This document shows, one piece after another, positions 1-30,854 of a stretch of DNA of 30,854 nucleotides. Location of the stretch: positions 1-30,854 of the IMG/VR virus record IMGVR_UViG_3300009149_000174; one strand, given 5' to 3'. Numbering within the stretch: position 1 is the stretch's first letter; the number at the start of each line of letters is the position of its first letter. The translations under genes and the position numbers were made by a program. This DNA comes from a virus. The notes beneath the pieces were generated by a model that saw only the letters and a program-made list of their open reading frames with translations, had not been told where the DNA came from and ran no database searches.

Positions 1-602
1 CCATCAATCCACGCTTCGGCTAAAAACCATTCGTTTGCCCCGTTGCTTAATCCTCGAATGTCCTGTGTCACCGACACTGCGCCAGCAGCTAATGCCTGAT
101 GGTTTGTTATTGATGTTCTATAGCAAACACCGTCTGTATCATCCCAGAATCTGAAAAACTTATCGGCTGACAACCCAGAGCCGAACAAATCCACAGTCGC
201 TTTTATATAGAATCGGGAATATATCGTGAGATTGCCCTGATTCGGAGCTTCGGCAGCTAAGGGTCTGCCTAGGTGGCTATCGCCGACTGAGTTATATACC
301 CTTGTCCTGTTACCATATGCTCCCGCAGATTCTAACGTCATTCTGTTAGCTAAATCGCCATCCGCATATGGTGCATCAACAGTACCGAGTGAACGTAATG
401 GAACCGCTGTACCGTCAGCAAGTAGATCGTACACATCCCCCTGATTATCAACCGTGTCCCACTGAAGCACTGTTGGGGCACTAGCACCAAAACCAGTTCC
501 AGTGATGGTGATGGTAGCTCCATTAGTTGGAGAGTTATCTCCAACTAAAAAAGAAAAGCCACTTGGCTGAACTAGGCCTAAGCCTAAACCTAAAGTTAAC
601 AT
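1..602 (-). CDS. Partial virion spike/fibre-like protein with IPT/TIG-like N-terminal segment (3' end outside window)
   Basis: Reading leftward from ATG 602-600, preceded by AAGGAG about 5 nt upstream, the frame stays open for 200 codons to the window edge, so the C-terminus is missing. After a Gly/Leu-rich start (MLTLGLGLGLVQPSGF) comes a segment with the pattern GATITITGTGFGASAPTV, typical of IPT/TIG-like beta-sandwich repeats of surface proteins. The following residues look like a lectin or jelly-roll type beta domain but I cannot name the family. It lies 9 nt after the spike-base-like gene, the position held by the spike gene in gene transfer agents, so a capsid spike or fibre is the best inference. 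Codon use beyond the first ~20 codons is richer in GC-ending codons than in neighbouring genes, as expected for a mosaic host-range gene. The exact role is uncertain. Confidence 0.6.
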   Translation of the reverse strand, partial: MLTLGLGLGLVQPSGFSFLVGDNSPTNGATITITGTGFGASAPTVLQWDTVDNQGDVYDLLADGTAVPLRSLGTVDAPYADGDLANRMTLESAGAYGNRTRVYNSVGDSHLGRPLAAEAPNQGNLTIYSRFYIKATVDLFGSGLSADKFFRFWDDTDGVCYRTSITNHQALAAGAVSVTQDIRGLSNGANEWFLAEAWID

Positions 603-611
603 AGCAGCTCC

Positions 612-875
612 TTAGTAGAGCGCTACTATAAAAGTAGCTGTAGTAGCAGCCTTAATCTGACTAACTCGGATAGGTAAGAGCGACCCAGCAACTAAGTTTT
701 TAAAGGTAACTGTGTTTTCTTTGTCTGCCATAACTACAGCTAAGTCTCCAGCTCCACCAATATAAATACCACGGGTATATTGCTCAAGGTCTACATCAGC
801 GGGAGTTACTTCAGTAGCTTCTGCTGCTGGATTCATTGGGCTTGAAGAGGCGAATGTGCTTTTATCTATTGGCAT
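612..875 (-). CDS. Spike-base-like small virion protein (resembles RCAP_Rcc01079 family)
   Basis: An 87-aa protein. Its central part, GIYIGGAGDLAVVMADKE followed by TVTFKNLVAGSLLPIRVSQI and a C-terminal TTATFIVALY, matches the remembered pattern of small phage and GTA proteins annotated as spike base protein of the RCAP_Rcc01079 family (YVGxxGxVxVTxxxGxxVxFxNVxxGxxLPxRVxxVxxTGTTA). In the Rhodobacter GTA that protein anchors a head spike, and the next gene encodes the spike itself. Here too the next gene downstream is a spike/fibre candidate. The start is ATG 875-873 with AAAAGGAAC upstream. The family assignment is from memory of motifs, not from a search. Confidence 0.6.
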   Translation of the reverse strand: MPIDKSTFASSSPMNPAAEATEVTPADVDLEQYTRGIYIGGAGDLAVVMADKENTVTFKNLVAGSLLPIRVSQIKAATTATFIVALY

Positions 876-917
876 ACTATGTTCCTTTTACGTGATGAGG
901 CAAAAATGACTTAAACT

Positions 918-949
918 AAAAGCCGCAACCTATTAAGGTAGCAGCCTTT
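918..949 (-). terminator. Hairpin terminator-like element after the 141-aa gene
   Basis: On the minus strand AAAGGCTGCTACC (949-937) can pair with GGTTGCGGCTTTT (930-918), with one mismatch and two G-U pairs, around a 6-nt loop. The right arm ends in TTTT. It sits 13 bp after the stop of the 963-1388 gene and before the spike-base gene. It could be a partial terminator or a processing hairpin that steps down expression after the capsid genes. Confidence 0.5.
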
Positions 950-962
950 ATATTAAAGCATC

Positions 963-1388
963 TTAGCTGGCTGTTTTAGAAGTAGATAAGGCACCTAGTA
1001 CTTGAGACATATCACGCGTAGTGCCCATGTCTTTAGTTTTACCTAAGGCTGCATCTGTAGCTTCTTTAACTAAGTCTTCAAGAATCTTAAGTCTTAGCTT
1101 ATCTTCCAACGTTTCCATTGGGCTAACATCGCTAATATTAACATCTCCAGCGCGAGTAATGCCTGGAATACCGTTACGTTTAATCTCTGCATCTAAGTAG
1201 GTAATGCAGTCAGGGTCAATAGTAAGAAAGTTATAGTCTACGAACTTAATACGTATACCAGTATCAGTAAATAGGCGTACAGCTGGACGAGAAGCTACAT
1301 AGTGAGCATGTAAGACTTCTTTATCTTTCTTGGCTGCTTGTAGGCCTGCTTCTTTCTTTAAGCGCTCAGCAAGTGAATTTGTTGTCAT
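963..1388 (-). CDS. Hypothetical head-region protein, 141 aa
   Basis: Family not recognised. The protein is mixed charge with a Lys/Glu-rich N-terminal helix (SLAERLKKEAGLQAAKK), a central segment around SRPAVRLFTDTGIRIKF and FLTIDPDCITYLDAEI, and a helical C-terminus. The central segment resembles small phage proteins that lie beside capsid genes, so a capsid-associated or head-completion role is possible from context only. The gene lies between the major capsid gene and the spike-base gene and is bounded on both sides by hairpins (918-949 and 1415-1455). That would let it be expressed at a level different from the capsid protein. The start ATG at 1388 follows a purine-rich leader. Confidence 0.8.
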   Translation of the reverse strand: MTTNSLAERLKKEAGLQAAKKDKEVLHAHYVASRPAVRLFTDTGIRIKFVDYNFLTIDPDCITYLDAEIKRNGIPGITRAGDVNISDVSPMETLEDKLRLKILEDLVKEATDAALGKTKDMGTTRDMSQVLGALSTSKTAS

Positions 1389-1414
1389 GGTTAGTATCTC
1401 TCAAAGGGAAAAGG

Positions 1415-1455
1415 AAAGGTTAGTTACCAGTAAAGCCTGAAGGTAACTAACCTTT
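1415..1455 (-). terminator. Strong hairpin downstream of the major capsid gene
   Basis: A perfect 14-bp inverted repeat: AAAGGTTAGTTACC (1415-1428) and GGTAACTAACCTTT (1442-1455), loop of 13 nt. On the minus strand the stem starts 10 bp after the capsid stop codon and is followed by TTTCCTTTTCCC. Because the 3' tail is interrupted by C residues it may act as a leaky terminator or as an mRNA-stabilising 3' hairpin for the abundant capsid message. Confidence 0.7.
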
Positions 1456-1465
1456 GAGTTATAGC

Positions 1466-2695
1466 TTAGCCTACTGCAGCAGCCGTTAAGTTACGGATAA
1501 CTGAGTTAGCTGGAACGTTCTTAATGACAGTGGTTAGCTCAGTAGTAAGAGTACCGCCAACTGCATCAACACCGCTATCTTGCGCTTGGTTACCGTTGGT
1601 ATTAAACTCTTTGTTCTGAGTTTTACGTCCAGCTAAGTAAGCTAGGCGGAAAGTAGGCAAGTCAACAGCAACTGCCATCTTAGCCCAGACCACGTTAGTA
1701 TTGAACAAAGGATGCTCAATTAAACGGAACTTACCACGAGGAGTAGTAAGAGTAGCGAACTGCAAACCGAAGTTAGTAGCGCCATCCATTAACTGGTAAG
1801 AGGCATTTAAACGACCAATCTCGTTAATTACCATCTTAGCACGCCCACCAACAAACAAGATACGCTCGTTAGCGCCTTTAGGGTCAGTAGTTTGGTCAAA
1901 TACTGGGTCTAACATAGCTAACAACTGAGTCCAGTTAGTTGTAGCGCCAGCAGTAAAGCTGTTAGTAGAACCGCCATAACTAGCAGGGTAGTTAGCTGGA
2001 GTTTCTACCATGTTAAGTAAGCCATCCATAGTACGGAAAGGCTGACCGTTACGCGTACCTTGAGACTTCTGACCAAAGAAGATAGCCTTTTCAATATCGG
2101 CAGCATGGAATGCAGCACAATCTTGCTTAGACTCAGCTTCAGTAGAATCGCCAGCTATTACTTGTGTAGCGCTAGCAGAACCAGATACTGCCCAAGTATT
2201 ACGGAAAATCTGAGTTAAGTTAGTTACGCGAGTAGGTACAATGTTATTCGCTGTAGGGCGAATAGATGCCTCTTCAAACGCATTACCCACTTGGTAAAAG
2301 TTATCATCATCTAAGATAGCAGCCGCTACCACAGTACCAACAGCGCGAACAGCAGTGATAGAAGTCGTAGAGGGGATAGTGTTAACAATGATGTTTTCAC
2401 CAGTACGCTCTATACGTAATATCATTCCTGGCAAGATGTTAGCAGTAGTATCTACTGTGAAAGTAGTATCACCTGCAAGATAACCTGCACCGTTATTAAT
2501 TTTAACTTCTGGAAAAATCATGGTCTTAGAAAAATAACCATGCTCTACCTGAGCTGCAGTTTCATCTGACAGCATAGAAGATAAACCAAACAAAGGCGCG
2601 CTACCGTTAGGCATTAAGCGCGTAATCATTGACGCAAAAGACTTCTTCGCTAAATCTGTAGTGAAGTTGCCTGTATTAAAAGTACCAATTGGCAT
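1466..2695 (-). CDS. Major capsid protein (SU10/DUF5309-type, HK97 fold)
   Basis: A 409-aa protein that should form the icosahedral shell. The segment NLTQIFRNTWAVSGSASATQ, then a Gln/Asp/Glu-containing helix, then IEKAIFFGQKSQ and NGQPFRTMDGLLNMV is the hallmark of the family formerly called DUF5309, now SU10 major capsid protein, predicted to have the HK97 fold. A TEL-like pattern near the C-terminus (GGTLTTELTTVIKNVPANSV) is also usual. It follows the scaffold gene in the leftward order, with a 44-bp gap that holds a small hairpin and the RBS CGGGAG. Arg codons are often CGT/CGC, unlike the AGA/AGG-rich early genes, consistent with high expression. Confidence 0.9.
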   Translation of the reverse strand: MPIGTFNTGNFTTDLAKKSFASMITRLMPNGSAPLFGLSSMLSDETAAQVEHGYFSKTMIFPEVKINNGAGYLAGDTTFTVDTTANILPGMILRIERTGENIIVNTIPSTTSITAVRAVGTVVAAAILDDDNFYQVGNAFEEASIRPTANNIVPTRVTNLTQIFRNTWAVSGSASATQVIAGDSTEAESKQDCAAFHAADIEKAIFFGQKSQGTRNGQPFRTMDGLLNMVETPANYPASYGGSTNSFTAGATTNWTQLLAMLDPVFDQTTDPKGANERILFVGGRAKMVINEIGRLNASYQLMDGATNFGLQFATLTTPRGKFRLIEHPLFNTNVVWAKMAVAVDLPTFRLAYLAGRKTQNKEFNTNGNQAQDSGVDAVGGTLTTELTTVIKNVPANSVIRNLTAAAVG

Positions 2696-2708
2696 AGTAA
2701 AGCTCCCG

Positions 2709-2724
2709 TTTGCTATTTAGCAAA
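2709..2724 (-). promoter_or_regulatory. Small hairpin in the capsid gene leader
   Basis: TTTGCT and AGCAAA form a perfect 6-bp inverted repeat with a 4-nt loop in the 44-bp scaffold-capsid gap, a few bases upstream (in the minus sense) of the capsid RBS GGGAG. It may expose or protect the RBS, or be a processing site. No T-run follows, so it is not a terminator. Confidence 0.35.
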
Positions 2725-2739
2725 TAAAATAAAAGTTAG

Positions 2740-3462
2740 TTAAGCGAAAGAAGTCCAGTCATACTCTCCTGCAGTTGGAGCTACAACTGGTTTAGGAGTA
2801 AAGCTTTCTCCCATAGCAGTTATATAATCCTGAGTCATCTTAGTAATCTCAGCATGAGTAGCATTAGGAAACTTCTGAAGCAGTTGCTGTTGTGTGGCCT
2901 CTATAATAGGCTTAACAGCTGGGTTTGAGAATAAAGGATTTGATGTCTTTAAGTGGTCTGAAGCTGCTTGGTTACGTAACATATCTGGCAAGCTAGAGCT
3001 AAACTTAGCTTCTGCTGCGGCAACTGCTCGTTCCGTTAACTTATTATTAACTAAAGTAGCCTGAGTCATGACCTGTCTGGCCATACCATTCATAGCTTGG
3101 GCAAACGCTTGCTGAGCTGCTTCTCCGCCTTGAGCTATTGCAGCTAAGTGCTCAGGAGAAATACTATCAGCAAAGTTCATCTTGTTAACAGCAGCAGCTA
3201 CAGCTTCTTGTGTAAGCTCAGCTGGCGCTGCTTGTCCTTCAGGCTTAGGGATAGTATCCCATAGTTTTTCATAAGGAGCAAGAGAGGTATCCGCAGAACC
3301 TTGAGCAGGAGCAGGAGGCATCTCAGAAGCTAGCGTTGACTGTGCAGCTAAGGTAGCAGGGTCGTGTATGTTACCTGCTGGTGCTGCTACCTGTGCTGGT
3401 GCTGCTGGTACTTGCGTAGGTGCTGCTGCTTGTCCGCCAAATATATCGTTAAAAAAGCCCAT
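2740..3462 (-). CDS. Capsid scaffolding protein
   Basis: A 240-aa protein rich in Ala, Gln and Pro, lying immediately before the capsid gene in transcription order. The N-terminal ~60 residues are low-complexity (repeated APAQVAAP-type stretches). The middle and C-terminal parts are predicted largely helical and charged (MARQVMTQATLVNNKLTERA and a Gln-rich helix near 185-215), ending in a short conserved-looking tail EYDWTSFA. Length, composition and position between portal and capsid are what is expected of phage internal scaffolds. No protease motif was recognised. The sequence class is poorly conserved, so the call rests mainly on context. Confidence 0.75.
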   Translation of the reverse strand: MGFFNDIFGGQAAAPTQVPAAPAQVAAPAGNIHDPATLAAQSTLASEMPPAPAQGSADTSLAPYEKLWDTIPKPEGQAAPAELTQEAVAAAVNKMNFADSISPEHLAAIAQGGEAAQQAFAQAMNGMARQVMTQATLVNNKLTERAVAAAEAKFSSSLPDMLRNQAASDHLKTSNPLFSNPAVKPIIEATQQQLLQKFPNATHAEITKMTQDYITAMGESFTPKPVVAPTAGEYDWTSFA

Positions 3463-3509
3463 GGGAGTTATCCTTTAGTTTAAGTTTAGTTGGGAGGGTA
3501 CTACGTTGT

Positions 3510-3788
3510 TTAGTAAGCTTCAGAGAAGTCTACTGGGGGTTGAGTTAAAGCATCAGAAACATCTAAGATATAGCGGAGAGCATCTAACTCTCCTTTCTTA
3601 TAAGCCTCTGCTTGTAAAAAAGCCGTAGGGTTAGCTACATCATATGTTAAGTGCAAACGCTCTTCAGCAACTACAGCTAAGCGATTCTGTATAACCTGTT
3701 GCTGAGTTATAGTTAAGATAGAGCCTTGTAAAGTCTCCTCTTCTGTAAGAGAGTAAGAAGAGAAGGCGTTAGGTATTAAACTAGCCAT
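3510..3788 (-). CDS. Hypothetical protein between portal and scaffold, 92 aa
   Basis: Family not named. The protein begins MASLIPNAFSSYSLTEEETL and continues with a helical segment (TITQQQVIQNRLAVVAEE) and a second helix around AEAYKKGELDALRYILDV, ending acidic. Similar small proteins occur next to portal genes in some phages, where the function is unknown. Its ATG overlaps the portal stop codon in a TAATG arrangement, so translation is probably coupled to the portal. A head-assembly or connector role is inference from position. Confidence 0.75.
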   Translation of the reverse strand: MASLIPNAFSSYSLTEEETLQGSILTITQQQVIQNRLAVVAEERLHLTYDVANPTAFLQAEAYKKGELDALRYILDVSDALTQPPVDFSEAY

Positions 3789-5791
3789 TATACAACTCCT
3801 GAAGTTTGTGTACTGCTTGGCTGCTTAGCACTCTCTGGTGCTGGTGAATTATTCTCAGGGTTATAGCCATAAGCTTGGGGTAAAGGTTGAGCACCAACTT
3901 TAGCTGGGTCCATACCTTTCTCTATAGCTAACTGAGTCATAGACTGCCAAGCCCCTAAAGCTTGTTCGTAAGCTAACTGAGGTTGAGACTTTTCGAACTC
4001 AGTAATCTTAGCGCCCTGCGTTTTCATTAAGTAAGAGAACAGCCCACCTACATTATAGTTATTAGCTATCTGAGGAGAAGAGCCCATTACCTGTAAAGCA
4101 GTAGTCCAAGCATCTGTATTAAGTAACTTAGATGCAGGAGTTAGGCCATCCGATACTTTAAAGTCAAGTATAGCCTTTCTTAAAGCTATAGGGTCAACTT
4201 CAATTACTTTATTACTATCCTTATTGTAAAGAGTAGTACCTCCTTGATACTGTAAGATGTTAACCTTAAGCATAGTCTTAAGAGGTACAAATACTTGATG
4301 CTCAAGTAAGATAGAAGTTAACTGGTCTCTGCCGTTAGCGTTCTGCATAACAGATTCAAACTCATGAAGAGTCTTATTACCTTTAACAAACTGACCTTGC
4401 TGAGCTTGATTCTGCCCAGTTAAGCTATTAGCTAAGCCTACGATAGTAGATATCTGCTGCATAGAGCTTGCAGCTTGGTCTTCACGATAAGGAAACTGAT
4501 GTACTGCATCTCCTATGTTCTTGCCGTACGCAGCAGGACGAACAGGTATCTTAGCTGACGGATTAGATGAGTTAATCGCAGCAGCAGTTATACGTGAAGG
4601 GTCATACAATACCCTATCAGTAACTGCACGCCTACGAGAAGCAATAATAGAGTTCATATAAGATGAAGCTAAGGCTTGGAAAGGACTTCCATTAGCTGCT
4701 AAAGACTTAGTTTGATACTGCAAACCATCCTCTAGGGGCTGACCTATTAATATACCTAAATAACCGTGAGCATTGGTTTGTAACTCAGCGTAGATAATAT
4801 GCTGATGATTTACAATGTGCAACTTATACACCTGAGGCGTATTACTAGCTGGCACATTAATATCAAAGTCAGCAGGCAAGATTCTGCAATAAAGCGTAGT
4901 TACTTCATAACTATCTTTATACTGAATAGCATTTGGCTTATCGTCTTGCAGACCTGCCCAGCTCATCCAATTAGAGCCGTCTCCCATAAAAGAGCTTTCA
5001 TCTACATCTGGATTAATAGTAGGTGAGTAGAAGTTCATACTGCCTGCAGTATTATTACTACCTTTGCCAGACTCAAAAGCAGGTCTAACATTGGCTATAA
5101 TCTTATCAGGCAGTGCAGCTATAAAAGCCTTAAGCTTAATGCGAGACATAAGCTCTGTAAAGCCTGCAAACTCCCCATCTTTATATACCTCACAAGGAGC
5201 TACGCGAGTGTCTACAAAAACATTATAAGGGTCTAAGCGCCGGACTGTATTACCTGACCAGATTACTTTTGTAGGTATACCTTCTACTGAGTTAACAGTT
5301 AAGTCAGTCTCTACTGCATAAGTTACTTCAGAGCCCCAAGCAACCTCTAAGGCAGAGAAGTTATACTTAAACCCATCTCTGAAGAACATCATTAGCTGTC
5401 TTGCCCAGCCACCTTTAACTGATTGGCTATCTAAGATAGTCTCAAGTTGCATAGCTGAGTCCATATAAGCTGGATCTGCTACAACTCCAAAGATAGGTTG
5501 ACCAGTTAAGAACACAGAAGTTTGATAAACAACTGCAGCTTCTACTTGAGGCATAACGATCGGAATTGTCATGTTCTGGAAACGGTCAGCGTCTCCTCCT
5601 TTGTTAGCTGATTTAGCTCTTTGCTGTTCTTGGGTTAAGTCCTTTTCTCGCTGATAGTTTTTATCAGCTTCTTCAAACTTACTGCGTAACTCTTCACGAG
5701 TAATATTCTGGTTCTCTTGAAGAGTGCTATAATAGGCTATAAGCTTGTCCTGAGACTTTCTAGACAAACTTACTACTGAGGCTGCTGCCAT
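3788..5791 (-). CDS. Portal protein
   Basis: A 667-aa protein directly downstream of TerL and upstream of scaffold and capsid, the standard portal position; the size fits large portals (about 500-700 aa). The N-terminal half has typical portal character: a basic, helix-rich start, then NMTIPIVMPQVEAAVVYQTS (about 73-92), FRDGFKYNFSALEVAW and RRLDPYNVFVDTRVAPCEV, the last resembling the DPxNxxxDxxA pattern of portal proteins that place terminal residues near the wing. The C-terminal region is Gln/Pro-rich and disordered. It would form the dodecameric vertex ring for DNA packaging. A short RBS (AAGGA) precedes ATG 5791. No search was possible. Confidence 0.82.
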   Translation of the reverse strand: MAAASVVSLSRKSQDKLIAYYSTLQENQNITREELRSKFEEADKNYQREKDLTQEQQRAKSANKGGDADRFQNMTIPIVMPQVEAAVVYQTSVFLTGQPIFGVVADPAYMDSAMQLETILDSQSVKGGWARQLMMFFRDGFKYNFSALEVAWGSEVTYAVETDLTVNSVEGIPTKVIWSGNTVRRLDPYNVFVDTRVAPCEVYKDGEFAGFTELMSRIKLKAFIAALPDKIIANVRPAFESGKGSNNTAGSMNFYSPTINPDVDESSFMGDGSNWMSWAGLQDDKPNAIQYKDSYEVTTLYCRILPADFDINVPASNTPQVYKLHIVNHQHIIYAELQTNAHGYLGILIGQPLEDGLQYQTKSLAANGSPFQALASSYMNSIIASRRRAVTDRVLYDPSRITAAAINSSNPSAKIPVRPAAYGKNIGDAVHQFPYREDQAASSMQQISTIVGLANSLTGQNQAQQGQFVKGNKTLHEFESVMQNANGRDQLTSILLEHQVFVPLKTMLKVNILQYQGGTTLYNKDSNKVIEVDPIALRKAILDFKVSDGLTPASKLLNTDAWTTALQVMGSSPQIANNYNVGGLFSYLMKTQGAKITEFEKSQPQLAYEQALGAWQSMTQLAIEKGMDPAKVGAQPLPQAYGYNPENNSPAPESAKQPSSTQTSGVV

Positions 5792-6028
5792 TTAAGTTAT
5801 TCCTTATAGTTAGGGGTAATCGCTCATCCTCGCCCTTAGGACGTCCGCAGGGTAGCGTACATTCATTTAGCTCCTAACGTACAAGTAGTTATTTCCAAGC
5901 CGCTACGCTAGTCTTGTAAAAACATCCTTGACGCCAGGTTCCACTAAATGTGTACAGTCCCCTTTGCGGTCCTAGGTAGCGGCGGATTTCGCTAGGTAGC
6001 TGCTTCTGCAGGTGTCGCTAGGTAACTA
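5792..6028. other. Structured TerL-portal intergenic element with direct repeats
   Basis: A 237-bp gap in an otherwise tightly packed late module, visibly richer in G+C than its neighbours. Next to the TerL stop are three copies of a CGCTAGGTAGC-like word (5971-5980, 5990-6000, 6016-6026). Further left are a GGACGTCC palindrome (5838-5845) and a GTAGCG/CGCTAC pair flanking a possible 18-codon ORF. On the minus strand one frame is open from 6017 to 5889 without an ATG, so the gap may hold a decayed or non-canonically started gene, a structured RNA, or a packaging recognition site. I cannot choose between these. Confidence 0.5.
5810..5866 (-). CDS. Possible 18-aa leader peptide upstream of the portal gene
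   Basis: An ATG at 5866 with AGGAG 4 nt upstream opens 18 codons (MNVRYPADVLRARMSDYP) that stop at 5810, 18 bp before the portal ATG. The good SD, close spacing and sense direction suit a leader peptide coupled to portal translation. A chance ORF of this size is also likely, so confidence is low. No relative is recognised. Confidence 0.25.
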   Translation of the reverse strand: MNVRYPADVLRARMSDYP

Positions 6029-7621
6029 TCAGAAGTCAGAGTTAAAGTCAGGAACTTCAATAGCTTCAAAGTCCTGATACTCTATCATGTTGTTACATAC
6101 GATGAACTCAGCAAACTCCTGTATTACACGGGGCGCGTAAGTTAGTAGGTCTAAGATACCGTCTGTATTGTCTCGTTTAAGCGGATTAAACTGGGTTATC
6201 TGCAAGTGTGCGCTAAGTCTTGGAACTCCATAGATGAATACCTCCCCTGCCGCATAAGCTTTAAACATATCCAAGATTCTAGCATTCTTACTTCTGGAGC
6301 CTGAGTAAATAGGTACGCACTCTATACCTTGTATACCTAATTGATTACATATAAAGTCAAACCAATAAAGTAACGAGTACTGGTAAGCGTTCGCTTCGCA
6401 TACTATAAGCCTGCAGTTATTAGTTAAGGCGAAGTGAAGAGACTTCTTAATAGTGTCTCCAGGAGAGAACCTACCTTCTTCAAGCTGCATCAACACTGGC
6501 ATAGCGTCATGAACTTCAAAGTAACCTATACTAACTTCATCTGAACCTAACTTATCAGTAGCAGGGTCGATGATTATAAAGTTACCTCCAGCTATGTCAC
6601 CTTCTGAGTAAGGAACTTCTGGCAACTTAGATAAGTCAATTAAGTTGTTAGCTGATATATTCTCGTCATTAAGTACCTCTGAGTAGAATATCTCAGGGTG
6701 ACCCATGTTTAAGTCGTTTTCAAACTCCGCTGTTAGTTGAGCTATTGGTTGCAACTCTTCCCAAAGAGAAGTACCGTCAGCTAAGATGCCGCCAGCTATA
6801 AACTTAAGCCAACTAGAGTTAGTCTTAAGTTTGCGTAAGATAGAATGCTTAGTAGGGTACATGTTAGCTACGAATAGGAACATACAGCCTTCTGGAGACT
6901 TAGCCTTCATTAAAGTACCGATCATCCAGTTCTCTAAAGAGTTAGACTGAGTTTCACTGTCTGCACACTCTCTAGTTTGTATATCATCCATTAAGATAAT
7001 ATCTGGACGCTCATTCTTAATGTTAAGTCCGCGAACTGTTGACTCAGCACCTCTAGCTACGATAGAGATATTTCTACCTCTATATCCGAACTTCTTAATA
7101 GCCTGAGTATCTTTCTCGCACCCTAACTTCCAATCTCCAAATACAGCCTTAATGTTAGGCTCTTCTAGCATATCCATTACATCAGAGAGGATAGCTTCTG
7201 CTAAGGGGCCCGTTGCTGCAATAATTAAGATGAACTTTCTCTTAGTAAATAAGATACAGTACATTAAGAAGATTTTCATTAAGGTAGACTTAGCAAAGCC
7301 ACGAGGCAGGCCAAGCGCTAACTGAGGAAATGTTCTCTTCTGGTGCACATAACTAAGTAACCAAGGCCAAACACCTTCCTTAAATACAGCAGGGAAGCAG
7401 TACTTAAATACAGTAGGCATTATAAGTGCAGCTAAGAAATCTAAGTCATTCTTAGCTAACTGCCTAACCTCTTCGCTGGAAGCTCCTAGCTCTTCCGTGC
7501 TAGGAATCTCCTGCTCTACTACAGCTAAGTTAGTACCTATATCAGATACGTGAGAGTCAAGAGAGAAGTCATCTTCCTCTCCTATACTCTCTAGTATGCT
7601 CTGGGGCGGTCTCTTAGCCAT
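6029..7621 (-). CDS. terL: Terminase large subunit
   Basis: A 530-aa packaging motor and nuclease. ATPase domain: a Walker A variant GLPRGFAKST (about 104-113), a coupling-type segment, and Walker B IILMDD (208-213). The C-terminal RNase H-fold nuclease shows three acidic positions: IIIDPATD (Asp352), LIVCEAN (Glu409) and NTDGILD (Asp487/Asp491). It acts with TerS and the portal to cut concatemers and pump DNA into proheads. The start ATG 7621 lies inside the end of a 59-aa gene (8-nt overlap), which implies coupled translation; downstream is the unusual 237-bp gap before portal. Length is normal for the family. Confidence 0.94.
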   Translation of the reverse strand: MAKRPPQSILESIGEEDDFSLDSHVSDIGTNLAVVEQEIPSTEELGASSEEVRQLAKNDLDFLAALIMPTVFKYCFPAVFKEGVWPWLLSYVHQKRTFPQLALGLPRGFAKSTLMKIFLMYCILFTKRKFILIIAATGPLAEAILSDVMDMLEEPNIKAVFGDWKLGCEKDTQAIKKFGYRGRNISIVARGAESTVRGLNIKNERPDIILMDDIQTRECADSETQSNSLENWMIGTLMKAKSPEGCMFLFVANMYPTKHSILRKLKTNSSWLKFIAGGILADGTSLWEELQPIAQLTAEFENDLNMGHPEIFYSEVLNDENISANNLIDLSKLPEVPYSEGDIAGGNFIIIDPATDKLGSDEVSIGYFEVHDAMPVLMQLEEGRFSPGDTIKKSLHFALTNNCRLIVCEANAYQYSLLYWFDFICNQLGIQGIECVPIYSGSRSKNARILDMFKAYAAGEVFIYGVPRLSAHLQITQFNPLKRDNTDGILDLLTYAPRVIQEFAEFIVCNNMIEYQDFEAIEVPDFNSDF

Positions 7622-7793
7622 TCAATGTACCTACTAACCGTGCTAAGATGCTATTAGCCTTAGCTGCGTCTGCTACTGCATATACGATCGGTTTCCGTTT
7701 CTGGGTTACCTTACCTAGGATTCTGTCTAAGGTAAAAGCTTCTTCCTTACTTAGGTAGCTACTGTGAGCTCTAGCGCATGTATTATTCATCAT
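7614..7793 (-). CDS. Small nested gene between TerS and TerL, 59 aa
   Basis: A complete small frame exactly fills the TerS-TerL gap. GGAGG, 6 nt upstream of ATG 7793 (a second ATG follows at once at 7790), starts it; it overlaps the TerS stop by 11 nt, and its stop TAA lies inside the TerL start region (8-nt overlap). The protein, beginning MMNNTCARAHSSYLSKEEA, is basic and helical, with a C-terminal half AKANSILARLVGTLNG. This fit to both neighbours and the phage-like codons (GCT, TTA, AAG) support a real gene. Function is unknown; position suggests a packaging accessory protein or translational coupler. Confidence 0.75.
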   Translation of the reverse strand: MMNNTCARAHSSYLSKEEAFTLDRILGKVTQKRKPIVYAVADAAKANSILARLVGTLNG

Positions 7794-8418
7794 CTATAAC
7801 CTCCAGTGGTTGGTGTCGCATAGCTGCTGCCTGCTCTACTTGCTTAAGTAAAGTACCGGCTTGCATAGTTAGTAGGCTTTGATTGCCTGCCTTAGTTACT
7901 TGGTTCTTTATATTAACAGAAAACTTCTGAACGATTGAGGTCGGCATCATCAAGGTAACGATGTTCTGCTGGTTAACTACTTGGTCTGGAGCAGACTGCC
8001 CACGTCTTTTAGCGCCGTTAACTATAGAGATAGCTTTCATTATACTCTCTGGCTTAACAAGCAAAGGCATAGACTTCTCTAGCTTAACTAACAAGATATC
8101 CTCTAAGGAATCATACTTACTATCTCGCTGGTTATGCTTCTGTAAGTTATTGTACCTTAGCTCAGCTACCTTGTCAGCAAATAGCTTATTAGATAATAAC
8201 TGAGATATCCTAGCAGGAGTAACTCCCAGCGCTGCAGCCACAGACTCAGCTTGCACACCAGCTCCAAGCAAGGACAGTGCTTTCTCTTCTACACTAGATG
8301 TAACTCCAGAGGTAGTAGAGGTTGATATACCTTGCTTAAAGTTAGAAGATTCAGGAGCAGGCTTATCCTCTCCTAGCTGCTCAAGGAGCGCCGTTGTTTC
8401 TTTATCTATTACGTTCAT
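7783..8418 (-). CDS. terS: Terminase small subunit (DNA-recognition subunit)
   Basis: A 211-aa protein immediately upstream of TerL, first gene of the leftward module. Residues about 44-78 form a helix-turn-helix: EEKALSLLGAGVQAESVAAA then LGVTPARISQLLSNKLFADK, as in small terminases that bind pac/cos. A charged helical segment (about 85-125) follows, fitting the oligomerisation core, and a C-terminal tail rich in Gln. The N-terminal 40 residues are Ser/Thr-rich and probably disordered. The identification rests on the HTH plus position. A general HTH regulator is the alternative. Confidence 0.75.
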   Translation of the reverse strand: MNVIDKETTALLEQLGEDKPAPESSNFKQGISTSTTSGVTSSVEEKALSLLGAGVQAESVAAALGVTPARISQLLSNKLFADKVAELRYNNLQKHNQRDSKYDSLEDILLVKLEKSMPLLVKPESIMKAISIVNGAKRRGQSAPDQVVNQQNIVTLMMPTSIVQKFSVNIKNQVTKAGNQSLLTMQAGTLLKQVEQAAAMRHQPLEVIDDE

Positions 8419-8591
8419 AAGTCCAGTATAGGTTTAAAGAGCAGCTAAGTCTACACTGGGTTTCGTATAGACTGCTAACTTAGCTATTAGTTAGCTAGGA
8501 GCTTAATGTAAAAAAGTTTAGGAAATTTTACGTAGCTACTTAGGATAACGCGCGCATCAATACCTAAAAAGGCCCTCTACCCCCCCTACCT

Positions 8592-8645
8592 AATACGAAT
8601 GAGTCTCATTAAGCTTACCAGTTACGAATACTTCTCATTCGTATT
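8592..8645. promoter_or_regulatory. Nested inverted repeats, operator-like
   Basis: AATACGAATGAG (8592-8603) and CTCATTCGTATT (8634-8645) are perfect 12-bp inverted copies. Inside lies a second perfect repeat AATGAG-T-CTCATT (8598-8610), and a third, ACGAAT (8624-8629) with ATTCGT (8637-8642). Three overlapping symmetric sites in 54 bp beside the terS gene look like tandem operators for a dimeric regulator or a cruciform-forming element. The binding protein is unknown. Confidence 0.55.
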
Positions 8646-8659
8646 GATACTGATACTCA

Positions 8660-8680
8660 GGGTAGCCAGGGAGGGAGGGG
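8660..8680 (+). other. Canonical G-quadruplex motif
   Basis: GGG-TAGCCA-GGG-A-GGG-A-GGGG fits the G3+N1-7 rule with loops of 6, 1 and 1 nt. Short loops favour a stable parallel quadruplex. The G-rich strand is the plus strand, the non-template strand for early transcripts. It lies 15 bp from the inverted-repeat cluster. Confidence 0.6.
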
Positions 8681-8697
8681 AGCAAGTTAGGCTTTTG

Positions 8698-8749
8698 GGT
8701 TAGGTAGGTTAGGTAGGTTAGTTATGTTAGTTATGTTAGTTATGTTAGT
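8698..8749 (+). repeat. Two adjacent 9-bp-period tandem repeats
   Basis: GGTTAGGTA occurs twice plus a partial copy (8698-8721), followed by TTAGTTATG three times plus a partial copy (8718-8749). Both have a 9-bp period although the units differ. The GG runs of the first tract resemble telomere-like G-rich repeats. Confidence 0.8.
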
Positions 8750-8759
8750 AGCTACTAAC
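8744..8759. promoter_or_regulatory. Perfect 16-bp palindrome
   Basis: GTTAGTAGCTACTAAC reads identically on both strands. It directly follows the tandem repeats and could be an operator or a cruciform. No promoter overlaps it clearly. Confidence 0.45.
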
Positions 8760-8860
8760 TAACTACTTACTGATGCTAATGTTATTAGTTAGGTTTTCTT
8801 ACTTATTCGCATGATATAAGTGGCGAAGTTGGGAAAGCTCTGATATACTTAGTGGGTAAG

Positions 8861-8960
8861 GTAAAGAAAGGTAAAGAAAGAGAAAGAAGTTAGTGGTAGG
8901 TAGTGGCAGGTAGTGGGATAGGGATACCCCCTTAGCTACCCACATACCCACATACCCCCT
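8861..8960. repeat. Purine repeat followed by G-run/C-run tract
   Basis: GTAAAGAAAG is present twice in tandem (8861-8880), followed by GTAGTGG-type repeats, then CCCCC and two ACCCACAT-type units. The G-rich then C-rich order would let the transcript fold on itself upstream of the first early gene. Confidence 0.5.
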
Positions 8961-9054
8961 TAGATAGCTTAAGGTCTAATGCTTACTTCTAACATCTAAC
9001 AACTAACTTAATCTGATGCCTAATCTGATACTTAATACCTAAGGAGTTACTGAA

Positions 9055-9282
9055 ATGAATAAAGATAATGGTACTAATAGCACTAATGGCACTAAAAGAG
9101 CTATAACCTTAAAGACTATCAACTGGGCAAAGGCTCATGATTGGTATCATTCGGCTGAGTTAAGCTCGGAAGATGAACTGGTAATCTATTGCACTGATTA
9201 CGATTTAGGCTTTGAGCCAAAGAAGCGTATCATTGTTAGCTTTACTTGTGCGGATGAGCTTAAGGCTTGGGCGGGTTATTAG
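9055..9282 (+). CDS. First early gene, hypothetical, 75 aa
   Basis: Not recognised. It starts at ATG 9055 with AAGGAG 8 nt upstream. The N-terminus is Asn/Thr-rich and polar (MNKDNGTNSTNGTKRA). The remainder is acidic with alternating hydrophobic residues (DELVIYCTDYDLGFEP, IIVSFTCADELKAW), suggesting a small beta-rich domain. As the first gene after the divergent control region it is a candidate host-takeover or regulatory protein, on position only. The (TTGG)12 repeat begins with the next base after its stop codon. Confidence 0.7.
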   Translation: MNKDNGTNSTNGTKRAITLKTINWAKAHDWYHSAELSSEDELVIYCTDYDLGFEPKKRIIVSFTCADELKAWAGY

Positions 9283-9330
9283 TTGGTTGGTTGGTTGGTT
9301 GGTTGGTTGGTTGGTTGGTTGGTTGGTTGG
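9283..9330 (+). repeat. (TTGG)12 tetranucleotide microsatellite
   Basis: Twelve perfect TTGG units, 48 bp, start with the first base after the stop codon of the first early gene and end 33 bp before the next start. Slippage of such tracts changes length in 4-bp steps. Here it would change the spacing between two genes, not a reading frame. GG runs separated by TT can also form two-layer quadruplexes. Confidence 0.97.
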
Positions 9331-9363
9331 AATACTTAATACTTAATAAGGACACTTAATTTA

Positions 9364-9606
9364 ATGAATACTATTAATACGCTTAAAGCTACTAAAGCTA
9401 AGCTAATGCAATTCAATGCACGTAAAGGTGCAATGCTTTTCAATATATCTGTGCTGACTTGCTTAGTAACTGACTTCATGCTTGAGGTTAGCTATAAAAT
9501 GCTTAGTTATAGCATTGCTAACATGGTTGTGGTTGTTCCTGTTTGCGCTATCACAGCGGCTTACATAACCACAAGTTTCGTAGCTATCATAAAGGATGAG
9601 TACTAA
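9364..9606 (+). CDS. Small membrane protein, two predicted TM segments, 80 aa
   Basis: A basic N-terminus (residues 1-22) is followed by two hydrophobic stretches, about 24-40 (AMLFNISVLTCLVTDFML) and about 50-76 (IANMVVVVPVCAITAAYI), and a short charged tail. This suggests an inner-membrane hairpin protein made early. No holin partner or lysis gene is next to it, so lysis is unlikely; superinfection exclusion or membrane takeover are possible. Its stop overlaps the next start as TAATG. The SD is AAGGA, rather far from the ATG. Confidence 0.65.
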   Translation: MNTINTLKATKAKLMQFNARKGAMLFNISVLTCLVTDFMLEVSYKMLSYSIANMVVVVPVCAITAAYITTSFVAIIKDEY

Positions 9607-10487
9607 TGAGTAGAGATATAGCGGCAATAATTGAGGCCAAGCGTGCGGCTTTGGCTTTGGGAAACACTGGTAATACTAATCTTAACCCTGTAAATAATTT
9701 TAATACTAATGAGGCTAATGCTATGAGCACTGAAACTACTATCGAAACCAATGCAGTTGTAATTAAAGCCACTCCTTTGACTGATTCACAAGCTGTAAAG
9801 GCTGAGCTAGCTAAAAAAGGTGAAGTAATGAATGGTGATTTCAAGGCTTATCACAATCAGTTACCTATCGCAGAAATTGAGGGCACAAGGATTGTTAAGT
9901 GTCTTTATATGGCGGCTAAAACTGGCGAGAACAAAGGTAAGAGAATGAATGAAAACTCTTTTGTTCGCATCCCTACTAAGCACTTGAGCGAGGCCATTAT
10001 CATTAATAAGATAACTGAGCTTGCTCCCTTTGTACTTAGCTACTTCCAAGATATTGAGGATAGCATCATTAAAGAGAGTCATAAAAAGGGAAGTTTGCAA
10101 GTGTTCCTTGGTGGCTTGAACTTGGAACAAATTACTGACTTCTTGGAAGCCAAAGGAGCTGGCGGCAGATTGAATAAGGAAAGGATTGAACAGTGGTTTG
10201 ATGATGAAGTTAGCGAATCGCTTACCATGCTATTTGCTGAAAAGATGGGCTTGGATGAGAACTCTGATGATAGTAAATATATCCGCTTACAAGTAATCGT
10301 TAATTCATATAAAGGTAAGTTTGCGGGGCTAAGCTCTCCTAAGTGTTATTATCCGGAAGCAGATTGCGAAGCCATGATTAAGGTAATAACTAGCTGTGAG
10401 CTTGAGGACAGTTTATTAGGTGCTCGTTTTATCACTAGGCTTAAAGCTATGAATAACAAAGAAGATGATTTGTTGTTTAGCTTGTAA
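9606..10487 (+). CDS. Hypothetical early protein, 293 aa
   Basis: Not recognised. The N-terminal ~85 residues are low-complexity (Asn/Thr/Ala/Lys), with an internal Met at residue 40 (ATG 9723) that has GAGG upstream and may be a second start. The rest is globular, acidic and helical, with segments such as TKHLSEAIIINKITELAPFV, LEQITDFLEAKGAGGRLN and IRLQVIVNSYKGKFAGLSS. No nuclease, kinase or polymerase motif is visible. It is coupled to the membrane-protein gene (TAATG) and followed by a rho-independent terminator, so it closes the first early unit. Codons include more GGC/GAG than later genes. Confidence 0.75.
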   Translation: MSRDIAAIIEAKRAALALGNTGNTNLNPVNNFNTNEANAMSTETTIETNAVVIKATPLTDSQAVKAELAKKGEVMNGDFKAYHNQLPIAEIEGTRIVKCLYMAAKTGENKGKRMNENSFVRIPTKHLSEAIIINKITELAPFVLSYFQDIEDSIIKESHKKGSLQVFLGGLNLEQITDFLEAKGAGGRLNKERIEQWFDDEVSESLTMLFAEKMGLDENSDDSKYIRLQVIVNSYKGKFAGLSSPKCYYPEADCEAMIKVITSCELEDSLLGARFITRLKAMNNKEDDLLFSL

Positions 10488-10494
10488 GTAGTTC

Positions 10495-10527
10495 TCCTTT
10501 CTATATCCTTTCTATATCCTTTCTATA
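10495..10527 (+). repeat. Three tandem copies of an 11-bp unit
   Basis: TCCTTTCTATA is repeated exactly three times just after the stop of the 293-aa gene and just before the terminator hairpin. Confidence 0.9.
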
Positions 10528-10530
10528 ACT

Positions 10531-10553
10531 AAGCCTCTTAATTGAGGCTTTTT
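10531..10553 (+). terminator. Rho-independent terminator of the first early unit
   Basis: AAGCCTC (10531-10537) and GAGGCTT (10544-10550) form a 7-bp stem with loop TTAATT, followed by a T-run to 10553. Confidence 0.85.
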
Positions 10554-10597
10554 AGGTAGTAGTAATTTGTAAAAACCTTTGGCAAGCTTTGCCATAA

Positions 10598-11051
10598 TAC
10601 CAAAATGCCAGAATACCAAAATGCCATGAACTTTTTATGGGGTGCATTTGGGTGTATTTATGTGCACGTCTGTATCTAAGTCTATCTGTATCTAAGTCTA
10701 TCTATCTGTATCTATCTAAGGCTATCTAGCTGTCTATCTATCTGTTAGTATCTGTAAGGGTGTAGGTTATTTAAAGATTAATAATATTAAATAAAGCTTA
10801 TTATAAAAATAATATACCCCCCTAAATATATACCCTAAGGTAGATACTAAGATACAGTTATATAGCTATAGCTATACCTAGCTACTTAGATACAGCTAGC
10901 TACTTACCTACAGGTATAGATAGGTAGTCTTAGCTAGGTATAGGCAAGGAGTGCTAGCTAAGCATAGGTAGAAATATATACAAAAGGGGGCATATATAGG
11001 CATATAAATTCCTTTGGCATTTTGGTATAATGGTATTCTGTCATTTTGGCA
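10598..11051. repeat. Four TACCAAAATGCCA motifs, two direct and two inverted
   Basis: Exact copies lie at 10598-10610 and 10614-10626 on plus and 11015-11027 on minus. A variant (GTCATTTTGGCA) is at 11040-11051 on minus. The two pairs face each other across about 390 bp, forming a long interrupted inverted repeat. Confidence 0.75.
10668..10755 (+). repeat. Degenerate CTATCTGTATCTAAG tandem repeats
   Basis: TCTGTATCTAAGTCTA and shorter TCTATCTG units recur through about 88 bp. The tract shows clear simple-sequence expansion and has no coding potential. Confidence 0.75.
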
Positions 11052-11138
11052 GGGCGTGCCGAATCGTGCCAATTTATTGACGCACCAAAACGGTGCAATT
11101 AATCCACCTAATTAATCCACCTATAAGAGGACTAAGCA

Positions 11139-11540
11139 ATGACCCCTAAACTAAGCGCGCTTAAACTAGCTAAACTTAAACTAAGCGCAGAGCAACACCT
11201 AAGCGGCTTAGCTAACGGTAGAGCCCCTGAGAATAAAGAATTTGGTATATGCTATAGCTTAGAGCACGTCTTATTAGCTACGGAATACTTAAACTACTCA
11301 AACCTTATAAGTGAATTAGCCTCTGAATGGCCTAAGCACTCTGGATATGCTGGCTTTCCCATACCTAGTGCTGAAGACTTTCTTACAGCCAAGGAATGTT
11401 ACTATACAGAGGCTTTATGGGAAGGGAAACAAGGAAAGTTAAGAAGGGAATTAGCTTTACACTGTAAGCATGAATTAGTTAGTTGGAGCTTAATTAAGTT
11501 TGCGGAGAGTTTAGGTTTAGAGATTACTAAGCTATACTAG
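11139..11540 (+). CDS. Hypothetical protein, 133 aa
   Basis: Function unknown. Start at ATG 11139 with AGAGGA upstream. The N-terminal helix is basic (LSALKLAKLKLSAEQHLSGL), and then the pattern NKEFGICYSLEH, SELASEWPKHSGYAGFPIPS and LRRELALHCKHEL resembles an unnamed family of phage early proteins I have seen without a function. It opens the second plus-strand gene block after the repeat region. Confidence 0.75.
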   Translation: MTPKLSALKLAKLKLSAEQHLSGLANGRAPENKEFGICYSLEHVLLATEYLNYSNLISELASEWPKHSGYAGFPIPSAEDFLTAKECYYTEALWEGKQGKLRRELALHCKHELVSWSLIKFAESLGLEITKLY

Positions 11541-11577
11541 ATAATTAATTAATAAAAGGATAAAAGGATAAGAGCTA

Positions 11578-11940
11578 ATGAGTAGTAAAGTAACCTTAGA
11601 GCATTGTCAGCTATTGGCTGTACAGGTACGTAAACTATGGGAGTTACTCCCACGTACACCAGCTTCAGAGCGTGAGTATTTATTGACTGAGTTAGGAAGG
11701 TTTATACAGGTACAAGAAAAGAAACTTACATCTAAGCCTTTAGTAATCCCTAAAGGCTTATCCCCTAAGTGGAAGTATGCTGCTATGGATAAGAATAAAA
11801 GAGTTTGGGTCTATACGGATATGCCTATATTGGCTTCTATTGGCTGGGATTGTCAGGCTGATACTCTAGCTATGAATGATATGTTTGATATAGATACTAG
11901 GGGCGTAGATTGGAAGTCCTCTTTAATAAAGCTTTATTAA
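11578..11940 (+). CDS. Hypothetical protein, 120 aa
   Basis: Function unknown. An N-terminal helical half (VTLEHCQLLAVQVRKLWELL) is followed by a segment KGLSPKWKYAAMDKNKRVWV with aromatic residues that recurs in unnamed phage proteins. A short AAGGATAAGAG leader precedes ATG 11578. The last codons and stop fall in an 11-bp tandem repeat (11929-11955), so the C-terminus (LIKLY) could have been shaped by repeat slippage. Confidence 0.75.
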   Translation: MSSKVTLEHCQLLAVQVRKLWELLPRTPASEREYLLTELGRFIQVQEKKLTSKPLVIPKGLSPKWKYAAMDKNKRVWVYTDMPILASIGWDCQADTLAMNDMFDIDTRGVDWKSSLIKLY

Positions 11941-11955
11941 AGCTTTATTAAAGCT
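11929..11955 (+). repeat. 11-bp tandem duplication at a gene end
   Basis: AAGCTTTATTA occurs twice exactly, followed by a partial copy AAGCT. The first copy contains the stop codon region of the 120-aa gene. Confidence 0.85.
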
Positions 11956-12005
11956 CTAACCCTCATGCAGGTGTAATAGCCTGCGCTACTTTTCAGGATA
12001 AGATT

Positions 12006-12230
12006 ATGAAAATAGTAATAGAATTAGAACTGCCAGCCTTAGACATACTTGATAACTTAAGTATCCTTAACAGGCTGGTAATACAAAGAGAGCTTACAGA
12101 AGCCTTAGCTACTTATGCTAGATGTCTTAGCCTTAAGTATCCTACTCATGTAGTAGAGTCTACATTAGGCGGAGCTGAAGTCTTAAGTATCTCTAAAGTT
12201 AAAGAAGGATACTTACATGACTGCGCTTAA
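12006..12230 (+). CDS. Hypothetical protein, 74 aa
   Basis: Not recognised. It starts at ATG 12006 after AGGATAAG. The sequence begins with a hydrophobic beta-like strand MKIVIELELPALDI, then a helix VIQRELTEALATYARCLSL. It overlaps the next gene by 14 nt, so translation is probably coupled. Upstream, GCAGG and CCTGC (about 11967-11981) can form a weak hairpin without a T-run. Confidence 0.65.
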   Translation: MKIVIELELPALDILDNLSILNRLVIQRELTEALATYARCLSLKYPTHVVESTLGGAEVLSISKVKEGYLHDCA

Positions 12231-12702
12231 TAAATATCGTCCTAGCCTAACAGCTAAGCAAATCCAGCATATAGTCTCTCTAGCTAAGAGAGAGCAACCT
12301 ATATCAAACAATAGTTTAAGCTTACTTAGCGTGCTTAGTCCTTTCTTAGCTAAGATAGAGAATGCCGGTATCATGCCTGCCTATACCTTAGCTCCTACTA
12401 CTCATTCTAAAGCTAGCCTAGCTAGTAGCGCTTTTACTCTTAGCTCTTTAGGCTTAGATAGCTTAGATAAGGTAATGGAAGCCTCTAAGCTATCTATAGC
12501 CCCTAACTCTGAGCTAGCAGATTCTAGACCTTTAGAAGATGCTAGCTTATCTAAGCAAGAACAATGGGAGGCTTGCTTTATTAAGTACGTCGAGGATATA
12601 GATGCCTGTACCTTACCAGAGTTACAAGGTGCGCAAGAGTGGCGATACCTTAATGACCTTATGAGTCCAGAAGAAATGGCAGCGTTTGAGAGAGCTAATT
12701 AA
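12217..12702 (+). CDS. Hypothetical protein, 161 aa
   Basis: Not recognised. Start ATG 12217 lies inside the previous gene with AAGGA upstream. It has a basic N-terminus (LNKYRPSLTAKQIQHIVSLA), a Ser/Leu/Ala-rich middle of low complexity (about 55-110), and an acidic helical C-terminus (EEMAAFERAN). The low-complexity middle suggests a linker between two small domains. No catalytic motif is visible. It is 11 bp from the 334-aa gene. Confidence 0.7.
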   Translation: MTALNKYRPSLTAKQIQHIVSLAKREQPISNNSLSLLSVLSPFLAKIENAGIMPAYTLAPTTHSKASLASSAFTLSSLGLDSLDKVMEASKLSIAPNSELADSRPLEDASLSKQEQWEACFIKYVEDIDACTLPELQGAQEWRYLNDLMSPEEMAAFERAN

Positions 12703-12713
12703 GGAGAGGTATC

Positions 12714-13718
12714 ATGGCTTCATTCAACTGTACAATAAGTGGAGTGCTAATTAAGGTAAGCTATCTTGACTCACTACACTTACCTAGCACTATGGGCTTT
12801 CCTCATCCTATCTTTGCAGCTAGCAGAGCTTACTTAGAGCAAGCCTATACAAGCTATACTAAAGGGTTACTAAGTCCGCAAGATAGCTATTTATTAATGT
12901 TAGCTATCTTTCAATCATCAGGTAAGGTAACATGGAAGCATTCAGCTACTTGCAACCCTAGCGACCCTATAACTATTAAGCTAGTAGAGACTAACCTATC
13001 TAAGCTGCTTACTGTAATAGAGAAAAGTGAGTGCATAGTTCACCCAAGGTTTAAGCAGCCTAAGATAGTTATAAGAGAAGATAGTGCTGACTTAGCTCAA
13101 CTACCTATCTATATAAGCTTATGGGAGCAGAACATTGAAGACTTCTTTACAGCTAAGCTATCTTGGGAGGAAATGGCTAAGATAACAGAAGTTGAGCGCA
13201 GATTAGAGAAGCTTATCTTATCTGGTGAATCTCCTAATAAGTATGTAGGAGTTATAGCGGACTGGGCTTGTAAGGTTGGTGACTTTCCACCAGAGCTAGC
13301 AGCTTCTTATAAAGAAGTTATATGTTCTTGCTTTAACTTAGATAAGATATTTAAGTTACCCATTACCTTAATCAAAGAAGTGCTTAACCATTGCGAAGCT
13401 AATATAGAAGTAGGTACTTTACACTTTCATACCTTACACTCAACTCTTAAGGAAGGTATAGCTAGGCACTCAGGCTACTTAGGTACAGGGGGCTATGTTG
13501 AAAGAGATTACGTCTTGCTTCCTTCTCTGGACGATACTGGCTTAGAAGAAGATAACGCTAAGCTTGATGTAGAAAAGAATAACCTAGCTATTGTTATCCG
13601 TAGCGCACCAACTAAGCCACCTACAGCGGCTGAATATCCTAAGCCTTTAGACTTACTTAGAGCTAAGCTTGCTTGGCGTACAAGTAGAATCAATGAAGCT
13701 AACCTAGATAAGGAATAA
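12714..13718 (+). CDS. Hypothetical replication-region protein, 334 aa
   Basis: Not recognised. It has no P-loop or metal motif. An N-terminal half of mixed alpha/beta character includes AYTSYTKGLLSPQDSYLLML. A helical stretch around 140-175 (WEEMAKITEVERRLEKLILS) and a Pro/Lys-rich C-terminal tail follow. Similar proteins sit just before SF1 helicases in related phage genomes as far as I recall, so a helicase loader or accessory role is possible, on context only. It starts at ATG 12714 with GGAGAGG upstream and ends 2 bp before the helicase start, so the two are surely co-translated. Confidence 0.75.
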   Translation: MASFNCTISGVLIKVSYLDSLHLPSTMGFPHPIFAASRAYLEQAYTSYTKGLLSPQDSYLLMLAIFQSSGKVTWKHSATCNPSDPITIKLVETNLSKLLTVIEKSECIVHPRFKQPKIVIREDSADLAQLPIYISLWEQNIEDFFTAKLSWEEMAKITEVERRLEKLILSGESPNKYVGVIADWACKVGDFPPELAASYKEVICSCFNLDKIFKLPITLIKEVLNHCEANIEVGTLHFHTLHSTLKEGIARHSGYLGTGGYVERDYVLLPSLDDTGLEEDNAKLDVEKNNLAIVIRSAPTKPPTAAEYPKPLDLLRAKLAWRTSRINEANLDKE

Positions 13719-13720
13719 AA

Positions 13721-15556
13721 ATGAGTAAGCTTAACATGTTAGCTATACTAGCTAAGGCTAGAGCTAATAAGGAAAGAATGCTATATGCAGAGCTGCCAGC
13801 TACAGAGCCCCTACAGGCACCTATTGAGCCTAAGCTAACTCCTAAGCTAACTCCTATGCAACAAAAGCTCAAGGAATTAGTAGCAGCTAAGGCACTTAAG
13901 GAGATTCAAGTAAGGGTGGAAGCTGCTAGCGCCCATTCTACCGTAGTTACCGCCCCTACCGACACCGTACTAAGTGAAGGGGACTTAGCTACAGATGCTA
14001 CAGATACCTTACTTATAGGTGCTTTAGGTATGCACGGGGAGCAGATAACTTACAATGCAGAGCAGTTACGCTTTAGGGACTTAGCTGCAAGCGGTGAAAG
14101 CTGTGTGCTCATTGGGGCTGCCGGTACAGGTAAGACTACTTGCTCTAAGGCTGCTATTCAAGCTTTAGTAGATAGCAGTAAGGTACCTGTGCTTAGAGGG
14201 GATGGGCATAAGCACCTAATAGGTGGCTCTCCTGGCATTATCATTATCTCTTATACAAGGAGAGCTGTTAACAACATAAGAAAGGTACAAAGCGAAGACC
14301 TTAAGTCTAACTGCATAACAGCTCATAAGTTATTAGAGTACCAACCTGATTACTTTGAGATAGTAGATGAAGAGACAGGTAAATCTAAGAGGTCTATGCG
14401 CTTCTTACCTAGCCGTTGTGCTTCTAATCCTTTACCAGCTACTTTATATACTATCATAGTAGAAGAAGCATCCATGCTTAGCTTGGAGCTTTACCAAGAG
14501 ATAGAGGCTGCCTTACCTCACAAGGTACAGTGGATATTTATAGGAGATATACAACAATTACCTCCTGTATTTGGGCCAGCTATCTTAGGCTATAAGATGC
14601 TTGAGTACCCTTTAGTTGAGCTAACAGAAGTATATAGGCAGAGCTTAGAATTCCCTATAATAAGGTTAGCTCATAGAGTACTTAGTGGTGTTCCTATACC
14701 AGCTAAGGAATATCCTGAATGGAAAGAAGAAGGTAAGCTTACTATCCATCCTTGGAAGAAAAAGATGGACGGTGAACATGCTTGTATTATACTGGCTAAG
14801 TTCTTTATGCAGGCTATAACTAACAAGATATATGACCCTACGGAGGATATGATATTAGTTCCTTATAATAAGGCTTGCGGTACCTTAGAGCTTAACAAGC
14901 ATATAGCTAACTTCTTAGCAAGAGAAAGAGAAGCTATAACTTATGAGGTAATAGCAGGCTTTAATAAGCATTACTTATCAGTAGGAGATAAGATTCTATT
15001 TGATAAAGAAGATGCTGAAATTATAGAGATTAATGTTAACAATGCTTACAGGGGAGTTAAGTTTCAGAAGGCTTCTAGGTTCTTAGACTACTGGGGGCAT
15101 AATAAGAAGCCTAGAGACGTTAATGAAGTAATTATGGATAACGACTTTGATGCAGATGATATAGACTTCTTATTAGAGCAAGTAGCTTCTAGTGAAGATA
15201 GAGTTACTCAAGCTTCTCATACTATTACTGTACGCTTAGCTGATGGCTCTGAGGAAGTAACTATAGAGAAGGCTTCAGAAGTTAATAACTTATTACATGC
15301 ACACGCGTTAACTGTACATAAGGCTCAAGGCTCTGAGTGGCGTAAAGTGTTCTTCTGCTTACACCAATCTCACGCTAAGATGCTGCAAAGAGAGCTTTTA
15401 TATACTGGCATAACACGAGCCAGAGAAGAGCTTTATGTAATCTGCGAACCAGAGAGCTTTACAAACGGTATTCTATCTCAGAAGATTAAGGGCAACACCT
15501 TAGCTGAGAAAGCAGAATACTTTAAAGGTAAGATTAAATCTAAAGGAGGTTATTAG
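13721..15556 (+). CDS. SF1B DNA helicase (RecD/Dda-like)
   Basis: A 611-aa ATP-dependent helicase. Motifs in order: Q-like YNAEQLRF (111-118), Walker A GAAGTGKTT (132-140), Ia SYTRRAV (175-181), Walker B VEEAS (245-249, Glu-Glu instead of Asp-Glu), III GDIQQLPPV (273-281), IV VYRQS (302-306), V TVHKAQGSEW (531-540) and VI YTGITRARE (561-569). This set is that of RecD/Dda-type 5'-3' helicases used in phage replication or recombination. The first ~110 residues are an unrelated helical, Ala/Lys/Glu-rich arm holding an in-frame duplication KLTPKLTP. The gene is coupled to the 334-aa gene before it. A role at the fork or in origin melting is inferred. Confidence 0.92.
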   Translation: MSKLNMLAILAKARANKERMLYAELPATEPLQAPIEPKLTPKLTPMQQKLKELVAAKALKEIQVRVEAASAHSTVVTAPTDTVLSEGDLATDATDTLLIGALGMHGEQITYNAEQLRFRDLAASGESCVLIGAAGTGKTTCSKAAIQALVDSSKVPVLRGDGHKHLIGGSPGIIIISYTRRAVNNIRKVQSEDLKSNCITAHKLLEYQPDYFEIVDEETGKSKRSMRFLPSRCASNPLPATLYTIIVEEASMLSLELYQEIEAALPHKVQWIFIGDIQQLPPVFGPAILGYKMLEYPLVELTEVYRQSLEFPIIRLAHRVLSGVPIPAKEYPEWKEEGKLTIHPWKKKMDGEHACIILAKFFMQAITNKIYDPTEDMILVPYNKACGTLELNKHIANFLAREREAITYEVIAGFNKHYLSVGDKILFDKEDAEIIEINVNNAYRGVKFQKASRFLDYWGHNKKPRDVNEVIMDNDFDADDIDFLLEQVASSEDRVTQASHTITVRLADGSEEVTIEKASEVNNLLHAHALTVHKAQGSEWRKVFFCLHQSHAKMLQRELLYTGITRAREELYVICEPESFTNGILSQKIKGNTLAEKAEYFKGKIKSKGGY

Positions 15557-15558
15557 TT

Positions 15559-15768
15559 ATGAGTAAATGCAAGTGCGATACAAACAAGTTCTTTATAGTA
15601 TTAGAAGCGCCTAATGCTATAAGCTGTGCTTCTATCTTGGAAGCTCTTAAAGGAGCTATCCATACTGAAAACGAACTTAACCCTTATGACGTCTTACATG
15701 AATCTACCGTAGTTAGTGTAGAGAGTGTAGCAGGCGAATATCCAGTAATGAAAAGGAAAAGAGTATGA
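15559..15768 (+). CDS. Hypothetical protein, 69 aa
   Basis: Not recognised. It starts with a Cys-rich motif MSKCKCDTNKFFIVLEAPNA, then a helix and an acidic stretch, and ends KRKRV. A strong AAAGGAGG, read from within the helicase end, precedes ATG 15559. Its last 27 bases form copy A of a 28-bp direct repeat; the stop TGA overlaps the start of the next gene (ATGA arrangement). Confidence 0.65.
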   Translation: MSKCKCDTNKFFIVLEAPNAISCASILEALKGAIHTENELNPYDVLHESTVVSVESVAGEYPVMKRKRV

Positions 15769-15769
15769 A
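15742..15769 (+). repeat. 28-bp direct repeat, copy A
   Basis: CCAGTAATGAAAAGGAAAAG plus AGTATGAA is identical to 16216-16243. It carries the RBS (AAGGAAAAG) and the start codon of the following gene (ATG 15765). Sequences beyond the repeat differ at once on both sides. Confidence 0.97.
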
Positions 15770-16181
15770 GATGCCTAAAAGAATAAACGCTGGTATTAAG
15801 TCGCCAGCAGAAGCAGCACAGCGTATGCAAGATGGAGAGGTGTTCTATGCAAAAAGCGGGAGCAGATTAACTTACGATGAACTTGCAGAAGCTAAGTTCG
15901 TTTACTCCCTTTATGGAGAAGTAGGTACGCCAATAGCAGGCCTATGGAGTTCAGTTGATGAATGGTTAGTAGCCGTAGAGATGCCTTGGTATGAAGAAGA
16001 AGACGCATTTCCCAGACTATGCTGGGTGAGTGACCGTAACCCAGAGGAGGCCCGCCACTCTGCAATAATTATTAGATACATAGCGGGCCATGCTTTCCCG
16101 TTTAATGCAGCAGATGGGGGCATAAAATGGAAACTTGCTAAACCATTCAACTCAGAAGAAGCTGCGAAGTATATCCGTTAA
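15765..16181 (+). CDS. Hypothetical inserted gene of foreign composition, 138 aa
   Basis: Function unknown. The pattern SPAEAAQRMQDGEVFYAKSG recalls unnamed phage proteins with a Trp-rich C-terminal half (LWSSVDEWLVAVEMPWYEEE), and the fold is probably a small mixed alpha/beta domain. Its codons differ from neighbours: more CCC, GCC, GGC, CGC and few TTA/GCT pairs, with AGCT words only about twice in 417 bp. It is enclosed by exact 28-bp direct repeats, each of which supplies an RBS and ATG. This looks like a recently added accessory gene (moron). A defence or counter-defence role is possible but unsupported. Confidence 0.75.
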   Translation: MKMPKRINAGIKSPAEAAQRMQDGEVFYAKSGSRLTYDELAEAKFVYSLYGEVGTPIAGLWSSVDEWLVAVEMPWYEEEDAFPRLCWVSDRNPEEARHSAIIIRYIAGHAFPFNAADGGIKWKLAKPFNSEEAAKYIR

Positions 16182-16215
16182 TCAAATACCTTGGCTTACC
16201 TAGATGTAAGTAAGG

Positions 16216-16243
16216 CCAGTAATGAAAAGGAAAAGAGTATGAA
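16216..16243 (+). repeat. 28-bp direct repeat, copy B
   Basis: Identical to 15742-15769. It carries the RBS and ATG 16239 of the next gene. The two copies are 474 bp apart and bracket the 138-aa gene. Confidence 0.97.
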
Positions 16244-16559
16244 ACTTAAAACTGATATCTCAACTAAGAGCCCTAAGCCTAGAGTACCTGCTAAGCCTAG
16301 AAGTAAGCTACAAAAGATGCAAGCTCAGTATAACTTTGCTTATAACTTTAGGTTACAGGACTTTCATTCTAGCTGTGTAACTGAGTTCCCTTTAAGTACG
16401 AGAACTCTTCAGGCTGTCTATACCTACAATAACGCCATTACTGAACTAAGAGCAGCTATAAGAGTTGACTACCTATATACCTCTAATGAGATTAAGTACT
16501 TAAGAGAGCTAAGGATGTGCAAAGGAAAGCTCTCATTAGCCAAGCAGTCGAAAAAATAA
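16239..16559 (+). CDS. Basic hypothetical protein, 106 aa
   Basis: Not recognised. ATG 16239 inside repeat copy B is chosen because AAGGAAAAG sits just upstream; an upstream TTG at 16191 has no SD. The protein is strongly basic at its N-terminus (STKSPKPRVPAKPRSKLQKM), followed by a helical domain with Arg/Tyr (AYNFRLQDF, ELRAAIRVDYLYTSNEIKYL) and a Lys-rich end. Nucleic-acid binding is plausible from charge. Before the insertion it probably followed the 69-aa gene directly, with its start overlapping that gene's stop. Confidence 0.7.
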   Translation: MKLKTDISTKSPKPRVPAKPRSKLQKMQAQYNFAYNFRLQDFHSSCVTEFPLSTRTLQAVYTYNNAITELRAAIRVDYLYTSNEIKYLRELRMCKGKLSLAKQSKK

Positions 16560-16583
16560 ATAGGGCAAAAAAGTAAAAAACTA

Positions 16584-16614
16584 TTGACGTTTCAGGGCGT
16601 TATGGTACTATAGT
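16584..16614 (+). promoter_or_regulatory. Sigma70-like promoter for the 234-aa protein gene
   Basis: TTGACG (16584-16589) is followed after 16 nt by TACTAT (16606-16611), or after 19 nt by TATAGT (16609-16614). It is in a 144-bp gene-free interval directly before a hairpin leader and a gene that has its own terminator. Confidence 0.65.
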
Positions 16615-16625
16615 TATTCAGTAAC

Positions 16626-16649
16626 AAGGGGAAGCAGATAGTTTCCCTT
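16626..16649 (+). promoter_or_regulatory. Leader hairpin upstream of the 234-aa protein gene
   Basis: AAGGGGAA (16626-16633) pairs with TTTCCCTT (16642-16649) with one G-U pair and an 8-nt loop. A nearby CTCCCCC run (16656-16661 region) could pair with the same GGGG, giving an alternative fold. It lies near the predicted 5' end of the transcript. Confidence 0.5.
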
Positions 16650-16703
16650 ATAACCTCCCCCAGCTAGCTAAGCTAGTAACCTTAAACAAAAGTGAGACAT
16701 ATT

Positions 16704-17408
16704 ATGCCAGAAGTAAATGAAGCCGTAGGAAATTCAGTAATCACCATCAAAGCCAGTAACCCAAGCGCAGAAGATATGGCTGCTTTTGTAGTTACCGTTC
16801 AAGAACAGCTTGGTGCAAGCGTTACAGTAGCAGCTAATACTTTTCAGTTTAAAAAGTCAGTTGATAAAGTAACTGGTGTTGAAACTGTACGTGAACCAGT
16901 TGACTTAGCCATTCCTTTCCTTAGCTTAGATGGTTTACAGACTATCTTGAATGCCGGCGGCAAAGGCTTGGAGTTGCTATTCAATGCAGCTAATCAAATC
17001 ATCCTTGACCAAGCGCGTGAACTTATTAAAGATACAAGCTTAGATTGTGCCAGCTTGCCTTTAGATAAGCTTGCTTGGGATGTTATTGCTAACTTACCTA
17101 AAGCCCAACGTGGCGGCGGTGTACCTAAAGAGCTTTGGGATGCCTTTGCTATTAACTACATCGAAGTTATGCAAGAAGCTGCGGGTAAGACTCTTGAGCA
17201 AGCAAGCGCAGCGGCTCGTATCTTTACTAACAAGTTGGTTGCTGTACGTTCTAATGAAGCAATCATTAACAAGCTTGTTGGTCAGCTAGCTATCTATGCT
17301 GAGTCTACAGAGCAGCTTGAAGTGTTCCAACCTGTTGTTGAGTTCCTATTGAACAAAGCTGAAATGTTCTTACAAGCTGATGATTCAGCCTTACTTGAGT
17401 CTCTATAA
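16704..17408 (+). CDS. Probably highly expressed hypothetical protein, 234 aa
   Basis: Not recognised. ATG 16704 is preferred over GTG 16692, as GTGAG lies 7 nt upstream. The protein starts MPEVNEAVGNSVITIKASNP, is Ala/Leu-rich, acidic and mostly helical, and contains a Gly-rich loop AQRGGGVPKELW. No enzyme motif is visible. It is a single-gene transcription unit with its own promoter, leader hairpin and strong terminator. Its codons (CGT for Arg, GGC, CCA, more GAA) are unlike the AGA/AGG-rich neighbours and like the ssDNA-binding protein gene, which suggests abundant production. A DNA-binding or recombination partner role is inference. Confidence 0.75.
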   Translation: MPEVNEAVGNSVITIKASNPSAEDMAAFVVTVQEQLGASVTVAANTFQFKKSVDKVTGVETVREPVDLAIPFLSLDGLQTILNAGGKGLELLFNAANQIILDQARELIKDTSLDCASLPLDKLAWDVIANLPKAQRGGGVPKELWDAFAINYIEVMQEAAGKTLEQASAAARIFTNKLVAVRSNEAIINKLVGQLAIYAESTEQLEVFQPVVEFLLNKAEMFLQADDSALLESL

Positions 17409-17436
17409 GCTCTAAGTAGCGGTTACTTATAACTAT

Positions 17437-17473
17437 CCTAGTCACAGTTAATATTGTGGCTAGGTTTTTTTTT
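17437..17473 (+). terminator. Rho-independent terminator
   Basis: CCTAGTCACA (17437-17446) and TGTGGCTAGG (17455-17464) form a 10-bp stem with one G-U pair and an 8-nt loop, followed by nine T residues. A possible weak -10 box TATAAC (17517-17522) lies downstream and may restart transcription. Confidence 0.93.
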
Positions 17474-17539
17474 ATTAAATCTTTTTAGAAGTTTAGAAGG
17501 TTTAATAAAGAAGTCTTATAACTAGGAGAGTGTAGAACG

Positions 17540-17776
17540 ATGAGAAAGTATCAGGCTATTTGGGTGCGTTTAAAGTTACACAAGACAGCTACCCTTATAG
17601 CTGCACCTAGCTCACACCTAAAGATAATAAGAGCTGTTAAAAAAGAAAAGAATATAGATCTTGCCTATAAGCTTACGTCTATAGAGCAAGGGCTTAAGTT
17701 TAAGTTAGCTTTTCACTCAGAAGGAGATAAGCTTAACTTTAGACTTAGCCCTGTAATATCTATGTATAATCTTTAA
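17540..17776 (+). CDS. Basic hypothetical protein, 78 aa
   Basis: Not recognised by function. The form MRKYQAIWVRLKLHKTATLI, then SSHLKIIRAVKKEKNIDLAY, matches a class of short basic phage proteins of unknown role. It might bind nucleic acid on charge alone. The SD AGGAGAG is somewhat far from ATG 17540. It begins a long coupled cluster after the terminator. Confidence 0.65.
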   Translation: MRKYQAIWVRLKLHKTATLIAAPSSHLKIIRAVKKEKNIDLAYKLTSIEQGLKFKLAFHSEGDKLNFRLSPVISMYNL

Positions 17777-17789
17777 GGAGATTAACTTT

Positions 17790-18077
17790 ATGAATGCTGT
17801 AACTACTATACAAAGTAGCCAAGCTTATGAGATAAGAGAAAAGCTCATGCAATTAGAGCAAGCCTTACTCACTGCTGACCCAGATATGCCTAAGTACTTG
17901 CGTACAATTCACCGTCAACTTAAAGACGATGCTGAGCTAGTAACTATCCTTACTGAGGAAGAGTGCTCTATCTTAGTTCGTGGGCTTAAGAAACAGACAG
18001 GTACTGAAATAGCTACTAAGGCAGCTACTAAGCCAGCTAAGAAGTCTCTTAAGCTAATAAGCCTTGCTGACTTGTAA
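17790..18077 (+). CDS. Hypothetical protein, 95 aa
   Basis: Function unknown. A helical segment EIREKLMQLEQALLTADPDM, followed by YLRTIHRQLKDDAELVTILT and EEECSILVRGLKKQT, is a recurring pattern of small phage early proteins. The C-terminal ~25 residues are Lys/Ala/Thr-rich. AAGGAG precedes ATG 17790, and the next gene starts 10 bp after the stop. Confidence 0.75.
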   Translation: MNAVTTIQSSQAYEIREKLMQLEQALLTADPDMPKYLRTIHRQLKDDAELVTILTEEECSILVRGLKKQTGTEIATKAATKPAKKSLKLISLADL

Positions 18078-18087
18078 GGAGTAAGTT

Positions 18088-18366
18088 ATGACTGCGATGT
18101 TTATAGCTCCAAGAGCTTGTAACCTAATTGAAATTACTACAGGAGGGAAGCTTAGTTATGGAGTAGTAATTAGCCTTGATGAATATATACCTATTTGTAA
18201 TAAGAGCGCTGCTAAGAGAATAAGCAGAGCTAATAGCTTTGGCAAGTACAATAAATTCTCGTTTAGTTGCTTAGAGTCTGCAAACTCTACCTTTAGATGG
18301 TTAGGCTTTGCAGAGTACGCAGCTATAGACACGGCTGCTCAGCTAATATGGCTAATTTATGACTAA
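18088..18366 (+). CDS. Hypothetical protein, 92 aa
   Basis: Not recognised. A beta-rich beginning (ACNLIEITTGGKLSYGVVIS) is followed by a basic Ser/Asn-rich middle and an aromatic C-terminus ending AAQLIWLIYD. AAGGAG precedes ATG 18088. It overlaps the next gene by 8 nt. Confidence 0.65.
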   Translation: MTAMFIAPRACNLIEITTGGKLSYGVVISLDEYIPICNKSAAKRISRANSFGKYNKFSFSCLESANSTFRWLGFAEYAAIDTAAQLIWLIYD

Positions 18367-18775
18367 CCCTATCTTGCAGCGTATAGCGGAACTTAAAGCT
18401 AAGCAGCTAGTTAGTAAGGAGCCTGCTAAGTTATTTACTTTATCTACGCTTATTATAATTCGTAATAAAGCTAGCAGAGAATGCACAGTAGATTACTCAA
18501 TTGGCTTAAAGGCTGTACTTGAGTACTTAATACCTGCCAATCATAAGCCTAGCGATGGATGCCCTTTTAACTTAGAGTTAGATAAGTACCCGTTAGCTTT
18601 AGATGAAGGCTTTAAGTTACCTTGTACGCTTGCAGGATACGCAAGTTCGGAACTAGCTAGCCTAATAGCTAGGAGTTATACGACTAACACTAAAGATTAC
18701 CTTGCTGAATATAGTAAGCTAGTTAAGCTTATAGTGTTAACATCTTTTGATTTAGCTGTTAAGGGAATTATATGA
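18359..18775 (+). CDS. Hypothetical protein, 138 aa
   Basis: Not recognised. It begins MTNPILQRIAELKAKQLVSK, the same type of short helical Lys-rich N-terminal tag (xxxLAxLKAKK) seen on the nuclease, helicase and polymerase of this phage, then a mixed domain with KAVLEYLIPANHKPSDGCPF and a hydrophobic helical end. It overlaps both the preceding gene and the nuclease (ATGA), so it is coupled to the nuclease and may be its partner. Confidence 0.7.
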   Translation: MTNPILQRIAELKAKQLVSKEPAKLFTLSTLIIIRNKASRECTVDYSIGLKAVLEYLIPANHKPSDGCPFNLELDKYPLALDEGFKLPCTLAGYASSELASLIARSYTTNTKDYLAEYSKLVKLIVLTSFDLAVKGII

Positions 18776-19872
18776 CACAAGACCTTAGAGCTCTATTAGC
18801 AAGAAAGAAAGCAGAGAAAGCTAGTAGTGAGCTCGTTACTGCCAAGCTTGACTTCCTTGATGAGCCAGTAGAACAGAAGGAGAGAGCAGAGATAATAGAA
18901 TTAGCTGAAGGAGAAATAGACCCAAGGCTTAAGTTACTATCTCATTCAAGCCGCTGCTTACTTCACACCTGTCCACGTAAGTATCAGTTATATAGACTGA
19001 ACAGTGAGACTATCCTTATGGAAGATGGAAAAGAGAGAGAGCAAGCAGTTACCTTTGCTTATGGTAAGGTAGTTGGCTTAGGTATGCAGTTAGTTTTACA
19101 AGGACTTACTGAGGATGAAATATACCTTAAGTGCTTCTTAGAATGGGACACTGATTTACTAGCTGAAAATGACAAGCAGAAGAAGTCTTTCTGGCTAGCT
19201 ATGTTTGCAGTGCGTAAGTTTATAGCTTTAAGAGCAGATGGCTTCTTAGAAAACTATGGGCTTGTATACTATCAAGACTTGCCAGCCATAGAGTTAAGCT
19301 TCCAAGTTACTTTACCTAATGGCTTTAAGTACAGAGGCTTCATTGACGCTGTATTGCAGCATAGATTAACTAAGGAGATTATGGTATTAGAGGCTAAGAC
19401 TTCTAGCGGGGCAGCTAATAGCGCAGCTTATAAGAATTCAGGTCAAGCAGTAGGTTACTCTGTAGTACTTGATATCTTATTTCCTGAGTTAAGTTCTTAC
19501 TCTGTACTTTACTTGGTGTATGAAACTAAGTCTAAAGAGTATGTTGAACTGCCCTTTAAGAAGTCATTGCTTCAGCGAGCTTTATGGTTACAAGAGCTTT
19601 TAATAGACACTAAGATAATAGAGATGTTTGAGCTTTACGATACTTATCCTATGCACGGTGAGTCTTGTAATCATTTCTTTAGGGACTGCGAGTACTTATC
19701 CCTATGCACACTAGATACTGATAAGCTGACTAAGCCTTGGACAACTAAGTTGCAAAGGGAATTAGAAGAGTCAGATAGTAAGTATCAATTTAATGTAAGC
19801 TTTGAAGAGCTGCTTGAGTCGCAACTTAGTAAAGGCAACTTACCTGAGGAAAGTGAAGATGATAGATTGTAA
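18772..19872 (+). CDS. PD-(D/E)XK exonuclease, Cas4/RecB-like with probable Fe-S cysteines
   Basis: A 366-aa protein with the order CxxxxCPRKY (Cys62, Cys67), GFIDAVL (Asp192), VLEAKTSS (Glu207, Lys209) and QAVGY (Q225-x3-Y229), the signature of PDDEXK_1/RecB-like nucleases. Near the C-terminus ESCNHFFRDCEYLSLC supplies Cys299, Cys306 and Cys312. With an N-terminal Cys these could hold an Fe-S cluster, as in Cas4, AddB and Dna2, although the spacing is not the standard one. It probably resects DNA ends for recombination with the Sak4-like ATPase downstream. No CRISPR array or other cas gene is nearby, so a Cas4 adaptation role is unlikely. Confidence 0.87.
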   Translation: MTQDLRALLARKKAEKASSELVTAKLDFLDEPVEQKERAEIIELAEGEIDPRLKLLSHSSRCLLHTCPRKYQLYRLNSETILMEDGKEREQAVTFAYGKVVGLGMQLVLQGLTEDEIYLKCFLEWDTDLLAENDKQKKSFWLAMFAVRKFIALRADGFLENYGLVYYQDLPAIELSFQVTLPNGFKYRGFIDAVLQHRLTKEIMVLEAKTSSGAANSAAYKNSGQAVGYSVVLDILFPELSSYSVLYLVYETKSKEYVELPFKKSLLQRALWLQELLIDTKIIEMFELYDTYPMHGESCNHFFRDCEYLSLCTLDTDKLTKPWTTKLQRELEESDSKYQFNVSFEELLESQLSKGNLPEESEDDRL

Positions 19873-20281
19873 GGAGTACGAAGAAGGTATTCTCTTAGAA
19901 GAGTTTACTGCTATGCACAGAGGCTCTATGGAAAAGGCAGTGCTACTGCCCCCTTTAGCTTCAGAGCCTTTTAGTTGTAAGGACTATAACCCTGAAGTTA
20001 CTATTAGCACAAGCTTAAGTGGAGCTATAACTTTACACTACCAAGAGCTAATAGTTATAACTAAATCTCCTAAGCCTAAGGAAGGAGCTATACTATTTAC
20101 TTTCCTTAATAAGGAAGATGGTACAGAAGATGAGTATTGGCTACCTAAGAGGCTATGCTCTAACCTTAATGAAGCTGAGCGCACTATACGTGTTTGGGAT
20201 GTGTTCCTAAAGAGCAAGACTCCTGAACTATTAGCTTACACTCATATGATTCACGACTGTGATGATGAAGAAGGAAGATAA
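19859..20281 (+). CDS. Hypothetical protein, 140 aa
   Basis: Not recognised. ATG 19859 is preferred over TTG 19802, since GAGGA and AAAGTGAAG lie just upstream and the TTG lies well inside the nuclease gene. The protein is acidic, with a beta-rich middle (EVTISTSLSGAITLHYQELI, GAILFTFLN), a segment DEYWLPKRLCSNLNEAERTI and an acidic tail. It overlaps the nuclease by 14 nt and may be a cofactor of it. Confidence 0.65.
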   Translation: MIDCKEYEEGILLEEFTAMHRGSMEKAVLLPPLASEPFSCKDYNPEVTISTSLSGAITLHYQELIVITKSPKPKEGAILFTFLNKEDGTEDEYWLPKRLCSNLNEAERTIRVWDVFLKSKTPELLAYTHMIHDCDDEEGR

Positions 20282-20284
20282 CTT

Positions 20285-20473
20285 ATGGTACTCTTAGCAG
20301 CGATATTTGACTTAGGTATGTTTATTATAGTGCTATTTTTGGCTTTCTTAGCTATACTAACTGTACTAGAAATAGTATGCCATCACGTAGTATTGCCTGT
20401 AGTTAAGAAAGCTGGGCTTAGTAAGCCAGCAGTTAGCCCCCCAAGAAGGAGACGTACAGATGGCAAATCTTAG
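20285..20473 (+). CDS. Small single-pass membrane protein, 62 aa
   Basis: Residues about 2-32 are strongly hydrophobic (LLAAIFDLGMFIIVLFLAFL then AILTVLEIV), long enough for one or two membrane passes. A Pro-rich, basic tail with RRRR (54-57) follows, likely cytoplasmic. A GGAAG-type SD precedes ATG 20285, and the end overlaps the Sak4-like gene by 14 nt. It may tether a protein to the membrane or act as an exclusion factor. A holin is less likely, with no endolysin nearby. Confidence 0.6.
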   Translation: MVLLAAIFDLGMFIIVLFLAFLAILTVLEIVCHHVVLPVVKKAGLSKPAVSPPRRRRTDGKS

Positions 20474-21323
20474 TAGCCTAAAGGCAAGTGGTACTCATAG
20501 AGCTATCTTATTCGGAGGGCCGAAAGCTGGTAAGACTTTATTAGCTGGTAAGTTAGCTGAGCACTTTAAGTTAATATGGGTGGATATGGAGAACGGACAC
20601 GAAACTTTGTTCCAGTTACCTGAAGCCTGGCAGAATAACATTGAGTTAATAGCTTTAAGAGATACCCGCTCTTATCCTATAGCTATAGAGACTGTGCTTA
20701 AGATGGTTAAAGGCCCAGTAGCTATATGTGAAGCTCATGGTAAAGTAAGCTGTATGATATGTAAGAAGGAAGCTGCGCCTGTAGTGGATGTAGATTTGAA
20801 CTCTTTGCGCTCAGACACTATAGTAGTCTTTGACTCTTTAACTCAGTTAACAAGTAGTGCTATAGCTAACATGACTAAGGGCAAGCCGGATGATTATAAG
20901 CTTGTAACGGATGATTGGGGTAACTTAGGTAAGCTATTAGATATCTTCTTATCTCACCTTCAGCAGGCTAACTATAACGTAGTTGTTATCTCTCATGAAA
21001 CTGAGATAGAAACTGAAGGTAAGAAGAAGCAGCTAGTTCCTGTAGGCGGAACACGTAACTACTCTCGTAATGTAGCTAAGTTCTTCGATCATGTTATCTA
21101 TGTAGAAAGAAAGAATAAGAAGCACATGGTATCTTCTTCTACCACTGGCTCTTCTACTATCTTAACTGGTTCTCGGTCTAACATAGCTATGGAATTAGAA
21201 GCAGAGGCTTCTTTACTACAGATATTCAGACCTGACTTATACGTGTCCACTGCTGTAGCTAAAGCTCCTATAACTAGCGGAGCTAAAGCTAACAGTATAC
21301 TTGAGAGACTTAAAGCCAAGTAA
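20460..21323 (+). CDS. RecA-like ATPase, Sak4-type single-strand annealing candidate, with zinc-knuckle-like insertion
   Basis: A 287-aa P-loop ATPase: Walker A GGPKAGKT (19-26), an acidic VDMENG turn (41-46), Walker B TIVVFDSLT (120-128), a strand ending VVVISHET and GGTRNYSRNVAKFFDHVIYV. This is the AAA_24/Sak4-like RecA family whose phage members bind ssDNA and promote annealing with a phage ssDNA-binding protein. Here the probable ssDNA-binding gene is next, which fits that pair. Between the strands lies Cys90-x2-His93-x4-Cys98-x2-Cys101 (ICEAHGKVSCMICKK), a pattern that could bind zinc. The C-terminal ~35 residues form a basic tail. Alternative: a general phage ATP-binding protein. Confidence 0.85.
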   Translation: MANLSSLKASGTHRAILFGGPKAGKTLLAGKLAEHFKLIWVDMENGHETLFQLPEAWQNNIELIALRDTRSYPIAIETVLKMVKGPVAICEAHGKVSCMICKKEAAPVVDVDLNSLRSDTIVVFDSLTQLTSSAIANMTKGKPDDYKLVTDDWGNLGKLLDIFLSHLQQANYNVVVISHETEIETEGKKKQLVPVGGTRNYSRNVAKFFDHVIYVERKNKKHMVSSSTTGSSTILTGSRSNIAMELEAEASLLQIFRPDLYVSTAVAKAPITSGAKANSILERLKAK

Positions 21324-21368
21324 CTTGTACCTTAACTTAGATATGCTAGTATGCCGTAAAAATACTAT

Positions 21369-21396
21369 TTGACATTAAAGTAGTATGTAGTATACT
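21369..21396 (+). promoter_or_regulatory. Strong sigma70-like promoter for the ssDNA-binding protein gene
   Basis: A consensus -35 TTGACA (21369-21374), a 16-nt spacer and TATACT (21391-21396, five of six). It lies in a 195-bp gap before the ssDNA-binding protein gene. The start of transcription is expected near 21403. Confidence 0.8.
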
Positions 21397-21456
21397 GGCT
21401 ATCTCAAGTGGGAAAACTTATACCTTACCTAATAAGTAGTCTCACTTGAGCTAGCC
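21397..21456 (+). promoter_or_regulatory. Long 5'-end stem-loop in the ssDNA-binding protein leader
   Basis: GGCTATCTCAAGTGGGA (21397-21413) can pair with TCTCACTTGAGCTAGCC (21440-21456) at 16 of 17 positions, one of them G-U, with a 26-nt loop. The left arm begins at the base after the -10 box. The transcript should therefore start inside the stem and carry it at its 5' end. It could stabilise the mRNA, regulate translation, or be a DNA operator. Confidence 0.75.
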
Positions 21457-21518
21457 CAGCTAGTAACTTAATACCTTAGCAGTTTAATAACTTAACTTAA
21501 TATACAGGATATACTATA

Positions 21519-21962
21519 ATGACTACAAATAATAACGTGAACATTGATGCCCTTCTTGACGGTACTTTAGATGATCTAGCGGATATGCCTTCTAACGTAC
21601 CTTATCCAGCAGGTGCTCACCAAGTCTTAGCTTCTTTTGAGCTTAAAGAGATCGGCGGTAAGTCAGCGGTAGAGCTTAGCTTTGTTTATGTTGAAGTACT
21701 TGACCTTAACGATGCCAATGATGTAGCTCCTAAAGCTGGTGATACTTCAAGTACGTTATTCTTCTTAGACTCAGACTACGGTCAAGGAGCCTTTAAGAAA
21801 GCAGCAGCAGCCTTCTCTGAGTTAGGCTTTGCCTCTAACCGTGAGCTGATTGAAGGAGTTAAGAGCATCGAGTGTGCTATTACTTCTACTGTTCGTGAAG
21901 ACAAGCGTGACCCTGCTAACATTAAGCATCATTTGAGCCTTAAAGAGATTCAAATGATTTAG
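21519..21962 (+). CDS. Probable single-stranded DNA-binding protein, 147 aa
   Basis: It starts MTTNNNVNIDALLDGTLDDL, then has PYPAGAHQVLASFELKEIGG, a beta-rich core with GDTSSTLFFLDSDYGQGAFK, and a C-terminal segment KSIECAITSTVRED. These features match an unnamed group of phage proteins usually placed beside Sak4-like ATPases and polymerases and treated as ssDNA-binding; I rely on memory and context, not on an OB-fold search. It forms a single-gene unit with strong promoter, leader stem and terminator, and its codons are richer in CGT, GGC and GAG than those of neighbours, as expected for a protein needed in bulk. Unlike E. coli SSB there is no acidic DDDIPF-like tail; the acidic stretch is at the N-terminus. 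Confidence 0.6.
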   Translation: MTTNNNVNIDALLDGTLDDLADMPSNVPYPAGAHQVLASFELKEIGGKSAVELSFVYVEVLDLNDANDVAPKAGDTSSTLFFLDSDYGQGAFKKAAAAFSELGFASNRELIEGVKSIECAITSTVREDKRDPANIKHHLSLKEIQMI

Positions 21963-21981
21963 TTTTAGTTACAATACTACT

Positions 21982-22018
21982 AGGCTACTCTTTCTTAACC
22001 GTTAGAGTAGCCTTTTTT
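21982..22018 (+). terminator. Rho-independent terminator
   Basis: AGGCTACTCT (21982-21991) and AGAGTAGCCT (22004-22013) form a perfect 10-bp stem with a 12-nt loop and a run of six T residues (22013-22018). Confidence 0.95.
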
Positions 22019-22047
22019 GGTATAACGATACAGGGAAACTTGAAGGT

Positions 22048-24519
22048 ATGAACACACAGTTAACAGCTCATATAGCAGCCTTGAAAGCTAAGAGAGCAGC
22101 AGGCGTAGCTATAGATAAGACTTCAGATGATGCTATTATATTCTGGGGAACTTCACAAGATAAAGTGTACTTAACTTATCTTAAGCCTTGTGTAGGAGGA
22201 GTAACTACCTTCTTAAGAACTGATGAGATATCTAACTTAACAACACTTAAGATAGTTTGTGGACAGAAGAAAACAAACAGAGTTATATCTACATCTATAC
22301 CTTTACTAAGATTGCTACTTAGCTGGGATAAGAAGAAAGCCCCTAGCTTAGCTGACTATGCTGGCTCTTTCTTCTCCATACCTACTATGGATAACTCAGC
22401 TAGAATAGAGATAGTATTCATCCAGCCTCTTAAGCAGATAGCTACCGTATCCTATGGCAGGTTCATGGCTACCCGCTTAATAACTAAGCTAACAAAGCCT
22501 GAACTATGGTTTACGCCAACTAAGTTCACTGGCTTTACTATGATTAAGCCTGAGAATGAAGCCTCTCTATTTAGTACCTTCTCTCAAGCTAACCTTATTT
22601 GCATAGACGTAGAAACTTTACGTGACTATGCGCAGATTAAATGCTTATCTTATACTGCCTTTTATTTAGATAATGCACTAGGACAATGGACTTCTACTTC
22701 AGTTGAGTTAGCTTTAGATAGTGAGTACGCTTTAACTATTATGCGCAAGTGGAATGCTAAGCTTACAGCTCCTAAGATAATGCAGAACGGTAAGTATGAT
22801 ATAGCTTACTTTGCTCGCTACTCAGCTCCTGTTTATAACTACCTATATGATACAGCTCATTTGTTTCATTGCTGGTATAGTGAGTTACCTAAAGACTTAG
22901 GCTTCTTAAACGCCTTCTTCATTAGAGAAGCTGTGTACTGGAAAGACTTAGCAGATACCAATGACTTACATGAGTACTATCGCTATAACTGCCTAGATAC
23001 TTGGGGTACTGGTAACTGCTTCTTAGCTATGATATTAGCTGCACCAGAGTACGCAATTAATAATTACTTACTTGAGTTTCCTTTAGTGTTCCCTTGTCAC
23101 CTTAGTGAGATGACTGGTATAGCTAGAGATATGACTAAGCTATCAGCAGCTAAAGCTTTACAAGCTGACATAATTAAGAAAGCCTCTGCATCTTTAGATG
23201 TTATATTAGGCGTACCTGTAGGTACTAGCTTTAATGTTAACAGTCCTATACAGATGAAGGCCTTACTAAGAATCTTAGGCTGTGCAGACTTAGCCAGTGC
23301 AGATGAGAAGAGCTTAAAGAAGGCTAGATTCCGTCACCCTTTTAATGCTAGGATTATTAACTTAGTTATTACAGTACGCAAGGCTAGGAAGTTAGTATCT
23401 ACTTATCTAACAGAAGGTAAAGAGTTTACTGTTATGGAACCTAGAGAAGGTAAGCAGCCTTCCCCAAGGATACTGTACTCTCTTAATCCTCACGGTACGG
23501 ATACTTCAAGACTAGCTTCTAGAGAGCACGCATTTTGGTGTGGCTTGAATGTACAGAACATACCTAGAGGGCCAGCAGTTAAGCAGACACTTAAAGCAGA
23601 CCCAGGTTTTTACTTCTGTGAAGTAGACTTAGAGCAAGCAGAGTCAAGAGATACAGGTTACATATCAGGAGATGAAGCTCTAATACATAACGTAGAGTTT
23701 AGTCCTGACTTCCATTGTGCTAACGCTGCTGCCTTCTTTGGTAAGTCCTTTGAAGAGTTATTTGACGTAGCTACTGGTAAGGTGCTAGATAAGGCTTTAC
23801 GTCAACTAGCTAAGCCAGTTAACCATGGCGCTAACTATAACATGGGAGCCTACGTACTCATTGATACGATGGGAGAAGAGAATATCCTATTGGCTAAAGC
23901 CTTACTTAACTTACCTAGGCGTTGGTCTTACTTAGAAGTGGCTAGTTATTTATTAGAGCAGTTTCATAAAGCTTATCCAAACATTAAGAAAGTATTTTAC
24001 GCAGGCGTAATTGAAGAAATAACATTAACTAAGAAGCTATCAAGCAAAGCTATACATTGGGATTGGGCAGCAGGTAAAGAGTTTAAAGCTAACCCAACAG
24101 AGTTAAGAGAAGAAGCTGTAAAGTTATACGCAGAGTATGCAGGCAAGGCATGGGTAAGATATTGCTTCGGCAATCCCAATGATTCCAAGTCAGCCTTAAA
24201 TGCTTACGTTGCTCATTCCCCTCAAAGTCTTAATGCTCAGACTCTAAACAAAGCATATATGTCAGTATTTCGTGACGTAGCTATCAACCCACAGCATAGG
24301 GCTAATATCAAGCTCAATGCACAGATACATGATAGCATACTATTCCAGTATAGAATAGGTCACTCTTATTTGATAGACATGATAGTAGAACGGATGGAAG
24401 TTCCAGTTACTATCAAAGCTTATGACGACAAGATAAGAACATTCATAGTACCTGCCGGAGCCAAGAGCGGTAAACACCTAGCTAAAGGTTACGCAGAGTA
24501 CTGGTCAGAGAATGAATAA
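22048..24519 (+). CDS. Family A DNA polymerase with 3'-5' exonuclease domain
   Basis: An 823-aa replicative polymerase. Exonuclease motifs: I CIDVET (Asp187, Glu189), II NGKYDI (Asp251), III YNCLDT (Tyr313, Asp317). Polymerase motifs: GTDTSRLAS (483-491), A VDLEQAESR (Asp527), B RQLAKPVNHGANYNMG (Arg585, Lys589, Tyr597), C QIHDSI (His761-Asp762-Ser763). In motif B the O-helix position of E. coli Phe762 is His593. In motif C the usual HDE is HDS, as in several phage PolA lineages. The first ~180 residues are not a 5'-nuclease; they begin with the helical LKAKRA-type tag seen on other proteins here. It has its own upstream terminator; an overlapping TATAAC (22021-22026) may act as a -10. Confidence 0.95.
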   Translation: MNTQLTAHIAALKAKRAAGVAIDKTSDDAIIFWGTSQDKVYLTYLKPCVGGVTTFLRTDEISNLTTLKIVCGQKKTNRVISTSIPLLRLLLSWDKKKAPSLADYAGSFFSIPTMDNSARIEIVFIQPLKQIATVSYGRFMATRLITKLTKPELWFTPTKFTGFTMIKPENEASLFSTFSQANLICIDVETLRDYAQIKCLSYTAFYLDNALGQWTSTSVELALDSEYALTIMRKWNAKLTAPKIMQNGKYDIAYFARYSAPVYNYLYDTAHLFHCWYSELPKDLGFLNAFFIREAVYWKDLADTNDLHEYYRYNCLDTWGTGNCFLAMILAAPEYAINNYLLEFPLVFPCHLSEMTGIARDMTKLSAAKALQADIIKKASASLDVILGVPVGTSFNVNSPIQMKALLRILGCADLASADEKSLKKARFRHPFNARIINLVITVRKARKLVSTYLTEGKEFTVMEPREGKQPSPRILYSLNPHGTDTSRLASREHAFWCGLNVQNIPRGPAVKQTLKADPGFYFCEVDLEQAESRDTGYISGDEALIHNVEFSPDFHCANAAAFFGKSFEELFDVATGKVLDKALRQLAKPVNHGANYNMGAYVLIDTMGEENILLAKALLNLPRRWSYLEVASYLLEQFHKAYPNIKKVFYAGVIEEITLTKKLSSKAIHWDWAAGKEFKANPTELREEAVKLYAEYAGKAWVRYCFGNPNDSKSALNAYVAHSPQSLNAQTLNKAYMSVFRDVAINPQHRANIKLNAQIHDSILFQYRIGHSYLIDMIVERMEVPVTIKAYDDKIRTFIVPAGAKSGKHLAKGYAEYWSENE

Positions 24520-24539
24520 GAGAGGGAATAGATGGGCGT

Positions 24540-25838
24540 ATGATAGATACTAATGAACCTATTGATTTTATAGCTAAGTATATTAAGTATACGCAACAGA
24601 CTGAGTGCCCTACCTTCTTCCATAGATGGACAGCTGTTACAGCGCTGTCTGCTTTCTTAGGAAGGAACGTACACTTTAATCATGGGCACTTTAAGATACA
24701 CTCTAACCTGTACGTAATGCTTATAGGAAGTCCTGGAACTAAGAAGTCTAGTGCTATTAAGATTGGCTCTATGCTTCTTAAGCAGGCAGGCTATAGAACA
24801 TTCGCAGCTAAGAAGACAAGACAAGAGAAGTTCTTGTGTGACTTAGCAGAGCAATCAACACTTAAAGATATAGCGGGAGGTGGAGAGCAGTACTCTGATA
24901 TCCTAGATAGGAATCTATTTGGAGAGGATGATTTAGATGAGGCAGACAACTACTTAGATAAACCTCCTTCAGAATGCTACATTGATGCAGATGAGTTTAA
25001 TAACTTCATAGGCTTAAACAACTTAGACTTTGTATCTATCCTAGGAGAGTTATGGGATTACAATGGAGTCTATGACTATAAGCTTAAGAACGCTAAGTCT
25101 GTATTTATACCTAACCCTACCATAACTATATTAGGAGGTAACACACCTACTGGTTTTTCTCAGGCTTTCCCGCCAGAGAGTTTAGGTCAGGGATTTATGT
25201 CTAGGCTTCTATTAGTTTATGGAGAGCCAAGTGGAGTTAAGTTTACATTCCCCCCTCCGCCAGATTTAGAGTTACAAGCAGAGCTACTTGAGCTTCTTCA
25301 TAGAATAAAAGAAGAGGTAAGAGGAGAGCTTAAGATGGAAGATGATGCTATGGAGTTACTAGATAGTATCTATAATAACTGGGCTGGTATAGATGACCCT
25401 CGCTTTGAGCACTATGCTAACAGAAGGTTAACCCATCTTATAAAGATATGCTTAGTCATTACAGCTTCTCGTTTAGGTAAAGCTATTAGTAGGCAAGATG
25501 TTATAACTGCTAATACGTTACTGACCTTTACAGAAGGCCTTATGCCTAAAGCATTAGGAGAGTTTGGTAAGTCTAAGAATGCTTCAGTAACCCATGCAGT
25601 TATGGGATTGATTAATGCAGCTATGGTTCCTATTACCTTTCAATCTATTTGGAAAGTAGTAGTACAGGACTTAGATAAGCGAGACCAATTAGTAGAGATA
25701 CTAAGTAATTTACAAGTAGCAGAGAAGATACAATCTATTAATGGAGGTTACCTACCCAATAAGAAGATTCAGGTACAAGCTATAAAAGGCTCAGTAGATT
25801 GGAGCTTGCTGACCCAAGAAGAGCGAGATATAAAGTAA
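24540..25838 (+). CDS. DUF3987-type P-loop ATPase, likely replicative helicase/primase partner
   Basis: A 432-aa protein with FHRWTAVTALSAFLGRNVHF (27-46), typical of the DUF3987 N-terminus, Walker A GSPGTKKSS (63-71), Walker B YIDADEF (147-153), ITILGGNTP (195-203, sensor-like) and FMSRLLLVYGE (219-229, arginine-finger region). DUF3987 proteins are phage helicase/primase-associated ATPases; no primase catalytic domain is visible here, so it may be the helicase ring or loader alone. The start is set by a 3-codon ORF (ATG-GGC-GTA-TGA, 24532-24543) with a good SD, whose stop overlaps ATG 24540, suggesting reinitiation. It follows polymerase by 20 bp. Confidence 0.82.
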   Translation: MIDTNEPIDFIAKYIKYTQQTECPTFFHRWTAVTALSAFLGRNVHFNHGHFKIHSNLYVMLIGSPGTKKSSAIKIGSMLLKQAGYRTFAAKKTRQEKFLCDLAEQSTLKDIAGGGEQYSDILDRNLFGEDDLDEADNYLDKPPSECYIDADEFNNFIGLNNLDFVSILGELWDYNGVYDYKLKNAKSVFIPNPTITILGGNTPTGFSQAFPPESLGQGFMSRLLLVYGEPSGVKFTFPPPPDLELQAELLELLHRIKEEVRGELKMEDDAMELLDSIYNNWAGIDDPRFEHYANRRLTHLIKICLVITASRLGKAISRQDVITANTLLTFTEGLMPKALGEFGKSKNASVTHAVMGLINAAMVPITFQSIWKVVVQDLDKRDQLVEILSNLQVAEKIQSINGGYLPNKKIQVQAIKGSVDWSLLTQEERDIK

Positions 25839-25876
25839 TGCCTATTAACTCCCACATATTTACAGAGGAAATAATG

Positions 25877-26863
25877 ATGTCAGAAAAGAATCAATTCAAA
25901 GCTATCATAGCTTACCATGCAAACTGCATAGATGGCTTTACATCAGCTTGGATAACAGAGCGCGCCTTATCTAAGAAAGGAGTTAAGTGCACCTTACTCC
26001 CTATGAGTTACGATGCTCTTAGCTATAAAAACTTAGAAGAGCTTATAGCCGCTACAGAGTTAGCAGAAATAGATAGCTGCAAGCGCATAAGTCTTTATGT
26101 AGTTGACTTCTCCTTGCCTGTTTACTTTTTAGAGCGGCTTCAAAGAGACTTCTCTACTAGATTAAAAACTACTATCATTGACCATCACAAGTCTGCCTTT
26201 GAAGCTTATGCCCCAGACTTAGTAGCCATGACTCCAGATTTAGATATCCTCTGCTGGTTTAAATGCGAAGTTGCAGGAGCTACTATCTACTTAGATAACA
26301 GACACTGCGGCGCAGTTATGTGCTTGTATTACTTTGAAGGTACGCACATGAAAGTACCTAAGCTACTTCAATACGTACAAGATTGGGACTTATGGAAGTT
26401 TAAGTTTGGCGATGTAACTAGAGCTGCACAAGCTGTGCTTAAGTCTAGTGAGCCTACCTTAGAAGTTTGGGATAAGTACTTGGAGTTATTTGAATGTGAA
26501 GGTACATCCTGTAAGTTAGTGGATGAAGGCCTACATATCATGGATGGTACTAATCGCATCATAGATTACTTAGTAAGTACAGCAGAGGACGGTAATCTAG
26601 CTGGGCAGCCTACTAAGCTAGTCTATTGCCAAAGCCCTAAGTTAGTTTCTGAGCTAGGTAATAGGTTAGCTAAACTAACTGGCACCTACGGTATGGTAGT
26701 AACCACAGAGCGTAACAGCAGCAGACTTAAGATTAGCCTTCGCTCTATAGGTGACTTTGATGTATCTGAAATGGCCAAAGAGTTAGGAGGAGGCGGGCAT
26801 AAGAATGCAGCAAGTTACTATGTCCAGCAGAGCTTATATACCTTAACCGGAGAGGACTACTAA
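25877..26863 (+). CDS. DHH-family phosphoesterase (NrnB/RecJ-like)
   Basis: A 328-aa protein. ATG 25877 is chosen because AGAGGA lies 7 nt upstream; ATG 25838, overlapping the previous stop, has no SD. Motifs: YHANCIDGFTSAW (His14, Asp19), VVDFS (Asp77), IIDHHKSA (Asp102-His103-His104) and C-terminal GGGGHKNAAS (from about 304, DHHA1-like). These are the manganese-binding and substrate-binding residues of DHH-DHHA1 phosphoesterases, which degrade short RNA, pAp or cyclic (di)nucleotides, or act as exonucleases. In the replication block it could process 5' ends or primer remnants. Removal of cyclic-nucleotide defence signals is an alternative. Substrate cannot be told from sequence. Confidence 0.88.
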   Translation: MSEKNQFKAIIAYHANCIDGFTSAWITERALSKKGVKCTLLPMSYDALSYKNLEELIAATELAEIDSCKRISLYVVDFSLPVYFLERLQRDFSTRLKTTIIDHHKSAFEAYAPDLVAMTPDLDILCWFKCEVAGATIYLDNRHCGAVMCLYYFEGTHMKVPKLLQYVQDWDLWKFKFGDVTRAAQAVLKSSEPTLEVWDKYLELFECEGTSCKLVDEGLHIMDGTNRIIDYLVSTAEDGNLAGQPTKLVYCQSPKLVSELGNRLAKLTGTYGMVVTTERNSSRLKISLRSIGDFDVSEMAKELGGGGHKNAASYYVQQSLYTLTGEDY

Positions 26864-26864
26864 G

Positions 26865-27143
26865 ATGGCAGCTGACAAACCTCATGACTTTAACGATGCT
26901 AGCAAGACTCGCATAGAGCTGTTTTCTACTGCTAAGATATACCTTATGGCAGAAGTTAATAGGCATCCTAAGTTGTGTGAGATTCTGTATAACGTAGACC
27001 CTACTGATTGGCCATTACAGCTAGGAGAGATAGCAGCTTACTGCCTTGTACTGATGGATGGCCTATATACAGATATGGAATTAGAGCACCTCTATACTGA
27101 ACTTAATTTTAGACTTAAAGGCATGGGAAAGGTAATACTATGA
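26865..27143 (+). CDS. Hypothetical protein, 92 aa
   Basis: Not recognised. ATG 26865 starts 1 bp after the stop of the DHH gene with GGAGAGG upstream. The protein is helical and acidic (ASKTRIELFSTAKIYLMAEV, LGEIAAYCLVLMDGLYTDME). It overlaps the next gene by 4 nt in an ATGA arrangement and may be a partner of the diphosphohydrolase-like protein. Confidence 0.7.
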   Translation: MAADKPHDFNDASKTRIELFSTAKIYLMAEVNRHPKLCEILYNVDPTDWPLQLGEIAAYCLVLMDGLYTDMELEHLYTELNFRLKGMGKVIL

Positions 27144-27496
27144 GCTGGATAAAAGAAGGGGCTGCTAGTGATGGTAAGGCAGATACAGGTAAGGTGCGGA
27201 TGAGTTTGTTGATGACTCAGTTCGGAGATGTACTGGAAGAGGTAGCGAAGGTACTAACCTTTGGAGCAGCTAAGTATCCTCATCCTCCGCTAGATGACTC
27301 TTGGCGTAACGTACCTAATTGGGAACCTCGCTATCAAGATGCTTTGTACAGACACTTAAATGAAGCCTTTGTGAAGAAGATAGTCATAGACCATGAATCT
27401 AGCTGTCGCGTACTAGCTCATGCCATGACTAACCTCTTATTCCTATACGCTAAGATGGAAGAAGAAAGATTAACCACTCCTAAACTTCCAAACTAA
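27140..27496 (+). CDS. dATP/dGTP diphosphohydrolase-like protein (DUF5664 family), 118 aa
   Basis: The segment GKVRMSLLMTQFGDVLEEVA, then KVLTFGAAKYP, SWRNVPNWEPRYQDALYRHL and the final DHESSCRVLAHAMTNLLFLY, follows the pattern of the DUF5664 family, now described as dATP/dGTP diphosphohydrolase N-terminal domain and related to MazG-like all-helical NTP pyrophosphatases. Expected role: hydrolysis of purine dNTPs to shape the nucleotide pool. Acidic residues of the Glu-Glu and Asp positions in helices are visible but cannot be mapped to the active site by eye. It is the last early gene; a bidirectional terminator overlaps its end. Confidence 0.72.
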   Translation: MSWIKEGAASDGKADTGKVRMSLLMTQFGDVLEEVAKVLTFGAAKYPHPPLDDSWRNVPNWEPRYQDALYRHLNEAFVKKIVIDHESSCRVLAHAMTNLLFLYAKMEEERLTTPKLPN

Positions 27497-27499
27497 AAA

Positions 27500-27537
27500 A
27501 AAAAGCCTAGACTGCAATTAAGTAGCCTAGGCTTTTT
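27500..27537. terminator. Bidirectional rho-independent terminator
   Basis: AAAAAGCCTAG (27500-27510) and CTAGGCTTTTT (27527-27537) are perfect 11-bp inverted copies with a 16-nt loop. A long A-run precedes and a T-run ends it, so it ends both rightward early and leftward late transcription at the convergent junction. Confidence 0.93.
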
Positions 27538-27556
27538 GCTTACCGCTTAAAGATTT

Positions 27557-30500
27557 CTATTCCGTAAAATCTCTAAACTCCCTCCCTCCCATGATAGTTT
27601 GCATACGCTGTGCCATAGGCTCTTTAAGTCCTTTCTGAATAGCCTTGGTTTGGCTTAGGTTAGCTGTCTTATATAAGTTGGTCATGTACTTATTAAACTT
27701 ATCTTGCTTACCTCCAGCCTCAACGTACTTAGCAGTAAAGTCTACAATCTGTTCTGGCGTAGGTGATTCCCCTGCCATCATAGTTGTCTTAATAGCTTGT
27801 CCTAAAGCTTGCTGCTTCTTCAAGTCTAACAAAGCATAAGCTTTAAATCTGAACGCAGTATCAATAGCTACCGCTTCATCCATAGGCTTAGCTCCTGCCA
27901 TGCGACCTAAGTTAGCTAAGCTAAGTAAGTCATTAGAAGCTATAACATTACCTCTATTAGTGGTAGTATAAGAAGCCCTATTAGGATTATTAATACCTTC
28001 TAAGGTCTGAGCTAATCCAGCTAAAGGTCTGTTAATACCGTTATGTTCTAGCCCTTGTAAGATAGCAGTACTGATATCAGCTCCTTTGCTTATCTTACTA
28101 GCTACGTTAAACAAGTTACCTAGCACCTTTCCATACGCTTGCACTACTGGAATCTCAGCTGGGCTAGTAGGTATAACAGTTACTTGCCTTGGGTTAATAT
28201 CTCCACGAGTATATAGGTTAATCTTAAGGTCAGGGTGAATCAAACCTAAAGCGTTAGACCCTATACCGTAAGTTAGCCAATCCCCAGCGTTCTTACCTAC
28301 CGCACCATATATAGCATCATAAGCATCCTTGTGCTCAGTGTTACCTGAGGCCGTACCTATAAGGTGAGTATTGATAGCATTGAATGCAGGTAAGCCATTC
28401 ATACCATGTATAGCACCTTGTAAGCCCATCAACGTCATAGCGTCTTTAGCGTGCCCATCCCCTACATGCCTAAGTAACTGTTGCATTAAGTTGAACTGGT
28501 AAGTCTGGAACAAGCCAACAGCAGAGCCGATAGGGCCATGAAATAGCATTGGACGCTGAGCTGCCATATAGTTACCTTGCGTACGATTCACAAAGGTATT
28601 AATATAAGATAGCTGCTCCTTGCCTGTCATTAAGCCGCGCTCAATAGCTACATCAGTCATCTGCTTCATAACATCAGCAGCTACAAAGCGGTTAAACTCT
28701 TCAGCTATTCTGTTACCTGTTAGCTTCTCCCCTTTATCTCCAATAACTTTAGCTTTCTTAAAAGCTCCATCTAACCTAGTGCTCCAGTTATTAGCAGACT
28801 CAGTACCTGTAAAAGGTATATCATCTAAGATTTCTCTGTACTGGTCAGAGATACTAGATAAGAAGCCATTCTCTCTGAAATATGCAAGGTCTTCTTTAGC
28901 TCCAGTAACGTAGCGTTTCATAGAATTAGCTATCAGCTTCTGAGGAGCCATCATTAGCTTATCAGTACCTACAGCATTAATCTTAGTAAGGGCGTTCCAC
29001 TCATTAACAGCGCCCTCTCCTCCAGAGTTAATAAGTCTAGTAAGAGAGGCTGTCTCTGCACCAAGTAGTACGTTAGCAGATACTGCGTTGTTAAGTGCGT
29101 TGATTGGGTCCCAGCGTAGGATTAGTGTAGCTAACAAACCATTAGCTTTCTGTACAGTCTTACTAAGCAAACCTTTATCTGGAGTAGCGTTAGCAAATAA
29201 CTGCATAGACTCATCATAAGCTCCCCCTTGATAACCAGCCTTCTTAAGCATGACATTAATAGGAGCTAAATCTTCAGGAGTCTTAGCCAAACTAAAGACA
29301 TCATCCATCTTGCTATAGAGAGCAGAGAACTTTTCATCTACCATCTTATTAAGGTTAGTGTACCAAGGATAATCAGCAGTCTTCTTAATAGCTAAAGCAG
29401 TTTTTATGTAATCTCTGTAAGGGTTAGCAGAGGCATCACCAGAGAACTTAGCTAGGTTAAGATTAGAGAACTTAGATGTACCGGCCTTTTCAAACTCAGC
29501 ACCTAGGCGCTTAAGCTCTTCGAATTGCACTTCATACTTAGCCGATACAGCTTCCCTTACTAAGCCAGATTCTCTTTGCATGTGCCAATCTAAGAACTCA
29601 GTAGTAATCTTCTTAGGGTCTGTAGCTACTAAGTAAGGAGAGCTAACACCTTTACGGCTAGCTTCTACATCTAAGTAGTTATCACTGAGAGTCTTTTCAT
29701 AATCGAACTGACCTCTACCTTTATAATACTCTTCAGCATCTGCCTTATACAGTACCTTTAACTGAGGGTTCTGCTTAAGCTTGGCTACCATACCTCTTAG
29801 CTCTTCTTCTGTGCTAGCAAAGAGAGTCTTAGAGTGGTTACCGGAAGTAATAGATTCATCCACTACCATAGCAAAGTGGGGAAAGTCTTTAGGACTTACC
29901 GGTATAGGATAGAACACATCAGGAGAACGGTTAAACTGTAGTCCTTGCGATGTTCTTATCTTAGCTAAGCCTCCAGTGCGCACACTGTTAACTTCAATGT
30001 GAGCTCTAGCTAGCTGCCTTACTTCATCATTAGCTAACTCAATACGCATAGGCATAGTAGGATTACCTAAGACTGGCCTTACAGGAACAGGCAATCCAGC
30101 ATCAGTAGCTTCCTTAGCCATCTTATTCCAGCGTAACAATACAGCAGGCTCTAAAGCATCACCGGCAGCATTAAGTGCATAGTCCCCTTCAATAGAGCGT
30201 ATGTTAGCATTAAGTACAGACCACTCAACGGCTGCTTCTTGGTTATTAGCTAGCTTATATAATAAGGGGTCAAGTACTTCACTAGCTGCAGCTTGCTTAC
30301 TAGCTATGACAGCAGCAGTAGTACGCCCTGCGTTTTCTACAGAAGCTGCAAGTGTACCGTAATCAGAACTAGCAGCAGTTATTAACTTAGCTCCGGCTCC
30401 AGAAGGAACAGCTTGGGACTTAACTCTAGCAGAAGTAATGTCTTCAAACAAGTCATAGGCCTTACCTAATACATCTTTAGCTGCCAAGGAAGTGCCAGTC

Positions 30501-30854
30501 TGATATAACTTCTGCTGCTCTTTGATAATAGTCATGTTCTCTATAAGGAAGTTATCTAAGCCTTCAAAAGGAGTAGCATCGTAAGTTAGCTTAGCGTGCT
30601 GCGGAACTTCCCATATATGCTTAACTTGCTTACCGCCTTGAGCTTTAATCAGGGCATTGAAGTCTTCATGATGAGATTGCATAGCTAACACATCTCTTAG
30701 ATTGTAGGTATTAGTAGCATCTACAAGCTTATCCCCACTTAATAGGGAAGACTTTATATTTACAATGGCAGCTATTTCATCCTGACTCATAGCTTTAGTA
30801 GTACCCATAGCCTGAGTATGCACTAACTCATTAGCTATCTCAATCTTTCTCTTA
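27557..30854 (-). CDS. Very large virion/ejection-type protein, 3' part (5' end outside window)
   Basis: The frame is open from the right edge to the stop at 27557, at least 1099 codons. GTG 30823 is not a needed start: codons upstream to 30854 (KRKIEIANELV) continue in frame without a stop, so the N-terminus lies outside. No enzymatic motif was recognised. The protein is Ala-rich, helical and charged, with a hydrophobic region near LLATLILRWDPINALNNAVS and a conserved-looking C-terminal part (SAVGLFQTYQFNLMQQLLRH, AGDWLTYGIGSNALGLIHPD, YTRGDINPRQ). Such giant proteins in late modules of short-tailed phages are internal virion or ejection proteins; polyvalent proteins are the alternative. It is the last gene of the leftward late transcript. 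Confidence 0.75.
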   Translation of the reverse strand, partial: KRKIEIANELVHTQAMGTTKAMSQDEIAAIVNIKSSLLSGDKLVDATNTYNLRDVLAMQSHHEDFNALIKAQGGKQVKHIWEVPQHAKLTYDATPFEGLDNFLIENMTIIKEQQKLYQTGTSLAAKDVLGKAYDLFEDITSARVKSQAVPSGAGAKLITAASSDYGTLAASVENAGRTTAAVIASKQAAASEVLDPLLYKLANNQEAAVEWSVLNANIRSIEGDYALNAAGDALEPAVLLRWNKMAKEATDAGLPVPVRPVLGNPTMPMRIELANDEVRQLARAHIEVNSVRTGGLAKIRTSQGLQFNRSPDVFYPIPVSPKDFPHFAMVVDESITSGNHSKTLFASTEEELRGMVAKLKQNPQLKVLYKADAEEYYKGRGQFDYEKTLSDNYLDVEASRKGVSSPYLVATDPKKITTEFLDWHMQRESGLVREAVSAKYEVQFEELKRLGAEFEKAGTSKFSNLNLAKFSGDASANPYRDYIKTALAIKKTADYPWYTNLNKMVDEKFSALYSKMDDVFSLAKTPEDLAPINVMLKKAGYQGGAYDESMQLFANATPDKGLLSKTVQKANGLLATLILRWDPINALNNAVSANVLLGAETASLTRLINSGGEGAVNEWNALTKINAVGTDKLMMAPQKLIANSMKRYVTGAKEDLAYFRENGFLSSISDQYREILDDIPFTGTESANNWSTRLDGAFKKAKVIGDKGEKLTGNRIAEEFNRFVAADVMKQMTDVAIERGLMTGKEQLSYINTFVNRTQGNYMAAQRPMLFHGPIGSAVGLFQTYQFNLMQQLLRHVGDGHAKDAMTLMGLQGAIHGMNGLPAFNAINTHLIGTASGNTEHKDAYDAIYGAVGKNAGDWLTYGIGSNALGLIHPDLKINLYTRGDINPRQVTVIPTSPAEIPVVQAYGKVLGNLFNVASKISKGADISTAILQGLEHNGINRPLAGLAQTLEGINNPNRASYTTTNRGNVIASNDLLSLANLGRMAGAKPMDEAVAIDTAFRFKAYALLDLKKQQALGQAIKTTMMAGESPTPEQIVDFTAKYVEAGGKQDKFNKYMTNLYKTANLSQTKAIQKGLKEPMAQRMQTIMGGREFRDFTE

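Follow-up and report, generated by a model that had tools for sequence, protein, structure and literature searches.

A codon-atypical gene between two identical translation-start leaders in a phage operon, probably gained in a variable cargo slot

How did a gene of unusual codon usage come to lie between two exact copies of a sequence that carries the start codon of the gene following each copy? This question is raised by a locus in IMG/VR virus record IMGVR_UViG_3300009149_000174, of which positions 1 to 30,854 were analyzed; this whole stretch of 30,854 nucleotides is called the window. An earlier reading of the letters alone, here called the original prediction, had described a 138-aa gene of foreign composition bracketed by direct repeats and had proposed a cassette insertion or moron acquisition with target duplication. 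The locus comprises the following features, in the order of their position.

13721..15556, + strand: gene of a 611-aa Dda/RecD-like SF1 helicase, bounding the cargo slot on its left (PHROG 325 Dda-like helicase, E 5e-61; Pfam AAA_19 and UvrD_C_2; syntenic in relatives)
15559..15768, + strand: 69-aa gene, last eight codons and stop within copy A (no relatives found)
15742..15769, + strand: repeat copy A, comprising the 69-aa gene's 3' end and the SD (AAGGA)/ATG of the 138-aa gene (exact, 28/28 versus copy B)
15765..16181, + strand: 138-aa accessory gene, codon-atypical (no family match; codon z -3.67)
16216..16243, + strand: repeat copy B, SD/ATG of the 106-aa gene (exact, 28/28 versus copy A)
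16239..16559, + strand: 106-aa gene, member of a resident family found ahead of g234 in many relatives (alignment and profile search)
16704..17408, + strand: 234-aa conserved gene (g234), right border of the cargo slot (41-50% identity to aligned relatives)

The 28-bp direct repeat, CCAGTAATGAAAAGGAAAAGAGTATGAA, is present exactly twice, at 15742-15769 and 16216-16243, with a spacing of 474 bp between the copies; the original prediction had given the same positions and spacing, and they hold. Just outside the copies no similarity was found on either side. No other non-tandem exact repeat in the 30,854-base window is as long, all longer exact runs being tandem TTGG, and 50 dinucleotide shuffles of the window gave repeats of at most 19 bp. 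Each copy had been said to supply a ribosome binding site and the ATG of the next gene, with copy A also ending the 69-aa gene, and the positions of the open reading frames bear this out. Copy A encodes the C-terminal PVMKRKRV and the stop codon of the 69-aa gene, which the start of the 138-aa reading frame overlaps via ATGA; the 106-aa reading frame begins at 16239, inside copy B. The 474-bp unit consists of the 138-aa gene, a short spacer and one leader copy.

Other repeats in the window are of a different kind. Short tandem repeats at 9282-9330, 8698-8762 and 10495-10540 ((TTGG)n, GTTAG-type and TCCTTTCTATA) are intergenic and lie around divergent transcription units. A long imperfect inverted repeat at 10578-11063, with 49-nt arms that are 78% complementary and 388 nt apart, is located in a gene-poor stretch and is possibly a regulatory or replication region.

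The codon and word use of the 138-aa gene had been called distinct. This gene ranks lowest among 36 genes by leave-one-out codon score (z -3.67; second lowest -2.66), uses GCA in place of GCT for alanine and is scarce in the words CTTA and AGCT. The gene is thus the most codon-atypical of the 36, but it stands out only moderately: a score of -3.47 was reached by one window of 137 codons elsewhere, and 6% of CDS windows reached a trinucleotide distance at least as large. Word use in the spacer 16182-16215 appeared native by eye; it is therefore uncertain where the inserted DNA ends on the right.

Searches with the 138-aa protein gave no above-chance match in Pfam, PHROG, NCBIfam, PADLOC or PDB and no relatives in IMG/VR or GTDB genomes, and tblastn against phages and plasmids produced chance-level matches only. 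Donor searches for the gene in phages, plasmids, IMG/VR and GTDB genomes yielded nothing usable. Weak Pfam matches to annexin and a coronavirus RBD were below cut-off and were disregarded. A single-sequence AlphaFold2 model reached a mean pLDDT of 36.5 and is uninformative for a fold or an anti-defence role. For the 69-aa protein, kinship with the product of window gene g74 (12006-12230) and with a 56-aa protein of the relative L026 was suspected by eye, and it was dropped at 19-23% identity and no profile matches.

No transposase match was obtained in the single reading frame of the unit, as the original prediction had said, and no inverted repeat bounds the unit among the 25 longest listed. 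The 69-, 138- and 106-aa proteins gave no Pfam, PHROG or NCBIfam match to an HNH, GIY-YIG or LAGLIDADG endonuclease. A transposon or homing gene within the unit was rejected by these family scans.

Morons carry their own promoter and terminator, and boundary (linker) sequences are common to different phages. As in both, the accessory gene of the window lies between conserved genes and its boundaries fall at gene ends; in contrast to boundary sequences, which are shared between phages, the repeat is found within one genome. In the relatives L004, L021 and L008 the 106-aa family adjoins the helicase gene directly, so that the 138-aa gene of the window stands between genes contiguous there; the 69-aa gene is also extra. 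A sigma-70-type consensus scan detected no promoter around the 138-aa gene above shuffle expectation, and no forward-strand terminator-like site was found around it, the only such site being on the reverse strand. The label moron is accordingly weak. The only forward promoter-like site, at 16584-16611 between the cargo slot and g234, resembles a sigma-70 promoter (TTGACG, 16 nt, TACTAT, TG before the second hexamer) at a count not above chance; if functional, it would uncouple expression of the slot from that of g234.

Relatives of the window phage were collected from IMG/VR by means of their helicase, polymerase and g234 proteins. Among 100 distinct relatives, the interval from the helicase stop to the g234 start ranged from 42 to 2201 bp (median 445) and was at most 190 bp in 25. 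The reading frames in this interval, 105 in number, fell into 84 clusters with 73 singletons, and the 69- and 138-aa genes of the window are both singletons. Neither of the two was found in the helicase-g234 loci of the 100 relatives, and the 138-aa gene was also missing from 20 whole records of relatives. Since the interval is variable, its genes are mostly unique and both window genes are missing from the relatives' loci, the helicase-g234 interval is a hypervariable cargo slot for small genes. The 106-aa family often precedes g234. L049 contains two g106-family genes in tandem within the slot (L049:4983-5569). Two tandem relatives of window gene g133 (11139-11540) lie directly upstream of the helicase gene in L006 (L006:5213-5986); the window g133 is distant from the helicase gene.

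It had been proposed that a relative lacking the 138-aa gene should show one repeat copy joining the 69-aa and 106-aa genes. The gene is indeed missing in the relatives, but no near relative with one copy was found: the closest share only about 65% helicase identity and are therefore too diverged to display the 28-bp sequence.

We compared start leaders in general. Start regions of 32 bp (-26 to +6) of the genes of 101 loci were searched for identical in-register runs; genes one or two apart were counted as neighbouring and genes further apart in the same locus as distant. Because a simple rule set the gene starts, individual cases may be wrong, but the contrast between neighbouring and distant pairs is independent of this rule. 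A shared leader of at least 15 bp was found in 8 of 3019 neighbouring pairs, 1 of 11229 distant pairs and 0 of 45860 between-genome pairs, an excess among neighbours of about 30-fold versus distant genes (Fisher p 3e-5; 1.2e-4 without the window). At a threshold of 13 bp, 17 neighbouring, 5 distant and 4 between-genome pairs remained. The longest shared leader among all pairs is the window's own.

The proteins behind shared leaders were unrelated in the pairs inspected, except for one paralogous pair (L004 3617/3992). Two parallels occupy the same slot: in L090, GGAGTAGATATCATG precedes a 104-aa gene and a gene that in L012 directly follows the helicase gene, and in L147, AGAGAAAGCGAGAAT precedes two slot genes. 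Elsewhere, L004:11967-12083 shows an identical 20-bp leader before a 35-aa membrane-like protein and a Sak4-like gene, whose proteins are unrelated, and L166:219-794 encodes a 191-aa protein with repeated VDAAYAA motifs and a 16-bp leader common to its neighbour. The paralogous genes at L004:3617-4249 carry repeated Cys-Asn motifs (CNNCNNC). A T7-like control set showed a smaller neighbour excess, 4 of 2827 versus 11 of 14318 distant pairs; many of these 11 are T7 promoters, which inflates the rate for distant genes, and two of the 4 are long duplications in L239 that are not leader cases, yet stand in the raw counts.

Other explanations of the repeat were weighed. Initiation regions are purine-rich and constrained, and identical ones may thus arise by chance or convergence; however, not one between-genome comparison reached 15 bp, and the shuffles stayed at or below 19 bp anywhere in the window. 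Chance and convergence were rejected on these grounds and have next to no probability.

Alternatively, the repeat could be a start-associated regulatory motif whose copies mark co-regulated genes and not an insertion. Start-associated sequences are known from cluster K mycobacteriophages and from Microbacterium phages of cluster EF; they, too, hold the SD position just before the start codons of small genes, as the repeat does for two genes, but they are dispersed 13-bp motifs with about 10-19 copies in each genome and are conserved from phage to phage (PMC3203893, PMC7302621). The window has two neighbouring 28-bp copies without conservation in relatives. A third copy of the 22-bp core was absent from the 30.8 kb even when up to 3 mismatches were allowed, and the exact core is absent from IMG/VR. 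Moreover, the other leader pairs in relatives differ in sequence, and sharing is mostly confined to neighbours. With two copies in the record instead of about ten or more dispersed at gene starts, a motif of this type was rejected; we rate it as very unlikely.

Two leaders would also result if leader and gene were duplicated in tandem and one gene copy then diverged or was replaced. Tandem paralogues do occur in the group, namely the two g106-family genes of L049, the two g133-family genes of L006 and the leader pair of L004, but the 138- and 106-aa proteins are without similarity, and an unchanged leader beside a wholly diverged coding sequence is not to be expected. As the 138-aa gene is also more codon-atypical than its neighbours, we regard a tandem duplication as unlikely; a later replacement of one copy may nevertheless have taken place.

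A case in which both states of such a site exist was found in T7-like phages of the genus Kayfunavirus. L240, over the tested region identical to Escherichia phage vB_EcoP_F (KY295894), contains the 17-bp SD+ATG leader TTAAGGAGTGACCAATG twice, exactly, flanking a 59-aa gene before the primase/helicase gene (L240:15795-16001). L239 and L267, whose flanks are 94-98% identical to L240, have TTAAGGAGTGACCAATG once at the same junction. In L241 the 59-aa gene is present and the first leader copy is mutated. A 651-bp query matched 193 records of a phage collection; among the 60 matches listed of these 193, 16 were occupied (all 651 bp) and 42 empty (about 461 bp, exactly 190 bp less). Thus, a gene between duplicated start leaders does enter or leave a phage operon as one exact unit. 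The likeness to the window lies in a small gene between two exact SD+ATG leaders ahead of a resident gene in an operon; the repeat differs in being 17 bp long, sequence and phage are unrelated, and the one-copy empty form is common.

In Kayfunavirus 216Ecol046PP an additional HNH-like gene uses the second leader copy, the same leader site. HNH endonuclease genes are also found among the slot genes of a few relatives of the window phage, likely the group L053, L081, L144 and L190. An HNH gene may accordingly have cut the slot, and repair may have brought or left the small gene and the duplicated leader. However, no HNH gene lies beside the repeat among the window proteins scanned, and the link consists of a shared location only; such a homing exchange appears quite improbable.

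A literature search for genes flanked by SD+ATG leaders returned only the start-associated sequences, morons and boundary sequences discussed above and two further precedents from mycobacteriophages. The closest is the insertion of genes 43-46 in LRRHood, 1.36 kb with four genes including a repressor gene, which is flanked by 29-bp direct repeats where relatives have one copy (PMC3029335); the 29-bp repeat was confirmed by a sequence check. As in the window, where the 28-bp copies match at all positions, an accessory segment with a foreign gene lies between exact short direct repeats, the first copy ending the upstream gene and the second lying ahead of the next one. In LRRHood, however, the duplicated sequence is that of the upstream gene's 3' end and includes no start codon, whereas each window copy provides SD and ATG for the gene that follows. 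Furthermore, relatives of LRRHood have a single copy, whereas those of the window phage lack the 138-aa gene and are too distant for the repeat to be recognized; relatives lacking the segment and carrying one copy were found for the T7-like analogue. In Brujita and Island3, insertion or deletion of gene 68 at a repeat of about 60 bp was attributed to general recombination (PMC3029335). There, too, one small gene is present or absent between direct repeats, but these consist of the 3' coding ends of the two genes and not of a start leader.

We consider it likely that the 474-bp unit is an accessory gene gained in an early-operon cargo slot and that the 28-bp repeats are a duplicated resident translation-start leader. 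The cassette insertion of the original prediction is partly supported, in that the slot is variable, the gene is missing from relatives and the T7-like phages offer an occupied/empty parallel; the single-copy relative of the window phage was not found. Before the event, a single leader copy would probably have joined the 69-aa gene directly to the 106-aa gene, the two overlapping via ATGA. In silico removal of the 474 bp between the repeats left the 69-aa and 106-aa reading frames unchanged and joined by exactly this overlap, so that this joined form is plausible as the earlier state; that the window phage gained the unit is our inference. The gain would leave the new gene with a leader copy on either side; newcomer and downstream resident gene would each obtain an SD and a start codon, and neither neighbour would be broken. 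The simulated deletion agrees with the earlier claim that the gene was added without breaking the operon. It is also compatible with the claim that the repeats allow precise loss, as both reading frames stay intact; the later loss of the unit by recombination between the copies may follow.

Two genes of the window encode candidate enzymes for such an event.

18772..19872, + strand: PD-(D/E)XK exonuclease, candidate recombination enzyme (PF12705, E 1.1e-8; PHROG 1218 exonuclease)
20460..21323, + strand: Sak4-like ssDNA annealing protein, candidate recombinase (PHROG 124, E 3e-18; PF13479)

Phage annealing proteins and exonucleases are machinery of the type that recombines short homologies. Because the phage carries both, short-homology recombination at the start leader, by annealing or template switch, is the more likely route of gain, and the phage's own Sak4-like protein and exonuclease may take part. 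Target duplication in the transposon sense, part of the original prediction, is not indicated.

To our knowledge, most mosaic junctions in phage genomes preserve no record of the way in which a gene came in. A duplicated start leader is a record of this kind, and any genome can be scanned for it. It explains how a newcomer is translated immediately without harm to its neighbours, and it predicts precise and testable reversion, for which Kayfunavirus, where occupied and empty forms occur naturally, provides a system that can be cultured. We tentatively suggest that phages recurrently gain small genes by duplicating a resident start leader, with the newcomer expressed in one step and precisely losable. 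The signature of this route might possibly be an SD+ATG leader that is identical in two adjacent but unrelated genes, as observed here in two phage groups without relationship to each other. Duplicated start leaders on adjacent genes, as a wider phenomenon, merit a systematic scan.
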